From a bacterium (GTDB taxonomy: Bacteria; Hydrothermota; UBA3073; JACQXS01; JAGMCI01): a stretch of DNA of 64,000 nucleotides. This document shows, piece by piece, positions 1 through 64,000 of this stretch (the first letter of the stretch is position 1; each line of letters begins with the position of its first letter). Below the pieces are notes generated by a model. That model saw only the letters and a list, made by a program, of their open reading frames with translations, had not been told where the DNA came from and ran no database searches. The stretch lies in assembly GCA_030018315.1 (NCBI GenBank), contig JASEGA010000004.1, forward strand, positions 1 through 64,000, written 5' to 3'. Position numbers and translations under genes: made by a program.

Positions 1-711
1 ACCTGGAATAATCTCATTGCTTTGCGTAGGGTGGTTGAAAAATATGGAGTATTTCGAGCTCTCTATACTGATAATGATTCTAAATTTAAGTATGAGAGGA
101 AGAATCCTTCCCTTTACTTTAATTATCATAAGGAGCCAGACGATATCCAGACTCAAATAGATATGGCTTTGAGTGAACTTAGAATTCAATTACTTCACAC
201 TCCGGTAGATGATCCGGAAAGCAAAGGAAAGGTAGAGAGGCTATTTGGCATGTTCCAGGATAGATTGATAAAAGAGTTTAGAGACAACAACATAAGAACT
301 ATTGAAGAAGCAAATAAGTGGCTTAGAAAGCGAATAGAATGGTGGAATAAGAATCACATTCATTGGACGACAAAAGAGACGCCAGATGAGAGATTTTTCA
401 GAGATTCTATTTTTCAACCATTACCTGATGAGATAAACTTAGACGATGTTTTCTGTCTGAGGACAAAAAGAAAAGTGAATAAAGATAATACTTTTAAGTT
501 TGACGGAGAGGTATACCAGATCACTGAGGGGACTATTAGTAGATCAAATTGGTATAAAGCAGAGATAGAGTTACATATTATACCCAGAAAGAAGATAAGG
601 GTGTTTCATGAGGATAGTTTTATTCAGGAGTTTTCAGTAAATGGGAAGAAAAAACTTGCAAAGGCAAGAGATATAGAGTATAATATAGAATATGAGGACA
701 TTCTTGCTTAA
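1..711 (+). CDS. DDE-type transposase/integrase, 5' end cut off by window
   Basis: This is the C-terminal part of a DDE/RNase H-fold transposase that would cut and join the ends of its insertion sequence. The frame is open from base 1, so the N-terminus lies outside the window; a TTG at 22 is not a convincing start. Visible parts are the second catalytic Asp in LYTDNDSKF, the Glu in SKGKVERLF, and a C-terminal Mu-transposase-like beta domain (about the last 80 residues). The stop TAA at 709-711 lies inside the first of two direct repeats forming the IS right end. Family assignment (IS481/ISNCY-like) is from the general pattern and is not certain. Confidence 0.85.
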   Translation, partial: TWNNLIALRRVVEKYGVFRALYTDNDSKFKYERKNPSLYFNYHKEPDDIQTQIDMALSELRIQLLHTPVDDPESKGKVERLFGMFQDRLIKEFRDNNIRTIEEANKWLRKRIEWWNKNHIHWTTKETPDERFFRDSIFQPLPDEINLDDVFCLRTKRKVNKDNTFKFDGEVYQITEGTISRSNWYKAEIELHIIPRKKIRVFHEDSFIQEFSVNGKKKLAKARDIEYNIEYEDILA

Positions 712-738
712 CAATAAAGAGGACATTCTACCTTAACA
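694..738. repeat. Right-end direct repeats of the insertion sequence
   Basis: Two 20-bp copies beginning GAGGACATTCT and ending CTTAACA lie at 694-713 and 719-738, matching at 18 of 20 positions with a 25-bp period. The first contains the transposase stop codon. Subterminal direct repeats of this GGACATT type are expected transposase binding sites. No target duplication can be tested because the left end is outside the window. Confidence 0.65.
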
Positions 739-764
739 GTAACAATAAAAATTAGACGTATCCA

Positions 765-1409
765 CTATCTAATTATCAGTTTTATCCCAAAATAAACCAA
801 GATAGCGCCACATATACGGATGAAGATATCTAAGACTTTGGGCTTCCTCAATATAATAGATGGAATACCACCTGCCAAAATTCCGATTGGTATTAATGGA
901 GTAAGTATAGTACCTGCCCCAAAACAGCTACCATAAAAAATAGCCTGTAACAGAGTTTTTGCCTCAAATGCAATGTAGGTGAGAACACCAAATAATGGGA
1001 TACAAGGTGAGAACCCAATAAGTAGGCCTAAGATAATTACACCCTTCAAATTATTTTGAAGAGTATTTTTTATAAATTTACTACAAAATTGAAAATTAGG
1101 ACTCTTATTAAGAATAATAAGTATCCCTAATATTACAATGACGATTCCAACTATAGGGTATAGAAGCCTGCCAAATGCACTCTCATAATAGTTCCTTACA
1201 ACAAGCTGTCCAATAGAGGCTGCTATGCCAGCAAGTATTATATATGCAGATACTCTTACAAAAGAGAAGACTAAAATGTTCCATAACCCACTAAGCCACC
1301 CCCTCTGTGTACCTGCAATGTAGGATACAAGTATAGGGCTACAAAAAGAAAGACAGGGTCCCCACCCTAATGTAATGCCCATTATAAACAAATCAGTTGA
1401 TACCTTCAT
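765..1409 (-). CDS. CcdA/DsbD-like (SafE-type) multi-pass membrane protein
   Basis: A 214-residue integral membrane protein with about six hydrophobic segments. Two similar halves each carry a Pro-Cys motif near the membrane: GWGPCLSFCSP at the N-terminus and GFSPCIPLFG in the middle. This is the pattern of the cytochrome c biogenesis CcdA/DsbD transmembrane family and related SafE-type proteins, which pass reducing power or small ions across the membrane. A longer reading is open upstream, but the ATG at 1409 overlaps the stop of the upstream symporter gene as ATGA, which decides the start. Substrate and partner are unknown; no thioredoxin-like partner is adjacent. Confidence 0.7.
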   Translation of the reverse strand: MKVSTDLFIMGITLGWGPCLSFCSPILVSYIAGTQRGWLSGLWNILVFSFVRVSAYIILAGIAASIGQLVVRNYYESAFGRLLYPIVGIVIVILGILIILNKSPNFQFCSKFIKNTLQNNLKGVIILGLLIGFSPCIPLFGVLTYIAFEAKTLLQAIFYGSCFGAGTILTPLIPIGILAGGIPSIILRKPKVLDIFIRICGAILVYFGIKLIIR

Positions 1410-3028
1410 CCCTGTTTCCAGAATAACTTTGCAAATATTGACATAGCTATGACAAGTAAGATATTTAACCCAAAGAAGTAACAAATCCACCATGGTAGAC
1501 CAAAGAGGATTGGTTGAGATGAACGCCAGGCCCAAAAATCACACGAAAGAATAAATATTATACCAAAAATAATTAACCAAATCCAACTACTTGAGTTGGT
1601 AGGATAATGTAAATAACCGTCTACATTTACTTTATAAGGAAATAAGAAACTCCCAATAGCTAAGATTAAGGTTGAGATTATAATAATAGGTATAACTGGT
1701 AGGAGCCCAAATGTAGGCAAAAGGTTGAAATGCGAAATAATAACAAGCCCCTCTCCTACTAATATTGAAACAAGACCAGCCCAAGGGTTTACTCTTCTAA
1801 AATATAGTGATGCAAGTGTGATAGGAAATAATACTGCTAACCCAGTAAATGCCTCTGTCGCAATTTCTAAAATAGTGGCAGGTGGCTTATAAGCGAAAAG
1901 TAGACCCAAACTGGCAAGCACAATGACAGCAGCCTTACCAACCCGTACATCTTTTTCTTGTTTTCTCTTTAAAATAACTTCGTATATATCACGTGTAAAC
2001 ATTGAACTAAGGGTCAAAAGTTGTGAATCTGCAGTTGACATAAGGGCGGCAAGTCCACCAGTAATGACAACTGCACCAAGCCAGCCCGGCAGTAACTCAT
2101 TTACCATCATAGGTAAGATTTTGTCAGCTGCCTCACCCACAAGCCCTGGGAATACAATATGCCCTAATACACCAATTGAGACTGGTAAAAAGAATAGAAT
2201 TCCTGTAATTATAGGGTATAAAGTCATTGTAGTCTTGAGTGCATTTTCGTCTTTAGCAGTAAAGAAGCGTTGAAACAATTGTGGAAACATAGGGTCACAG
2301 AAAAACCATAGTATCATGTAAGAGAACCAAATCTTTATAGGCAAGGCAGTGTTGAAGCCTGGTCTTGAGAAAAGTTCCGCATTAGACCGAAATACATTTA
2401 AGTTTGCACTGCTAAACCCTCCTAATGCACGAGCAACCATAGAAAGAATAATAATCATAAAAGTTAACATTATAGTTCCCTGTAAAATATCGGACCAGAC
2501 ATCACCGCGCATACCGCCTAAAAAAACATATGCTATCATAAACACAGTAATCAAGGTCGCTCCCCAAAAATACGGTATTCCTAACAATTCTTTTAATGCG
2601 TAGCCAGCTCCTATTGGCTGAATTGCAAGATAAGGGATAGTGAATATAATCATAACTGCCAAATATATAAGCCTAAGTGGAGTGTTATTAAATCTAACGC
2701 CTATATATTCTGGTGGAGTTATAATTCCATACTTTTTACTTATAGCCCAAACACGTGCGCCAATTAAAAAGAAAGTAAGTGCCATAAAACCTGTACCAAA
2801 ACTCATAATAGGATAATATGCGTATCCTATCCTATAACCGGCACCTGAGAAACCAAATATACAGAAGGCACTGAAATTAGTTGCTGCCATAGTAAAGAAT
2901 AAAGCTATCTTGCCCACACCCCTATTAGCAAGGAAATAATCTGATAGTGTCTTTTTAGTAAATTTATGCCCCAAAATACCGATAACTAAAGTGATTAAAA
3001 GATAACCAAACATTATCAAAAATTTCAT
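1406..3028 (-). CDS. Sodium:solute symporter (SSS family)
   Basis: A 540-residue protein with about 13 hydrophobic segments typical of the SSS/LeuT-fold family, which imports a solute with Na+. Recognisable features are the early SDYFLANRGVGK region, the TMAATNFSAFCIFGFSG segment in TM2 and GGLAALMSTADSQLLTLSS in TM8-9, the last containing the Ser/Thr residues that bind Na+ in the family. The substrate (proline, pantothenate, sugar or other) cannot be told from sequence. The ATG at 3028 overlaps the stop of the upstream gene (ATGA), so it is preferred over an in-frame TTG at 3040. The 3' end is coupled in the same way to the CcdA-like gene. Confidence 0.85.
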   Translation of the reverse strand: MKFLIMFGYLLITLVIGILGHKFTKKTLSDYFLANRGVGKIALFFTMAATNFSAFCIFGFSGAGYRIGYAYYPIMSFGTGFMALTFFLIGARVWAISKKYGIITPPEYIGVRFNNTPLRLIYLAVMIIFTIPYLAIQPIGAGYALKELLGIPYFWGATLITVFMIAYVFLGGMRGDVWSDILQGTIMLTFMIIILSMVARALGGFSSANLNVFRSNAELFSRPGFNTALPIKIWFSYMILWFFCDPMFPQLFQRFFTAKDENALKTTMTLYPIITGILFFLPVSIGVLGHIVFPGLVGEAADKILPMMVNELLPGWLGAVVITGGLAALMSTADSQLLTLSSMFTRDIYEVILKRKQEKDVRVGKAAVIVLASLGLLFAYKPPATILEIATEAFTGLAVLFPITLASLYFRRVNPWAGLVSILVGEGLVIISHFNLLPTFGLLPVIPIIIISTLILAIGSFLFPYKVNVDGYLHYPTNSSSWIWLIIFGIIFILSCDFWAWRSSQPILFGLPWWICYFFGLNILLVIAMSIFAKLFWKQG

Positions 3029-3426
3029 GTCAAGTTGCAAAATCCGTGCCTACTAAGCATATTATTTGAGAAATTGCTTTTGAGTATAAAGAGGTGACTC
3101 TCGCATTTACAATCAGAGCTACCAAATCCCGGGACGCTCTTTCCGTACTTTGATAAAAGAGTAGCAGTTTTGCATTCCTCTTCCTTATGAGCCTCTTTAC
3201 ATAAAATTCTATCTACACTTACATTAGGATTATTCAATAAATAATCAATATGCCAAAACTTCTTTTTTCTGTGTCTAAGATGTCTTGCAACTCTATTCTC
3301 AAGTCCAGTTTGAGCAGACCCTACATAAATGTATTTACCTTCACTAAACTTAAGTTTACCTAAAGAGCCGATACGGATTGAGATAGGTTTACGAATTAAT
3401 ATCTGCAAAAGATAAACTCCTCTCAT
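3025..3426 (-). CDS. GIY-YIG nuclease, DUF123/Uri family
   Basis: A 133-residue single-domain protein of the DUF123 branch of GIY-YIG endonucleases. It starts GVYLLQI (the GIY equivalent), continues with KYIYVGSAQTGLENRVARHLR (the YIG equivalent and conserved Arg), then KFWHIDYLL and VPGFGSSDCKCESHLF, the Cys/His-rich end usual for this family. These are putative DNA endonucleases of unclear role. It is the first gene of a three-gene run joined by ATGA overlaps. A TATAGT-like -10 lies at 3432-3437, close to the ATG, so transcription may start at or near the start codon. Confidence 0.8.
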   Translation of the reverse strand: MRGVYLLQILIRKPISIRIGSLGKLKFSEGKYIYVGSAQTGLENRVARHLRHRKKKFWHIDYLLNNPNVSVDRILCKEAHKEEECKTATLLSKYGKSVPGFGSSDCKCESHLFILKSNFSNNMLSRHGFCNLT

Positions 3427-3488
3427 TTTATACTATAAATTTATGGGAAGTCAATAAAAATAGTTGCTGTGCTCAGCTACATCTTTAT

Positions 3489-3582
3489 CTATCGGAGTAG
3501 TACAATTTTTCTTGTTGTCTGAAATTGGTTAGTCTTCAGCCGGCAAAAATAGATTCCAGATGCAACCTCCTTACCCGAAAAA
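3489..3582 (-). pseudogene. Out-of-frame 3' tail of the C25 protease gene
   Basis: Directly past the protease stop the other frame reads IIWDGCDFSGKEVASGIYF and then a basic tail ending KIVLLR before TAG at 3489-3491. This is the standard end of a FlgD-Ig/T9SS-type C-terminal domain (WDG, G.Y, final K-hydrophobic-R) and continues the protease. It is separated from the main frame by the heptamer array at 3605-3646. Removing one 7-bp unit (or adding two) joins the two frames. Confidence 0.85.
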
Positions 3583-6500
3583 TCACAACCATCCCAGATT
3601 ATAGAATTGGAAATTGGAAATTGGGAATTGGAAATTGGAAATTGGAAATGTACGAACTACTCTACCACAGATGTCGTAAATCTGTAATCTGATTTCCGGT
3701 TTCTGATTTTTGACTTCTGGTATCCGATATTTAATAACCGTCTTTTTAGTAAATGGATTTGGGAATGGTAAACAGAGTTCAAAAAGATTTGGTGGCTTCT
3801 GGGTTAATTCAACTCCTACTTGAGTCAAAAGATAATGCACTGTATTTTCGAGTAACTTCGCCCCAGTTGCACTATCAATAGCCATAAAATTAAAAGCATA
3901 AAATACAATCTGACCTCCGGGTGGAGTAGGTTCATGAACTAATATTCCTGCAGCATTATTATAATCCTCTGTCCCATAGATAAGAGTTGCACCCTCTAAT
4001 AAATGAAGTGCATCCTCATCACCAGAATTACTATAAAATACTGGTATAGTATTTGGTAAAGTATTTGGGTAAGTAGCTAACTGATGCGAAGTATTCTGTA
4101 AGATAAGCGAACCAGCATCATCAGTATACCATGCATCTATATGTAGTACTGTTCTTGCAAAATCAAAGTCAGATAAGCACATGTTGTATCCAAGCTCCCC
4201 ACCTTCAATAAGCAATATTTTGCCCGAGCGCACATATCTTTTTAATAGGTCCCGAAGAGTAGTATTACCAAGTGGTGAGATGTCATCCCCATCACTCCAG
4301 ACAATGAAGTTGTAGTTCTCCCAAGTAACTGGATCTGTAGTTGAAGATTGCTCTTGTTTCACATTGTAACCAAATTCTGTAAGCAGAGCAGCTATCCTTG
4401 AAGCTGACTCACCAGCTTTACTTTTGTTGGTAACATATAACTTCTTTAACTCTATCTTTTTCATATGAGATTTGTGCAGTTCCGAGGCTATCAGGCTTTG
4501 TCCCGTTTCCTTACGGAACGGGATTTGAGTTCCATCGTCATCATTAATAACAAGAATACTGGGAGTGCCAGCCATAACAAAATTTAACTCTAAACTGTCA
4601 CTGTCAACAATTACATCACGAGAGGCTACAGAGTGATAAGGAGAGAAGACATAGAATTTATAAGTAAAATAAGGGAGGACAACCTCATAGAACCCAGTAG
4701 CATCAGTGTAGACAGTTTCGTAGAGCTCCATATTATCTGTATGACAAACTTTTATAGCAGCGCTCAAAGAAAGCCCTGTTGAATCAGTTACTGTTCCATA
4801 GACAAGACCGGGTGGGGCAGGTTGGAGTTGTATATTAAAAGTATCTACATTGTACTTAGTAATATGAGTAGCAAAAAAAGGTAGATAGCAAAATTTCATA
4901 GTGTAGATATCATATTTGTTTACTGGGATTGAGTCCTTACTTGAATAATTCCCATTCACATCGGAGGTGTCAATAAAAACTGGGTGGACTAACGATGTGT
5001 CTATACCTGATTCATAAGCTTTAATTACCACCCCTTCAATAGGATTTTGTGTCTCTACATCAGCTACAGTCCCAACTAATCTTCCAAACACCCGTATTAC
5101 AGGAAAAGTTTCCTTATATACTCTATAACCAGTCTTAGCAATGTAACTACATAAAGTACCCAATTGGGTAGGCACTATACTTAAATCTGCCGATGTCTCA
5201 TTGGTATAAACTGAGGTGTCAACCCCACTCCCTTTAGCAAATAAAGTAAAACCAGAATTTTCGCAACTTCCAGTAATAGTTCCTTCACAATAACGAGCTA
5301 TAGTATCTACAAGGCCTATTTCTGTGACTTGTGATGTCAAATCTGGTGAAATTAGCTCCATACCACCGACTACCCGTATTGAGTCTTTAAGCAAATCCCA
5401 ACTTTCACCTATCTTACGGCCATTACATTTTAACACCTCTCCATACCCTGCATTAATATTTATTATACACTGTCCAGCAATATTTGTGGTATCAAATTCC
5501 GATACGCCGAGTCCTAAAATTCTTATCTCAACATCACGAACACCTTGGTTAAGAGTATCGGAGATTGTGATTTCAACAGGAGTTAAAGTATTTACTTGGA
5601 CAGTGTCAGGATTGATGGTTATCTTCCATGAACTCACTACACGAGCAGTTCCTATATAAGGTAAGAAGTTATGGGCTGTACAAGTCACTGATAGAGTTCC
5701 ATAAGTGGTAGGTGGCGGTAATAGTGATAGTATAGCAACACCATTTGGATTAGTATAACCTCGTACATAAACACTATCTTCTCCTTTCATTACACAGACC
5801 AGTGCACTCTCAACAGAAGTCCCATTATCTGTAACTCTAATTTTAAAACTTGTTTGTCTCGTCCATATTACAGAATCATGCTCAACAATTAAGTTCTTCG
5901 GCTCATCTGTCCACATTGGAAGCTCGGGGTCACCAAATAGATTGAGCTCATAAATACACCAGGGCCAACGGTCTTCCCAAGTAGTCCATGAAACGTAACA
6001 GTCTTTGGATACAGCATGAGCCACTCCTATATGGTCATGATATAAGTATGTACTACGAAAAGTCTCATGGTAGAACGATGTATCAAGCAACTCTGAATAA
6101 TACATACCAACTGAAGGCCTACCTACTCCTGTTCTTGAATTCATAATCACAGCTACTGCACCACCATCTTTATTTAGTAAATGCTCTGCAAAACAATCAC
6201 CACCCGGTACCCAGTCTACTGCGCCTATATAACAGGCGATTGAATTATGAATACCAAGTTTACTTTCGTTAGTGAGATTATCAACATCATCTGAACTTAG
6301 TATATAGTCAAGGATGGGACTACCTACTCCATCCGGACGCCCATGTGCAGCATAATGGACGAAGCCAAATCCTGCATTTAGTGAATCTATCAATATTGCT
6401 CTACTCAGTGTCCCATTTGACTCATATAATTTTGCATCCTCCCACCCGTATGGTGTTATGTCTGCAATAGCGTTGTTTACGAGATCGCCCCAATACTCAG

Positions 6501-7710
6501 GCTCATCGAATAGATATGTTGCAGGTAATAAAGCCTTTTTAAGATAATTAGGGGGCGGGTTTTGCTCATATGTTAGGACTTTGTTTATAAATGTAGTAAC
6601 TTGAGTTTTAGTACGTACAGGTGCACGTCCCACAAATACATCTGAGTACAAATCTACGGCGTCCTCCTTTTCTCCCCATACTGTATCACCATCTGCATTC
6701 CAAGTGCCATCCAAATCTGAAAAATACAAGTCACTTGGAATAGTATCCTTATCAACAGGATACTCTGCAGTGCGTTTGTACCATACATCTCGCCTCGGTA
6801 TAACCTCTTGGCCCCATTCACGGTCACATTGACCACCAAGTAAAAACCAAATAGTGCCCCAAGTTGAGTTTGCATCAATGATAAAGTTCCTTATCTTTTC
6901 AGCATTATCTGTACCTTTGTAATTATCATAGATAAAATTAAGAGATACAACCTTTGCTTGCACTCCTTTTTTAGTCTTCCAATCCGTAAGTTGCTCAAAT
7001 ATTTGGACAAATGAATCAGCTGTTATTACCACATACTCAACTGTGTCAAAAGGTAATACTCCTGAAGGAAGACCTAATGTCGTAGGAGGACTAAAAGTTT
7101 CAACTGCATATGGATTTAGCACAAGCTTTTTTACTATATCTCCAAAAATAGCCTTCTCTTTTAGTGTTTTTTGGGGTACAAAATTTACTCTATTTTCATA
7201 GGTGATTTGGAATACAATTTTTGAGGTAAAAATTAATTTCTTATCTCTCGGAATGTATTGGATAGGATAAACTAAAAAGCCTGCAATCCTATATCCACCA
7301 AGTGACCCTGTATGTGAATGTTTAACTAACTCAGCTGGATAAGGAGTTGAAAGAGAATACACAGTTTCCTCAGGTTCTACCCATTCAATAGCTCTTTCAA
7401 ATAAGAAAGGTTGAGGTGGTTGAGCTGGGCAGATTTTATACTCACCCGGAATAGCACTGCTAACTTTGGATATTACTTCAATCTTTGTAACAGTTGCTCC
7501 TGCAGGAATAAGGATTCGACAAGAAAATTCGGGTAGCATAGGATAACCTATTTCAGTTGTAGTGCCGCAATTCTTAAGTTCGAGTATGTCGTATCCTTTG
7601 AACTTTTTAAAAATGAAGTCGCTTCTGTTAAAAGTAACCGTATGCTGGATTTCGCCTGCACTTAAACGAGTTGATAAAATCAGCCATAAAATTAGTACAC
7701 TATATCTCAT
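3583..7710 (-). CDS. Gingipain-like C25 cysteine protease, C-terminus frameshifted
   Basis: A 1375-residue exported protease. It has a signal peptide (first ~18 residues), a propeptide, and a C25 catalytic domain at roughly 220-620 with His456 in HYAAHGRPDG and Cys493 in NSIACYIGAVD. A gingipain-type Ig domain (about 630-720), carboxypeptidase-regulatory-like repeats (about 890-1060) and a ThuA/GATase-like segment near 1080-1290 follow. The C-terminal FlgD/T9SS-like domain starts at FPNPFTKKTVIKYRI but stops early after a heptamer-encoded stretch. Such domains usually direct outer-membrane secretion or surface anchoring. GGAGG sits before the ATG. The catalytic core looks intact, so this form probably makes an active but wrongly targeted enzyme. 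Confidence 0.85.
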   Translation of the reverse strand: MRYSVLILWLILSTRLSAGEIQHTVTFNRSDFIFKKFKGYDILELKNCGTTTEIGYPMLPEFSCRILIPAGATVTKIEVISKVSSAIPGEYKICPAQPPQPFLFERAIEWVEPEETVYSLSTPYPAELVKHSHTGSLGGYRIAGFLVYPIQYIPRDKKLIFTSKIVFQITYENRVNFVPQKTLKEKAIFGDIVKKLVLNPYAVETFSPPTTLGLPSGVLPFDTVEYVVITADSFVQIFEQLTDWKTKKGVQAKVVSLNFIYDNYKGTDNAEKIRNFIIDANSTWGTIWFLLGGQCDREWGQEVIPRRDVWYKRTAEYPVDKDTIPSDLYFSDLDGTWNADGDTVWGEKEDAVDLYSDVFVGRAPVRTKTQVTTFINKVLTYEQNPPPNYLKKALLPATYLFDEPEYWGDLVNNAIADITPYGWEDAKLYESNGTLSRAILIDSLNAGFGFVHYAAHGRPDGVGSPILDYILSSDDVDNLTNESKLGIHNSIACYIGAVDWVPGGDCFAEHLLNKDGGAVAVIMNSRTGVGRPSVGMYYSELLDTSFYHETFRSTYLYHDHIGVAHAVSKDCYVSWTTWEDRWPWCIYELNLFGDPELPMWTDEPKNLIVEHDSVIWTRQTSFKIRVTDNGTSVESALVCVMKGEDSVYVRGYTNPNGVAILSLLPPPTTYGTLSVTCTAHNFLPYIGTARVVSSWKITINPDTVQVNTLTPVEITISDTLNQGVRDVEIRILGLGVSEFDTTNIAGQCIININAGYGEVLKCNGRKIGESWDLLKDSIRVVGGMELISPDLTSQVTEIGLVDTIARYCEGTITGSCENSGFTLFAKGSGVDTSVYTNETSADLSIVPTQLGTLCSYIAKTGYRVYKETFPVIRVFGRLVGTVADVETQNPIEGVVIKAYESGIDTSLVHPVFIDTSDVNGNYSSKDSIPVNKYDIYTMKFCYLPFFATHITKYNVDTFNIQLQPAPPGLVYGTVTDSTGLSLSAAIKVCHTDNMELYETVYTDATGFYEVVLPYFTYKFYVFSPYHSVASRDVIVDSDSLELNFVMAGTPSILVINDDDGTQIPFRKETGQSLIASELHKSHMKKIELKKLYVTNKSKAGESASRIAALLTEFGYNVKQEQSSTTDPVTWENYNFIVWSDGDDISPLGNTTLRDLLKRYVRSGKILLIEGGELGYNMCLSDFDFARTVLHIDAWYTDDAGSLILQNTSHQLATYPNTLPNTIPVFYSNSGDEDALHLLEGATLIYGTEDYNNAAGILVHEPTPPGGQIVFYAFNFMAIDSATGAKLLENTVHYLLTQVGVELTQKPPNLFELCLPFPNPFTKKTVIKYRIPEVKNQKPEIRLQIYDICGRVVRTFPISNFQFPISNFQFYNLGWL
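3605..3646. repeat. Heptanucleotide array (AATTGGA)6
   Basis: Six tandem 7-bp units, five AATTGGA and one AATTGGG, with no other interruption, lie inside the 3' end of the C25 protease gene. Because 7 is not a multiple of 3, each unit gained or lost changes frame. The coding frame enters and leaves in phase but then meets a stop 12 bases beyond the array. Confidence 0.95.
3681..3729. repeat. Degenerate heptamer array in the C25 protease gene
   Basis: Seven diverged 7-bp units related to TCTGATT (TCTGTAA, TCTGATT, TCCGGTT, TCTGATT, TTTGACT, TCTGGTA, TCCGATA) lie 34 bp from the perfect array. They encode the PEVKNQKPEIR stretch of the C-terminal domain. It appears to be an older array that has drifted. 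Confidence 0.6.
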
Positions 7711-7728
7711 CCTGCACCTCCTCAGTTA

Positions 7729-7757
7729 TATATACTAATAAAATTTCTTTTTTTCAA
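7729..7757 (-). promoter_or_regulatory. Promoter of the C25 protease gene
   Basis: On the minus strand TTGAAA (7757-7752), a 17-bp spacer and TATATA (7734-7729) precede the protease ATG at 7710, with a GAGGAGG ribosome-binding site between. It is divergent from the rpsF promoter. Confidence 0.6.
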
Positions 7758-7805
7758 CAAAATTTTGTACTTTTTTAAAGACCATACCAAAAATCTTGAA
7801 AAAAC

Positions 7806-7833
7806 TTGACAAGCCAAAGTTTTAAAATATAAT
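7806..7833 (+). promoter_or_regulatory. Strong sigma70-type promoter of the rpsF operon
   Basis: TTGACA at 7806-7811, a 16-bp spacer and a consensus TATAAT at 7828-7833. The predicted start point (about 7840) coincides with the rpsF ATG at 7839, and there is no purine-rich ribosome-binding site between the -10 box and the start codon. Confidence 0.8.
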
Positions 7834-7838
7834 TTTAG

Positions 7839-8123
7839 ATGATGAGATACGAAAATCTTGTAATTTTTAAATCAGAGATTGGTGAAACAGGTATAAATAA
7901 GGAGGTAGAAAAGTTTGTAGGGATTATAGAAAAAGGGGGTAAATCCATAAATGTTGATAGGTGGGGTTTAAGGCAGCTAGCTTATCCGATACGCAAAAAA
8001 GAGAGTGGCTATTATGTGTTATTTGAATTTGAGGCAGATGGTAAGGTTTTGTCTGAGTTAGGACATACACTTAAGTTAGATGAAGATGTATTGAGATACT
8101 GTATTATGAGGAAGGGAGACTAA
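7839..8123 (+). CDS. rpsF: Ribosomal protein bS6
   Basis: A 94-residue small-subunit protein that binds 16S rRNA with bS18. The MRYENLVIF start, the central VDRWGLRQLAYPI and the GYYVLFEFEAD strand are characteristic, and length is normal. It opens the classical rpsF-ssb-rpsR-rplI operon. Two ATGs stand in tandem at 7839 and 7842. With the -10 hexamer ending at 7833, the message may be leaderless. No glutamate tail is present at the C-terminus. Confidence 0.95.
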   Translation: MMRYENLVIFKSEIGETGINKEVEKFVGIIEKGGKSINVDRWGLRQLAYPIRKKESGYYVLFEFEADGKVLSELGHTLKLDEDVLRYCIMRKGD

Positions 8124-8125
8124 GA

Positions 8126-8575
8126 ATGGCAGAATATAAAGTGCCACAAATAAATAGAGTCCACATAACAGGACACCTTACAGCAGACCCTGATCTTAGG
8201 TATACCCCAGATGGTCAGCCTATATGCAACTTTCAAATTGCATCCAATCGTAGGTATATGGATAAAAAAACTAGTGAATGGCAAGAGACGACCACTTTTA
8301 TAAGGGTAGTATCTTGGGGTAAAACTGCAGAGCGAATGGGCGAAAGGCTTCGTAAAGGGAGCGCTGTCTATGTTGAAGGAAGACTCCAAAGTAGAGCATG
8401 GGAAACTCCTGATGGGCAAAAAAGGAGTGTCATAGAGATTGCTGCTTTAAGAGTTCAAGACCTAAGTAAATTACCGGGTGAGAAAGAGGAAATATCTGAA
8501 GAAGCGATATCTGAAGTGGAGGATAAAGGAGATGAAGAAGAGAGAAAAGGAGAAAAAGGAGAGCTTCCGTTCTGA
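8126..8575 (+). CDS. ssb: Single-stranded DNA-binding protein
   Basis: A 149-residue OB-fold protein that coats single-stranded DNA in replication and repair. The N-terminal ~105 residues hold the OB fold ([54 protein letters not shown]). A charged linker rich in Glu and Lys follows and the protein ends GELPF, a variant of the usual D-D-D-I-P-F interaction tip. It starts two bases after the rpsF stop, and its 3' end overlaps rpsR by 44 bp. Confidence 0.95.
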
Positions 8576-8795
8576 AGCTCCAACTGTTAGAGGAAAAAAA
8601 TATTGTTTTTTTTGTACTCAGGAAAGTAATGTAGATTATAAGGATATTGAACGTTTGAAAAAATATGTTACTGAAAGCGGCAAGATTTTTCCAAGAAGGC
8701 TAACAGGTACCTGTGCCAAACATCAACGCCTACTTGCACGTGCAATAAAGCGGGCTAGAATTATGGCTCTTCTACCGTTTTTAAGAAGGGATTAA
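8532..8795 (+). CDS. rpsR: Ribosomal protein bS18
   Basis: An 87-residue protein with the bS18 core: [57 protein letters not shown]. Cys residues in CFFC and TGTC suggest the zinc-binding form. The ATG at 8532 is chosen because GGAGG lies at 8518-8522 with 9-base spacing. A longer reading upstream runs inside ssb. The start lies inside the ssb 3' end, so the two are probably translationally coupled. Confidence 0.92.
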
Positions 8796-8797
8796 TT

Positions 8798-9241
8798 ATG
8801 AAAATTATTTTACTTGAAGATGTTGAGAGGATAGGTAAAAGGGGTGATGTTGTGGATGTAAAACCGGGCTATGGAAGGAATTATCTTATCCCTAAAAAAC
8901 TTGCTTTCCTACATACTGATTCAAATTTACGTAGATTTGAAGAATTCAAAAAAATAATAGAGCTGAGGAATAGCAGGGAAAGGAGGGTCGCATTAAAATT
9001 AAAGGAAGAACTTGAATCTCTTTCATTAACTTTTCCTGTCCAAGCAGGAGAGGATGGTAAACTATTTGGTGCAGTCACAAATATTGATATAGAAGGACTC
9101 CTTGCTAAAGAAGGGTATAAAATTGACAGAAAAAATGTAATCCTTGAAGACCCAATAAAGGAGCTTGGTGTCTACTCTATAAGAATCTTACTCCATCCAG
9201 AAGTAGAGGGGACTGTAAAACTTTGGGTAGTAAGCAAATGA
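8798..9241 (+). CDS. rplI: Ribosomal protein bL9
   Basis: A 147-residue large-subunit protein with the diagnostic N-terminal motif (KIILLEDVERIGKRGDVVDVKPGYGRNYLIPK, here spanning residues 2-33), a long connecting helix and a C-terminal domain with KLFGAVTNIDI. Length is normal. It follows rpsR by two bases and ends the ribosomal operon. A new promoter lies just downstream. Confidence 0.95.
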   Translation: MKIILLEDVERIGKRGDVVDVKPGYGRNYLIPKKLAFLHTDSNLRRFEEFKKIIELRNSRERRVALKLKEELESLSLTFPVQAGEDGKLFGAVTNIDIEGLLAKEGYKIDRKNVILEDPIKELGVYSIRILLHPEVEGTVKLWVVSK

Positions 9242-9255
9242 GGGGAAAAAACATC

Positions 9256-9282
9256 TTGACAAATAGATTGATTCATTATAGT
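9256..9282 (+). promoter_or_regulatory. Promoter before the BFN-clpC operon
   Basis: TTGACA at 9256-9261 is followed by TATAGT at 9277-9282 (15-bp spacer) or TAGTAT at 9279-9284 (17-bp spacer). The leader to the ATG at 9325 would be about 35 bases and carries GAGGGA before the start. Confidence 0.6.
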
Positions 9283-9324
9283 ATTTAGGATGCAGATTTG
9301 CAAAGTTTGTAGTATGAGGGATAA

Positions 9325-9795
9325 ATGATTAGAGCGGAAGTTTCTGGGTTAGCATATGATAGTATGAGTAAGATGCCTGTTGTCTTTTTAAAAGAGATAG
9401 ATGGTGAAAGGATACTCCCTATATGGATTGGCTTCCATGAGGCATCTGCAATTGCGATGGTGCGTGAGCATATATCACCGAGGAGACCACTTACACATGA
9501 TCTTATAAAGAACATCGTAGATGGACTTGATGCCAGTGTAATTAAGATAATAGTGAACGAGATACAAGATGGCACCTATTATGCGAGAATTTATTTGGGG
9601 CGAGGTAATTCTATAGTAGAAATTGATGCCAGACCAAGTGACTCTATCGCTATAGCTCTCAGGAGTTCTGCCCCTATTTACATTGCTGAAGAAGTATTAG
9701 AGAAAGGAGGGGCATTTACACTCAAGGAAAGTAAGGATTTAAAGCATCATTTCCAAGAACTTAAACCAGAAGACTTCGGTAAATTTAATTTATGA
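9325..9795 (+). CDS. Bifunctional nuclease family protein (DUF151)
   Basis: A 156-residue protein of the BFN/DUF151 family, small acidic proteins reported to have DNase and RNase activity in a few organisms. The core motifs are [30 protein letters not shown] and [20 protein letters not shown]. The C-terminal ~25 residues are a charged tail. GAGGGA precedes the ATG. Its stop overlaps the clpC start (ATGA at 9792-9795), and DUF151 genes next to stress proteases are common. Biological role here is not known. Confidence 0.85.
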
Positions 9796-12212
9796 ACCAA
9801 TTTACAGAAAGAGTACAGAGGGTCGTTCTTATTGCAAAGAAGGAGGTTGTTAGACTCGGCGACGATTCGGTTGGTAGTGAGCATTTGCTTATCGGACTCA
9901 TAAAAGAAGGCGGTGGAGTAGGGGTGATGGCTCTTATGAACCTCGGGGCTGACCCAAACGAAATTCTCAAAGCTATTCTTGAGTCGCATAAAAAGAGTGG
10001 TGGTGTTAGCTTACTTGGAGATCCTCCTTTTAATGAAGAGGCGAAGAGGATACTTTCATATGCAAAAGAGGAAGCACAACAACTTGGTCATGGGTATGTT
10101 GGAACAGAGCATCTTCTTTTGGGTATTTTAAAAGATACTGAAAGTGTTGCAGCTCAAATTCTTTTTAGTTTTGACCTTGATATTGACAAAGTGAAAGATG
10201 AAATTCTTGCAATCCTCTCTGCAGGCGAAGAAGTAAAAACAAAAACTCAGAAATCAAAGACTCCAACCTTAGATCGTTTTTCTCGTGATATTACTAAATT
10301 AGCACGTGAAGGAAAGCTCGACCCTATAATAGGGAGAGAGAAAGAAATAGAGCGTGTGATCCAAATTTTATGCAGGCGTAAGAAAAATAATCCCGCTCTT
10401 ATAGGGGAACCTGGTGTCGGTAAGACTGCTATAGTTGAGGGGCTTGCACAACGTATTGTAACTGGTAAGGTTCCTGAGGTGCTTCAGAATTCAAGAGTAC
10501 TTGCTCTTGACTTAGCAGCTGTTGTTGCTGGGACAAAATACAGGGGCCAATTTGAGGAGCGATTAAAAGCTGTGCTTAATGAAATACAAAAATCGCCTAA
10601 TGTGATTGTTTTTATAGACGAACTCCACACTCTTGTTGGAGCGGGTGCAGCTGAGGGGGCTATTGATGCTTCAAATATGTTGAAACCTGCACTTGCAAGG
10701 GGTGAGATTCATTGTATTGGGGCTACTACTTTAAATGAGTACAGGAAATATGTAGAAAGGGATGGTGCCCTTGAGCGCAGATTTCAATCTGTGCAAGTTG
10801 AACCACCAACTTTAGAGGATACAATAAAAATATTACGAGGGTTAAAGGAGAAGTATGAGCTGCACCACGGTGTGAAATACGAGGATAGTGCTCTTGTGGC
10901 TGCAGCTACACTTTCTGATAGATATATATCTGATAAATTTATGCCTGACAAAGCAATAGATATAATAGATGAAGCAGGAAGTAGAGTTAAATTAAGGAAG
11001 CTGCCAAAAAGTTCATCCCAACTTAATTTACTTGAGAAAAAACTTATAGAGCTCAAAAGATTGAAAGAAGACGCAGTAAATCACCAAAAATTTGAGGAAG
11101 CCGCGCGCCTGAGGGATGAGCAGCATAAACTTGAGCAACAGATTCAATTTGAGAAAGAACAAAAGCCAGTTGGTAGGGTTAGGGAGGAGGATATAAGATA
11201 CGTCATCTCAGTATGGACTGGTGTTCCACTTCTCAAGCTTAAACAAGAAGAGCAGGAAAGGTTAATTAGGATGGAGGAAGTGCTAAAAGGTAAAGTAGTA
11301 GGTCAAGATGAGGCTATTCGGGCATTAACGCGTGCTATAAGAAGGTCAAGGACAGGGCTTAAAGATTTGAGGCGTCCAATTGGTAGTTTCATATTCTTAG
11401 GACCGACAGGCGTTGGCAAAACTTATCTTGCAAAGAAGCTTGCCGAATTTTTATTTGACTCTGAGAGCGCCCTAATAAGATTTGATATGAGCGAGTATAT
11501 GGAGAAATTTAATGTTTCCCGTCTTATAGGTGCACCTCCCGGATATGTAGGATACGAAGAAGGAGGGCAACTTACTGAACGTATCAGGAGGAGGCCTTAC
11601 TCTGTTGTTTTACTCGATGAGATTGAGAAGGCTCATCCTGATGTATTTAATATTTTGCTACAAATCTTTGACGAAGGTATTTTAACAGACTCTTTTGGCC
11701 GGAGGGTTGACTTTAAGAATGCAATTCTCATAATGACATCTAACATTGGGACAAGGGAGCTTAAGAGAGCAAAGATTGGGTTTGAGACAAAAGATGAAGC
11801 AATAGATTATGAATCAATGAAAAGTAGATTATTAGAGGAAGTAAAAAAAGTTTTTAGACCCGAGTTCTTAAATAGGATTGATGAAATTCTTGTATTTAGG
11901 GCACTTGGAAGGTCTGAGATGGGTAAAATAGTTGATTTACTTTTTTCAGAACTTCAACTCCGTATGAAAGAGAAAGGTATAGCCCTTGTTTTAGACAATA
12001 GTGCGAAAGAGCTACTGATAGATGAAGGTTTTGACCCCAATTTTGGCGCCCGTCCCCTAAAAAGGACAATGGAGAGGATGCTTGAAGACCCAGTATCTGA
12101 GAAAATACTTGAAATAGGATTTAAGAGAGGGACCAAAATAATAGTGGTACGAAACAAAGAGAAGTTGGATTTCGTGGTTGAATCTACTCATAAAGTAACT
12201 GTTGAGAAATGA
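9792..12212 (+). CDS. clpC: ATP-dependent Clp protease ATPase subunit ClpC
   Basis: An 806-residue Hsp100 unfoldase that feeds damaged or tagged proteins to ClpP. It shows the N-terminal Clp-N double repeat (about 1-145), AAA-1 with Walker A GEPGVGKT near residue 204 and Walker [11 protein letters not shown], a UVR-type middle region ([17 protein letters not shown]) that marks ClpC rather than ClpA, and AAA-2 with GPTGVGKT near 536, followed by the D2-small domain. Length is normal. It overlaps the nuclease gene and the following HU gene through ATGA junctions. No clpP, mcsA, mcsB or ctsR is in the window. Confidence 0.95.
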
Positions 12213-12487
12213 CAAGGACAAAGAAAGATATTGTAAATGAGGTTGCTAAGCTTACAGGATTTACTCAAAGAGAGGTTGGGGCTATTGTAAATTCATTCTT
12301 AAATGTAATCTCTAAGACCTTATTGGCTGACAATAGAATTGAGCTACGTGGATTTGGTGTGTTTATTCGAAAACATCGTAACCCAAAACAGGCAAGAAAT
12401 CCAAAGACCGGTAAATCTGTGATGGTGCCAGAAAGGTTTGTTCCTGTATTTAAACCATCTAAAATATTAAAAGAGAGACTCAAGTGA
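12209..12487 (+). CDS. HU/IHF-family DNA-binding protein
   Basis: A 92-residue nucleoid protein. The beta-arm region ([21 protein letters not shown], then [19 protein letters not shown]) carries the Arg-Asn-Pro tip that intercalates into bent DNA. N-terminal helices start [16 protein letters not shown]. It dimerises and bends DNA. The start overlaps the clpC stop as ATGA, so it is cotranscribed with clpC. HU cannot be separated from IHF by sequence alone here. Confidence 0.9.
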
Positions 12488-12542
12488 AGATAGATAATTT
12501 TATAAAGTATATAAAAGATGTTGAAAAGTTGTGAGGTGAATT

Positions 12543-12647
12543 ATGCCTTGTGGTAAAAAAAGAAAAAAAAGGAAAATGTCCACCCATAAGAGAAAAAAGC
12601 AAAGAAAGTTGCATAGGCATAAGAAAAAGTTTAAGGTCGGTCATTAA
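12543..12647 (+). CDS. Tiny basic protein, AURKAIP1/COX24-like
   Basis: A 34-residue very basic protein, MPCGKKRKKRKMSTHKRKKQ at its start and then RKLHRHKKKFKVGH. The STHKRKKQRKLHRHKKK part fits the small AURKAIP1/COX24-domain proteins, relatives of mitochondrial ribosomal mS38, found in several bacterial phyla as ribosome-associated peptides. The ATG is preceded by GAGGTG at a good distance. Its place after clpC and HU and its normal codon structure support a real gene despite its size. Confidence 0.7.
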   Translation: MPCGKKRKKRKMSTHKRKKQRKLHRHKKKFKVGH

Positions 12648-12895
12648 AAGAGATTGGATTTATAACTACTATATTTTGCTCCAGGAGTTATATTTATAGA
12701 TTTTAATTACTTAAAATAGCTCCTTTTGTTTTTTACTATAAATTGAATAGGTGAATTTTGCAAGTTCTTTAACCCCAAGCCAAATACAGTGCACTCCTTG
12801 TTAGCAGAGAAGCTACCAGTAAAAATAGTAATATTAGAGGAAAAAATCTTGACAAATTAGAAGTTTGCAATACTATTAGCTTAAAAGGAGGAACT
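12648..12895. other. Intergenic region with promoter near its right end
   Basis: About 250 bases with no open frame of note. A short CTCC-A-GGAG inverted repeat near 12680 is too weak to call a terminator. The only clear element is the promoter at 12849-12876. Confidence 0.5.
12849..12876 (+). promoter_or_regulatory. Promoter of the GYD-polX-GH130 unit
   Basis: TTGACA at 12849-12854, a 16-bp spacer and TACTAT at 12871-12876, followed by AAAGGAGG just before the ATG at 12896. The leader is only about 13 bases. Confidence 0.7.
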
Positions 12896-13129
12896 ATGCT
12901 CTTTATGACTATGCTTGATATTATACCGGGTAAGGCGGAGGATATGTTTTATTTGGTTAAAAAGGTTAAACCGCCCGAGTGTATAAAGGTACACCAGTTT
13001 TTGAAGCTATTTGGGAAGCCTGATTTTGTAATAATATATGAAGCACCAACTGAAAATGATGCAATGGACTTTGTCCTTAAATTTACATCCTGTAGTACAA
13101 CGAGAACATCACTCTGCAATCCTGTTTAG
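12896..13129 (+). CDS. Small GYD-domain-like protein
   Basis: A 77-residue protein resembling the GYD/Lrp-ligand-type ferredoxin-fold small proteins: a first strand (FMTMLDIIPGKAEDM), a helix, then IKVHQFLKLFGKPDFVIIYEAP, corresponding to the G-x-Y/F-D-hydrophobic motif, and a final Thr-rich strand. Function of such stand-alone proteins is unknown; some bind small ligands. It has a strong AAAGGAGG ribosome-binding site. It ends four bases before polX. Confidence 0.55.
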   Translation: MLFMTMLDIIPGKAEDMFYLVKKVKPPECIKVHQFLKLFGKPDFVIIYEAPTENDAMDFVLKFTSCSTTRTSLCNPV

Positions 13130-13133
13130 TGAG

Positions 13134-14834
13134 ATGAGAAATAAGGAGCTTGCTATCATATTTAATAAAATTGGAGACGCCCTCGAGCTTAAAGGAGAAA
13201 TGGTGTTTAAAATAGGAGCTTATCGTAAAGCTGCTAAAGCCATTGAGGATTTGACTGAAGATGTAGAAGTCATGTGGAAGGATGGTAGACTCATGACAAT
13301 CCCCGGTGTTGGAGAGGGTATTGCAAAGAAGATTGACGAATACCTTCGCACAGGTAAGATGAAAAAATATGATGAAGCTATGGAAGGTATTTCTGATGGA
13401 CTACTTTCTTTACTTTCAATCCAAGGCATGGGACCAAAGACATTGAAACTTGCTCATGAAAAGCTTGGTGTGGCTTCAATTTCTGACCTTAAAAGAGTTT
13501 TGGACGATGGCTCACTTGCATTACTTCCAGGAATGGGGAAGAAGAAGGTTGATAACATCAAGAAGGGACTTGAAGTTTTTAGTGCCGAAGAGCGTCGTAT
13601 CTCACTCGGTGTTGCTTTACCACTTGTTGAAGAAATAATTGAATGGATGAAGAAAAGTGAAGTAGGTGATATTTCACCAGCAGGTTCTCTTAGAAGGATG
13701 AAAGAGACTATTGGAGATATAGATATTCTTGCTACAGGTAAAAATGGCTCCGAAATAATTGAGCACTTTACAAGGTTTCCGAGAGCCGATAGAGTGCTTA
13801 CAAAAGGGTCAACAAAAGGCTCAATTATTGTTAAAGAGGGGCATCAAATTGATTTAAGAGTTGTCCCAGAAGATTGTTATGGGGCGGCACTCCAGTATTT
13901 TACTGGCTCAAAAGCACACAATATTAAGCTACGTACTATTGCTAAGGAGCGTGGACTAAAAATATCCGAATATGGTGTGTTTAAACGGGATAAGAAGATT
14001 GCTGGAATTCATGAGGCTGATGTTTATGCAGCATTAGGGCTCTCATGGATACCACCTGAGTTACGCGAAGATAGGGGTGAGATTGAAATCCCTGAATTAC
14101 CTCATATTGTGAACTACGATGAGATAAAAGGTGACTTGCATATCCATTCTAAATATTCTGATGGCTCACATTCAATTGAAGAGATTGCAGAGTTTGCTAA
14201 AAATCTGGGCTACAGTTACATTGCTATAACTGACCATTCAAAGTCTGCAAGATATGCAGGCGGAATTGATGAAAAAGAACTTAAACGCCAAGCCGAAGAA
14301 ATAGAAAAAGCCGAAAGAAAATTTGGGATTAGGATTTTAAAAGGGATTGAAGTTGAGCTTAAAAAAGATGGCACAATTGACTTCGCTGATTCAATACTTG
14401 AGAACCTTGATATAGTGATAGCCGCAATTCACACCTTCCCTAAAGAGATGGACATGACTCCCGCTATAATAGCTGCTTGCAGAAATCAATGGGTAGACAT
14501 TATTGCTCATCCTACAGGGAGACTTATATCAAGGAGGGAAGGGTATAAAGTGGACATGGATAAGGTAATAAAGGCGGCAGGAGAAACTAATACACTTCTT
14601 GAGCTAAATTGTTACTACGACCGGCTTGACCTCTCTGATATAAATGCAAAACGAGCAAAAGATGGTGGAGTAAAACTTGTGCTTGGCTCTGATGCCCATA
14701 GCCTTGGGATGCTTCGCTCAATAAGATTTGGAGTAGGTGTAGCTCGTAGGGCATGGCTTAGTAAAGATGACATAATAAATGCTTCAAAAGAGCCCTGGAA
14801 ATACTTGAAACATAGTAAAAGGGACTTTTTATAA
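13134..14834 (+). CDS. polX: DNA polymerase/3'-5' exonuclease PolX
   Basis: A 566-residue family X polymerase for gap filling in base-excision repair, fused to a PHP phosphoesterase. It shows N-terminal HhH helices (IPGVGEGIAKKIDEYL), the palm motif AGSLRRMKETIGDIDILAT with the two metal-binding Asp, the thumb TGSKAHNIKLRTIAKERGLKI cut into the typical order, and the PHP domain from GDLHIHSKYSDGSHS through HPTGR to LGSDAHS. The ATG at 13134 is preferred over an earlier in-frame ATG at 13038 because homologues begin at this RNKELAIIF helix and the upstream gene ends at 13129. Confidence 0.93.
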   Translation: MRNKELAIIFNKIGDALELKGEMVFKIGAYRKAAKAIEDLTEDVEVMWKDGRLMTIPGVGEGIAKKIDEYLRTGKMKKYDEAMEGISDGLLSLLSIQGMGPKTLKLAHEKLGVASISDLKRVLDDGSLALLPGMGKKKVDNIKKGLEVFSAEERRISLGVALPLVEEIIEWMKKSEVGDISPAGSLRRMKETIGDIDILATGKNGSEIIEHFTRFPRADRVLTKGSTKGSIIVKEGHQIDLRVVPEDCYGAALQYFTGSKAHNIKLRTIAKERGLKISEYGVFKRDKKIAGIHEADVYAALGLSWIPPELREDRGEIEIPELPHIVNYDEIKGDLHIHSKYSDGSHSIEEIAEFAKNLGYSYIAITDHSKSARYAGGIDEKELKRQAEEIEKAERKFGIRILKGIEVELKKDGTIDFADSILENLDIVIAAIHTFPKEMDMTPAIIAACRNQWVDIIAHPTGRLISRREGYKVDMDKVIKAAGETNTLLELNCYYDRLDLSDINAKRAKDGGVKLVLGSDAHSLGMLRSIRFGVGVARRAWLSKDDIINASKEPWKYLKHSKRDFL

Positions 14835-14856
14835 ACATGTTATTAGGAGGTAGAAC

Positions 14857-15777
14857 ATGTTGATAAGATACGAAGGCAATCCGATTCTCAAGCCTATTAG
14901 TGAACATCCATGGGAATCGCGAATGGTGTATAATTGTGCAGCAGTGCATGAGGGGGGTAAAGTTCATCTCGTATACAGAGCACGTGGTGTAGATGGTGGT
15001 ACCTCAAGATTTGGGTATGCCTCAAGTAAGGATGGCTTCCATATAGATGAAAGGTTAGCTGAGCCTATCTTTTGTGGTGACCCTGCTAGTGATTTTGAAT
15101 GCTTTGGGTGTGAGGATCCGAGGCTTACTAAGATTGGTGATAGATTTTACATGTGTTATACTGCGTATGGTTTAGTTCCTGGCATATCAAGGAGGGTTGG
15201 TGCAATTCAGATAGGTATAACCTCTATTTCAGTCAATGATTTTATAAATCATAGATGGAATTGGGGCGAGAGGATTTACCCTTTCCCGCGAGTTGATAAC
15301 AAAGACGCTTGTATTTTTCCTGAAAAAATTGGCGGTAAGTGGGTTATGTATCATCGTATACCTCCGCATATATGGGTCGCTTATTCGGATGATTTAAAAG
15401 AGTGGGATGGCTTGAAAATAGTGATGAGTCCACGAGGGGATTGGGAATACTTCAAGCTTGGTGCTGGCTGTCCTCCTATTAAGACAGATAAGGGGTGGCT
15501 ATTCATATACCATGCTGTAAGCCGTGATTTCCACTACCGGCTTGGACTTGCTCTTGTAGATATTAAAAATCCTGAGAAGATAATTAAAAGGTGTAAGGAG
15601 CCACTACTTGAGCCAAAGGAACCTTATGAAAAGTATGGTAATGTCTCTAATGTTATTTTCACATGCGGTGCAGTTGTGATTGATGGTACATTATTTCTTT
15701 ACTATGGTGGGGCAGATACTGTCATTTGTGTAGCTACTGCCAAAGTTTCAGACCTTTTGGATTTGGTTTTGAAATAG
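14857..15777 (+). CDS. GH130 family glycosidase/phosphorylase
   Basis: A 306-residue five-bladed beta-propeller enzyme of family GH130, which mainly phosphorolyses beta-mannosides. Landmarks are NPILKP near the N-terminus, MVYNCAAV, YRARG, FGCEDPRL with the catalytic Asp, and GAGCPPIKTDKGWLFIYHAV. GH130 covers mannosyl-glucose phosphorylases, mannan-oligosaccharide phosphorylases and some hydrolases; the specific activity cannot be told here. TTAGGAGG precedes the ATG. It follows polX by 22 bases in the same direction, though the two have no obvious functional link. Confidence 0.85.
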   Translation: MLIRYEGNPILKPISEHPWESRMVYNCAAVHEGGKVHLVYRARGVDGGTSRFGYASSKDGFHIDERLAEPIFCGDPASDFECFGCEDPRLTKIGDRFYMCYTAYGLVPGISRRVGAIQIGITSISVNDFINHRWNWGERIYPFPRVDNKDACIFPEKIGGKWVMYHRIPPHIWVAYSDDLKEWDGLKIVMSPRGDWEYFKLGAGCPPIKTDKGWLFIYHAVSRDFHYRLGLALVDIKNPEKIIKRCKEPLLEPKEPYEKYGNVSNVIFTCGAVVIDGTLFLYYGGADTVICVATAKVSDLLDLVLK

Positions 15778-15778
15778 A

Positions 15779-16060
15779 TTACACGCAAGTTATTTCAAAT
15801 ATTACAGTCCCACCACGGGTGTATTTACATGGATTAAGACATTGGATATAAGCGTGTGATGAGTTAGTTGATAGTCCTAAGTCTTGTGGGTTTGTACCTC
15901 TTGAAAGTGCAACATAATAAGGCATAATTGAGGTAAGTGAATGCATGCATAGAGTAATAGGGGAGTTTAATTTATAGCCTTCTTCAATAAAGAATTCATC
16001 TCTTACTCTATAAACTGGACACTGCCCATTTATCTCTTTAACCCTTATTCTAAGTCTCAC
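15779..16060 (-). CDS. TIGR04076 family protein
   Basis: A 93-residue protein matching the TIGR04076 pattern: RVKEINGQCPVYRVRDEFFI, a middle CMHSLTSIMPYYVALSRGT, and a C-terminal AYIQCLNP....GGTVIFEI. Several conserved Cys may bind metal or a cofactor. The family is frequent in anaerobes and has no established function. It starts with GTG directly after the stop of the PDZ gene (TAAGTG) and is the last gene of the dnaX-led unit. Confidence 0.75.
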   Translation of the reverse strand: MRLRIRVKEINGQCPVYRVRDEFFIEEGYKLNSPITLCMHSLTSIMPYYVALSRGTNPQDLGLSTNSSHAYIQCLNPCKYTRGGTVIFEITCV

Positions 16061-16672
16061 TTATATTTCTCTCTCTTCAGGTATAACTTCTTTTAAGAAC
16101 TTATCAGGTGTGATTTTTCTCTTATACTGTATTCTTATCCTCTCTTTTGAGATTTCTTTGTATTCCTTGCCAAGCTCTTTGAGGAGACTTTTGAGATTTT
16201 TCCTTAATTCCTCTATTTCACGCCTAAGTTCACGAATTTCTTCCATATATTCTTTTGTTGGTGGCCAGAAAAATTTCCATTCATATTCACGAGGTTCCCT
16301 TTCACCTAATATCACATTTAATACATCCACTTTTCGTTTCCTAAACAGTTTTATTTTAACAGGTTTACACGGTTTTTCCGATATAATTTGCTTGAGGTCA
16401 TCGAAATTGCCTATCTTTTTATTATCTATCTCCATTATTATATCACCGGCTTTAATTCCTACACTATCAGCGGGCGATTCTTCTACTACATCTGTTACAA
16501 GAACTCCGTAATCTATCCCAATTGCTACTTGCATAGGCAAAGTAATTTCTTGAATATAGACTCCAAGCCATCCTTCTTTTTCTGCTCCAAAAGTCGCAGA
16601 TGCAATAATCCCAATAATAATCGGGATAAATAGTCCAATAAATTGGAGACCTGCATATTTTTTAGTACGCAT
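16061..16672 (-). CDS. Exported PDZ-domain protein with coiled coil
   Basis: A 203-residue protein with an N-terminal hydrophobic segment (about 10-29, signal peptide or anchor), one PDZ domain (about 33-125: GWLGVYIQEI, VVEESPADSVGIKAGDIIMEIDNKKI) and a strongly charged helix at about 140-180 (IRELRREIEELRKNLKSLLK) that should form a coiled coil. There is no protease domain, so it may be a scaffold or an HtrA/DegP-like substrate-binding fragment in the periplasm. It lies 11 bases after rho and just before the TIGR04076 gene. Confidence 0.75.
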   Translation of the reverse strand: MRTKKYAGLQFIGLFIPIIIGIIASATFGAEKEGWLGVYIQEITLPMQVAIGIDYGVLVTDVVEESPADSVGIKAGDIIMEIDNKKIGNFDDLKQIISEKPCKPVKIKLFRKRKVDVLNVILGEREPREYEWKFFWPPTKEYMEEIRELRREIEELRKNLKSLLKELGKEYKEISKERIRIQYKRKITPDKFLKEVIPEEREI

Positions 16673-16683
16673 AATTCGCCTCC

Positions 16684-17931
16684 TTACTCATTCATTGTCT
16701 CAAGGAATTCTTGGTTGTTTTTAGTTCTTGATATCCGTTCTATCATGAGCTCCATTGCTTCAATTTGGTTCATCTCAAGCAATATACGTTTTAAGATGTT
16801 AATTCTCTTAAGTTCATTTTCTGGCAATAAGAGCTCAGTCTTTCTTGTTCCCGATTTATTCAAGTCAATTGCTGGGTATATCCCCCTATTTGCAAGCCCA
16901 CGGTCAAGCACAAGTTCCATATTTCCGGTTCCCTTAAATTCTTCAAAGATTACTTCATCCATTCTTGACCCTGTTTCAATGAGAGCAGTAGCAATAATGG
17001 TTAAAGACCCGCCCTCTTCTGTATTTCTTGCTGCACCAAAGAATCTTTTAGGACCTCGCAAAGCTTCTGCATCTACTCCACCAGATAGTGTTCTACCTGA
17101 GTGAGGCAGCACTGTATTATGTGCCCTTGCAAGTCTTGTTATGGAGTCTAGTAAAATGACAACATCCTTTTTCTGTTCAACTAATCGTTTTGCCTTTTCT
17201 AATACTATATTTGCAACCTGAACATGGCGGTCCGGAGCCTCATCAAAAGTTGAAGATACAACTTCTGCTTTAACATGACGCCTTGTATCTGTCACCTCTT
17301 CCGGCCTTTCATCAACAAGTAGTATAATAGGAATTATCTCTGGATGGTTTTCTGTTATAGAATTAGCAATTTTCTGCAATAAAATAGTTTTTCCTGCCCT
17401 TGGTGGAGATACAATTAACCCCCTTTGTCCCTTACCTATTGGTGCGAGAAGGTCAACAATTCTCATTGATAAGTCTTCATCCTTCCTTTCAAGTTTTATT
17501 TTCTCTGTAGGATGCAATGGAGTAAGCTCATCAAATGGGACCCTGTTTTTAGAAGATTCTGGTGATTCAAAATTAACTGCCTCAATTTTTAATAGAGCAG
17601 GATAGCGTTCTGAATTCTTTGGCGGTCTCACTTCTCCCATAACTGTATCACCTGTACGTAGGTTGAATCGTTTAATTTGTGTGTTAGAAACATATATATC
17701 TTTTGGACTTGCAAGATACGCATTGGAAGGTGACCTTATAAATCCATATCCGTTAGGAAGAGTCTCAAGTATACCGCTTCCAAACATTAATCCGTTTCGT
17801 TCTATCTCGTTCTTCATAATTTCAATAATGAGCTCGTCTTTACCAAGTTTTTTTACATCTTGGACTCCAATTTTTTGAGCCATTTTTTGGAGCAAAGATA
17901 TAGATTTATTTTGAAGTTCTGCAATATCCAT
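16684..17931 (-). CDS. rho: Transcription termination factor Rho
   Basis: A 415-residue RNA-dependent helicase that ends transcription. It has the N-terminal Rho-N helices, the cold-shock RNA-binding domain ([16 protein letters not shown]), Walker A SPPRAGKT, Walker [15 protein letters not shown], the Q-loop and the R-loop region [20 protein letters not shown]. Length matches compact Rho proteins without an insert. It sits at the end of the por genes. The window shows few hairpin-plus-U terminators, which agrees with a role for Rho here. Confidence 0.97.
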
Positions 17932-17945
17932 TTATTTACACCCCT

Positions 17946-18884
17946 CTAATCTGCCTCGCCTTGACTCAACGAGGCAAAACGAGAGAGTTTTTCCCACTCT
18001 TTATCAACCTCAGCTTGGATTTCATCTATTATTTTTTGGTTTGCTGGGGTGAATAGATGTCTAAATCTACCTTGTAATTTCATCCATTCCTTGACTGTAA
18101 CCTCTTTTCTTGGACGATGATTTATTTTGTATTTGCCATTTTCAACTTCGTAAAGGGGCCAGAATTTAGACTCTACTGCAAGCCGTGCTATCTCAATTGT
18201 CATATCCGGTGGAAATCTCCATCCAAGTGGACATGGGGAGAGAACATTTATAAATGTAGGGCCATCTGTATTTAATGCTTTTTCTACCTTCCGTGTAAAA
18301 TCTGCCCAATGAGATGGAGATGCCTGAGCTACATAAGGTGCACCGTGTGCTGCGATAATCTCAGTTAAATTCTTTCTGAATTGTGGCTTACCCGGTATAA
18401 CAGTACCTGCAGGTGATGTAGTTGTATGTGCACCGCGAGGGGTAGCAGATGAGCGTTGTATCCCTGTGTTCATATAGGCTTCGTTGTCGTAGCAAATATA
18501 TAGAAATCTATGCCATCTCTCAATTGCACCTGATAGAGCTTGTATCCCTATATCATATGTTCCACCATCACCTCCAATTGCAATGAAGTTCCATTTATCT
18601 TTTATCTTACCTTTACGTGTTAGAGCCTTGTAAGCTGCTTCAACACCTGATATTACAGCAGCCGCATTTTCAAATGCTACATGCATATATGGAATATTCC
18701 ATGCAGTATATGGATAAATTGTAGTCACTACTTCCATACAGCCTGTAGGTAGAACAAACACAGTGTTCTTACCCGCTACACAGATGGTTTGGTTTATTAT
18801 TATTGTCCCACCGCATCCCCCACATGCTCTATGTCCACCTGTAAATAGGCCAGCATTCTTTGAAAGCTCTTTTAAACTTGGCAT
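17946..18884 (-). CDS. porB: Pyruvate:ferredoxin oxidoreductase beta subunit (TPP-binding)
   Basis: A 312-residue thiamine-diphosphate subunit that turns pyruvate and CoA into acetyl-CoA, CO2 and reduced ferredoxin. Motifs are RACGGCGG (Cys for the 4Fe-4S cluster), GDGGTYDIG with N in the following YDNEAYMNTG (TPP/Mg binding), and SPCPLGWRFP. A CCTCC-type ribosome-binding site is present. The last residues (RFASLSQGEAD) are coded by a short TGCCTCG/CGAGGCA inverted repeat at 17952-17976 and may not be native. Specificity for pyruvate over other 2-oxoacids is inferred from family similarity. Confidence 0.9.
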   Translation of the reverse strand: MPSLKELSKNAGLFTGGHRACGGCGGTIIINQTICVAGKNTVFVLPTGCMEVVTTIYPYTAWNIPYMHVAFENAAAVISGVEAAYKALTRKGKIKDKWNFIAIGGDGGTYDIGIQALSGAIERWHRFLYICYDNEAYMNTGIQRSSATPRGAHTTTSPAGTVIPGKPQFRKNLTEIIAAHGAPYVAQASPSHWADFTRKVEKALNTDGPTFINVLSPCPLGWRFPPDMTIEIARLAVESKFWPLYEVENGKYKINHRPRKEVTVKEWMKLQGRFRHLFTPANQKIIDEIQAEVDKEWEKLSRFASLSQGEAD

Positions 18885-18903
18885 TAATAACCTCCTTATT
18901 TAT

Positions 18904-18933
18904 GAGATTGCTTCGCTTACGCTTGCAATGACA
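18904..18933. repeat. Short dispersed repeat (GATTGCTTCGC...GCAATGACA)
   Basis: An imperfect inverted repeat, GAGATTGC...GCAATGACA, fills the gap between the porA stop and porB. It resembles the element at 63310-63361 and the HSERSEES-type repeats at 33045 and 48041. Confidence 0.6.
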
Positions 18934-20109
18934 TTATTCTCTCAGTCCAATATAATCAACTGGTTTATCTATTTTACCGGTTTTCTTAATCTCTTCGCCT
19001 TTTAATACCACATTGGTAATTTGTTCTACATCTATATCTCTTCCACCGAGTCCGTAGATGTAATTGACAAGGAGTGGTCGTGTACGACTATTGTAGAGAG
19101 CGGAGCGTAGTTCTACATAAATAGGACCGCCCATCGTGCTCATTGTATCCGACCTGTCAAGGACAATCAATAGTTTAGCTGTAGAAAGCCCGACAAGTCG
19201 GGATAATTCATCTTGTGGAAATGGACGCATTACATGAATCTTTAAAAGACCCACTTTTACTCCGTTTTTTCTTAAATTGTCAATAACAACTCTTGCCGTC
19301 CCACAAGTTGAGCCACATGCTACAAGAACAATCTCAGCATCATCAAGTTTGTATGCCTCAAAGAAGCCGTATTTTCTACCAAATCTCTTTGCAAACTCCT
19401 CTGCTACGCGCTTAATGACCGGCTTTGATAGATACATTGCCTCTATCTCTTGTCGTTTATGTTCAAAGAAGTAATCTTGCAAATCTAACGGTCCCACTGT
19501 TATTGGATTTTTACTAAATAAAGAATAAGGTGAGCGAGGTTCACCAATAAAATTCTGTACCTCTACATCCTCAAGTGTTTCTATTCTTTGCATACAATGT
19601 GATATGATAAAGCCATCTGTAGAAACCATACATGGTAGGAAAGCTTCTTCTGATACCCTTACTGCTTGAATTATAGAATCATACGCATCTTGTGAGTCTT
19701 CAGCATAAATCTGAATCCAGCCTGCTTCCCTCGACCCCATTGTATCCGAATGGTCGCAATGTATGTTTATAGGTGACGAGAGTGACCGGTTTACTTCACA
19801 TATTACAATTGGAACACGCAGCCCTGCAGCAATGTATAGAATTTCGTGCATCAATGCTAACCCTTGAGAGGCTGTTGAAGTCATCGTCCTTGCACCTGCA
19901 GCAGCTGCTCCTATACAAGCTGATATTGCAGAATGCTCAGATTCTGTGGGAACAAATTCTGTATCTACAAGCCCATCGGCAACAAATGAAGCAAAAAGTT
20001 GGACTATCTCAGTCGCAGGAGTTATAGGATATGCTGCAACTACATCCGGGTTTATTTGCCGCATAGCTTCAGCCATCGCTTCATTACCTGTTAAAGCACG
20101 GATTGGCAT
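18934..20109 (-). CDS. porA: Pyruvate:ferredoxin oxidoreductase alpha subunit
   Basis: A 391-residue alpha subunit that shares the TPP site with PorB. The N-terminus PIRALTGNEAMAEAM and PDVVAAYPITPATEIVQ, the SEHSAISACIGAAAAGARTMTSTASQGLALM segment and SLSSPINIHCDHSD are characteristic. The ATG at 20109 has a perfect GGAGG site and replaces a longer reading. A CCCGAC/GTCGGG palindrome at 19189-19202 lies in frame and codes LSRLVGLS at residues ~302-309. Confidence 0.92.
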   Translation of the reverse strand: MPIRALTGNEAMAEAMRQINPDVVAAYPITPATEIVQLFASFVADGLVDTEFVPTESEHSAISACIGAAAAGARTMTSTASQGLALMHEILYIAAGLRVPIVICEVNRSLSSPINIHCDHSDTMGSREAGWIQIYAEDSQDAYDSIIQAVRVSEEAFLPCMVSTDGFIISHCMQRIETLEDVEVQNFIGEPRSPYSLFSKNPITVGPLDLQDYFFEHKRQEIEAMYLSKPVIKRVAEEFAKRFGRKYGFFEAYKLDDAEIVLVACGSTCGTARVVIDNLRKNGVKVGLLKIHVMRPFPQDELSRLVGLSTAKLLIVLDRSDTMSTMGGPIYVELRSALYNSRTRPLLVNYIYGLGGRDIDVEQITNVVLKGEEIKKTGKIDKPVDYIGLRE

Positions 20110-20111
20110 TA

Positions 20112-20423
20112 TTACCTCCTTTCTAACTCCATTTTTATTGCCCCTTTCGGACATTCAACAGCACAAATACCGCAACCTTTGCAATAATCTAAATCTATTC
20201 CCTTCATCTCACCATTTTCTACAATAATTGAGGAATCCGGACAATATATAAAGCAAAATAGACATGAATTACACTTCTCCTTATCCCATATAGGTTTTTG
20301 AGACCGCCAGTCGCCCGTCTTAAATTTACGGGCACTACCCGGTTCAGTAATTATAGTGCCTATAGGAAGTTCCTTCCAGCTTAGTTTTGACATTTGAGTT
20401 TTGACATTTGAGTTTTTTATCAT
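20112..20423 (-). CDS. porD: Pyruvate:ferredoxin oxidoreductase delta subunit (2x[4Fe-4S])
   Basis: A 103-residue ferredoxin-like subunit that carries electrons out of the complex, with two cluster motifs: CNSCLFCFIYCP and CKGCGICAVECP. The ATG at 20423 overlaps the porG stop (ATGA) and has GGAGG upstream. The first ten residues come from two copies of a 14-bp repeat (TTTTGACATTTGAG) and look like an added tail; a second ATG at 20393 starts the conserved part. Confidence 0.9.
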   Translation of the reverse strand: MIKNSNVKTQMSKLSWKELPIGTIITEPGSARKFKTGDWRSQKPIWDKEKCNSCLFCFIYCPDSSIIVENGEMKGIDLDYCKGCGICAVECPKGAIKMELERR

Positions 20424-20998
20424 CCCTTTTTCACCTCCCCGTAAGCTCTCTTTATTGATTCAATGTTTCCCTTGACAATTTCAGGGTCACCTCTAAACTT
20501 TTTTTCAAGCTCTTTTTTGGTGTATTCAACTAAGGCATCAACTTCTATAATCTTTGTCGCATTTACCAGAGCGCCAAGCATCGGTGTATTTGGTAGTTCT
20601 TTACCAATTGTTTCACGAGAGATTTTGGAAGCATCTACTGTAAATACCTTCCCCCCCTTTAGACCGAGCTTCTTTCGAATTTCTGTAGGAGATAGGGAAG
20701 TATTCACAAGAATGGTACTGTCCGGTTTTAGTCCGTCAGTGATTGGTTGAGTATCTAATAAAGTAGGGTCAAGTACAACCACCACTGTAGGTTCCTTAAT
20801 TCCACAATGTATGGTAATTGGCGAATCAGATAGCCTATTAAATGCTTGGACAGGTGCACCCGTCCTTTCGGGCCCATATTCTGGGAATGCCTGTAAATAC
20901 TTGCCAGTTGATATAGCAGCTTCACCAAATAATAGAGCTGCGGTCTTTGCACCTTGTCCCCCTCTTCCATGCCACCTTATCTCAAATATCTCGCTCAT
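20420..20998 (-). CDS. porG: Pyruvate:ferredoxin oxidoreductase gamma subunit
   Basis: A 192-residue gamma subunit with the family start EIRWHGRGGQGAKTAALLFGEA and the central YGPERTGAPVQAFNRLSDSPI, and VDASKISRETIGKELPNTPMLGAL. It is the first of four linked subunit genes porG-porD-porA-porB, an arrangement usual in anaerobic bacteria and archaea. It is followed by porD through an ATGA overlap, and preceded by ybaB with 10 bases between. Confidence 0.92.
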   Translation of the reverse strand: MSEIFEIRWHGRGGQGAKTAALLFGEAAISTGKYLQAFPEYGPERTGAPVQAFNRLSDSPITIHCGIKEPTVVVVLDPTLLDTQPITDGLKPDSTILVNTSLSPTEIRKKLGLKGGKVFTVDASKISRETIGKELPNTPMLGALVNATKIIEVDALVEYTKKELEKKFRGDPEIVKGNIESIKRAYGEVKKG

Positions 20999-21008
20999 AT
21001 TGTCTCCC

Positions 21009-21341
21009 TCATTTTTTTAAAAATAATGTCTTTAAGTCTTCAACATTGAGTCCAGTCCCGATGTATCGGGATATTAAGCCTTGAACTTCCTCTTGTGCCT
21101 TTTGACGAGCATCGTTTGATGCAGCCTTTATTAGGTCTTCAAGGAATCTCAAGTCTTTCAACTTGATAAGTTCAGGTGAAATGTTAACTTCAATTACATC
21201 CTGATTCCCATTAACCACTATTTTTACAAGGCCACCACCAGCAGAGCCCTCAATTCGTTTGCTCTTTAACTCTGATTGGATAGTTGTAATTACATGCTGG
21301 GCTTCCTGAATCTTCTTAAATATTTGGTCAAAATCTGCCAC
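21009..21341 (-). CDS. ybaB: YbaB/EbfC-family nucleoid-associated protein
   Basis: A 110-residue dimeric DNA-binding protein, nearly always downstream of dnaX as here. Recognised by the N-terminal amphipathic helix, VKIVVNGNQDVIEVNISPELI and LEDLIKAASNDARQKAQE. The C-terminal part, GLISRYIGTGLNVEDLK, contains a 16-bp CCCGAT/ATCGGG palindrome (21056-21071) read in frame. It begins two bases after the dnaX stop. Confidence 0.9.
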   Translation of the reverse strand: MADFDQIFKKIQEAQHVITTIQSELKSKRIEGSAGGGLVKIVVNGNQDVIEVNISPELIKLKDLRFLEDLIKAASNDARQKAQEEVQGLISRYIGTGLNVEDLKTLFLKK

Positions 21342-21343
21342 TT

Positions 21344-22840
21344 TTATGGTTTTATTGGCTCTGCATTAAATATCTTAATTGCTTTTTGAACTATTGGCTC
21401 GTCTAATAAGCTACCTGGTTTACTATGATACCCAAATACGATATGAATGGGTTCATTAGTAATTTCGGAGAGCTTATTTTCGATGAGCGATAGTTTTTCT
21501 TCTACTTTAGTTTTGAAAAATTCATTCCTATATGTAACAAGGAGCTCTCCATTTGAGAGTCCAACTGGAGTACCCTGAATAAGAAAACTACTAAGGGAAG
21601 GATTTTCTTCCTCTATCTTCTTTATAAGTGATTTCCATATAGCTTCAAAAGATGGTTCTTGGGGTGCAGATTCGGCTGGGAGGATAGACTCGACAGATTC
21701 AGCAGCTCGGGGTGATACCTCACCAAGATGAGATAAAATTTCATCAATTGAGACCTGGGTACAACTTGAAACTCTTACTAAAGCCTGCTCTAAATATATT
21801 TCTGGAGATAAAACACCACGCATTTCTTTTTCTGTATCAAACAAGAACTTTATAATTCTCAAAATGTGGTGTGAATCAAACTGACTTGCTTGTTTTATAT
21901 ACGGGTCTAAAAATTCAGGCTCCTCGTGTAGGGGTGTATTGCAATACGCCCCTACTTTAATGAGAAAAATAGTCCGTAGATGATCGATAAGACCATCAAT
22001 GAACTCTTTTGGGGCAACTCCCCGGTCTATTGTAGTTCGGACTAAGGTAAGTATAGAAGACAAATCTCTTTGAACAATTGAGTCCACAAGTTTAAAGAAA
22101 ATAGTAGTTTCAGGCAATCCCAATACATCTTGCACATCTTTTTCCTTTATCTTGCCTTGAGCATATGGAATAAGTTGGTCAAACATACCCAATGCATCAC
22201 GTAATGAGCCGTCTACTTTTTGGGCTATCAAATGAGAGGCACTCTCTTCAATCTCCACTCCTTCAAGTGTGGCTACTTTATTTATTTGGGTAATTATCTC
22301 ATTCACACCAATTTTTCTAAAATTAAACCTTTGACACCGTGAAAGGATTGTAAATGGTATTTTGTACGGAGCAGTAGTAGCAAATACAAAAACCACATGC
22401 TTTGGTGGTTCCTCAAGTGTTTTAAGTAACGCATTGAAGGCTGGTTCAGTTAACATATGTACTTCATCAATTATATATATTTTATATCGGCTGTGAGTAG
22501 GTACATACCTCACTCTTTCTCTTAATTCTCTTATCTCATCAATACCACGATTAGATGCACCATCAATTTCAAAAACATCAAGCGACCTACCGTCTCGAAT
22601 CGATTGGCATGACTTGCATAAGTTGCAGGGCGTAGGAGTTGGCCCTTGAGCACAATTTAACGCTTTTGCAAGTATTCTTGCCATAGTAGTCTTGCCTACT
22701 CCTCTAGGACCAGCGAATAGGTAAGCTGAGGCAATCCGGTTAGCTCTTATCCCATTTATAATAGTCTGTGTAATATGAGGTTGCCCAATTACCTCATCAA
22801 AGGTTTGCGGTCTGTATTTAAGGACAAAAACCTGATACAC
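21344..22840 (-). CDS. dnaX: DNA polymerase III subunit gamma/tau
   Basis: A 498-residue clamp-loader ATPase. It shows the N-terminal LKYRPQTFDEVIGQ, Walker A GPRGVGKT, a four-Cys zinc module (CAQGPTPTPCNLCKSC), Walker B IYIIDEVHML and sensor residues, a domain III, and a tau-like C-terminal domain. The start is GTG at 22840. A 28-bp palindrome at 21928-21955 is inserted in frame near residues 295-304, giving VGAYCNTPL; this is a loop position after the ATPase core. A long leader precedes the gene. Confidence 0.93.
   Translation of the reverse strand: MYQVFVLKYRPQTFDEVIGQPHITQTIINGIRANRIASAYLFAGPRGVGKTTMARILAKALNCAQGPTPTPCNLCKSCQSIRDGRSLDVFEIDGASNRGIDEIRELRERVRYVPTHSRYKIYIIDEVHMLTEPAFNALLKTLEEPPKHVVFVFATTAPYKIPFTILSRCQRFNFRKIGVNEIITQINKVATLEGVEIEESASHLIAQKVDGSLRDALGMFDQLIPYAQGKIKEKDVQDVLGLPETTIFFKLVDSIVQRDLSSILTLVRTTIDRGVAPKEFIDGLIDHLRTIFLIKVGAYCNTPLHEEPEFLDPYIKQASQFDSHHILRIIKFLFDTEKEMRGVLSPEIYLEQALVRVSSCTQVSIDEILSHLGEVSPRAAESVESILPAESAPQEPSFEAIWKSLIKKIEEENPSLSSFLIQGTPVGLSNGELLVTYRNEFFKTKVEEKLSLIENKLSEITNEPIHIVFGYHSKPGSLLDEPIVQKAIKIFNAEPIKP
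21928..21955. repeat. Family A palindrome inside dnaX (core CGTATTGCAATACG)
   Basis: A 28-bp palindrome with GTAGGGG and CCCCTAC arms, one mismatch, read in frame as VGAYCNTPL. A perfect 26-bp form lies at 47881-47906. Confidence 0.9.
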
Positions 22841-23063
22841 GAGAATTAAATGACTATATTAAGTTGAATCAGTGCTTATCAACTTCATTGAGGTAGACAG
22901 AGTGAAACCAACCTTCTACCCAGTTTTAACTGAAGGTAATATCCTTTAGTCCAAATCAATGACAGATACATAGACTGGATTAAATAATGGATTACATTTA
23001 ATTAATTATTTGTATAGATTAAAGTCTTCGCCATTTATGGAAAACTGATTATTGGGTATAGTT
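22841..23063 (-). other. Long dnaX leader
   Basis: About 215 bases lie between the predicted transcription start and the GTG of dnaX. No open frame of note. It holds a small CAGTT-TT-AACTG hairpin near 22920 and the dispersed ATTGAGGTAGACAGA motif at 22887-22901. I see no SRP RNA signature although that gene is often next to dnaX. Confidence 0.4.
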
Positions 23064-23092
23064 ACTATATTATAATTAACCATTTTTGTCAA
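23064..23092 (-). promoter_or_regulatory. Promoter of the dnaX-ybaB-por-rho unit
   Basis: On the minus strand TTGACA (23092-23087), a 17-bp spacer and TATAGT (23069-23064). Confidence 0.7.
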
Positions 23093-23121
23093 GTTTTTTA
23101 TTAAAATTTTTTTTCACAATA

Positions 23122-23146
23122 TAAGAGTTTGGTTTATCAAACCCTA
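23122..23146. repeat. Decayed family A palindrome
   Basis: TAAGAGTTTGG...ATCAAACCCTA is close to the TTTGATTAATCAAA-core palindromes but has several changes. It lies between the tRNA and the dnaX promoter. Confidence 0.5.
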
Positions 23147-23201
23147 ATTTATTGGACATCATTTTTGAAGCCAACAAGATTTGAACCCGTAAATTTTATT
23201 A

Positions 23202-23273
23202 TGGAGGCGGGGGGATTTGAACCCCTGACCCCCTGCATGCGAAGCAGGTGCTCTCCCACTGAGCTACACCCCC
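23202..23273 (-). tRNA. tRNA-Ala (anticodon CGC)
   Basis: A 72-base cloverleaf on the minus strand starting GGGGGTGTAGCTCAGTGGGA. The anticodon stem CCTGC/GCAGG encloses TTCGCAT, so the anticodon is CGC (codon GCG). The T arm is GGGG-TTCAAAT-CCCC with one A-C mismatch at the top, and the acceptor 7-bp stem pairs with CGCCTCC. CCA is not encoded. It lies four bases after the stop of the OmpA-like gene, so it may be processed from that message. Confidence 0.93.
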
Positions 23274-23277
23274 AATT

Positions 23278-24183
23278 TCAAAGTATGATTTTTATGTACG
23301 AACTCTTATAGACTTCGTCAGTAAAACCTGAGACATTAACAATTGAATTCTTAGGCACAATTATACGATTTAGTAGCCAATCTGCTATTACCTTAGCACG
23401 AGTACCTGAAATGGACTCATCAATTGAATAGACTTGGACAGTAATTTTACGTGTGTAAAGTTTTTTTACAATATCTGCCGATTCCTGAAGCAATTGCTCA
23501 CCCTCTTCAGTTATATTTGTGGAGCCCTTAGACTCCCACACTCTGTTACCATTCAATGCAATTATCCATTCACCACCTTCTTTGTATAAGATACCCTTTA
23601 CAACAAGTGTACGCCCCACTACTCGTGATAAGTTGCCGAGTGAGTCTTTTGCTTCTGCAGAGTAAAAATAAGTAATACCAGGATTCAGCATCTTGCCATC
23701 ATCACCTCTACCATCCCAGTAAATATTTTTAGGTGGTGGTCCATTTGACTCGTAAACCCTGAACTGGTTGCCTATCTCATCTGTTATGAAGAGTTTCCAA
23801 GATACAACATCATAACCATACATAGGATGAAATAGGGCAATGTAATCTCGTACAATACCCTGAAGCCAGAGCTTTATTAATTGGTCAGATGATAAAGTAG
23901 GAAAAAGAGCTGATGCTAAGTTTGAGTTTATTTCAAGTTGTCTGTCATAAATATATTCGCCCCTCTTTATATAAGAAGTGGCTGCTTCAAACGGGTCAAA
24001 TTCTAACTTAATATATGGTTTCTTTTCTAATATCTTACCTATAAATTTGCCCTTCACTTCATGTACTTCTTTACCTTGAGGTGGGACTTCCTCTTTTGGT
24101 TCCTGTGCAAACCCGGTATGGATGTATAGCGATATACTCATACAGATAATTATTGTAAAAATTAATAAAAATAAGTGTCTCAT
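23278..24183 (-). CDS. Exported protein with FlgD-Ig-like and OmpA-like regions
   Basis: A 301-residue protein with a signal peptide (about 1-26, ending GFAQ). A FlgD-Ig-like segment in the middle (WKLFITDEIGNQFRVY, then IYWDGRGDDGKMLNPGITYFY) is followed by an OmpA-like peptidoglycan-binding-type end (EGEQLLQESADIVKKL, then RAKVIADWLLNR). OmpA-family domains usually hold the outer membrane to the cell wall. The last gene of the exbB-exbD-tonB operon, it starts directly after tonB. Details of the OmpA match are weak, so the role is inferred. Confidence 0.65.
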   Translation of the reverse strand: MRHLFLLIFTIIICMSISLYIHTGFAQEPKEEVPPQGKEVHEVKGKFIGKILEKKPYIKLEFDPFEAATSYIKRGEYIYDRQLEINSNLASALFPTLSSDQLIKLWLQGIVRDYIALFHPMYGYDVVSWKLFITDEIGNQFRVYESNGPPPKNIYWDGRGDDGKMLNPGITYFYSAEAKDSLGNLSRVVGRTLVVKGILYKEGGEWIIALNGNRVWESKGSTNITEEGEQLLQESADIVKKLYTRKITVQVYSIDESISGTRAKVIADWLLNRIIVPKNSIVNVSGFTDEVYKSSYIKIIL

Positions 24184-25194
24184 CTAACCAATTACAAAAC
24201 GAAAAGAGATATAGCCCGATGTTGTTATAGGGAGCTCTTTCCATTTCCAACGTTCCCTTATCCAGTTTATCACTTGATTATCCCAATCAGGATAACCTGT
24301 TGTAGATATTACCAGTGCCATTCCTATCATTTTGCCATCAGGTCCTACTTTTAACTGAAGTTGTAAAAAAGCAGATATACCACGCCGTAATGCCCAATCC
24401 GGATAATGGGGGAGAGGGGCTTCAAGTTGTTCTCTGTCTTTAAGCTCACCTGATATCTGAACTTCAGTTTTTGGCTTTGGTTTCTCAGCCGGTTTTATCT
24501 CTTCTAATAAAGTAGGTTTTTTAGATTCAGTGAAGGCACGCTTAAACTCTTCCTGTTCTTTCCGGATGTCGGATGCCTTTGCACGCTCAAGTTCTATTTT
24601 GCCGCCCTCACCACCAGGTAAAGCAGTTCCTGGCGTAGTCCATATTCCTACTCTCTTTTCCAGAGTCGCAGCTCTTGGAAGGACGATTCTATCTTCTTGT
24701 AATATTTCTTGCGTCGTCTTCTGTGATTTGCTAATTCTTAAAACCTCTATCTCACCAGTTTCACCTATATCGAGCTTCTCGTACTGATCTATATTTATAG
24801 CTACTTGGGTTTTGTGCAGTTCTATCATTTTAGACACATCTATTATTTCTTCGGGTTTTGCTACTTCTAACGGACGTGCTATTTGGGCGAGCTTTTTTAA
24901 ATCCTCTTCAGATATCTTTTGTTCAAGTTTCTCTTTCTTTTCAAACATATCCTTTAATTTTTCCTTTAGCCCTACTGTTGGTTCCTTTGGAGTTATTAGT
25001 TTACGTTCTTCCTCTTTTCTTTCTTCTCTTTTTTTCTCTATTTCTTTTTTCTTCTCACGCTCCTCTACATATTCTATTCCGTATATCTTTCTTTTAGAGC
25101 GTTCCTGCAGCTCTTTTTGGAATTGGAAAAAGAATATACCTGTTCCATGCAGGAATGCTGCAATTGACAGGCATATGATATATCTTCTATCCAC
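24184..25194 (-). CDS. TonB-family energy transducer
   Basis: A 336-residue protein with an N-terminal membrane helix, a long highly charged coiled linker rich in Lys and Glu (about 25-110), and a C-terminal TonB domain (LPHYPDWALRRGISAFLQLQLKVGPDG at about 263-289, then VINWIRERWKWKEL). It should span the periplasm and pass force from ExbB/ExbD to outer-membrane receptors. The start is GTG at 25194, sharing its G with the exbD stop. It differs clearly from the second, shorter TonB at 62690. Confidence 0.85.
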   Translation of the reverse strand: MDRRYIICLSIAAFLHGTGIFFFQFQKELQERSKRKIYGIEYVEEREKKKEIEKKREERKEEERKLITPKEPTVGLKEKLKDMFEKKEKLEQKISEEDLKKLAQIARPLEVAKPEEIIDVSKMIELHKTQVAINIDQYEKLDIGETGEIEVLRISKSQKTTQEILQEDRIVLPRAATLEKRVGIWTTPGTALPGGEGGKIELERAKASDIRKEQEEFKRAFTESKKPTLLEEIKPAEKPKPKTEVQISGELKDREQLEAPLPHYPDWALRRGISAFLQLQLKVGPDGKMIGMALVISTTGYPDWDNQVINWIRERWKWKELPITTSGYISFRFVIG

Positions 25195-25589
25195 TATTTT
25201 CTACCTTTTTGTTCTGTTGCTATTCCCACTCTTTTAGCACCAAAAACTTTTGCAGCCCTCAAAATGTCAAGGACTACGCCATGACGAACGTATTTATCTG
25301 CCCGAATGATAACCATTTTGTCAGGTTCAGCTTTTATTTTAGATTCAAGTATTTTCATTGCTTCCTCAATAGTGGTATCTATATCACAAACTGCAATCAA
25401 GCCTTCAGCAGAAACAGTTACAGTTATGTTATCCTCCTCACGCTGCTCAACTGTGCGAGCTTCAGGGAGGTCAACTTTTATTTTACTGGGTATTGCTATT
25501 ATTGGGATGGTGACCATCAAAGTCATCAGAATTGTAAAGGAGATATCACATAAAGGTGATAGATTCATCACTGCTCTACGGACCTTCAT
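25194..25589 (-). CDS. exbD: ExbD/TolR-like biopolymer transporter
   Basis: A 131-residue protein with one N-terminal membrane helix (about 13-30, LCDISFTILMTLMVTIPII, with the conserved Asp in the helix region) and a periplasmic domain ending ILRAAKVFGAKRVGIATE. It forms the proton channel with ExbB. It follows the ExbB-ExbD fusion by five bases. Confidence 0.9.
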   Translation of the reverse strand: MKVRRAVMNLSPLCDISFTILMTLMVTIPIIAIPSKIKVDLPEARTVEQREEDNITVTVSAEGLIAVCDIDTTIEEAMKILESKIKAEPDKMVIIRADKYVRHGVVLDILRAAKVFGAKRVGIATEQKGRK

Positions 25590-25594
25590 TTTAG

Positions 25595-26671
25595 TTATGT
25601 TTTTCGTTTTAGAAGACAGACTTTCTCAGCTCCACATTGGGTTGCACGGTCTATCATATCAACCACTTGGTAATGGTAAAGACCTTCATCAGCTGAGATT
25701 ACACATAGACGGTCTATACTCCTTAGCAATAGTTGACGTATAAGCTCGTTTTGGATTGCAGTATCAGGTGGCATCTTTTCATTATTTATATAAACCATAC
25801 CAGCTTTATCAATATGAATATTAAGTTTAAGCTCTGTCTTCTTTTCGTCTTGCTCAGGTTGTGCTCTTGTTAAAGCAGGGGCTGAAACTGTTATATTTGT
25901 CTGATACATGTTAGGGATAAATATCATAAAAAAGCAAATAATAAGGAGTGCTACATTTATACCTGGAACAAGTGCTTCTGAGGCTTCAGATGGATTTGGT
26001 CTCTCTAAGATGATAGTAAGTTTCCTCCTTATTTTCTCAGATACAGTTTTATCTATTAAATTAGCTTGAGATAAAACCCTTAATATTGAACTACCCACGA
26101 TTTTCATCTCATCCTTTACGGCATCTACTTTACCAGAGAAGAACCCAAATGCTATAGCTGATGGAACAGCTATAATAATACCAATTGCAGTTGTTAATAA
26201 TGCTACAGCTATCCCAGCCATCATTGCAGTTGGAGTGCCACCACCAGTTGCTGCCATAGATGAAAAAGCGTGTACAATACCTATAACTGTCCCTAATAGC
26301 CCAAGTAATGGAGCAATGAAGGAAATTATAGAGAGAACACCTACATGTGACTCAAGAGATGCTCTTTCCCTTAATTGCGTTTTCTCAATCCCTTTTAAAA
26401 TTTCACCCCTTGGCAGGCCAGCAAATTGGATTATATCTTTTGTCATCCTTCCTATAGGGTGATTTGTTGAATTACAGTACTCCACAGCTTCTTTTAGTTC
26501 ACCGTTCTGAATTAAGCTCCTTATCCGTTTTAAGAAGGACGAAGTCTTTAATTTAAGTTTTGCAAAGTATACAGACCTTTCAAACATAGTTCCTAAAGAG
26601 ATCACCGAGATAACAATGAGGATGATGATTGATGGGCTACTTACTAACTTTAAGAAAGGAACGCCAAGCAT
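25595..26671 (-). CDS. ExbB-ExbD fusion protein
   Basis: A 358-residue protein that joins two normally separate subunits. Residues 1-210 are MotA/TolQ/ExbB-like with three membrane helices and the conserved channel segments (SIISFIAPLLGLLGTVIGIV, IAVALLTTAIGIIIAVPSAI). Residues about 235-358 are ExbD-like: a membrane helix (ALLIICFFMIFIPNM) and a periplasmic domain (ELKLNIHIDKAGMVYINNE, ending VVDMIDRATQCGAEKVCLL). The ExbD half lacks the usual Asp in the expected helix position (VALLIICFFMIFIPN), which would matter for proton flow. Free ExbB and ExbD genes flank it. Confidence 0.88.
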   Translation of the reverse strand: MLGVPFLKLVSSPSIIILIVISVISLGTMFERSVYFAKLKLKTSSFLKRIRSLIQNGELKEAVEYCNSTNHPIGRMTKDIIQFAGLPRGEILKGIEKTQLRERASLESHVGVLSIISFIAPLLGLLGTVIGIVHAFSSMAATGGGTPTAMMAGIAVALLTTAIGIIIAVPSAIAFGFFSGKVDAVKDEMKIVGSSILRVLSQANLIDKTVSEKIRRKLTIILERPNPSEASEALVPGINVALLIICFFMIFIPNMYQTNITVSAPALTRAQPEQDEKKTELKLNIHIDKAGMVYINNEKMPPDTAIQNELIRQLLLRSIDRLCVISADEGLYHYQVVDMIDRATQCGAEKVCLLKRKT

Positions 26672-26695
26672 TATTTCTTTCCCAATTTATCGGGA

Positions 26696-27334
26696 TTAAG
26701 ATTTTTGGGTCTTCCAAATGTGTTCAGAAAGTGTTATAACAAGTTCTTTACTACCTATCTCTATTTCTGAACTAAGTGCATCTACTCTACCTGAGAACAT
26801 ACCAAATGTTATAGCAGCAGGTACTGCAATGATAATCCCAATTGCAGTTGTAAGGAGAGCTACAGCAATACCTGATAACATAGCTGCAGGGTCAGCACCA
26901 CCAGCTGCTGCCATAGCAGAGAATGCTTGAATAATACCTATTACTGTACCTAAAAGACCAAGAAGAGGGGCAATGAACGCAGTTATTGATAGGATACCTA
27001 CCCTTTTCTCAAGTATTCCACGTTCTTTTGTATGTGCTTCCTCAATAGCATCGTAAACATCGTCACGCCCAAGTTCTGCATGCGCAAGCCCATTTGCAAT
27101 CACATTAGCAAGAGGATGATACGCAGATTCGCATACTTTTAGGGCTTTCTTGACACCACCTTTGGCAAGCGCAATTTTTATACTTTCCATAAATTCTTTG
27201 GTATCAAACTTTACTCTCCTTAAACTAATCCATCTCTCAATTATTATAACTATAGCAACTACTGCCAGGAATTCGAGAATAGCTATCGATGGGTTTATTA
27301 CAAGCTTTAATATTGGAATACCTATAATTTGCAT
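26696..27334 (-). CDS. exbB: ExbB/TolQ-like proton channel protein
   Basis: A 212-residue inner-membrane protein, a typical ExbB with three helices: an N-terminal one (SIAILEFLAVVAIVIII) and the channel pair (SITAFIAPLLGLLGTVIGIIQAF; AVALLTTAIGIIIAVPAAI). It is closely similar to the ExbB half of the next gene, so the fusion probably came from duplication. First gene of the operon; the ATG at 27334 has a poor ribosome-binding site. Confidence 0.9.
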   Translation of the reverse strand: MQIIGIPILKLVINPSIAILEFLAVVAIVIIIERWISLRRVKFDTKEFMESIKIALAKGGVKKALKVCESAYHPLANVIANGLAHAELGRDDVYDAIEEAHTKERGILEKRVGILSITAFIAPLLGLLGTVIGIIQAFSAMAAAGGADPAAMLSGIAVALLTTAIGIIIAVPAAITFGMFSGRVDALSSEIEIGSKELVITLSEHIWKTQKS

Positions 27335-27360
27335 TTTACAGTTTTAAATATCTCCATATT

Positions 27361-27390
27361 ATAATATATTCTAAAATTAAGACTTGTCAA
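27361..27390 (-). promoter_or_regulatory. Promoter of the exbB operon
   Basis: On the minus strand TTGACA (27390-27385) with TATATT at 27368-27363 (16-bp spacer) or TATTAT at 27366-27361 (18-bp spacer). Confidence 0.6.
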
Positions 27391-27397
27391 GTAAAAG

Positions 27398-29833
27398 TCA
27401 CTCTTTTTTAAATTTTTCTATTAACTTCTCGCCCTTATCTTTTTCGCCTATGTTTTTATAGCAAACACCAAGATAATAGCCTGCATCCTTATATTTCTTG
27501 TAATTTGGATATTCATTTACTATTTTTTCAAATGCTCCTATAGCTTCATTATATTTAGTAAGATTAAAGTAAGTAGCACCCAACTGGAAGTATACATCGG
27601 CAATTTTTGAGTCTTTAGGAAAGTAATATAAGAACTTTTGGCACTCCTCTATTCTCTTTTCTGAATTACCTAAAATTCCATAGATTGATATTATAAAATA
27701 TTGGGCTTCAGCCGCCTTTTCAGACTCAGGAAAGTCTACTACAAGTTTTTGAAATTCTTGGATAGATTCCTCGTATTTTTCATCATTGTAGAGTTGGGCA
27801 GCAATTTGCCATTGGGCATCAGCAGCAACTGTGGAACCGGGGTAGAGCTTAATCAGTTGCTTTAAAGCATCTGGATTCTCTTGTCCCCACATATAATAAG
27901 AAGTCTCTATTTGATTCTTTGCCTGAACCGCAAGTGAATCTTCTGGGTATAAATCTACAACTTTCTGAAATTCTCGTATAGCATCCTGAAACAGGTGTGC
28001 AGTGTAATAAGTAGCACCTATCTGAAATTGGGCTTCACGTGTAATTGGAGAGTCAGGGTATCTGTTAAGTATTATCCTATAATAGTTGATTGCATTGTCA
28101 TACTTTCCTGCGAGATAATATGTACGAGCAAGCTCAAATGCAGCCTGAGGTGCGTTATCACAATCTGGATAATCTGAAAGCACTTTCTCCCAGTATTGTA
28201 TTGTATTTGCATATTTGCCGAGTGATGCAAGTGCCTTCCCACCATGATAGTAAGCATTGCCGGCAAGCTTTGATTTAGGATAAAGCTCACCTACCCCAAA
28301 TAGAAAAGCAGTATATGCATCTTCAAAATTACCGCCATTAAATGAAGCTATACCCCAACCGTAAATGGATGAAATTGCAAGAGAGCTATCAGTAGCACCC
28401 CATCTATCATAAGCTTCCTTTAGCATAGCATGAGCTACATCAGTCCTACCTTCCTCAAGTATACACCATGCTTTACCTATGTAGGCAGGCCCCTCTAAAG
28501 CCTTGTAAGACTTTATGACCTCATCGTACAAATTCTGGGCTTGCTGGTACTTACCAAGGTAATAATACAATTCAGCTAAGAAAAGTTTTGCCCTACCTAC
28601 CCATATGCCTTCTTTATTATCTAATATTCTGTAAAATGAAGCACCAGTCACTACTCCATCTGAGTAACTGCCTAACTGATTGTAGCAAAATAGCATCATC
28701 GCATAAGATGGAATAAGAACTTCTGAGCCAGGGAATAACTTTAAAACACGCTGGTAGTGTTCAATTGCTTCTATATATCTACCTTGAACAAAGTTAGCAG
28801 TGCCAGCTAAATAATCACCAAGACCAGCAAAATTGCCAGTTGGATAAATAGAGGCCATCTGTTGAAACGCAATCTGTGCCCCAAGTGTGTCCTGTCTTAA
28901 AAGATAAGTTTGTCCATACATTATATTTGCAAGCGCAGCAACTCGCATTTCAGGATAGTCCGATTTTGCATGCTGATAACATGTGATTGCTTCTTCAACC
29001 CTGCCAAGCTTAATAAGTACATTGGCTATTTGATAGTAAGCATGAGAGGCAAGCCATGGGTCTTTGAAGTTAACCACAGAATAAAAATTTTCAAGTGCTT
29101 TCTCATATTTGGATTCGTGTAAATAAGAACAACCTAACTTATACCTTGCATAGTGTTTTAACTTAGTCCATGGATACTCGGCGAGAAAGTCTTCGTACTT
29201 CTTTATAGCACCTGTATAGTCACCATTCTCAAATAAGGCATCACCCATTGAGTAAAAAGCATATTCAGAAAGACGTGTACCAGGATATTTATTTACTAAT
29301 TCCTTATAAACGCTAACCGCCTTTAGTGGAGCTCCTAGTCCAGAGTAACATTTTGCTTTATAATATAAGCCTTCTTTTGTGTGTAAAGGCTCTAAATAAG
29401 TGAGGGCATCTTTATACTTGCCTTCAACAAAAAGAGCTATACCCCTACCATTTAAGATACGCTTATCTTCTGTATAGCCTGGGAATTTGTCTATCTCATC
29501 AATTAAATACCTTTTCGCTTCCTTTATATCACCAAGAACAAGCCAACACATACCTAAAGAATAAATTGCCTCAGGGCAGAGGTAAGAGTCCTTGTAATCT
29601 TTGAGAATGCACTCAAAAACATCAATTGCTTTCTCATATTCATCAAGATTATAATAGCATTCTCCTATACGATAAAGAGCTTCAGGGGCAGTATCTTTAA
29701 ATTTTGTTAGACTTTGATATCCCTTGATAGCTTCTCTGTATTGCTCACGAATAAATAAAGATTCAACTGATTTCAAACTATCAACTGGACTCTTTATAGC
29801 TGATATAATGAGGAGAACACAAGCGAACCACAT
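27398..29833 (-). CDS. Large exported TPR protein
   Basis: An 811-residue protein with a signal-like N-terminus and about 20 tetratricopeptide repeats over most of its length (repeated forms of ALYRIGECYYNLDEYEKAI, and AEAQYFIISIYGIL). TPR superhelices bind proteins, and periplasmic ones such as the YbgF/BamD/CpoB type act in envelope assembly. It is the third of three linked genes with a PorV-like barrel and a FlgD-domain protein, so a role in outer-membrane protein handling is inferred. It starts five bases after the preceding stop. Confidence 0.85.
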   Translation of the reverse strand: MWFACVLLIISAIKSPVDSLKSVESLFIREQYREAIKGYQSLTKFKDTAPEALYRIGECYYNLDEYEKAIDVFECILKDYKDSYLCPEAIYSLGMCWLVLGDIKEAKRYLIDEIDKFPGYTEDKRILNGRGIALFVEGKYKDALTYLEPLHTKEGLYYKAKCYSGLGAPLKAVSVYKELVNKYPGTRLSEYAFYSMGDALFENGDYTGAIKKYEDFLAEYPWTKLKHYARYKLGCSYLHESKYEKALENFYSVVNFKDPWLASHAYYQIANVLIKLGRVEEAITCYQHAKSDYPEMRVAALANIMYGQTYLLRQDTLGAQIAFQQMASIYPTGNFAGLGDYLAGTANFVQGRYIEAIEHYQRVLKLFPGSEVLIPSYAMMLFCYNQLGSYSDGVVTGASFYRILDNKEGIWVGRAKLFLAELYYYLGKYQQAQNLYDEVIKSYKALEGPAYIGKAWCILEEGRTDVAHAMLKEAYDRWGATDSSLAISSIYGWGIASFNGGNFEDAYTAFLFGVGELYPKSKLAGNAYYHGGKALASLGKYANTIQYWEKVLSDYPDCDNAPQAAFELARTYYLAGKYDNAINYYRIILNRYPDSPITREAQFQIGATYYTAHLFQDAIREFQKVVDLYPEDSLAVQAKNQIETSYYMWGQENPDALKQLIKLYPGSTVAADAQWQIAAQLYNDEKYEESIQEFQKLVVDFPESEKAAEAQYFIISIYGILGNSEKRIEECQKFLYYFPKDSKIADVYFQLGATYFNLTKYNEAIGAFEKIVNEYPNYKKYKDAGYYLGVCYKNIGEKDKGEKLIEKFKKE

Positions 29834-29838
29834 ATCTC

Positions 29839-31233
29839 TTACTCACCCTTTTCTGACTTCTTTTCTGGTAGTTGCTTTTTTTGTTCTTCACGGTGTTCTA
29901 ATATAAATTCAGGAGCCTCACCTTTAGGCTTTACAATAACTGTTCCCGGTGGTCCTACTGTAGATAAGGTAGAGAGGAAGCCGTCGGCTACCCATGATTT
30001 TCCTGTTTTCTCTACTACTTGGAGGGTGTAGTAATATCTGCCATCTGGAACAAGTAGTGCATTGTCATCTTTGCCATCCCATGAAATACGGTAAGGAGGC
30101 TCACCCCAGGCACCAATTTTACGGACTACAGTTCCTGTCTCATCTTTTATTAGGACCTGCCACCTCTTGACTTTTGTCTTGGGTGCAATGTCAAGATAAA
30201 GCCAGGCTACATTTTCACCTTCACCAGAAATTGGTGAAAAAGCAATAGTTGTGGAACGAGCTCTCGCTCTATAGCCACCAAAAGTAAGTGAGAGTGAAAG
30301 ATTATGAGCTGGCAAAAAGCCACCACCAGTTGAATACGGAAGGACACAAGCATAGTCTATTCTCGCTATATATCTTATTTGGTCTTTACATACCCCAAAT
30401 CCGAAACCAGCAACTGCTTGATTAACACCTGCCCTCAAGTGCAAAATGCTGAAAGGCTTGTACTCAAGCCCAAATCCAAAAGTTGGCTTCCTATACTCTG
30501 ACCATAGCATATCAATACCAAGCAAAAACCTGTCTCCGTAAGGCCTCAATGAGAGCCCCGTGTTTAACACAGTTGGAAATGTCACTCTTTGAGAAGCAAG
30601 TTTAATTCCTGGTTTTATCACATTTTGGACATTTAGACCATAAGAAAATTTGCTATTAGGGAAAAGTAAAAAGCCAAAATCCATACCCCAACCTAACCCA
30701 TTCCATTCAGCAATTGAATGATAGAAAATCTTAGCATTGCCACCTACACAAAGAGAACCAAATAGCTTACGAGAGTAACTGAGTAACCATCCAACTTGAC
30801 GGTCAGTATATTTAATTCCTGTCTTGCCGAGTCCTATTCCTGGTGTATATAATTGCAGTAAAGAAGTTCCTAATGCTGAGCTTGCAGAAACTGGACATCC
30901 ATATGTTAATGCATCAAAACTCGTACCAGTCCCTGCAAACAATACCGAGTGCATAAAAGACAGTTCATGAGTGTTTAACTGGACAAGACCTGCCGGATTG
31001 AAATATACAGCCTCTACGTCATCTGCAAGCCCAGATAAGGCACCTACCATCCCAAGCGACCTTGCCCCACAGCCCCAGTAAGTGAGAAATGCTCCATATT
31101 GACCAGCATCACCACCAGCCCCACGGGCAAGATTGGAAAACAAAATGCAAAATGTAAAATGCAAAATGCAAAATTGTAACCTGTAACTTTTGGACTTCTT
31201 TACTTTTAGACTTTTAGACTTCATTTTTACCAT
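29839..31233 (-). CDS. PorV/UPF0164-like outer-membrane barrel with FlgD-Ig domain
   Basis: About 464 residues. After the signal peptide comes a PorV/PorQ-type barrel opening (GAFLTYWGCGARSLGMVGALSG, with VEAVYFNPAGL), many alternating strands, then a FlgD-Ig-like domain (VLIKDETGTVVRKI, ISWDGKDDN, PDGRYYYTLQV) and a charged tail. PorV-like proteins shuttle T9SS cargo in Bacteroidetes; whether that applies here is not known. The ATG at 31233 overlaps the upstream stop; an ATG at 31224 is also possible. The signal peptide itself is encoded by a 5-unit heptamer array. Confidence 0.75.
   Translation of the reverse strand: MVKMKSKSLKVKKSKSYRLQFCILHFTFCILFSNLARGAGGDAGQYGAFLTYWGCGARSLGMVGALSGLADDVEAVYFNPAGLVQLNTHELSFMHSVLFAGTGTSFDALTYGCPVSASSALGTSLLQLYTPGIGLGKTGIKYTDRQVGWLLSYSRKLFGSLCVGGNAKIFYHSIAEWNGLGWGMDFGFLLFPNSKFSYGLNVQNVIKPGIKLASQRVTFPTVLNTGLSLRPYGDRFLLGIDMLWSEYRKPTFGFGLEYKPFSILHLRAGVNQAVAGFGFGVCKDQIRYIARIDYACVLPYSTGGGFLPAHNLSLSLTFGGYRARARSTTIAFSPISGEGENVAWLYLDIAPKTKVKRWQVLIKDETGTVVRKIGAWGEPPYRISWDGKDDNALLVPDGRYYYTLQVVEKTGKSWVADGFLSTLSTVGPPGTVIVKPKGEAPEFILEHREEQKKQLPEKKSEKGE
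31141..31175. repeat. Heptanucleotide array (CAAAATG)5 in a signal peptide
   Basis: Units are CAAAATG, CAAAATG, TAAAATG, CAAAATG, CAAAATT. Read on the minus strand they encode FCILHFTFCIL, the hydrophobic core of the PorV-like protein's signal peptide. An array of the same unit (GCATTTT in rotation) lies in murF. Confidence 0.9.
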
Positions 31234-32939
31234 ACTACTGTTATTTTCTCTCTCCATACTGCTACAGGCTGTGCTTCTTGAGTTATTATTATACACAATT
31301 GATAGACACCATTAGCTACCCTCATACCACGGTCGTTCCTGCCATCCCATTTAATTTTGTAGCAATGGGGGTCGCTTTTGTCTATCTCATTCTCTGAGAA
31401 TGAACGAACTAAGTTAGCAAATGGGTCGTATATCTTTGCTATTATTTCGCCTCCCATTGGGTAGAATTTTATTATTGTTGGTGGAGGATACTCCGGTGGC
31501 CCAAAAGGATTAGGGTCTGCAATTATTAAGTCTTCCTCACTCGGACCATGCCAGACAAGGATTGGGTTAGAATAAGAGAAAAATACGGTATCTAGTGCTA
31601 AACTATCCCAAATTGCTATCCTTATCGTATCGTCTACTGGGCTGGAATAAGAGGCGTTATTTATATAACAAGTGCCAGCAGTTAAAAGTTCATTTGGTGG
31701 TGAAAGTGCACCTTTAGCCAATGAATCTATTTTATATGCTTTAACTGCCTTTAAATAGAACTTACTATCATTTGGAATTATGTTACCATCTGTATCAACA
31801 AATCTCACAGTAATAGAAAATGGTATGGATGCCTTTATTGTATCTGGTACAATAATTCTGTATTTCCCTATCCCCACATCAAAATAAACAGGAGCCGACA
31901 GAGGAACAGCTGTCCCGATTGCTTGCAGCCCCTTCTTCCCATATCTGTTATACAGAACTTTAAAACTTGCCTCTCCATCAGTAAGAGGTAAAGTAACAGG
32001 ATTCATACTATCAGGCGGTGCTGATAGATATTCAACAAGCCGTACTGTATCTACTGCATTATGAACTTTATTCCAGCAAGTATCTGTCCCATAAACTTTA
32101 AAAGTATACCAGAGACCAGAACAAAGAATTGCAGGTGCACCTGATTTACCATTGCCGATTTCTCCGGGGCAGGATTGCTCACCTGGAGCAATTAATAATA
32201 GCCTATTATATTGACCGGGGTTGACTCTAAGAGGGGGGGAGGTATCACCTAAAATTGAGGTATCGGATAGGTTTGAAACAAAAAGTTTTATCTCCGTTGC
32301 GGTACGCAGATAAACTGTAAGAGAGCAAATGCCTGCAGTTAAAAAAGTATCGTGTGGTAAGACAGCAAAACTATCTGTTGAACTAATAGAAAAACTGTCA
32401 GTAATAGAAGAATCTATAGAATTCCAATATAAATCTGTTGACCTTCCTATAAGTTTGTAAGGTTCGCCAGCCGTTGCTTCAGGTGTTTGAACATAATGTC
32501 TACCCCTGTTTGCTAAATCACCAGGGGATGGCTCCTCGCAATCTAATAAAAGCTGTAGCCTTTTATAATTAGACTTTTTTACAAAGAACCAGTTACTTTC
32601 ACCTGTTATATTTACCCCCCATGGGTCGCGTATCCAAAGTTGAGCTGAGTCTGAGATATAAATGCTTACATTAGTGTCACAAATACCCCTTAAGAAATAG
32701 AGACGGGACGGGCTATACGGAGAATAGCTGATAGAATAGGGTAGTCTAAGGAGTAAATCTGTAAAGACATTGTCAAACTGGGTGTAGAGTTGGTCCAAAG
32801 AGTCCCTCGCTTCTACATGGATAGAGAAAGGAATACCTGCAGTTTGAATAGAATCTATAGGAGTGAAAGTAAAATGATCAAGCCGCGCCCAAGTTACGGT
32901 AGCAAAGAAAACAAATGCTAACAAAAACTTGTATCTCAT
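31227..32939 (-). CDS. Exported protein with FlgD-Ig-like C-terminal domain
   Basis: A 570-residue secreted protein of unknown function. It has a signal peptide (about 1-18, ending TWA), then long Ig/beta-rich repeats that recur in similar form (FTPIDSIQTAGIPFSIHVEARDS; IVPDTIKASIPFSITVRFVDTDG), and a C-terminal FlgD-like Ig domain (IAKIYDPFANLVRSFSEN, IKWDGRNDRGMRVANGVY). It may be a surface or matrix protein. It is the first gene after the MITE at the ftsZ stop and has its own promoter at 32948-32976. Confidence 0.7.
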   Translation of the reverse strand: MRYKFLLAFVFFATVTWARLDHFTFTPIDSIQTAGIPFSIHVEARDSLDQLYTQFDNVFTDLLLRLPYSISYSPYSPSRLYFLRGICDTNVSIYISDSAQLWIRDPWGVNITGESNWFFVKKSNYKRLQLLLDCEEPSPGDLANRGRHYVQTPEATAGEPYKLIGRSTDLYWNSIDSSITDSFSISSTDSFAVLPHDTFLTAGICSLTVYLRTATEIKLFVSNLSDTSILGDTSPPLRVNPGQYNRLLLIAPGEQSCPGEIGNGKSGAPAILCSGLWYTFKVYGTDTCWNKVHNAVDTVRLVEYLSAPPDSMNPVTLPLTDGEASFKVLYNRYGKKGLQAIGTAVPLSAPVYFDVGIGKYRIIVPDTIKASIPFSITVRFVDTDGNIIPNDSKFYLKAVKAYKIDSLAKGALSPPNELLTAGTCYINNASYSSPVDDTIRIAIWDSLALDTVFFSYSNPILVWHGPSEEDLIIADPNPFGPPEYPPPTIIKFYPMGGEIIAKIYDPFANLVRSFSENEIDKSDPHCYKIKWDGRNDRGMRVANGVYQLCIIITQEAQPVAVWREKITVVW

Positions 32940-32947
32940 ATATATAT

Positions 32948-32976
32948 ATATTAACCTCTTAATTAAATTATGTCAA
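32948..32976 (-). promoter_or_regulatory. Promoter downstream of ftsZ
   Basis: On the minus strand TTGACA (32976-32971), a 17-bp spacer and TAATAT (32953-32948). The predicted start is within two bases of the ATG at 32939, so a leaderless message is possible. The -35 box straddles the edge of the element's target duplication. Confidence 0.6.
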
Positions 32977-32986
32977 GTCTTTTTTG

Positions 32987-33141
32987 CTTTGTTGAGTAAT
33001 TCGCTTTACAAAACTTGCAGCACCTTGATTGACACCGATTTATGAGATTCTTCACTTTGTTCAGAATGACAAGGTCAAAATTGTCTAAAACCAAATCAGA
33101 GGTTGAAAATCAAAGGTGCCAAAAATATTTATTCAACAAAG
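32987..33141. mobile_element. MITE-like element at the ftsZ stop codon
   Basis: A 155-bp non-coding segment with near-perfect 13-bp inverted termini: CTTTGTTGAGTAA at 32987-32999 and TTATTCAACAAAG at 33129-33141. It is flanked by identical 13-bp direct repeats CAAGTCTTTTTTG (32974-32986 and 33142-33154), a likely target duplication. Its interior holds a dispersed AGATTCTTC/AGAATGACA repeat (33045-33073) and imperfect subterminal inverted repeats. It codes for no protein. The element now supplies the last four codons and stop of ftsZ. Confidence 0.7.
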
Positions 33142-34343
33142 CAAGTCTTTTTTGACTTAAATAAATTAAACTCTTGCAATTTGAGACCATTTTGATGATG
33201 ATGAAGAGAAGAGCGGTCGAGATTGTTGCGGTTTATAGAATTAAGATGTCCTCCAAGAGATTTCATCTTCCTTTTAAATGCGGGGACTTTAAAATTTTCC
33301 TCTACCTTTCTTTCCAATTTTATACCCGTTGCGATTAGAGTAATTTCAATATCCTCTTGAATATTATTATCAAAACAAGCTCCAAATACAATGTTTGCGG
33401 TAGAGTTGGACTTTTCCTGGATGGTTGATAAAATATCGTTTACTTCACAAATAGTGAGGTCTTTACCCCCTATTATATTTACTAAAATACCCTTTGTTCC
33501 CATTATCCCTGTCTCATCAATAAAAGGTGAGTTTATAGCTTGATTCACTGCATTAATAGCTCTGTCCTTTCCTTTTGCCCTGCCTATCCCTACAATTATA
33601 TCGCCAGGCTCTGACATTACTGCACGAATGTCGGCAAAATCAACATTGACAAGCCCGGGGCGAGTGATTATTCCTGATATCCCACGTATTATTTGAGCTA
33701 ATACTTGGTCTACAACTCTAAATGCATCTAAAAAGGGAGTATCCATCCTTACCATAGAGAATAATTTTTGGTTAGGAATAACAATGACTACATCTGTATA
33801 TTTCTTTAGTTCACATATTCCTTCCATTGCTTGGTTCATACGATGGATGCCTTCAGACTCAAACGGCTTTGTTACTACACTAATTGCAAAAGCACCTAAC
33901 TCCTTTACGAGCTGAGCTATTATAGGAGAAGCACCAGTACCAGTGCCGCCCCCCATACCACAAGTTATGAAAACTAAATTTGCACCTTTAAGCATCTCTA
34001 TTATTTCGGCACGATTCTCTTCTATTGCCTTCCTTCCTATGTTAGGGTCACCACCAGCACCGAGTCCACCTGTCAAATTTACACCAATCTGAACTCTATA
34101 GGGAGCACGTGAGGTTGAAAGGGCTTGAATGTCGGTGTTTGTAGCAATAAAATCTACACCATCAATTCCTGCTTCAACCATAGTATTAACGAAGTTACAA
34201 CCACCTCCACCTACTCCAATCACCTTAATCTTTAATGTAGGTGTGTATTGTGATACGCCCCCACAAATGGGTGCAAATTGGAATCGCATGTTACCTGCCT
34301 TGTCCTTGCGAGTCAAGGCTGAGTCTTTCATTCTAGTAGCCAT
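33129..34343 (-). CDS. ftsZ: Cell-division GTPase FtsZ
   Basis: A 404-residue tubulin-like GTPase that forms the division ring. It has the GTP-binding signature GGGTGTGASP, the N-terminal VIGVGGGGCNFVNTM, and T7 loop NVDFADIRAVM. The conserved C-terminal peptide is NFKVPAFKRKM, after a short linker, and is followed by an unusual ~45-residue tail. A 28-bp palindrome at residues ~26-35 gives CGGVSQYTPT just before the core. The reading starts at 34343; an ATG at 34331 overlaps the ftsA stop as ATGA and may be the true start. The last codons come from the MITE-like element. Confidence 0.95.
   Translation of the reverse strand: MATRMKDSALTRKDKAGNMRFQFAPICGGVSQYTPTLKIKVIGVGGGGCNFVNTMVEAGIDGVDFIATNTDIQALSTSRAPYRVQIGVNLTGGLGAGGDPNIGRKAIEENRAEIIEMLKGANLVFITCGMGGGTGTGASPIIAQLVKELGAFAISVVTKPFESEGIHRMNQAMEGICELKKYTDVVIVIPNQKLFSMVRMDTPFLDAFRVVDQVLAQIIRGISGIITRPGLVNVDFADIRAVMSEPGDIIVGIGRAKGKDRAINAVNQAINSPFIDETGIMGTKGILVNIIGGKDLTICEVNDILSTIQEKSNSTANIVFGACFDNNIQEDIEITLIATGIKLERKVEENFKVPAFKRKMKSLGGHLNSINRNNLDRSSLHHHQNGLKLQEFNLFKSKKTCFVE
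34237..34264. repeat. Degenerate family A palindrome inside ftsZ
   Basis: GTAGGTGTGTATTG and TGATACGCCCCCAC form a decayed 28-bp copy of the CGTATTGCAATACG-core palindrome, read as GGVSQYTPT between the poorly conserved N-terminus and the FtsZ core. Confidence 0.7.
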
Positions 34344-35557
34344 TTCTTCACACGATTGGCAATTTTAGTAAATAAATTTTTTGAATAAATTTTGCCCATT
34401 TCTTTACCATTCTTATTAAGTGACCCATAAATTATAAGTCCAACTGCTGTGCTATAGGCTGGGTCTGCTATCAAATCGCTATACCCATTGATCCCACTGG
34501 GAATGCCTATCCTTGTAGGTATACCTAAAATACGTTCTGCAAGCTTCTCTATACCGCGCATCTTAGCTGTACCACCAGTCAAAACGATACCAGCCGGTAA
34601 AAGGTCAATATATTCAGAGTATTTCAATCTCTTATAGACAAGATTAAATATTTCAGCAAGCCGTGCTTCAATAATTGAAGCCAAAAAATTGCAATTTATC
34701 GTTTGCTCCCCTCTACTTCCAATCATTGGGACTTTTATTGATTCATCGGTTGCAATATCTTCACAAGCAACTCCATACTTTGTTTTTAACTCCTCAGCTT
34801 TATGTAGCGGAGTTGCTATACCGACTGAAATATCGTGTGTTACATCAATGCCACCAAACCCAATGCTAAATATCTCTCTTACATTACCATCGTAGAGAAT
34901 AGCTATATCTGTAGTTCCACCTCCAATATTTATAAGTACACAGCCAAGTTCACGTTCATCTGGATGTAGGACAGCATAGGATGAAGCTATAGATTGAAGG
35001 ACAAAATCTCTTACACCAAACCCGGCGTACTTAACTGATTTGGCAATATTTTGGACAGCAGTATAAGCGCCAGTTATTATGCAAACATTAACAGCGAGCT
35101 GATTGCCAATCATTCCAATTGGAGCTGTGATTCCGGGTTGATCATCAATTCTAAATTCGTGTGTAATAGTATGAATAATCTCACGCGCAGTCTCGGTAGA
35201 CTCGGGACGACTAATAGCTTGCTTAATAACGTGGTCTACATCGTTGGAAGTAATTTCCTTATTAGGACCTACAACATCTATTACAGCACTTGAGTTCTCG
35301 CTCTTTATATGCTCACCAGTAATCACAGTGTATAATTCACTTAGTTTAACACTTGACCGACGCTCTGCATCACGAATTGCAGTTGTAATTGAGTTAGCTG
35401 ATAACTCAATGTCTGTTACAATACCCCTACTTAAACCTGTAGATTCTGAGACTCCTATTCCTATAACATCAGGACGCTCATTGTCACCTACTTTCGCTAT
35501 AATGCAGACAACTTTTGTAGTCCCTAAATCTAAGCCAGCAATAATTTTAGTACTCAT
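34328..35557 (-). CDS. ftsA: Cell-division protein FtsA
   Basis: A 409-residue actin-like ATPase that tethers FtsZ to the membrane. It shows phosphate-1 motif IAGLDLGTTKVVCII, the 1C SHS2 domain (about 80-160), phosphate-2 INIGGGTTDIAI, and the adenosine motif VLTGGTAKMRGI. The C-terminus, KIANRVKKWLLE, forms the amphipathic membrane-binding helix. It follows murC; the usual ftsQ, murB and ddl genes between murC and ftsA are absent. Confidence 0.95.
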   Translation of the reverse strand: MSTKIIAGLDLGTTKVVCIIAKVGDNERPDVIGIGVSESTGLSRGIVTDIELSANSITTAIRDAERRSSVKLSELYTVITGEHIKSENSSAVIDVVGPNKEITSNDVDHVIKQAISRPESTETAREIIHTITHEFRIDDQPGITAPIGMIGNQLAVNVCIITGAYTAVQNIAKSVKYAGFGVRDFVLQSIASSYAVLHPDERELGCVLINIGGGTTDIAILYDGNVREIFSIGFGGIDVTHDISVGIATPLHKAEELKTKYGVACEDIATDESIKVPMIGSRGEQTINCNFLASIIEARLAEIFNLVYKRLKYSEYIDLLPAGIVLTGGTAKMRGIEKLAERILGIPTRIGIPSGINGYSDLIADPAYSTAVGLIIYGSLNKNGKEMGKIYSKNLFTKIANRVKKWLLE

Positions 35558-35601
35558 ATTTGAAGCATTAGGATTTGTTTAGGATTTAGGATTTCTCATA
35601 T

Positions 35602-36990
35602 TTAGGATTTTAATTTCTTTAATATTTCTTCGCCTACTTTATAGATGTCACCCGCACCCATAGTGAAGATGGTATCGCCCTTTTTAAGCTTTCCAGCACA
35701 CAAATACCTCATTATGTGCTGGATGAGTTCCTCTTTAGACTCTGTATAAGATATGTTTTTGTATCCTTTTGAAATAGCAGAGTCTACAATAAGCTTGCCA
35801 GTAACGCCTTGTATAGGAGATTCACGAGCAGGGTATATAGGGGTAATTATAACCTCATCAGCCTCCCTGAAGCAGGTGCCAAATCTATCAATAAGTTTAA
35901 GTGTTCTTGAGAACAGATGTGGTTGAAAAATGACTATTATTTTGCCAGAATATAGGGTTCGGGCGGCTCGTAAAGTGACCTCTATCTCATATGGATGATG
36001 TGCATAATCATCAATAATCTTAGCGCCCCTCACTTCTCCCTTAAGTTCAAACCTTCTAATAACTTTTTCAAATTTAGACATCGCCCTCTTTATAATATTA
36101 AGCGGTAGTTCAAGCTCTAAAGCAACTGCTATTGCGGAGGTAGCATTTAAAATGTTGTGAATACCTGGTAGCGGAATTGTGAATTCACCTAAATCTTCAC
36201 TATTGGATTGGACCCAGAAATGGGAAGGTAACCCCAATTTATAATGCCTTATTCTAAGATTAGCTTTATTATTAAATCCATAAGTTATATACCTTTTACT
36301 TATCTTTGGAATGCTCTGCTTAATATTCTCATCATCAATGCAAACTATATTGCATCCATAAAATGGGACCCTATTTGTAAATTTAATAAAAGTTTTGATG
36401 ATTTCATCCAAATCTTTATAATTATCCAGATGGTCCTCATCAATTGATGAGATAACAGTAATAATGGGAAATAAGTTGAGAAATAACTTGTCACTTTCAT
36501 CTGTTTCGCATACAATAAATCCACCGCTACCGAGTCTCACATTAGTGCCGAGCGACCTCAATCTACCGCCTATAATAATTGTAGGGTCAAGACCGGCGAG
36601 TTCAAGAATTTTACCTACCATTGAAGTTATAGTAGTTTTACCATGAGTACCGGCAATAGCAATGCTTTCCTTCATCCGCATAAGTTCACCAAGGATTTCA
36701 ATTCTCGGTATGCATGGAATACTTCTGTAACGGGCTTCAGTGAGCTCAGGATTAGAATTAAGAATAGCTGAAGAGTAAACAACAACATCGGCAGGCAAGA
36801 CATTCTGTGCCTTATGGTCATAGAATATACGAGCACCCAGTTTCTCGAGCCTACGGGTGATAGGGGAGGGATGTATATCAGAGCCTGATATTTTATAACC
36901 AGAGTTAAGTAAAAGCTCAGCTATCCCACTCATTCCAATTCCACCGATACCTACAAAATGAATATGGCTTATATGCCTAAACATACTCAT
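35602..36990 (-). CDS. murC: UDP-N-acetylmuramate--L-alanine ligase
   Basis: A 462-residue Mur ligase that adds L-Ala to UDP-MurNAc. It opens IHFVGIGGIGMSGIAELLL, has Walker A AGTHGKTTITSMV, and DDYAHHPYEIEVTLRAAR in the C-terminal region. Normal length. The ATG at 36990 overlaps a dispersed ATTGATG repeat; the next ATG at 36984 starts the conserved part and may be the real one. Confidence 0.95.
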   Translation of the reverse strand: MSMFRHISHIHFVGIGGIGMSGIAELLLNSGYKISGSDIHPSPITRRLEKLGARIFYDHKAQNVLPADVVVYSSAILNSNPELTEARYRSIPCIPRIEILGELMRMKESIAIAGTHGKTTITSMVGKILELAGLDPTIIIGGRLRSLGTNVRLGSGGFIVCETDESDKLFLNLFPIITVISSIDEDHLDNYKDLDEIIKTFIKFTNRVPFYGCNIVCIDDENIKQSIPKISKRYITYGFNNKANLRIRHYKLGLPSHFWVQSNSEDLGEFTIPLPGIHNILNATSAIAVALELELPLNIIKRAMSKFEKVIRRFELKGEVRGAKIIDDYAHHPYEIEVTLRAARTLYSGKIIVIFQPHLFSRTLKLIDRFGTCFREADEVIITPIYPARESPIQGVTGKLIVDSAISKGYKNISYTESKEELIQHIMRYLCAGKLKKGDTIFTMGAGDIYKVGEEILKKLKS

Positions 36991-37039
36991 TGATGCAGAC
37001 AGAATTCATTGAGGTAGACTGAAATTTTATTTTTTCCAC

Positions 37040-38101
37040 CTAAGTTTCTCCACAAAGGCTGAGTATCCTTTTTGCTATTTTCTCAGCTACATCTGGAGTA
37101 CATAAATCTTTTGCAGCTTGTGCCATACGAGTGCGTAACACTGGGTTATAAATTATTGATTTTATTTCATTTGCTAAAATACTTGGAGTCAAATCCTTAT
37201 CTAAAATTACCTTAGCTGCACCATTATTTTCTAAAAATTGTGCATTCAGTAGCTGGTGGTTTTGTGTAGCATAAGGATAAGGGATGAGAATTGAAGGTAT
37301 GCCGACGGTTGTAAGTTCACCTATAGTTAGAGCACCAGCCCTTGAAATAACAAGCTGTGAGTTCCCATAAGCACTGCCCATGTCATCAATAAATTCACTG
37401 GTCCATACCCTTTTGAATTCTTTGAGTTTATTGAGTTCATTGAGTTTGCCGGTTTGCCAAATAAACTGAAAATCGTCAGGAAGCAGTGGAATAGTTTTAC
37501 TGAAAACTTCATTTATGGAAGAAGCCCCCCTTGAGCCGCCAAATATAAGAATAGTTGGCTTACCAGGAGTAAGCCCAAAATCATTGAGGCTCTTAATAAC
37601 CATTTTAATGCTACGCCTCACAGGAATACCTGTCAGTTTTATTTTTGACCCCGGTAGCTTATTTTTGGCAACTTCAAATGAGAGCCAAACCTCTGCTACA
37701 AACCTTGATAGTATCTTTGTCGCCAACCCTGGGACTGAGTCTACTTCAATTATTATTGTAGGAATACCAAGTAATGCAGAAAGAAATACAGGACTGAATG
37801 AGCCAAAACCACCTGTCCCTATCACACCCATCGGTTTCTCCTTTACTATTATGTATAAAGATTCAATAAATGAAACTATTAAGAAAAATGGGAATGTTAA
37901 TTTCTTAGTTAATCCTTTTCCTAAAAATGGTTTTTGAGAAGTTAGTAAAAGCTTGTAATTCATAGGGACAAGGGCGCTCTCCATACCAAATTTTGAGCCT
38001 ACTATTGTTACACTCGCCATAAAATGCTTGATTTCCTCAGCTATTGCAAGACCTGCAAAAATGTGACCACCAGTACCACCTGTTGCAATGAGTATCTTCA
38101 T
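37040..38101 (-). CDS. murG: UDP-GlcNAc transferase MurG
   Basis: A 353-residue GT-B glycosyltransferase that turns lipid I into lipid II. It has N-terminal IATGGTGGHIFAGLAIAEE, the central GGSRGASSINEVF, and SRAGALTIGELTTVGIPSILIP. A run of four 9-bp units (TTGAGTTTA type, 37413-37448) sits in frame and codes LNELNKLKEF in a loop. Starts with ATG at 38101. Confidence 0.93.
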   Translation of the reverse strand: MKILIATGGTGGHIFAGLAIAEEIKHFMASVTIVGSKFGMESALVPMNYKLLLTSQKPFLGKGLTKKLTFPFFLIVSFIESLYIIVKEKPMGVIGTGGFGSFSPVFLSALLGIPTIIIEVDSVPGLATKILSRFVAEVWLSFEVAKNKLPGSKIKLTGIPVRRSIKMVIKSLNDFGLTPGKPTILIFGGSRGASSINEVFSKTIPLLPDDFQFIWQTGKLNELNKLKEFKRVWTSEFIDDMGSAYGNSQLVISRAGALTIGELTTVGIPSILIPYPYATQNHQLLNAQFLENNGAAKVILDKDLTPSILANEIKSIIYNPVLRTRMAQAAKDLCTPDVAEKIAKRILSLCGET

Positions 38102-38107
38102 AACTAA

Positions 38108-38200
38108 CTAAAATCTCAAAATGCAAAACTCAAATCTACAACTAAAAACTTAAAAGTTTTGATTTTTTAGTTGCAGTCTTAACATTTGAGTTTTAAGCTT
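38108..38200. repeat. Large imperfect inverted repeat at the ftsW 3' end
   Basis: Arms AAACTCAAAT/ATTTGAGTTT and CAACTAAAAA/TTTTTAGTTG nest around ACTTAAAAGT. The TTAACATTTGAGTTTT module also occurs near 20382-20410 and 59602-59616. Confidence 0.6.
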
Positions 38201-39256
38201 TAAATTTCCTATACGACTTATATTTAACAATATACCGATACCTATTAAATTAACTAAAAGGTTTGACCCCCCAAACGATATGAATGGGAGTGGTAGCCCT
38301 GTAGTTGGGAAAATACCACATGTTACCCCAATATGAAAGATAGCTGAAATAAAGATTGCAAAACTGAAACCAGTGGCAAGCAAGAAGCCTAATCGGTCAG
38401 GGGCATGATTCCCAACCTTTATACCCCTAATTAAGAGAAGTAAAAACAAAACTGAAACCAAACTGGCCCCTATAAAGCCAAGTTCTTCACCAATTATAGA
38501 AAATATAAAATCCGTATAAGGTTCAGGTAGGAATAGTAGTTTTGCCCTACTATTACCTAATCCCACACCAAATAAGCCACCAGCTCCTACACCATAAATT
38601 GATTGCCTTAATTGGTAACTATCGTGTGAGAAGAAATTTAAGAACCGCAATCTTGCATATGCAAACTGGGTGAGAAAAGCAAATCCCATTCCTATAATAA
38701 TTAATAGAAGAATTAAAAGGTGTAACACCTTTGCACCACCCAAAAACAAAAGTACAAAACAAGTAATACAAAGAACGGCAAGCATTCCAAAAGATGGCTC
38801 TAACCCAATAAGTAAGAAAACAATCCCAAGAACACTAAGAAGTGGAATAATACCCTTCTTTAAATCACTTATATCATTTGTTGAAATAAAATTAGCAGTG
38901 AATATTATAACACCAAGCTTTGCGAGCTCAGAGGGCTGGATAGAAAACCATTTAAATCTCAACCATCTACGTGTCCCATGGATAGATGGACCAAATAAAA
39001 GAACGAATAGAAGGAGTAATAAAGTGAGTCCTAAAATTAGGTAGGAATACTTGCCCCACCAATGATAATCAATTTTGGATACCACTATACATAAAATAGC
39101 ACCAATTCCTAATGGGATAAGCTGCTTTTTTAGAAAAAATGTACTTGTATCCATTAACCTCAAAGCTGAGAAAGCAGAAGAAGAATAAACCATTATAATA
39201 CCTATACCTATGAGGATAAGAGTGATAAGTCCAATGTTAGTATCTGTCTTCCTCAT
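38150..39256 (-). CDS. ftsW: Septal glycosyltransferase FtsW
   Basis: A 368-residue SEDS-family protein with about ten membrane helices that polymerises lipid II at the septum with FtsI. Marks are YSSSAFSALRL near the N-terminus, WFSIQPSELAKLGVI, LRQSIYGVGAGGLFGVGLGNSR, EELGFIG and GLPLPFISFGGSNLL. The last ~17 residues (KLKTQMLRLQLKNQNF) are coded by the inverted repeat at 38108-38200 and look non-native. The start overlaps the murD stop (ATGA). Confidence 0.95.
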   Translation of the reverse strand: MRKTDTNIGLITLILIGIGIIMVYSSSAFSALRLMDTSTFFLKKQLIPLGIGAILCIVVSKIDYHWWGKYSYLILGLTLLLLLFVLLFGPSIHGTRRWLRFKWFSIQPSELAKLGVIIFTANFISTNDISDLKKGIIPLLSVLGIVFLLIGLEPSFGMLAVLCITCFVLLFLGGAKVLHLLILLLIIIGMGFAFLTQFAYARLRFLNFFSHDSYQLRQSIYGVGAGGLFGVGLGNSRAKLLFLPEPYTDFIFSIIGEELGFIGASLVSVLFLLLLIRGIKVGNHAPDRLGFLLATGFSFAIFISAIFHIGVTCGIFPTTGLPLPFISFGGSNLLVNLIGIGILLNISRIGNLKLKTQMLRLQLKNQNF

Positions 39257-40626
39257 AAAGCTTTAACTGCTTGCTTGAATTTTTCACCCCTGTCTCTGAA
39301 ATTAGTAAACCAGTCAAACGATGCAAACCCGGGTGATAAGAGAACTACATCTCCAGGAGAAGCGTGTGAGAAGGCAAGCTTTACAGCTTCGTCCATACTA
39401 TTAGCATGACTATATTCTACTTTTAATAATTTACATAGTTCTTTACTTGATTCACCAATAAGAACTGCATGCTTTACCTTCTCATTTATTGATTTGGCAA
39501 TAAAGGTTATATCAGTTCCCTTTAATTTACCACCTGCTATAATAACCAAATTAGTAGTGAAACTTGATAGAGTCTTCACAAATGATGCTGGATTAGTACA
39601 CATAGAGTTATTTATAAACCTTACTCCACGAACTATACCGATATCCTCAAGCCGATGAGGAACACATTTGAACGACTGAAGCCCATTAAGAATAGAGTCA
39701 CGGGAGATGTCGAGAATCTTAGCTACTACTATAGTTGCTAAATAATCGTCAAGTAAACATTCCCATTTTAGATTTAAGTCACTCACACTAAATAACATAT
39801 CACTATGCCATAAGATATTCCCATTGTTTATCCATACTGTAGGGGTTTGATTAATCAAACCCCTACAGGCACTAAAAAATAACTTTTGTGACTTTACACT
39901 AATTTGTCTTACCTCTGGGTCGTCAAAGTTGAGGACAGCAAAATCTTTAGTAGTTTGATTTGAAAATAGGCGTAATTTTAGTTCACGATATTCTTTAAAA
40001 CTCTCATGTCTATCAAGATGATCGGGCGTTATATTCAAAAGTACACCTATCCAGGGATGGAAAGAATTTATTGATTCAAGCTGGAATGTACTTACCTCTA
40101 CTATTACAGGAATTGTAGGGGTTTGATTAATCAAATCCCTACCTATTACTGATGAGAGTGGAACTCCAAGGTTGCCACACATAAGGGTATCTATTCCAGC
40201 TACCTTCAATACCTCATGTATAAGAAAAGCAGTCGTCGTTTTACCATTCGTGCCAGTTATCCCAATTATTGGGTTTTTAACAAATTGTGATGCAAATTCA
40301 AGCTCCCCTACCACAGGGATGCCTATCTGCCTCGCTTTTGAGAGAATTGGGTGACTTAAAGGAACACCGGGTGATATTATAATCATATCTGAGGCAAGGA
40401 TTTTTTCACTATGCTTACCAAATTCAAATTCAACCCCAGGAAACGTAGACAACAGTGAGGGCGAGCTCACCTCGTCCATCAGTTCGCTAACAAAAACTTT
40501 TACCCCCATATCAAGCAATAATTTTACGCAAGCTTTGCCACTCCTGCCAAATCCAATAACTGAAACTCTCTTACCTTTATAATTTGCTTGTTTTTTCGCA
40601 GAATCCTGTGGAATTGTGTAGCTCAT
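39253..40626 (-). CDS. murD: UDP-N-acetylmuramoylalanine--D-glutamate ligase
   Basis: A 457-residue Mur ligase adding D-Glu. It has VIGFGRSGKACVKLL, Walker A GITGTNGKTTTAFLI, LNITPDHLDRH, NNSMCTNPASFVKTL and LLSPGFASFDWFTNFRDRG. Two copies of the same palindrome are inserted in frame: residues ~161-170 (RDLINQTPT, between SVIG and IPVIVEVSTFQLE) and ~253-263 (CRGLINQTPT, between a surface loop and VWINNGN). Neither falls in a catalytic motif, so the enzyme is probably active. Confidence 0.95.
   Translation of the reverse strand: MSYTIPQDSAKKQANYKGKRVSVIGFGRSGKACVKLLLDMGVKVFVSELMDEVSSPSLLSTFPGVEFEFGKHSEKILASDMIIISPGVPLSHPILSKARQIGIPVVGELEFASQFVKNPIIGITGTNGKTTTAFLIHEVLKVAGIDTLMCGNLGVPLSSVIGRDLINQTPTIPVIVEVSTFQLESINSFHPWIGVLLNITPDHLDRHESFKEYRELKLRLFSNQTTKDFAVLNFDDPEVRQISVKSQKLFFSACRGLINQTPTVWINNGNILWHSDMLFSVSDLNLKWECLLDDYLATIVVAKILDISRDSILNGLQSFKCVPHRLEDIGIVRGVRFINNSMCTNPASFVKTLSSFTTNLVIIAGGKLKGTDITFIAKSINEKVKHAVLIGESSKELCKLLKVEYSHANSMDEAVKLAFSHASPGDVVLLSPGFASFDWFTNFRDRGEKFKQAVKAL
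39837..39868. repeat. Family A palindrome inside murD (core TTTGATTAATCAAA)
   Basis: A perfect 32-bp palindrome, CTGTAGGGG ... CCCCTACAG, read in frame as GLINQTPT. Only one frame of this sequence is free of stop codons. Confidence 0.95.
40115..40142. repeat. Second family A palindrome inside murD
   Basis: A 28-bp palindrome with one mismatch, GTAGGGG ... TCCCTAC, read as RDLINQTPT. Confidence 0.92.
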
Positions 40627-41705
40627 CTTATTTTAAGTGTTGAAAGGGCAGCTAAAAGAAATAAAATACCAATAATCCAGAATCTAATAACAATTTTATT
40701 CTCAGGTAACCCAATCTTTTCATAATGGTGATGAAATGGTGCCATACGGAACAATCTTTTTCCATGAGTACACTTAAAATATACTACCTGTAATATTACT
40801 GAGAGTGCTTCTAAAACGAACACGCCGCCAGCCAAAAGCAGTAATATCTCTTGCTTTATTAGAACAGCAACTACACCTATAGCACCACCTAATAATAAAG
40901 AGCCAGTATCTCCCATAAATGCTTGAGCAGGATGAGTATTGAACCACAAAAAGCCTAAAGAACTGCCTACTACTGAAGCTAAAAAAACTGCTAACTCACC
41001 ACTACCAGGAATATAAAGTAGATTTAAATAATTAGAAATCTTAACATTACCAACTACATAAGCGAGTATAGTATAAGCAAGCGCAACTTCAGCAACAAGA
41101 CCGATAGCAAGACCGTCAAGTCCATCTGCAAGGTTAGTAGAGTTTGATGTCCCTATAATCACAAGGGCAACAAAAAGGATGTAAAAACCATTAAAGTAAA
41201 TAAAAATATTCTTTAGAAAAAGTAAACTTGTGTAAGTTCGAAAAGCTGGATTCTTAGGAAATAAAAATACATATAATCCTATACACACACCAATTAATGC
41301 TTGCCAAAAAATCTTGTAAATAGGCCTTAAACCATTGCCTAATTTTATCTTCTTAAAGTCGTCTAAGAATCCTAAAGCACTAAGTGAAATAACTGTAAAT
41401 AAAGCTATCCAGCTAAATTGCTCATTGAGGTCTATCCACAAAAAAGCAGAAATCACAGTAGTGAGGAGTATAAGAAGCCCACCCATAGTAGGAGTACGGA
41501 CTTTATCTACTTGATTAGGAATACTTACTTCTCTAATGCCGGCAAAAAACTTATGAACAGATAGCCATTTTATTAGTTTTGGACCAAATATAAAAGAAAG
41601 AATTAAGGCAGTCATACCTGCATACGCAGCTCTAAAAGTTATATACCTGAAAAGATTAAAGACAAAGAATCTGGTATGAAGAGGATATAATAAGTGATAG
41701 AGCAT
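40623..41705 (-). CDS. mraY: Phospho-MurNAc-pentapeptide transferase MraY
   Basis: A 360-residue ten-helix membrane enzyme making lipid I. It shows RTPTMGGLLILL, LGFLDDFKKI with paired Asp, NLADGLDGLAIGL, HPAQAFMGDTGSLLLG and APFHHHYEKIG. Normal length. The stop overlaps the murD start (ATGA at 40626-40623). Confidence 0.96.
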   Translation of the reverse strand: MLYHLLYPLHTRFFVFNLFRYITFRAAYAGMTALILSFIFGPKLIKWLSVHKFFAGIREVSIPNQVDKVRTPTMGGLLILLTTVISAFLWIDLNEQFSWIALFTVISLSALGFLDDFKKIKLGNGLRPIYKIFWQALIGVCIGLYVFLFPKNPAFRTYTSLLFLKNIFIYFNGFYILFVALVIIGTSNSTNLADGLDGLAIGLVAEVALAYTILAYVVGNVKISNYLNLLYIPGSGELAVFLASVVGSSLGFLWFNTHPAQAFMGDTGSLLLGGAIGVVAVLIKQEILLLLAGGVFVLEALSVILQVVYFKCTHGKRLFRMAPFHHHYEKIGLPENKIVIRFWIIGILFLLAALSTLKIR

Positions 41706-41710
41706 CTAAT

Positions 41711-43087
41711 TTAGTATTTAGAATTTATCTTACCTGTACAGATAATTTCCTTTACTATCTTTTCCATGCCCATAGCTCGTGATCCCTTAACAAGGATGAT
41801 ATCACCCGACCTTATGAACCCTTTAAGAAATTTAATAATAACTTTACACTCACAAGCTTTAGCCTGCGATAAATAACTAAAGTGAAACCTATCTTTGAGG
41901 CCGCTTGCCTCCACATAACCTTGTGCGAGATCGCCAACTCCAATTATAACATCAATACCAAACTTTTCAAGAGATTTACCTATCATCCTATGAAACTTGT
42001 AAGCATCTGATCCAAGCTCTAACATATCGCCTAAAATTGCAATACGCCGTGAGCTACTGTATTTCTTTAGTTCCTCGAGTGCAAGCTTCATTGAGACAGG
42101 ATTTGCATTGTAAGTAGAGTCTATAAGTCTAATCCCATTAATATCTATTATTTTTTCTCGATGTGGGAGTGCTCTAACTTTACTAAGAGACTCGCTCATC
42201 TCTTTAAGGTCTATCCCAAATTGAAGCCCAACACTTAAAGCTACGAGTGCATTGTATACATTATAGATTCCAAATAAAGGGAGCTTAAAATTGACTCTCA
42301 TTACTTCAAATTCTATTCCATTAATTGAGTTTATAATTTTAGCTCTTAAATCACCGTGCTTTATCCCAAACTTAAAGACATTCTTATCTGTGTTAACTTT
42401 AAAAAGAAAAGGATCATCAGCATTTAAAATTATCGTATCTACTACAGTTAGAATTTTTAGCTTTTCATGTAAAACACACTCTATCGTCTTAAAACCTGTA
42501 AGATGAGTTGGAGCTATGTTGGTAATCACGCCTATCCTTGGTTTAGCGATACTTGTAAGACGCTCAATTTCACCCGGCTGGTTTGTACCCATCTCAAAAA
42601 CACCTAACTCATAAGCTTTTGAAAGATTAAATAAAGTAAGTGGTAGTCCAATAAGCGAATTAAAACTATGTTTACTCTTTAACACATGATAACGAGTTGA
42701 AAGACAGAGTGCAGTAAGCTCTTTTGAAGTTGTCTTTCCATTTGAGCCAGTTATTCCAATAATTGGAATAGAAAAAAGTGACCTGTAGTAGGTGGCTAGG
42801 TCACCAAGAGCTTGCAAACTGTTTTCTACCACTATCACTTGCATTTTGCATTTCGCACTTTGTACTTTGAAATGAGGTTCTACAATTGCACACACTGCAC
42901 CCCTTTTGAGAGCATTTTTTACAAAAGAATGACCGTCAACCCTATTGCCTTTCAAAGCAACAAACAGGTCACCTCGTTTTACAGTTCTTGAGTCTGTTGA
43001 TATACCACTTATTTTCATATTCGCTGCAATGCCACACGCATGACCATAAGTAGCTTTAAGCACATCGTCAATTCTTATTGGCTCCAT
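41711..43087 (-). CDS. murF: UDP-MurNAc-tripeptide--D-Ala-D-Ala ligase
   Basis: A 458-residue Mur ligase adding D-Ala-D-Ala. It shows ISTDSRTVKRGDLFVALKG, Walker A GITGSNGKTTSKEL, DSTYNANPVSMKLALEEL and LGDMLELG. A degenerate heptamer array (42839-42873) codes the HFKVQSAKCKMQ stretch at residues ~72-83 in an N-terminal loop. The start at 43087 follows a short spacer with a dispersed repeat. Confidence 0.95.
   Translation of the reverse strand: MEPIRIDDVLKATYGHACGIAANMKISGISTDSRTVKRGDLFVALKGNRVDGHSFVKNALKRGAVCAIVEPHFKVQSAKCKMQVIVVENSLQALGDLATYYRSLFSIPIIGITGSNGKTTSKELTALCLSTRYHVLKSKHSFNSLIGLPLTLFNLSKAYELGVFEMGTNQPGEIERLTSIAKPRIGVITNIAPTHLTGFKTIECVLHEKLKILTVVDTIILNADDPFLFKVNTDKNVFKFGIKHGDLRAKIINSINGIEFEVMRVNFKLPLFGIYNVYNALVALSVGLQFGIDLKEMSESLSKVRALPHREKIIDINGIRLIDSTYNANPVSMKLALEELKKYSSSRRIAILGDMLELGSDAYKFHRMIGKSLEKFGIDVIIGVGDLAQGYVEASGLKDRFHFSYLSQAKACECKVIIKFLKGFIRSGDIILVKGSRAMGMEKIVKEIICTGKINSKY
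42839..42873. repeat. Degenerate heptamer array inside murF
   Basis: Five 7-bp units: TTGCATT, TTGCATT, TCGCACT, TTGTACT, TTGAAAT. The first two are the same unit, in rotation, as the array at 31141-31175. Confidence 0.7.
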
Positions 43088-43097
43088 AATATCATTA

Positions 43098-43140
43098 TCA
43101 TTGATGTAAACAGAGTTGTTTCAGTCTACCTCAATGAAAG
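43098..43140. repeat. Dispersed ATTGATGTAAACAGA and TCAGTCTACCTCAAT motifs
   Basis: Two modules lie between murE and murF. The second, inverted, supplies the last codons and TAG of murE. Related copies are at 22887-22901, 36989-37020, 47957-47971 and 62673-62687. Confidence 0.6.
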
Positions 43141-44619
43141 TATTTCCATCGCTACTTTCCTATCATCCCAAGGAATTTTTAATTCACCGTAAATTTGATA
43201 ATCCTCGTGTCCTTTGCCTACTAATAAAATTAGGTCTTCGGGTGATGCCCTTTCAATCCCTTTACGAATTGCTTCTCTCCTATCGAGGATAATTTCATAA
43301 TTGCCACCTGTAATACCTTTCTCTATATCACGAGCTATAAGCATAGGGTCTTCGCTCCTCGGATTGTCTGATGTCAGAATAGTATAGTCGGCGAGCTCAG
43401 TAGCTATCTTGCCCATTAGAGGCCTTTTACCAGAATCTCTGTCACCACCGCACCCAAATATACACATAAGCCTGCCGGAAGTAAGTTCACGTGCTGAACG
43501 AATCGCTGACTCTAAACTGCCAGGAGTATGAGCATAGTCCACAATTACATATGCACAGCGTTCTGCGAACCTGCCTGACGGCAAGGCAGGCTCGCCTACA
43601 AGTTCGAATCTGCCAGGAACTTGCTTTAAATTTTTTATTCCAGCATAGATAGTGTCAAAATTTATCCCATCCTTTAGTGCACAACTCACTGCAAGCAAAA
43701 TGTTGCTTAGATTGTGCGACCCAATTAGGGGTGAGAAAATATGCTCTTCTCTGTTATCCCATCTCACATCTACTTCGAGCCCACGAAGAGTAGAAGAACA
43801 AAGCTTACCGGTAACATCGCTGGCAGGAGTTATTCCATAAGTTATAATTGATGCTCTTGTATGGCTACTAAAGTTGTCAAAAGTTTGGTCATCACGATTT
43901 AAAACAGCAATCCCATCACTCTTTAAGTTAGAGAAAAGTTTGAGTTTTGCATTTTCATATTCACTTAGAGTATGGTGAAAATCAAGGTGGTCTCTGTCAA
44001 ACCTTGTGAAACAAGCAATGTCAAAATCTGTACCATAAACTCTATAGAGAGATAGAGAGTGAGAAGAAACTTCAAGAACAGCTACATTTATTCCTTTATT
44101 TAATAGTTCAAAAAATAATCTTTGAAGGTCAAGAGACTCAGGAGTAGTGTGGAGTGCAGGTTTATATTCAGAACCTGTCCAGTATCCAATTGTGCCAATA
44201 AGACCTACATTAAACCCTGCGGCTTCATATATTGATTTTAAAAGCCAAGTAGAAGTCGTTTTTCCATAAGTGCCGGTAACTCCTATCACTTTCAATTTCT
44301 TTGATGGATTGTCGTAAAACCTTTGAGCTAAGACTGCAAGCGCTTTTCGGCCATCTTTAACTATTATCTTTGGATAAGGAATTGGTATATTCTTTTCAAG
44401 GACGAAAAAAATAGCCCCTTTGCTTTTGGTATCTTCAATATAGATGTGAGAATCAGTAAGTATGCCACAATGTGCTACAAAGATGTATCCTGGCTTCACA
44501 TCCCTTGAGTCATAAGCAATACCAGTAATATCTAAATCTTGATACCTGTTTTGCACTTGTTTTGACTCTAAAGGACAACCGTGGTCGTATAAATCTTTTA
44601 TAAACTCCTTAAGTCTCAT
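43126..44619 (-). CDS. murE: UDP-MurNAc-tripeptide ligase (meso-DAP-adding type)
   Basis: A 497-residue Mur ligase. It shows ITGIAYDSRDVKPGYIFVA, Walker A GVTGTYGKTTSTWL, CFTRFDRDHLDFH, VIVDYAHTPGSLESAI and the DNPR motif in TSDNPRSEDP, which marks meso-diaminopimelate enzymes over lysine ones. About 13 residues (GEPALPSGRFAERC) at ~343-350 are coded by a CCTGCCT/AGGCAGG hairpin inserted before VIVDYAHTPG. The last residues SLR and stop come from a dispersed repeat. Confidence 0.95.
   Translation of the reverse strand: MRLKEFIKDLYDHGCPLESKQVQNRYQDLDITGIAYDSRDVKPGYIFVAHCGILTDSHIYIEDTKSKGAIFFVLEKNIPIPYPKIIVKDGRKALAVLAQRFYDNPSKKLKVIGVTGTYGKTTSTWLLKSIYEAAGFNVGLIGTIGYWTGSEYKPALHTTPESLDLQRLFFELLNKGINVAVLEVSSHSLSLYRVYGTDFDIACFTRFDRDHLDFHHTLSEYENAKLKLFSNLKSDGIAVLNRDDQTFDNFSSHTRASIITYGITPASDVTGKLCSSTLRGLEVDVRWDNREEHIFSPLIGSHNLSNILLAVSCALKDGINFDTIYAGIKNLKQVPGRFELVGEPALPSGRFAERCAYVIVDYAHTPGSLESAIRSARELTSGRLMCIFGCGGDRDSGKRPLMGKIATELADYTILTSDNPRSEDPMLIARDIEKGITGGNYEIILDRREAIRKGIERASPEDLILLVGKGHEDYQIYGELKIPWDDRKVAMEILSLR
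43570..43590. repeat. CCTGCCT/AGGCAGG hairpin inside murE
   Basis: A 7-bp stem and 7-base loop in frame, read PALPSG. A related CCTGTC/GACAGG hairpin lies at 46088-46103 in the ftsL/ftsI junction and a related stretch at ~50290-50312. Confidence 0.7.
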
Positions 44620-44622
44620 ATT

Positions 44623-46080
44623 TCAGTCACTGGCTCTATAAGGCTGCAAAAGTATAATATTTTGAGCAATCTCCTTAAAAAGAGGAGCACATACATCACC
44701 ACCTAATTTTAAAGTCCCTGGTTCGTCAATAACACAGGCAATTAAGAGTTTAGGATGTTGAGCTGGAAGGAAGCCTATAAAACTTGAAGTAACCTCTGTA
44801 TATTTACCATTTACACACTTTTGGCCAGTCCCTGTTTTACCAGCTATCTCGAGACCTGGAATTTTAGCAAGTATACCACTCCCATTTTCTATTACTCCGT
44901 ATAAAAGATTTTTTACTCTACGTGCTTCAGAAGGGGTCAAAATTTCCCTTACTTTTATAGGCTCTGATTTATAAATTACTTTTCCGCTTGATGAAAGCAT
45001 CTCTTTGACTATCATTGGTTTAAGGAGAATGCCATCGTTTGCAATCGCCTGATAAGCAAAAGTAAGTTGAAGTAAGTTACAAGAAAGTCCTTGCCCAAAT
45101 GCAAGATTAGCAAATTTAAGCTCTGACCAATCAGCTGGAGGTGCTAAAGAGCCTTTAGCCTCACCAGGAAGGATTACACCAGTTGGTACACCAAACCCAA
45201 AAAACCTTGCCCCATTGTAAAATCTGGTTCTGCCAATCAAATTTGCAAGTTTAACAAAGGCTACATTACTGGATTTCCATACAGCTTCAGCAAATGTCAG
45301 AGGGCCATGTGGATGTATATCATTGATTGTCTTGCCTTGAACTGTGATTTTGCTGCTACCGTCCTCAACTATATCAGATAGTGAAACAAGCCCATTTTTA
45401 ATGATAATAGAAATTGGAACAACCTTAAATGTGGAACCGGGTTCAAACTGGACCTGTACTGGTCTATTTATCCAATTGCCAGGACTACAACAAGGAATAG
45501 TAGCCATAGCTAAAATTTCGCCAGTATTGGGCTCAATGATTATTACGCTGCCCGACTTTGCACGCATCTTGGGGAACTTACTTTTTAGAGTCTCTTCCAC
45601 AATTGATTGAATATCAGCATCTATGGTGAGAACAATGTCGTTTCCGCAGGCTCCTTCAGAGACTGGCTGACCTAAAAAGCTACAATAGCCGGGATAAGGA
45701 TAAAGTTTACCGCGAGGCGTTTTACCAAAGATTACAAAATTGGGTTTACCACTTAAGATGGCATCAAATTCATACTCTATACCTTCTAAACCAGTCCCAT
45801 CTTTACCTACAAAACCAAGAAGATTACTAGCAAGAGTTCCAAAAGGATATACCCTTTTTAAGCCAATTGAAGTAGCTAAAATGCGGTAATATCTATCATA
45901 AATTCTACCACGGAGGGGTTGAATTTTAACTTTTGCCTCAGATTGGTGTTTAATTTTAGATCGGAATTCTGAATGATAAAAAAGTTGAAGAGTAGCAAGC
46001 TTGGCAAGGACAAAAAATTCAACCCCTACTGAAAAACAAAATACTAAAATAAGTCTCCTTAAAGGTAATTTATTATTCAT
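44623..46080 (-). CDS. ftsI: Peptidoglycan D,D-transpeptidase FtsI (PBP2/3-type)
   Basis: A 485-residue class B penicillin-binding protein for septal cross-linking. It has an N-terminal membrane helix, a dimerisation domain (LRGRIYDRYYRILA), and a transpeptidase domain with the catalytic Ser in GSTFKVV, SSN in KSSNVAF and KTGT in AGKTGTGQK. There is no PASTA domain. The ATG at 46080 overlaps the ftsL stop; an upstream reading runs through a repeat (TCLPTGRE) and is rejected. Confidence 0.94.
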   Translation of the reverse strand: MNNKLPLRRLILVFCFSVGVEFFVLAKLATLQLFYHSEFRSKIKHQSEAKVKIQPLRGRIYDRYYRILATSIGLKRVYPFGTLASNLLGFVGKDGTGLEGIEYEFDAILSGKPNFVIFGKTPRGKLYPYPGYCSFLGQPVSEGACGNDIVLTIDADIQSIVEETLKSKFPKMRAKSGSVIIIEPNTGEILAMATIPCCSPGNWINRPVQVQFEPGSTFKVVPISIIIKNGLVSLSDIVEDGSSKITVQGKTINDIHPHGPLTFAEAVWKSSNVAFVKLANLIGRTRFYNGARFFGFGVPTGVILPGEAKGSLAPPADWSELKFANLAFGQGLSCNLLQLTFAYQAIANDGILLKPMIVKEMLSSSGKVIYKSEPIKVREILTPSEARRVKNLLYGVIENGSGILAKIPGLEIAGKTGTGQKCVNGKYTEVTSSFIGFLPAQHPKLLIACVIDEPGTLKLGGDVCAPLFKEIAQNIILLQPYRASD

Positions 46081-46336
46081 TTCTCTGCCTGTCGGCAGAC
46101 AGGTCTGACAATTTGTAAAGCCGTGCCACTGAAGCCAACCCACCTAAGGCGGATTCTTTAACTCGTAATTTTTCCACTGTCTCCCTAATTTGATTAAACC
46201 TTTGAGTCTCGTTATAGTATTGGAAAACAAGATTTACAGTGTGCCAATACTCAAATAGATAAAGCAGTGAGAGTAAAAATGCTATAAAGAGCAGCAAACC
46301 TAATTGCTTTATACTAAATCTTATGAAAATTTTCAT
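46073..46336 (-). CDS. ftsL: FtsL-like division protein
   Basis: An 87-residue single-pass protein with a short basic N-terminus, one helix (QLGLLLFIAFLLSLLYLFEYW) and a periplasmic heptad-like region (FNQIRETVEKLRVKESALG). Sequence is weakly conserved in this family; position between rsmH and ftsI decides the call. The C-terminal DLSADRQRNE is coded by the CCTGTC/GACAGG hairpin and may be acquired. Confidence 0.75.
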   Translation of the reverse strand: MKIFIRFSIKQLGLLLFIAFLLSLLYLFEYWHTVNLVFQYYNETQRFNQIRETVEKLRVKESALGGLASVARLYKLSDLSADRQRNE

Positions 46337-46359
46337 TTTGTAATTTGCATTTTAGACTT

Positions 46360-47196
46360 TTACTTCTTTTCAGCGACCCTAAGCTTTGCACTCCTAGCTC
46401 TCGGATTAATTGAAATCTCAGCATTAGATGGACGGATAGGCTTTTTAGTGAGTACAAGTAAAGAAGGCTCTGTTCTTAAATATTGCTTCACAATCCTGTC
46501 TTCAAGAGAGTGGTAAGAAATTACACAGACCCTACCCTTTGGTTTGAGAATTTTACACGCGGAAATTAGACCTTCCTTAAGATGGGAGAGCTCATCGTTT
46601 ACAAATATCCTTAAAGCCTGAAATACACGAGCTAAAACTCTATCCCTACCTTTCCATGGTGTGAGTTCTGCAACTATATGTCTGAGCTCTTGAGTAGTAC
46701 AAGGTTTACTCTCTACTATACCCCTTGCAATACGCCTTGACCACCGCTCCTCACCATAAGTTTTTAAAATAAACTCAATATCATCAGTGGTAAGTTTTTC
46801 AAGTAGCTTGAAGACAGGAACGCCACTTTGGCGATTTATACGCATATCTAAAGGACCATCATTACGATAACTGAAACCACGCTCAGGACGGTCAAGCTGA
46901 GCACTTGAAATACCTAAATCAAGTAATACTCCGTCAACCCTTTTAGGTATTAGTTTATCAACTTCACTGAAATTTGACCACAAAAAATCTATCCTATTAT
47001 TAAAATTCTTAAGTAATAATTTAGCGTGTTCCAAAGATTCTAAGTCCCTGTCAATACCATAAACTTTTACCTTATCACATCTTTCAAGAATTGCCTTCGT
47101 ATGACCACCCATCCCTAAAGTACAATCTACATAAACACCTCCATCTTTTATATTAAGAAAAGAAAGCACATCATTAAGGAGGACAGGTATATGCAT
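46360..47196 (-). CDS. rsmH: 16S rRNA m4C1402 methyltransferase
   Basis: A 278-residue SAM-dependent enzyme that methylates C1402 in 16S rRNA. Motifs are HIPVLLNDVL, VDCTLGMGGHTKAIL, DRDLESLEHA, GVLLDLGISSAQLD, GFSYRNDGPLDMRI and VISYHSLEDRIVKQYL. Normal length, in its usual place after mraZ. Three or four heptamer-like units lie in the gap to ftsL. Confidence 0.95.
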   Translation of the reverse strand: MHIPVLLNDVLSFLNIKDGGVYVDCTLGMGGHTKAILERCDKVKVYGIDRDLESLEHAKLLLKNFNNRIDFLWSNFSEVDKLIPKRVDGVLLDLGISSAQLDRPERGFSYRNDGPLDMRINRQSGVPVFKLLEKLTTDDIEFILKTYGEERWSRRIARGIVESKPCTTQELRHIVAELTPWKGRDRVLARVFQALRIFVNDELSHLKEGLISACKILKPKGRVCVISYHSLEDRIVKQYLRTEPSLLVLTKKPIRPSNAEISINPRARSAKLRVAEKK

Positions 47197-47211
47197 TTCG
47201 AGGTAATCACC

Positions 47212-47646
47212 TCACAAATCTAATCCATTTAACCCACCAAGTTTGGTTGGGTCAGACTCAGACTCCTCTCTCTCATAAGACTCAGGATTCCATAACTCTA
47301 TCCGATTTAAAACACCTATGATTACAACTTCCTTATTAAGGCCTGCAAACTCAGCAAGATACTGAGGGATCTTAATCCTGCCTTGAGAATCAAGCTTAAC
47401 AACTTCGGCATTTGCAGAAAACCAACGAACAACCCTTCTCGCCTTGGGATTATCTGTTGGATAGCTACTTAACTTGACCTCCACTTTCCTCCACTCATCT
47501 AGAGGATATAGAGCAAGACAACTATCGTAGCCCTTTGTTACCACAAATGTGTCCCCTGCCTCGGGTGATAGACCCCTCCTAAACTTCACGGGAATAAACA
47601 ATCTACCCTTCTCTTCTAACGAATACCTATATTTTCCATTATACAT
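47212..47646 (-). CDS. mraZ: Transcriptional regulator MraZ
   Basis: A 144-residue protein with two AbrB-like halves, each with a D/E-x-K/Q-G-R motif: SLEEKGRLFIPVKFR and LDSQGRIKIPQYL. It binds upstream repeats and regulates the dcw cluster. The ATG at 47646 matches usual MraZ starts (M-Y/F-x-G-K-Y); longer readings run into the promoter. It overlaps no gene, and rsmH starts 15 bases later. Confidence 0.92.
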   Translation of the reverse strand: MYNGKYRYSLEEKGRLFIPVKFRRGLSPEAGDTFVVTKGYDSCLALYPLDEWRKVEVKLSSYPTDNPKARRVVRWFSANAEVVKLDSQGRIKIPQYLAEFAGLNKEVVIIGVLNRIELWNPESYEREESESDPTKLGGLNGLDL

Positions 47647-47649
47647 ATT

Positions 47650-47682
47650 CACCATTTTCCACCACATCTCACCACATGTCAA
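47650..47682 (-). promoter_or_regulatory. dcw promoter and MraZ operator
   Basis: On the minus strand TTGACA (47682-47677) is followed by three TGGTG pentamers at exact 10-bp intervals (47674-47670, 47664-47660, 47654-47650) just before the mraZ ATG at 47646. MraZ in studied bacteria binds 3-4 short G-rich direct repeats at 10-bp steps, so this is a probable autoregulatory operator. The -10 is poor (GAAAAT at 47659-47654). The start point would lie at or next to the ATG. Confidence 0.75.
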
Positions 47683-47880
47683 GAAAAAAATAAAAAAAAT
47701 AGTTGGGGATGTAGTATTTACTTCTAATTAATGGATTAGACCTAATAAAAGAAACAAAAAAGAGGGTAAGACAAGTTCTACCTTTTTAATTCATTGATGT
47801 AAAGCCCGCACCTTCCAAAAGGTGCGGGGCAAGCACATGAATCTGAGTAGGGGCGTTAAATTTAACCCTAAGGCGTATAA

Positions 47881-47906
47881 TAGGGGCGTATTGCAATACG
47901 CCCCTA
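47881..47906. repeat. Family A palindrome, intergenic (core CGTATTGCAATACG)
   Basis: A perfect 26-bp palindrome with TAGGGG and CCCCTA arms, the intact version of the copies in dnaX and ftsZ. Confidence 0.95.
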
Positions 47907-47972
47907 CCTCTGACTTCACCATTGCACAGCATTCTGCGAACTCTCGCTAAAACTATCATTGATGTGGGCAGA

Positions 47973-48004
47973 GTAGGGGTTTGATTAATTAATCAAACCC
48001 CTAC
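47973..48004. repeat. Family A palindrome, intergenic (extended core)
   Basis: A perfect 32-bp palindrome with GTAGGGG/CCCCTAC arms and core TTTGATTAATTAATCAAA, the 28-bp murD/subtilase form with four more central bases. Confidence 0.95.
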
Positions 48005-48010
48005 CTAATC

Positions 48011-50227
48011 TCAATGCAAAACCGTAAGCTTCTTAGTAATAGATTCTTCACTTCGCTCAGAATGACAAGTCAGTTTCAAGAAATAGATACCGTTAGCGAC
48101 CTCTCTCTTATTTGAATCTTGTCCATTCCATGTTACAGTATAATTCCCGGGTCTCTGAATTCCGTCAACAAGTGTGGCTATAAGCTTACCCGATATATCA
48201 TAAACTTTGAGAGTAACAAGACCAGCTGAAGCGGTAGGTACTGAGTAATGGGCAGTAACAACCTTATTCATAGGATTAGGATACACCAGAAATATAGCAA
48301 ATACGTGTGAATCCGTCTTATGTGTAGTTTCTTCAATCCCGGCAATAACTGTCAATCTATTATTTGCTAAGTTATTATCAGCAAGAAAAGAAGCAGAAGC
48401 ATAATAATCAATCTCGTACCCTATTATATCTGGGTCACAAGTCCAATTATCAAACTGCACCTGTTGTGTAGCTCCTGGTGCAAGGTCTGCTACATTAACT
48501 ATACTGTAATAGAATATATATGGAACAATAAGAGTATCTGGTGGGTCATTATTTGGGAAAGTCGTCATAGCTGGGACAAGCACCTCAAATCTAGCCTGTA
48601 ATGATATAGGATTAGTCCCATTATTCCTATAAGTAGCTTTTGGAGTGTAAGTAACTCCACCTTGTGGATAGCCTATTGGCTCATCAATTGATACAACTTC
48701 AGCATCTCCTGAAGTGACTGGCACCCTAAAATAGATAAAAGGATTCTGGTTTGGGTCCAAGCTACCACCTATAATATCATCATGGCTGTTTAAATCCCAT
48801 TCGTAAAATATATGCAAATTGCTATTCACAACTGGAGCAAGTGCAGCAAATACTTCACAGTTCTGAGGTGTCATAGTCAGATTTATCTTAGGTGCCCATG
48901 TCACACCTCTATCAAGTGAATATGAAGCATAGATTTCACCTACTTCGTAACCTTGTGGGTTTGTCACATTATAAGGGAATTCAACCCAAGTAGCATAAAG
49001 ATATTTTGTGGTAGGGTCTTCACCTATCTGCGGTTTAGCATTCCATGGTCCGTAATAAGGATAGAGATGGCCGAAATCAGCTATTGCTACTTCAGATGGT
49101 AATGGGTGTGTACTAATGAGACTCATAGCATTAGTTTCAACACTGTAATGCCAAAGAACACCTGCAAGGAATGGATAATAATAACCGGGCTGTGGTGTGC
49201 CTAATGAAGCATCAGTAACTATATGAAGGTTATCATCTGAGTCGTATATTCCATAAGTGTTTCCTATAGAACTACGTAACTCATCTAAATGATAAGCCCT
49301 ACCAGGTGGGAGTGGTATCAAGTTTGTAATGTCAACTCTATCTCCCCAGGTAGCACCACCATCTTGTGACTCTTTATAGAATATGTGTCCATTGTAAACT
49401 CCATGCTCTGGTCCTACATCTTTCCCATATACTATACACATTTTTTGTGAGCTCTTAGATGCAAAAGCATTGTCGGAAAGTCCTCCAAATGTGTCTACAA
49501 CTACCCAATTAGACCAGGTTGCTCCGCCATCTGTAGAGCGAGAGTAGTAACATTTATCACGTGTATGAGGTTGCCCCGGTGTACTATCATCTTTAGCAAC
49601 AACAATCATATTATTAGAACCATCAACTGCAATCCTTGGCCATATACTGTGACCTGTTGGATGACTAGGTGAGAAAGGTAAATCATATCCATCAAATGTC
49701 CCCATCCCTGGAATTGCATCTATCCATACAGAACTACGAAACTCACTTGCTCCGGCTCCATATTTTCTATGTAAAGCTACAACTGCAGCTCCATCATTTT
49801 TAATATCAAGCGTTCCATAACCATCGCGTACCTCCTCTTGAACCGGTATTCCACCACCGAGCCCCGTCCCAAATAACCAGCCCGTCCCATCATTGCAGTT
49901 ATAGAACATATGTCGCTCAGGGGGTGGGACTTGATGCATAAAGAGAGTATGAATATATCCATCACTCGGATTACATACAATTCGTCTATGAGGAGCTAAA
50001 TTCCATTGCCGGTCATATCTACTGGAACCGAGTGTATCACCTGGTGAAAAAGTAGAATAAATTGGAGCTAATCCTGCCACTTCTCCTTTTAAATCATACT
50101 CTCTCAAGATACCCGGTTTCTTCGCATCTCTCGGAATCTCCTTTTTCATCAGTATAGGAGTCCCAGAAATAGGGATAGCGAAGAGCAACATCATCCCGAT
50201 ATAAATTGGGGCTATACATTTACGCAT
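48011..50227 (-). CDS. Exported Asp-box beta-propeller protein with T9SS-like C-terminus
   Basis: A 738-residue secreted protein with a signal peptide (about 1-22). Asp-box (sialidase/BNR-type) repeats are at STDGGATWSN, SQDGGATWGD and SLDRGVTWAP, so a propeller fold is likely, though no sialidase active-site Arg set is clear. A CARDB-like Ig region (about 535-640) and a FlgD/T9SS-like C-terminal domain (VYPNPMNKVVTAHYSV, VYDISGKLI, VTWNGQDSNKREVANGIYFLKL) follow. The final part, TCHSERSEESITKKL, is coded by a widespread short repeat. GGAGG precedes the ATG. Confidence 0.75.
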   Translation of the reverse strand: MRKCIAPIYIGMMLLFAIPISGTPILMKKEIPRDAKKPGILREYDLKGEVAGLAPIYSTFSPGDTLGSSRYDRQWNLAPHRRIVCNPSDGYIHTLFMHQVPPPERHMFYNCNDGTGWLFGTGLGGGIPVQEEVRDGYGTLDIKNDGAAVVALHRKYGAGASEFRSSVWIDAIPGMGTFDGYDLPFSPSHPTGHSIWPRIAVDGSNNMIVVAKDDSTPGQPHTRDKCYYSRSTDGGATWSNWVVVDTFGGLSDNAFASKSSQKMCIVYGKDVGPEHGVYNGHIFYKESQDGGATWGDRVDITNLIPLPPGRAYHLDELRSSIGNTYGIYDSDDNLHIVTDASLGTPQPGYYYPFLAGVLWHYSVETNAMSLISTHPLPSEVAIADFGHLYPYYGPWNAKPQIGEDPTTKYLYATWVEFPYNVTNPQGYEVGEIYASYSLDRGVTWAPKINLTMTPQNCEVFAALAPVVNSNLHIFYEWDLNSHDDIIGGSLDPNQNPFIYFRVPVTSGDAEVVSIDEPIGYPQGGVTYTPKATYRNNGTNPISLQARFEVLVPAMTTFPNNDPPDTLIVPYIFYYSIVNVADLAPGATQQVQFDNWTCDPDIIGYEIDYYASASFLADNNLANNRLTVIAGIEETTHKTDSHVFAIFLVYPNPMNKVVTAHYSVPTASAGLVTLKVYDISGKLIATLVDGIQRPGNYTVTWNGQDSNKREVANGIYFLKLTCHSERSEESITKKLTVLH
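48041..48069. repeat. HSERSEES-type dispersed repeat inside the Asp-box gene
   Basis: AGATTCTTCACTTCGCTC then AGAATGACAAG, differing at two of 29 positions from the copy at 33045-33073. Read on the minus strand it gives CHSERSEES within the last 20 residues. Confidence 0.85.
50195..50211. repeat. CCCGAT/ATTGGGG short palindrome in a signal peptide
   Basis: CCCGATATAAATTGGGG lies in the first codons of the Asp-box gene. Similar sequences are at 26681-26694 (CCCAATTTATCGGG) and 62637-62653 (CCCCGATAAAATTGGGG). Confidence 0.55.
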
Positions 50228-50242
50228 ATTACACCTCCTTTC

Positions 50243-53200
50243 CTATCGGATAAGAAGCATCTTGCCCACCTTGACCCACCTTGTAGTAAGGCGGGCTCGG
50301 CGAGGCAGGTTTGTTTTTGAGGTAATACCTCTTGCAAAGCCAGATACTTCTAACCGATAAAAATATATACCACAAGCTACTTTATCCCCTTTCTCATTAG
50401 TACCGTCCCACACGACGGTAATTGGTAATTGGTAATTGGTAATTGGTAAAGACTTAACTAATCTGCCAGTTAAATCATAAATTTGCAGTGTAGGGGTTTG
50501 ATTAATCAAACCCCTACCTAATCCCTGAGCACTAATCACTGTCTTATTGGTGAATGGATTTGGGAAGCAAGTAAGCTTTACTTTAGCGAGGCTGAAGCCT
50601 TGCACCACATCTTCATTTACTCCAGTAAGTACATCCTTATAATTACCTGTCCTATGTAAATTACCTCTATATGTGTTCCAATACCTGTTATCACCTCCTT
50701 TCGCTTTAAAATCAATCACTTCCATCCCTGTATTATTTCCAATCCCAATTTCAAGGTCACTGTCTCCATCCAAGTCATCAATAGAGGGCGATGATTGGAT
50801 TCCACTTCCTGTATTTACTGGAAAACAAGTAATAGGGGTTGCATCCTGATAGAGTAGATATAATTTACCATCACCTGCTCCAAATACAACTTCTGGCTTC
50901 CCGTTTCCATCCATATCAGAAAATATAGGTGAAGTAACACTACCTCCAGTACTATAAGGGAATCCGGGAATGGTATCCCCATAAGATTTGAATGCATAAA
51001 TTTTGCCATTAGTAGAGCCACAAAAAATTTCAGGTAAACCGTCCCCATCAATATCACAAAAAGAGGGTGCGCCCTTAAGGTTGCCACCTGCATGTAGAAC
51101 ATTTAACGGATTACCCTGATAATCGAACACATATAGATTGCCATCTGCACATCCACAAACAACTTCTAATTTTTCGTCCTCATTAAAATCTGCAATTGAT
51201 GGTGGAGCCCAAATCTGGCCACTGACCTCATTTGGCCAACCAGTGAGAGTGTCTCCATTAGATGAGATAACATAAAGTTTCTTATTATAGGTACCTACTG
51301 CAATGTCTAAAACATTGTCTGCATCTACATCACCAACTGCAACTCCACCAATAATTGCACCATCTAATTGGTATGGAAATGGACCAAATTGTGTCCCATC
51401 GTGATTTATTACATAAAGATTGCCAGAAAAATCACCAAATATTATTTCTAAATCACCATTGTTGTCCAAATCTGCTAATGTAGGCGTTCCCATGAGATAA
51501 TTAGATGCACCGAATTTTAAACCTATTGCTCCATCCGGCTCAATTATGTATAGAGTATCATCTTTTGACCCGACCACAATTTCTAATGTCCCGTTATTAT
51601 CAACATCGCCGATTGCGGGTGCGCCTTGAATTTGGTTGCCAGTTTTCACAGGAAACCCTGCTTCAACCACACCGCGATAATTCCAAACCCACACATTGCC
51701 ACGAAGGTCGCCAGCAATTATCTCTTGTTCTCCATCATTGTCAATATCAACAATAGCCGGTGAACTTACTCCAGTTCCTAAATTAACTGGCCACCCAAAT
51801 TGGTTAAGTGTTACTTCAATCCCGAACTCAATAGTGTCTGAATAAGGATAAGGGGTGCTTTGATTAGCAGAAATGATGAGCTCAAATGGTATTATACTAG
51901 GGGTTGTTTCAGATAGGATTTGAGCCTTAAACCTTGTAGAATTCGACCCAGTAGAACCACTGAGAATATCACCATAAGATGAGGTTGAATCTATCATCAC
52001 TATGTAAGGGCTTGGGCTTTGTACAACCCCTGTAACACCGAGTGCATCTGCCCATCCTGAACTATTTTGGATTACTACATTAAATTCCATTGTCTCACCC
52101 GGATTTATAAGTGAGTCACCATCCCCTTCTACTTCATATACACTTTGTGAATAATAGGTTAATTTAGGATAGTTACTCCCTGCTATTGCATTATAAACAT
52201 TAATCCTACCATATCCAAGTTGTCCCTCATATCCGGGATTAAGATGGTCTATAGAGTCACAGGCTGAAAATATGATATTTTCAATTGTAGTATTAGAAGC
52301 ACCCGGATTACTGCATTTAACGAGAGCGACAAGACCAGCTACTTCTGGACATGATGCAGAGGTCCCATACTGAGATGTATATCCACCACCTGGAGTGCAT
52401 CCATATATCCCATCACCGGGAGCACAGACATCTATGTACCAACCATAATTAGAATAGGACGATTTTCTGTCCGATTGATTAGTAGCCCCAACTCCAATAA
52501 CATTCTCATAAGCAGGCGGATACGAAGCCTGTGATATATTTTCATTCCCACCAGCAGCACAAATTACAAGCCCAGCATCGTATGCGGATTGAATAGCATT
52601 GTTTAAACTAGAATTATAAGAATAACTACCCCAACTGCAACTTATCACACATGCACCTTTAGTTCTTGCATAGCGCATAGCATTAATAGCAGCCCAGATA
52701 GATATAGCACCCGGATTTCCGGAAGCAGTACATCTAAAAGCTATACTTTTGCAGTTAAATGCTACACCAGCAATCCCTCTTGAGTTATCAGTGCAAGCAT
52801 TAGCTATCCCATTACACCAGGTGCCATGAAATTCACCCCCATAAGTAGGGGTTGGGTCATTGTCATTCGTCGTCCAATCCCACCCTATAAGGTCATCTAC
52901 ATACCCATTATTATCATCATCTACATCATTTAGGTCATCTGTATCAAATATTACACCATCCCCATCTATATCTTCACCCGGATTAACCCATATATTATTC
53001 TTAAGGTCAGGATGATTCCAATCACAGCCCCCATCAACAACAGCAATAACTACTGAAGGGTCACCTGTCTGATAATCCCAACCTTGAGGAGCTTCAATTC
53101 TTGTAAGATTCCATTGACTTGAAAAGTAAGGGTCGTTAGGTGTCTTGTATAGCTTGCATAAATGGTCAGGGTCAACACTTTCTATATTGGGATTCGCACT

Positions 53201-53488
53201 ATATCTCTCAATAAAATCAGATACTTGCTTATCTTCCAAAAATTTAAATAACCATACTCTATCTAATCCAAATTTCTTATCAATGCTATCAGGTTTACCT
53301 CTTACTAAGGGTTCCATAGCATATACACCAAATTCTTGGTTTAGTGATTTAAGAGCTGATATATGAGACCCACTTTTAAGTGTTACAATTGCATGTCCAG
53401 GAATATATTCGTCTGTCATTCCGTAAGCAAAACTCATTCTAAGAATAACATATAAACAGATAGCAAAGTTGTAAATCATTAATCGCAT
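50243..53488 (-). CDS. Secreted subtilase (S8) with FG-GAP-type propeller and C-terminal sorting domain
   Basis: A 1081-residue protease. It has a signal peptide, an I9/fervidolysin-like propeptide (about 25-115), an S8 catalytic domain with Asp152 (VVDGG), His221 (FHGTW), Asn315 (AAGGNEN) and Ser377 (GTSASCP), an Ig-like region, and a FG-GAP/VCBS-type propeller (about 575-930; repeats like PAIVDIDNDGEQEIIAG). The C-terminal FlgD/T9SS-like domain (CFPNPFTNKTVI, IYDLTGRLVKSL, VVWDGTNEKG) contains a palindrome (GLINQTPT) and a heptamer array. The last residues include TNLPRRARLTTRWVKVG from another repeat. Confidence 0.88.
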   Translation of the reverse strand: MRLMIYNFAICLYVILRMSFAYGMTDEYIPGHAIVTLKSGSHISALKSLNQEFGVYAMEPLVRGKPDSIDKKFGLDRVWLFKFLEDKQVSDFIERYSANPNIESVDPDHLCKLYKTPNDPYFSSQWNLTRIEAPQGWDYQTGDPSVVIAVVDGGCDWNHPDLKNNIWVNPGEDIDGDGVIFDTDDLNDVDDDNNGYVDDLIGWDWTTNDNDPTPTYGGEFHGTWCNGIANACTDNSRGIAGVAFNCKSIAFRCTASGNPGAISIWAAINAMRYARTKGACVISCSWGSYSYNSSLNNAIQSAYDAGLVICAAGGNENISQASYPPAYENVIGVGATNQSDRKSSYSNYGWYIDVCAPGDGIYGCTPGGGYTSQYGTSASCPEVAGLVALVKCSNPGASNTTIENIIFSACDSIDHLNPGYEGQLGYGRINVYNAIAGSNYPKLTYYSQSVYEVEGDGDSLINPGETMEFNVVIQNSSGWADALGVTGVVQSPSPYIVMIDSTSSYGDILSGSTGSNSTRFKAQILSETTPSIIPFELIISANQSTPYPYSDTIEFGIEVTLNQFGWPVNLGTGVSSPAIVDIDNDGEQEIIAGDLRGNVWVWNYRGVVEAGFPVKTGNQIQGAPAIGDVDNNGTLEIVVGSKDDTLYIIEPDGAIGLKFGASNYLMGTPTLADLDNNGDLEIIFGDFSGNLYVINHDGTQFGPFPYQLDGAIIGGVAVGDVDADNVLDIAVGTYNKKLYVISSNGDTLTGWPNEVSGQIWAPPSIADFNEDEKLEVVCGCADGNLYVFDYQGNPLNVLHAGGNLKGAPSFCDIDGDGLPEIFCGSTNGKIYAFKSYGDTIPGFPYSTGGSVTSPIFSDMDGNGKPEVVFGAGDGKLYLLYQDATPITCFPVNTGSGIQSSPSIDDLDGDSDLEIGIGNNTGMEVIDFKAKGGDNRYWNTYRGNLHRTGNYKDVLTGVNEDVVQGFSLAKVKLTCFPNPFTNKTVISAQGLGRGLINQTPTLQIYDLTGRLVKSLPITNYQLPITVVWDGTNEKGDKVACGIYFYRLEVSGFARGITSKTNLPRRARLTTRWVKVGKMLLIR
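50418..50445. repeat. Heptanucleotide array (TAATTGG)4
   Basis: Four identical 7-bp units code for LPITNYQLPIT between LVKSL and VVWDG in the subtilase C-terminal domain. This is the same structural place as the array in the C25 protease. Here the frame is intact. Confidence 0.92.
50490..50517. repeat. Family A palindrome inside the subtilase gene
   Basis: A perfect 28-bp palindrome with GTAGGGG/CCCCTAC arms and core TTTGATTAATCAAA, read as RGLINQTPT just before LQIYDLTGR. Confidence 0.95.
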
Positions 53489-53504
53489 ACTCTGTATCTT
53501 TACT

Positions 53505-54512
53505 TCAAAGTATAAACCCTAATGATATCCTATGAATACTTGATAGATACTCATGACTCTCGTAGCTGTAATCAAAGATAAATTGATTACCAATCGGGAG
53601 TTGTGTCATTACACCAAAACCGACACTCAATCCTCTATTATTCTTTCCTGTATATCCAAGCCTTGCAAAATATTTATTACCTAAACAATACTCTCCACCT
53701 AAGGCATAAGTTGCCTCCTGGTCAGAAGGGTGAACTAAATCACCTATTAGAGTAAGTCTGTAAATAGGGGTAGATAATAAATCAAATGCTAACCCTGTCT
53801 GGAAGCTGAGTGGCAGAGGATACGGTTCAGATTTATAAGCCCCGGGTACATCAGATTCTTGAAATGGGGTATCTACAGCTGTGGAATATTCCAGTCCCTC
53901 ACCAGAATATGCAAGGTCCGGCCCAAAGTTCTGAAGCACAAACCCGAATCTAAGATTTCTTATCTTTGTATTATAGGTGCCACCAATATCAATTGCATAC
54001 CCATTAGCAGAAACTTTGTGAATGTTTTGATTTATCCCCTTAACTGTAAATCCAGCACTAAACTTATCTGTCATCATCCTTGAATATGAAATACCGAGTG
54101 CAAAATCATTTGCTGAATAATAATCACCAGTTCCATCTTGGTCTTCAACTGTAGTTATTTCAATCCTACCTGACAAAAGAGCAATTGCACTTATCCCTAT
54201 AACACCATCTTTTATTGGAATGACTACACCTATGTTTTCTTCACTTAGCTCTCCTGCAAATAAATTAACATGAGCAAAACTTGCAGAGGTACGATTTATT
54301 TTTGCAATACCAGCTGGATTCCAGTAAACTGCATCTACCCCTTCTGCAAATGCAGAATAAGCACCACCTAATGATAAAGCTCTTGCACCACCTCCAATTG
54401 ATAGGAATTCTGCACCACAACCACCAAGTCTTGCAAAACCTATGGAAGGGAGAGAAAATGACGAAATCAGAATGACGAATGATGAAAAGAGTGTTTTCTT
54501 AATTCGATTCAT
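53505..54512 (-). CDS. PorV/UPF0164-like outer-membrane protein
   Basis: A 335-residue barrel protein with a signal peptide (ending at about GFARL) and the opening GCGAEFLSIGGGARALSLGGAY, then VDAVYWNPAGIAKI, the same pattern as the protein at 29839-31233. About 14 antiparallel strands follow, with aromatic end HRISLGFIL typical of outer-membrane proteins. It is linked to the PKD/NHL gene by an ATGA overlap and lies just upstream of the subtilase, which may be its client. Confidence 0.75.
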   Translation of the reverse strand: MNRIKKTLFSSFVILISSFSLPSIGFARLGGCGAEFLSIGGGARALSLGGAYSAFAEGVDAVYWNPAGIAKINRTSASFAHVNLFAGELSEENIGVVIPIKDGVIGISAIALLSGRIEITTVEDQDGTGDYYSANDFALGISYSRMMTDKFSAGFTVKGINQNIHKVSANGYAIDIGGTYNTKIRNLRFGFVLQNFGPDLAYSGEGLEYSTAVDTPFQESDVPGAYKSEPYPLPLSFQTGLAFDLLSTPIYRLTLIGDLVHPSDQEATYALGGEYCLGNKYFARLGYTGKNNRGLSVGFGVMTQLPIGNQFIFDYSYESHEYLSSIHRISLGFIL

Positions 54513-56311
54513 AAAGCCTCCTTACTTGTATCAATAAATTTCTGAACTCTATTATTCCATGTATCAACTACATATATATACCCATTCTCGTCTACTGTTA
54601 TACCTTGGGGTTCAAAAAACTGACCTTGCTCTACTCCGTTACAGCCCCACCTTATAACGAAAGCTCCACCTTTTGTAAACTTCTGGATTCTATGGTTATC
54701 AGAGTCAGCTACATAAATGAAATCTCCATAAACTGCGACATCACATGGGCTCTTTAATTGACCGTCACCACTACCGGAACTGCCAATAGTTCCTATATTA
54801 TTTCCTGTAGTAGTAAATATTTGGATATTATTACCAAAATTAGATGCTAAATAGAGAGTATCTCTATTAACACTCAACCCTCTCGCATATTTACCATAAA
54901 TCGGCCATTGACCTACATAGACTCCATTTTTATTAAACTTCTGTATTCTCTTATTTTCAGAATCGACCACATATACATGCTCATCATCAACTGCAATTCC
55001 AGTGGGAACACGAAATTGACCATTCCCACTACCTTGACTACCCCAATGAGTTTCAAGTCCACCATCAGCTTTCCTAAATTTATATACCTGATTATATTCG
55101 TCAGTCACATATACAAACTCAGCATCTGTTGCTACATACATTGGAAGCTCAAGGATAGTGGAGCCGATTGTAGTCTCTAAATTTCCATCTCTGCTAAATA
55201 TTTTGACTTCGTGATTCAAATGGTCTACAACATATACTGAGTCACCACTAACCGCTATTCCAAACGGATTTCCAAGTCCTAACCACTCAGAAACAAAATT
55301 ATTGATTATAGTAAGGGTGCATGGAACAGATGCAGCTGATGCCTGTCCATATCTGTCCTTTGCCTTTGCTCTTATTGCAACAGGTGCACCAGGTCTCACA
55401 AACGCATGCAGTGCAGAGGCTGTCATTATGCCACCTGCTCCCGGTATAGTAATTATCCACGACGAAAATTCACCATCCCCCCATTCAAATTGGACTGATA
55501 GTGCTGTATCTCCTTCAACTAATGACTCACATCTAACCTGAAATTCAAATGGGGTCTGAAGATAATAACGCGGATACCCAACATTAAGTAAAGTTGGCCT
55601 CCCCGGTGGATAAGGGGGTGGCGGAAAAATTATCAGAGTGGTACAAGGAGCAGACCAACCTGAAACTGAACCATGAATATCTTTGGCTTTCACTTTTACT
55701 TCATACTTTCCGGTATCTGAATAGGTATGATACAACATTGCTGTGTCTCCACTATTGAACTCCCAAGACCAATCTAATACACTGTTATCTCCCCATTCAA
55801 ACTGATATTGAATTTTATCTCCATCCGGGTCTGTAGTAACAACTTTGAATGTTAGTCCTCTATCAATATACCCAGAGTCAGGCGCTTCTACAATTACTGG
55901 AGTTTCTGGTGGTGGTGATTTTGATGTTATAACAACTGTGTAACGAGATGACCAGTCAGATTCTGCATTGTGAATATCTTTTGCTTTTGCCATTGCATAA
56001 TATGTGCCTGCTGTTGAATATGAATGTTTAACTCTTATCTCTTCACCTGAGCCTACAAATTCACTCCAACCAGACTCACTGTTATCACCCCAGTTAAATT
56101 TATAACTAATATTGTCTCTTTCAGGATCCTCAGCAATAGTACAAAGGTAATAAGTAGTATCTACCCAGCCCCGCCCAATACTATCAATATTTGGGTTTAA
56201 CCTTGGTAATCCATAAGGTCTTGTAGGAGGGGTAGGTGACTTGTTCTTTTTACATCCAAATAAACCTATACCAATTATCACAGCCACTAAAAAGCATTTA
56301 GTAGTTAGCAT
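54509..56311 (-). CDS. Lipoprotein with PKD-like and NHL repeats
   Basis: A 600-residue exported protein with a lipobox (IGLFGCKK, Cys 20). Three PKD/Ig-like units of ~95 residues (around KFNWGDNSESGW, QFEWGDNSVLDW, QFEWGDGEFSSW) precede a six-bladed NHL propeller (about 345-595; repeats such as FRVPTGIAVDDEHVYVVDSEN KR, IQKFNKNG). It is probably a surface protein that binds partners or sugars. It is linked to the PorV-like gene. Confidence 0.82.
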   Translation of the reverse strand: MLTTKCFLVAVIIGIGLFGCKKNKSPTPPTRPYGLPRLNPNIDSIGRGWVDTTYYLCTIAEDPERDNISYKFNWGDNSESGWSEFVGSGEEIRVKHSYSTAGTYYAMAKAKDIHNAESDWSSRYTVVITSKSPPPETPVIVEAPDSGYIDRGLTFKVVTTDPDGDKIQYQFEWGDNSVLDWSWEFNSGDTAMLYHTYSDTGKYEVKVKAKDIHGSVSGWSAPCTTLIIFPPPPYPPGRPTLLNVGYPRYYLQTPFEFQVRCESLVEGDTALSVQFEWGDGEFSSWIITIPGAGGIMTASALHAFVRPGAPVAIRAKAKDRYGQASAASVPCTLTIINNFVSEWLGLGNPFGIAVSGDSVYVVDHLNHEVKIFSRDGNLETTIGSTILELPMYVATDAEFVYVTDEYNQVYKFRKADGGLETHWGSQGSGNGQFRVPTGIAVDDEHVYVVDSENKRIQKFNKNGVYVGQWPIYGKYARGLSVNRDTLYLASNFGNNIQIFTTTGNNIGTIGSSGSGDGQLKSPCDVAVYGDFIYVADSDNHRIQKFTKGGAFVIRWGCNGVEQGQFFEPQGITVDENGYIYVVDTWNNRVQKFIDTSKEAL

Positions 56312-56322
56312 CTTGCCCCCTT

Positions 56323-59300
56323 TTATCTTATTATAGCAAATTTGCCCACTTTTTGTTTACCATCAGTAGTTATAACCTGATAAATATAAAGTCCACTTAC
56401 ACACCTCAATTTCTCATCAGTCAAAAGGTCCCATGCATGAGCACCAGTCCCTGTAATTTCAGTTCTATCTTTCATCCCTCTCACTTCTGTTTCTTTATGT
56501 TCAATTGTCTTTATTAGTAGACCAGCGACATTGAATATCCTTATAGTGCATTCTGAAGGTAATCCCTGAAACCATATCTTTTGTTGAAATTTGCTGATGT
56601 CCCATGGAGCACGTACATAATAAGGATTTGGAACTACTCTAATACTGTCAAGAGTATAACCCCTTTTATCAGTCTGTTTTGTAGTCCTTAGCTCAAACTT
56701 TAATTCAGTAGTTATTTTATTAAGTACCTTTATTTTATAAATGTCACCGAGTTCAGGAGGAATAAGAGTAGTATCTGTAGGTACTTCTAATTTCATTGCC
56801 CAATTAGCAGGACTAGCATTGTAGTCAGCTACAGACTTATAAATGCTTATTTTATCTCCATAACTGAGGGTATCAAGTGGTGGTCTATCTACTGTAAATA
56901 AGAAAGGAACAGCTGTATCACGAGTGGTATTCCACAGTGTAAAAAGACCGTGCTTACCTCTTAGGTCAATACTGCCTGTATCAGATATAGTAAGTTCATA
57001 ATCATAATATGGGTCGTAGCCGGGCTTAAGACTGCCCTCAACCCACAATTTCCAATTAGAGTTACCTTTGCTCCACTTGGTTATCTCAGAATCTATTACA
57101 GTCTCAGTATCAACAACTGCCCTCGGAATAGCAGCAAGCTTTATATTTAGGCCATCAAATATTGGGAGAGGCTCCCAATTGAAATAATAGCAACTGTCAA
57201 GTAATGTGCTACCTGTAGTTTTATTGACCAATCTCCAATAATCAACTCGCATGGTGTCAAGGGTGTCACCAGAAAAGAAAGAAATCGTATAGGTATCACC
57301 TGTGACAGTTGTAGGATTTACTACTTTTGCTTCAACTCTCGCATTCCCAATACCAAATTTTACTAATTCACAACTTGCACCCTTAAAGTCAGCTGCCTCC
57401 TTAGTCGGAATAGCCCAGTAAGAAGTGCCTGTCTTACCACTCTCAAGTGACCCAATACCAAGCCTCGGAATTGGACGACTAAAAGAAGTAACTGTGTAAT
57501 AATACTTCATCCCATTTGTAACATCTGTATCAATATAATAATGCTCTAAACCGGTTTCATTACCTACTGTCTCACTTTCATAAGTCCATATTGTAAACTC
57601 ATCGCCAGAACATGGAGCTAATTCAACACCGGGTTGGTCAGGAATTATATTGCTATCTTTAATCTTTATATAAAATCCATCCAAATAAATAAAAGCACCT
57701 GATACATAACCGGGGTCAGCTGGATACGGCGTCTCCTCTTTTGTATCCATTATACAATATCCTATACCACTGTCTGGAGCATTTTTATTATATAAATAAA
57801 TTCTCTCATCTGTCAGATTTTGTAGTATAAAACTAAATTCTGAGTCAAATGTGATTCTATATCTCCTTGTCGCAAACCATGTATGGAAGATGTCGGCGGA
57901 AAGAGTAGTGTCAATGCCTTCAAATGAGATAGTTGCCTTTGATGTTCCCTTAGTGTATTTAACTATCACTGTATCTTGTGTCTTTGAGCCTAATAAGTCA
58001 TAGGTTGCTAAACATTTCCAATCCTCTGGAAGACCGCTCCTACTTTTATAAACCTTATAGCCCTCAAAAGTATGCTCTTTTGACATCGGGCATACATAGC
58101 TTTCAGGACGTGAACTCCATGAAATATAAACTTTTTTATCACCAGGGATGACAGAAAAATCAGGTGAAGGAGGTGGCGAAAATCCAAGATAACCTGAATT
58201 GAATTGCTCTAATGCATACCTTGCTTTCTCCTTTAGCTCATCAAGAGTATGGGCAGCAATGACTGCTACAGTAAATGTTATTTCTTCGTTTGGCTTTAGT
58301 TCAGGATAAGGACCGCTGCAAGAGAGTTGCCTCATATCACCCGGAGACCCAGCTACCATAAAATCAGGACAGCCGGGTCGCTCAGTAGCCAAAACCATAT
58401 ACTTAAGAGAATCCTGAGCATCGTCATCTACTAACATACCAAATTCTTCTACCCTCATCCAGTACTGGAATCCAGTAAACCCAATGTTACCCGGAGTCTC
58501 ACATAGCACAGCGCCCATATAACCTGCAGCAGTTTGCCAGCCAGGTTCATAACCGTCGGAATCGTAAGTATAGCCTAAATTTAGCTCCCTATCATAGCCA
58601 ATTAAATCATCCTCAGCTCCCTGGTCTGTTGCAGTTATTCCAGACCCTATATCATTATCCATAAAGTAGCCTACATAAACATTTTTTAATGGGAATGGGT
58701 TCATATTCCTTATCTTCCAGTTTAAATAAATATATGCATTGTTGTAATCATAATTCCATGAATATGTACGCTGTTCTACCCTTATACCAAGTCCCCAAAC
58801 ATCGTAAGCGCCTGCATTCCTAACCCAGATACAACTTGCATCCTTCTCAGGTATCCAATCACCAGCACAAGCATAAGTATCCTCTATTGATATAATATCA
58901 CCTTTTGCAGGATTAACCCATAATGTAGTATCTTCTCTTCTTTTATTTATAGCTGTATCCGCAAATGGCCATAGTGCTTGATACTCCTCTTGTGCCATAC
59001 CCGGTTGCTTAAAAATGAAACTACCCTCATGTGTATATCCATACCCAGTAGGAAGTATTTGAGTACTAAAGGCTAATCCCCTACCAGATATATCACCAGC
59101 CTCACCAGTATTCTCAAGTTCAGGTATACTCATACCACCTAAATCTGAATAATAAGCACCTTTACTGACACGCCTTTGCCAAATTGTATCCCCATCCTGT
59201 ATTTTAGGGTATAGTGCACCAACCCATGGACCTGAAGCCCAATTATAATATTGTTTAGAACCAGCCGGATATTCACCACAAAGCCCCCACATACCTGCAT

Positions 59301-59583
59301 CCATCATTGGAAAAGTAGCTGCTACACAATTCCAAGTGCCATCAAAGTAGCCACATGCAGGAGGACGTGGAAAGACACCTCCCTGTAAAGTATTGCTTAC
59401 TGTCCAGTCCTTTAAATCACCTGCTCCAGTCCAATGAATCCACCAGAAATCAGCCGGCTTATTAGTGACCTCAGTCATTGTTCCCTTTGAACCGACCTTA
59501 TATGTTTGAATTTTATATGGCTGATAGTAACTGAATAATTGAGCTCCAATAAATACGAGTAATAAAGTGAAAAAGTATCTCAT
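56323..59583 (-). CDS. Large exported protein with FlgD-like C-terminal domain
   Basis: A 1086-residue secreted protein with a signal peptide (MRYFFTLLLVFIGAQLFSYY). No enzyme signature is seen. A long N-terminal region, then fibronectin-type-like segments (PPSPDFSVIPGDKKVYISW) and a C-terminal FlgD/T9SS-like domain (SIRVVPNPYYVRAPW, IRIFNVAGLLIKTI, HAWDLLTDEKL, VSGLYIYQV) ending VGKFAIIR. The ATG at 59583 has GGAGG just upstream and is used in place of an earlier one. It follows the TonB-dependent receptor gene closely. Confidence 0.75.
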   Translation of the reverse strand: MRYFFTLLLVFIGAQLFSYYQPYKIQTYKVGSKGTMTEVTNKPADFWWIHWTGAGDLKDWTVSNTLQGGVFPRPPACGYFDGTWNCVAATFPMMDAGMWGLCGEYPAGSKQYYNWASGPWVGALYPKIQDGDTIWQRRVSKGAYYSDLGGMSIPELENTGEAGDISGRGLAFSTQILPTGYGYTHEGSFIFKQPGMAQEEYQALWPFADTAINKRREDTTLWVNPAKGDIISIEDTYACAGDWIPEKDASCIWVRNAGAYDVWGLGIRVEQRTYSWNYDYNNAYIYLNWKIRNMNPFPLKNVYVGYFMDNDIGSGITATDQGAEDDLIGYDRELNLGYTYDSDGYEPGWQTAAGYMGAVLCETPGNIGFTGFQYWMRVEEFGMLVDDDAQDSLKYMVLATERPGCPDFMVAGSPGDMRQLSCSGPYPELKPNEEITFTVAVIAAHTLDELKEKARYALEQFNSGYLGFSPPPSPDFSVIPGDKKVYISWSSRPESYVCPMSKEHTFEGYKVYKSRSGLPEDWKCLATYDLLGSKTQDTVIVKYTKGTSKATISFEGIDTTLSADIFHTWFATRRYRITFDSEFSFILQNLTDERIYLYNKNAPDSGIGYCIMDTKEETPYPADPGYVSGAFIYLDGFYIKIKDSNIIPDQPGVELAPCSGDEFTIWTYESETVGNETGLEHYYIDTDVTNGMKYYYTVTSFSRPIPRLGIGSLESGKTGTSYWAIPTKEAADFKGASCELVKFGIGNARVEAKVVNPTTVTGDTYTISFFSGDTLDTMRVDYWRLVNKTTGSTLLDSCYYFNWEPLPIFDGLNIKLAAIPRAVVDTETVIDSEITKWSKGNSNWKLWVEGSLKPGYDPYYDYELTISDTGSIDLRGKHGLFTLWNTTRDTAVPFLFTVDRPPLDTLSYGDKISIYKSVADYNASPANWAMKLEVPTDTTLIPPELGDIYKIKVLNKITTELKFELRTTKQTDKRGYTLDSIRVVPNPYYVRAPWDISKFQQKIWFQGLPSECTIRIFNVAGLLIKTIEHKETEVRGMKDRTEITGTGAHAWDLLTDEKLRCVSGLYIYQVITTDGKQKVGKFAIIR

Positions 59584-59614
59584 CTTACCTCCATTAAATT
59601 TTGACATTTGAGCT

Positions 59615-62584
59615 TTAAAACTTGAGTTCTACTCCAACATTAATTATTCTTGGATTACTATAATTTGTTGGGTCGTTACAATACCACTTCCAGTTAGCAA
59701 GATTAGCCTCATACATTTCACGTGCACTGCTATAACCAGCATCTCTATATACACTCTCATAGTAAGTCGGGTCCCAATCCGGAGGGTCACCATCATTATC
59801 TGGCTTACCTGTCATCGAATACACATCTACTACATTCTTAGTATTAAGTAGATTTTGGACAACCCCAAATAAGCTAAAATCTAAGCTACCAAATTTAAAT
59901 CCTTTATCAATTCTTAGGTCTATATTACTTGTGGATGGCATCCGCTTTGACCCTAATTCAAGTACCATACCTTTTGGGCTTCTCGGCGTGTAAGGAGCAC
60001 CTGACATAAAACTGAAACTGAGCCCAGTAATTAACCCATAAGGAAGAGGAAGAATCAGATTGCCTTTAACTGTGTGTGTTATATCATACTCTAAAGGATA
60101 TTCCCTTTGAGGTGGATTACCGGTCCCACCATAATAATAGTAAAAATAAAAAGCTTCCCTTGCCGATGAACCGGTTCCTTTTGCATCTTGGAATGAATAG
60201 GAAATAGAACCAAGCGGTCCCCTTAATATCAAGTCTATACCTTTAACTACTGCAAAATCATCTAATTTATAGATGGTGTAGGAGGCTAGCTTCTTATGAA
60301 ATATAGTGTACATCTGGCGTGTTGATAATAAAGTTTTAACATCCTTATAATAAGCCGAAATTTCACCCGCTAAGTATGGAGTAAATGCATACCTGAAGCC
60401 ACCTTCATACATAATCTCCTTTTGGGGTGGTAAATTTGGGTTTCCAATTGTTGGCCATCCATTTGTTATATCAGCTTCTAAGTTTTGGTAAATATCAGCA
60501 AAATTTAATGGCTGAAAGAAGTGACCATAATTAGCATACATTACTGCTTTATCAGTGACCGAATAAGAGATACCTAATCTTGGCGAAAATTGAGACTTTG
60601 GTTTTGCTTGCTCTCTACCTGCTTCAAGTGAATCCAATCTTATATAAAAACTTGACCTCGGGTCAAAATAATCAAACCTTATCCCTGTTTTCAGCACCAT
60701 ATCCTCATACTCAATTTTATCACTTAAGTATGCATCTACAGTTATTGGCTCCTTATTATAATGGTCTATATATGGGTTTTCATTTATAAAACGTAGGTCA
60801 GTAAGCCTAAGTGAATGCTTCTCAATCTCAGCACCAAACTTAACTTCATTGTATCTGTTCACCTGAGAAGTGAGCTGTAAACTTGCTGAAGAACGGGTAG
60901 TATTCCTATCATGCCATATAGGAGAGAAATAATAACCAAATCTTCTCCATTCATCAGCATTATATCTTATCATATATAATCCTCCGGATGGCTCAATAGA
61001 ATCCTCATAAGCTGCACCTATCTCAATATATTTACGGATGTCATCAATATATTTAGCAAGATTAAATTTGTGGTAGTATACAAATGTAGTCTCATCCTTC
61101 TGATATATAAGTGAATCTCCATTTGGAACTGATTTCCCTACTAAAAATGTACCTGTTTGATAACATCTATTATTTAATGCATCTAAAATATCTTCAATTC
61201 TATTGGTATCCCATACCCATTCGCCAGTGTTAGGATTCCAGTGTCCCAGTCTTTGTTTTTCATAATACCACATCCAAGCACGCTCCTCAGACCAGCCATC
61301 TTTCCATTTCTTCCATTCAGGGTCATACAAGCCAGAATCTCTTGCCATATCTACCCATGCTAACCTTGTCCCAATTGCATTAAAATCGTGGTAATCACGA
61401 CCATTTTGTGAACTACGCTTATGGTAAGTATTAAATCTGCCCACATTTATAGTATAAAAAGTCTTTGAAGATACAGTATGAGTTAACTTCAAGTTAATTT
61501 GTGAATTCCCTCTCTTATAAAGTGGTAAATCATCTATCCATGCACCACGCGAAAATGCATGATTGTATGGGTGATATTCTCTGTATGCGTAATTGCTTGT
61601 TAGTGTTGTCTTAATGGTATTAGATAAACGCCACGCAAGTTTTAAAGTCCCCTTTTGCTCTACACCATCGTTATGAGGAAGATAAGAATCATACCTCCTT
61701 AAGCCACCAGAAGAAAAGAAAGTAGCATTTTTAAGCCAAGGCAAAGGACCACCAAGTGTGATGCTTAAATCGTTAAGTCCAAAATTATATCCTTGATCAA
61801 ATACAGACACTGAATCAAGCTTATATAATTTAGAACTTTTACTAAAGATTTGGTCTGTTGTATACTTTAACCCCCCACCATAAGTTAGTTCACCTTCCCT
61901 TGTCACCACATTTACAACACCAGACATAGCATTCCCATATTCGGCATCAAAGCCACCCGAAATCATGAGCATCTCAGAAATAGCATTGTTATCAAGAATT
62001 GCACCTGATTGCCCGTAAACAGGGTCAGTAGTATTTATACCATCTACAACATACACAACCTCATCAGCTCTACCACCTCTTATATGTAGACCACCAGACC
62101 GTGAGCGACCAGTCTCAACTGAACCCGTCTGTAAAGCAATAACATCCTCGTAATCAGTTACAGGGAGTTGTGTTATCTCTTTACCTGACATACGTTTGGC
62201 TGAAGCTGTCACATCTCTCTCAATTATTGGACGCTTTGCAGTTACTACTACCTCTTTAGCCCTTATCACAGTGGGTGCAAGCTTAAAGTTTACAGTCGTA
62301 GTCATATCTATAGAAACTACAACATTCTCCACTCTCATACTATCGTAGCCCATCATGGTGGCAACTACAGAGTAAGTCCCTACTGGAACATTGACAATTA
62401 TGTATTCACCATTTAAATCAGCAGCCGCCCCTAATGTAGTGCCTGCAATCACTATATTTGCAAATGGGAGTGCTCCACCTGTGCTTTTGTCAGTTACTGT
62501 GCCCCTTATCTTACCAGTTGTCTGGCCAAAGATATTGCAAAATATACCAAAAGAAAGAATAAAAAATAAAATCTTCCTTAACAT
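59615..62584 (-). CDS. TonB-dependent receptor with carboxypeptidase-like N-domain
   Basis: A 989-residue outer-membrane receptor with a signal peptide, a carboxypeptidase-regulatory-like beta domain (about 22-108: GKIRGTVTDKSTGGALPFANIVI), a plug domain (about 120-230: VIALQTGSVETGRSRSGGLHIRGG, VVYVVDGINTTDP) and a C-terminal barrel of about 22 strands ending NVGVELKF. It imports an unidentified large substrate powered by TonB; the next genes upstream are tonB and exbD. The domain set is the oligopeptide/glycan type but lacks a SusD partner here. Confidence 0.9.
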   Translation of the reverse strand: MLRKILFFILSFGIFCNIFGQTTGKIRGTVTDKSTGGALPFANIVIAGTTLGAAADLNGEYIIVNVPVGTYSVVATMMGYDSMRVENVVVSIDMTTTVNFKLAPTVIRAKEVVVTAKRPIIERDVTASAKRMSGKEITQLPVTDYEDVIALQTGSVETGRSRSGGLHIRGGRADEVVYVVDGINTTDPVYGQSGAILDNNAISEMLMISGGFDAEYGNAMSGVVNVVTREGELTYGGGLKYTTDQIFSKSSKLYKLDSVSVFDQGYNFGLNDLSITLGGPLPWLKNATFFSSGGLRRYDSYLPHNDGVEQKGTLKLAWRLSNTIKTTLTSNYAYREYHPYNHAFSRGAWIDDLPLYKRGNSQINLKLTHTVSSKTFYTINVGRFNTYHKRSSQNGRDYHDFNAIGTRLAWVDMARDSGLYDPEWKKWKDGWSEERAWMWYYEKQRLGHWNPNTGEWVWDTNRIEDILDALNNRCYQTGTFLVGKSVPNGDSLIYQKDETTFVYYHKFNLAKYIDDIRKYIEIGAAYEDSIEPSGGLYMIRYNADEWRRFGYYFSPIWHDRNTTRSSASLQLTSQVNRYNEVKFGAEIEKHSLRLTDLRFINENPYIDHYNKEPITVDAYLSDKIEYEDMVLKTGIRFDYFDPRSSFYIRLDSLEAGREQAKPKSQFSPRLGISYSVTDKAVMYANYGHFFQPLNFADIYQNLEADITNGWPTIGNPNLPPQKEIMYEGGFRYAFTPYLAGEISAYYKDVKTLLSTRQMYTIFHKKLASYTIYKLDDFAVVKGIDLILRGPLGSISYSFQDAKGTGSSAREAFYFYYYYGGTGNPPQREYPLEYDITHTVKGNLILPLPYGLITGLSFSFMSGAPYTPRSPKGMVLELGSKRMPSTSNIDLRIDKGFKFGSLDFSLFGVVQNLLNTKNVVDVYSMTGKPDNDGDPPDWDPTYYESVYRDAGYSSAREMYEANLANWKWYCNDPTNYSNPRIINVGVELKF

Positions 62585-62601
62585 TTTACACCTCCTTGCA
62601 A

Positions 62602-62655
62602 AAATTCCAAGTCTTTGGAATTTAGATATTGTTTAACCCCGATAAAATTGGGGTT
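62602..62655. repeat. Two hairpins between tonB and the receptor gene
   Basis: AAATTCCAA/TTGGAATTT with a 4-base loop (62602-62623), and AACCCC/GGGGTT around GATAAAATT (62635-62655). Neither has a U-run; the second is of the CCCCGAT/ATTGGGG repeat type. Confidence 0.55.
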
Positions 62656-62689
62656 GCATTTAGAATTTTTCATCTGTTTACATCAATAA

Positions 62690-63292
62690 TTATTTTTCAA
62701 GTACAAATCTGACAGGCACTTGAACTCGTACGGGTACAGGTCTATCACGTTGCTTAGCAGGTGAAAATATCCATTTACGCGCCGCATTTATAGCTGATTG
62801 GTCACACAACTCGTGTAAAGATTTTGTTACCTTAATATCAACAACTCTCCCAGTTGTATCTACTATAACTTCCAAGAAAACAGTTCCCTCAATCTCAGCC
62901 TTACGAGCAAGCTCAGGATACTCTGGTTCTATATAATATTCAAGCTTTGGCTTTACTTCTACAGCCCAAAACTCGTAAACCGTGGCCTTAAGTTCGGGTG
63001 GCTTTTTCCATGACTCTTCAAACACTGTACGGTCAATTGTAGACGCCTCCACTTCTTCATCAGTCTTCGCTGCCACAGGCATCATTGGCTTAGGAGGTGG
63101 AGGTGGCTCCTTTAGTTGCTGTAGCTGAGGAGGTAGTTCTATGGTCCTGATAGGTATTGCTGCTTTTAGCTTGTAAGGCTTGGGTTTAGTTTCAGGAATA
63201 AATAAACAAGCTAAACAGAGTATAACAAGTGTTATCAGGAGACCAAGTTTTGTATAGAATGGTGTCATTTCTTTTAAATCCCTACTATTCAT
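62690..63292 (-). CDS. tonB: TonB protein
   Basis: A 200-residue TonB with an N-terminal membrane helix (TKLGLLITLVILCLACLFI), a proline-rich linker (LKEPPPPPKPMMPV) and a C-terminal TonB domain (EPEYPELARKAEIEGTVFLEVIVD, INAARKWIFSPAKQRDRPV). It should power the downstream receptor. ExbD genes lie upstream, separated by a repeat. Start 63292 is uncertain; an internal ATG at 63268 is possible. Confidence 0.93.
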   Translation of the reverse strand: MNSRDLKEMTPFYTKLGLLITLVILCLACLFIPETKPKPYKLKAAIPIRTIELPPQLQQLKEPPPPPKPMMPVAAKTDEEVEASTIDRTVFEESWKKPPELKATVYEFWAVEVKPKLEYYIEPEYPELARKAEIEGTVFLEVIVDTTGRVVDIKVTKSLHELCDQSAINAARKWIFSPAKQRDRPVPVRVQVPVRFVLEK

Positions 63293-63393
63293 TCAGTTGT
63301 CATTGCAAGCCCCGAGATTCCTCGCCTGTCATTGCGAGGGACAAAGTCGCGAAGCAATCTCTTGACAGACTCGGAACGGGCTTTACAATCTGA
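63293..63393. repeat. Repeat-filled gap between exbD and tonB
   Basis: Contains GTCATTGCGAGG ... GCGAAGCAATCTC, an imperfect inverted repeat of the widespread CATTGCGAGG/GAAGCAATC kind, and parts of a GATTCCTCGCC/GGACAAAG hairpin. No coding frame. Confidence 0.65.
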
Positions 63394-63804
63394 TTAAACT
63401 CCCTTTTCCTTTAAAGTACTAAGTGATACTTTCAACGCTTTTGCTTCTTTCAGCTGGTCAAAAATATCTGAGAGAATACCATACTCTGTATCCTTGTCCA
63501 TAAGGATAGAAACAATTATATCCGGGTTTGTAGTTACCTTTCTTATCATTATCAAACTAACATAATCGCTCTTTACTATATTATCATCTATTGATATTGC
63601 ACCCTCACTTGAGACCCAGACATGGGCAATATTTCTACTTGGTATTTTCTTTGTCGCCGCCGCCAGTGGTAATGTTACTCGGAGCCCACGCTCTGCCCTA
63701 AACACAACTGTACACATAAAAAAAATTATAAGTAAAAATGAAATGTCCGCCATAGAGCAAGTTGGAATTCGTGGAGTCTCACGTGTTGGTTTACCGAGTC
63801 TCAT
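63394..63804 (-). CDS. exbD: ExbD-like biopolymer transporter
   Basis: A 136-residue ExbD with one membrane helix (MADISFLLIIFFMCTVVF, with the conserved Asp) and a periplasmic domain (GILSDIFDQLKEAKALKVS). Located just before tonB and after a second exbD. Confidence 0.9.
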   Translation of the reverse strand: MRLGKPTRETPRIPTCSMADISFLLIIFFMCTVVFRAERGLRVTLPLAAATKKIPSRNIAHVWVSSEGAISIDDNIVKSDYVSLIMIRKVTTNPDIIVSILMDKDTEYGILSDIFDQLKEAKALKVSLSTLKEKGV

Positions 63805-63811
63805 AATAAAT

Positions 63812-64000
63812 TTACTCTTTCTCTACTCTTGGTGGCGCAAAAGCAATACGCTCCGCATCTGCAAGACGGAGCTCATCAAATACCTTTATTACTTTATCAT
63901 ACTTGCACTTGCGGTCCACAGTTAATGAGAATACAAGTGAATCATTTTCAGTAAGCATATGTTTAGCTTTTTCCTTTATATCAGGAAGTGGAACTTCATC
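63812..64000 (-). CDS. exbD: ExbD-like protein, 5' part outside the window
   Basis: The frame is open to the window edge. Its last 62 residues begin DEVPLPDIKEKAKHMLTEND and include CKYDKVIKVFDELRLADAERI, the periplasmic domain of a second ExbD. It lies seven bases before the complete exbD. The membrane helix and any ExbB upstream are not visible. Confidence 0.85.
   Translation of the reverse strand, partial: DEVPLPDIKEKAKHMLTENDSLVFSLTVDRKCKYDKVIKVFDELRLADAERIAFAPPRVEKE

Follow-up and report, generated by a model that had tools for sequence, protein, structure and literature searches.

Double-foot REP palindromes in frame within murD and other genes of a Hydrothermota bacterium

Introduction

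The murD gene in this stretch of DNA (39253..40626, minus strand; TIGR01087, 380.7 bits) encodes the heptapeptide LINQTPT twice, each time from a short palindrome, and the same palindrome encodes the same peptide in a subtilase-like protein. What is this element, and how does it come to be read in frame in unrelated proteins? An earlier sequence-only reading had likened it to the palindromic elements of Rickettsia and implied that it was otherwise unknown. Here we examined the window (the whole 64,000-nucleotide stretch), further parts of the same genome, and related and unrelated genomes. The element is a double-foot REP of the kind linked to subclass 2.4 of TnpA_REP/RAYT and not a new class, where the assignment to subclass 2.4 rests on a match to the published description rather than on a tree with reference sequences. 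Its unusual feature is its location, since about 70% of the copies in this order of bacteria lie in long ORFs.

Results

The palindrome and its reading frame

GTAGGGGTTTGATTAATCAAACCCCTAC is a 28-bp palindrome found exactly at 39839-39866 in murD and at 50490-50517 in the subtilase-like gene (50243..53488, minus strand), and a further copy at 40115-40142 in murD differs from it by one mismatch. The span of 39837-39868 previously given for the first copy denotes the identical copy with a few flanking bases included. Read on the minus strand, the two murD copies give the peptides (C)RGLINQTPT and (G)RDLINQTPT, which appear in the ORF translation as ACRGLINQTPTV and GRDLINQTPTI, and the third copy gives GRGLINQTPT (GRGLINQTPTL in the ORF) in the C-terminal sorting-type domain of the subtilase-like protein. 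Coordinates and translations thus agree with what had been read from the sequence, namely two copies in murD and one in the subtilase, each read as LINQTPT. The claim that a single frame is free of stops also held: frame 0 reads GTA GGG GTT TGA, frame 2 meets TAG, and frame 1 is open (xGT AGG GGT TTG ATT AAT CAA ACC CCT ACy). Because this core, termed core A, is its own reverse complement, the frames behave in the same way on both strands. All 30 genic core-A copies (30/30) use the permitted frame, as had been proposed, but an uninterrupted ORF permits nothing else, so that this uniformity does not count as independent evidence.

In the window, six core matches were observed against 1.13 expected, and none of 100 shuffles reached six. 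Further copies, for which a genome-wide search had been suggested, were abundant: core A occurs at 38 places with three mismatches or fewer, 19 of them perfect, and the same search with a reversed control pattern returned none. Core A had no exact match among IMG/VR viral contigs, and literature text searches with the strings LINQTPT, GTAGGGG, and HSERSEES yielded nothing relevant.

A family with common ends and several cores

Searching the genome for the ends alone (GTAGGGG-N-CCCCTAC) gave 38 strict places with several cores. Core A is one of at least six sub-families that have the ends GTAGGG…CCCTAC in common and differ in their palindromic cores: core A (TTTGATTAATCAAA, 39 members in 728 kb), core B (CGTATTGCAATACG), core C (CGGGGTAACCCCG and CGAGGTAACCTCG, 27 bp), core D (CAATTCATGAATTG), core E (GTAGGGACACGCCATGGCGTGTCCCTAC), and core F (TTCAAAATTTTGAA). 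The elements are near-perfect inverted repeats of 27-28 bp, with one of 32 bp, and carry GTAG at the 5' end on both strands; the peptides that they encode are core-specific (RGLINQTPT, VGAYCNTPL, CRGGVTPPL or VGAGLPRPY, VGAIHELPL, and VGTRHGVSL). Altogether 78 family members were found in the 728 kb of this genome examined, which comprised the window and the contig stretches holding sites; other genomes were covered as samples. Strict end matches occurred in 40 of the 150 genomes searched as relatives, and core A itself was found in a single relative (G004).

Several members besides the LINQTPT copies lie in the window. A core-B palindrome at 21928..21955 is read on the minus strand as VGAYCNTPL in dnaX (DNA polymerase III gamma/tau; 21344..22840, minus strand; TIGR02397, NF004046), and a degenerate core-B copy at 34237..34264 encodes CGGVSQYTPT near the N-terminus of ORF 33129-34343 (minus strand), a putative FtsZ judging from its motif. 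The intergenic members are a core-B palindrome at 47880..47907, a 32-bp core-A variant (GTAGGGGTTTGATTAATTAATCAAACCCCTAC) at 47973..48004, and a strongly degenerate core-A-like copy at 23120..23151.

Orthologous sites

We compared the host genes with their orthologues in 1.37 Mb of a genome of the same family (G001). The orthologues align across the site without the element, and most of the sites in G001 are empty. Relative to G001, the net gain was nine residues in dihydroorotase, eight in MtaB, six in DnaX, and five in IleRS; it was mostly +4 to +9 residues in well-aligned hosts and locally about +1 and 0 for the two MurD copies, and a clean 30-bp insertion was not seen among the aligned hosts. 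Hence, to call the element "inserted", as had been done, is slightly off: because the net gain is usually fewer than ten residues, the element apparently takes the place of some loop residues. In the 728-kb member set, duplications of the target site (2-9 bp) were no more frequent than expected by chance, and the base just outside the element was T at 54% of the ends. A single-sequence AlphaFold model of MurD was unusable (mean pLDDT 40.7), so that the loop positions rest on alignments.

In agreement with the sequence-only reading, the peptide is not ancestral to MurD, since the sites are empty or different in the relatives aligned. All aligned relatives have a short, variable loop at the first site. 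At the second, two related genomes (G007 and G008) have CKGNSRTAPT, encoded by a decayed palindrome with another core at an equal position and in an equal phase. Furthermore, in the sorting-type domain of G007, the loop that holds GRGLINQTPT here holds VGVQYIEPL, encoded by core TTCAATATATTGAA in a different phase. These alignments indicate that the same loops are occupied repeatedly by palindromes of different cores in related genomes. The case of the sorting-type domain fits independent insertion, and that of the second MurD site fits either insertion or replacement of the core. According to the latter explanation, old sites stay in place while their cores are overwritten through the conserved ends, by gene conversion or RAYT-driven exchange, and shared sites are not fresh insertions. 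The equal position and phase at the second MurD site speak for such an exchange, as do the many copies that are perfect despite diverged hosts, but the different phase in the sorting-type domain and the empty state of most orthologous sites in G001 make it an unlikely account of the element as a whole.

Location within genes

Of the 78 members in this genome, 58 lie wholly within called ORFs, two extend across an ORF end, and 18 lie between genes, compared with 88%, 4%, and 8%, respectively, for random 28-bp windows. The odds of genic retention relative to random insertion are therefore about 0.29, where about one-third would be expected if only the frame mattered, a figure to be read loosely because it rests on greedy ORF calls. 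The share of genic copies in this genome and relatives of the same order was 49/71 (approximately 70%), versus 12/68 (approximately 18%) elsewhere (Fisher p 9e-10), when the count was limited to ORFs of 150 aa or more and a single strict definition of the palindrome was applied; the comparison group of 68 consisted of non-RAYT copies from other classes of the phylum and from other phyla. With ORFs of at least 80 aa, the counts were 53/71 in the order and 15/68 outside it. In both comparisons, the outside sample consists partly of RAYT flanks and the copies are phylogenetically non-independent. Within the order, the copies of GTTAAATTTAAC in one genome (G002) are intergenic. A REP in the strict sense is mainly extragenic, which does not describe the copies of this genome.

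Other hosts identified by NCBIfam include leuS, ileS, pheT, obgE, pyrC, dxr, mtaB, prmC, a TsaC-type synthase gene, coaE, plsY, uppP, purL/Q (two copies), dprA, and hypA, in addition to dnaX, as well as genes for a hydrogenase maturation protease, an asparagine synthase-like protein, and an Rrf2 regulator. The LINQTPT palindrome also stands at an equal position in five paralogous C-terminal sorting-type domains (C3:36228, C5:29613, C6:26765, and C6:29033 in this genome, and 50490 in the window), which means that it was copied along with the domain.

The many genic copies might mean that the encoded peptides were selected for, as exapted linkers or surface patches; the excess of genic copies in this order and the perfect copies in several essential genes would agree with this. 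On the other hand, many cores give unrelated peptides, two frames are used, the hosts have no common function, and decayed copies alter residues. Moreover, one decayed copy keeps its pairing through changes in both arms (GTATGGG...CCCATAC), which points to copying at the DNA level. We thus consider selection for the peptides improbable.

Other repeats were seen in the same DNA. A second dispersed repeat, TCCACAGGATTCTGCGAA, is located at 40595-40612, at the N-terminus of murD, and at ten other places in the 728 kb; ten of the 11 copies are in called ORFs, in several frames and both orientations. With the two core-A copies, MurD thus holds three copies of dispersed repeats. The repeat TGTCATTCTGAGCGAAGCGAAGAATCT, which encodes CHSERSEES, occurs at 48051 in the window (C-terminus of ORF 48011-50227) and at seven other places, and is mostly intergenic. 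The palindrome CCTGTCGGCAGACAGG, read as CLPTGR or CRQTG, occurs at 46088 and five other places, and its copy in the window falls in what is probably an upstream (N-terminal) extension of ORF 44623-46143, which encodes a penicillin-binding protein. Two direct repeats of 269 nt (26121-26389 and 26778-27046) are 72% identical at a spacing of 657.

Link to RAYT transposases

In a Y1 transposase gene of this genome (C1:7522-7983), the HUH motif is immediately followed by a perfect core-C palindrome (MPNHIHGIIFIYCRGGVTPPL), and a second RAYT-like gene (C5 near 21,118) has a core-E-like palindrome at an equal position after HUH. By inspection, both ORFs look frameshifted, the former near the N-terminus and the latter after the catalytic tyrosine region. 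A protein search of the genome, which is 96.5% complete, found two RAYTs of the clade, with cores C and E, and none bearing core A; at this completeness the absence is not decisive, and family membership does not depend on whether one particular core has its RAYT. REPs were absent within 1 kb of these two RAYTs and present near several RAYTs of other genomes.

We collected 80 RAYT loci from GTDB genomes by protein profile alone, disregarding palindromes; their sources include Proteobacteria, Calditrichaeota, Planctomycetes, Nitrospirae, Chloroflexi, Cyanobacteria, Gemmatimonadetes, Ignavibacteria, Atribacteria, Zixibacteria, Latescibacterota, and WOR-3. Of 81 RAYT ORFs, 55 have an open-frame GTAGG...CCTAC palindrome in the loop that follows the HUH strand, between the HuH and Y motifs (38 of the 55 without mismatch, with many cores), versus four for a control stretch taken from the 5' end of these ORFs. 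Furthermore, the flanks of the RAYT genes contained 22 copies of the gene's own core, in 12 of the 55 loci, versus 0-3 per trial when cores were swapped. Whole genomes agree with this flank test, as in Gracilimonas, where the core type of the RAYT, with its close variants, accounts for all 18 copies. In one locus (L067, G015), tandem core-B-like palindromes with a spacing of 32 bp lie at about 688-779, near a RAYT gene that bears this core too. The RAYT proteins matched the NCBIfam model REP_Tyr_transpos (NF047646) with an E value of 6e-19, under the equivalog cut-off. For the Nitrosomonas halophila RAYT, an AlphaFold model built from a 42-sequence alignment (mean pLDDT 87.4) had TnpA_REP bound to a REP hairpin as its best PDB match (4er8, E 1.3e-7), and the embedded peptide is predicted to lie in a low-confidence loop at about residues 89-110.

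These results bear on the possibility that the palindromes form a family like that of Rickettsia, with an unknown mobilizer of its own and unrelated to RAYTs. Their in-frame location in unrelated ORFs, as in Rickettsia, and the failure to find a core-A RAYT in the genome would suit this explanation, but the ends are GTAG and not CGTC, ends and length are identical to those of the RAYT-embedded palindromes, and the genome's own RAYTs bear sister cores that are likewise dispersed in it; we regard such an origin as very improbable. That the palindrome is retained for gene expression, as a regulatory element, a terminator, or a site bound by protein, is disfavored by the distribution of the copies and has a negligible probability: perfect palindromes can be binding sites and can form RNA hairpins, but most copies are in functionally unrelated ORFs, each of several cores is linked to a RAYT, and the core-A pattern is missing from nearly all relatives.

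Discussion

Taking these results together, the palindrome in murD is very probably a double-foot REP that was spread by a RAYT-type nuclease without target-site duplication and is tolerated in gene loops. When single-stranded, the element would fold into a hairpin with a GTAG foot. TnpA_REP has been shown to cleave REP hairpins at CT (or CA), with GTAG as the guide (PMC8266576), and a RAYT, the HUH/Y1 single-strand nuclease TnpA_REP, would bind the hairpin, cut and rejoin single strands, and leave a new copy without target-site duplication. Owing to the symmetry of the element, either strand might be used. Most genic insertions would then be removed by selection, and the survivors would be those in which the frame was kept through the one open frame of the core and the site was a surface loop, where a few residues are added or replaced. 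The RAYT that spread core A may have been lost since or be missing from the assembly, or core A may have been spread in trans. The absence of a core-A RAYT and the two frameshifted RAYT genes suggest that the system was recently active and is now decaying, or that the assembly is incomplete.

As for the location, a possible though doubtful explanation is that double-foot REPs of this order preferentially insert into expressed genes, for example via single-stranded DNA exposed by transcription, or are preferentially kept there, steadily supplying short new protein segments to essential enzymes while different cores recolonize the same loops. REPs are extragenic by name, and most copies of this lineage are read in frame as part of genes, many of which are usually essential. 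The genic copies therefore constitute a natural catalogue of protein sites that tolerate an insert of 9-10 residues, and the lineage allows one to ask if proteins are shaped by repeat insertion in organisms other than Rickettsia. In addition, the palindrome embedded in a RAYT gene marks the core of the enzyme, so that enzyme-substrate pairs can be proposed from sequence.

The likeness to Rickettsia palindromic elements extends to dispersed palindromes that are read in frame as peptides in unrelated, likely functional genes, but not to kinship. In Rickettsia, RPE-4 and RPE-6 bear a CGTC tag (Di Nocera et al., 2013, PMC3733652), in contrast to the GTAG/CTAC ends found here; RPE-1 is described as longer, and the CGTC repeats have no associated transposase. 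Nor is the element an unknown one, as had been implied, because its ends, size, and embedding in RAYT genes place it with the double-foot REPs. The REPs of subclass 2.4 TnpA_REP have a "double foot" with the ends GT[AG]G and C[TC]AC and sit in frame inside tnpA_REP genes, between the HuH and Y motifs (Quentin et al., 2018, PMC6006769), so that palindromes inside RAYT genes were already known. The present palindromes likewise have a GT[AG]G foot at the 5' end and its complement C[TC]AC at the 3' end (GTAG and CTAC), are dispersed in many copies, and occur in frame in tnpA_REP genes of many phyla, including both RAYT-like genes of this genome; unlike those REPs, their commonest core here is without its own RAYT in the genome, and the copies are mostly in ordinary genes rather than intergenic. 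GTAG-tagged REPs, too, lie mostly between genes, and several species also have copies that are in frame inside genes (Di Nocera et al., 2013, PMC3733652). They resemble the present elements in being short GTAG-tagged palindromes associated with RAYTs and in having some in-frame genic copies, including copies in DNA repair genes and tRNA synthetases. However, their GTAG is unpaired and at one end only, whereas both ends are paired here, and they are mostly extragenic, whereas the palindromes of this lineage are mostly genic.
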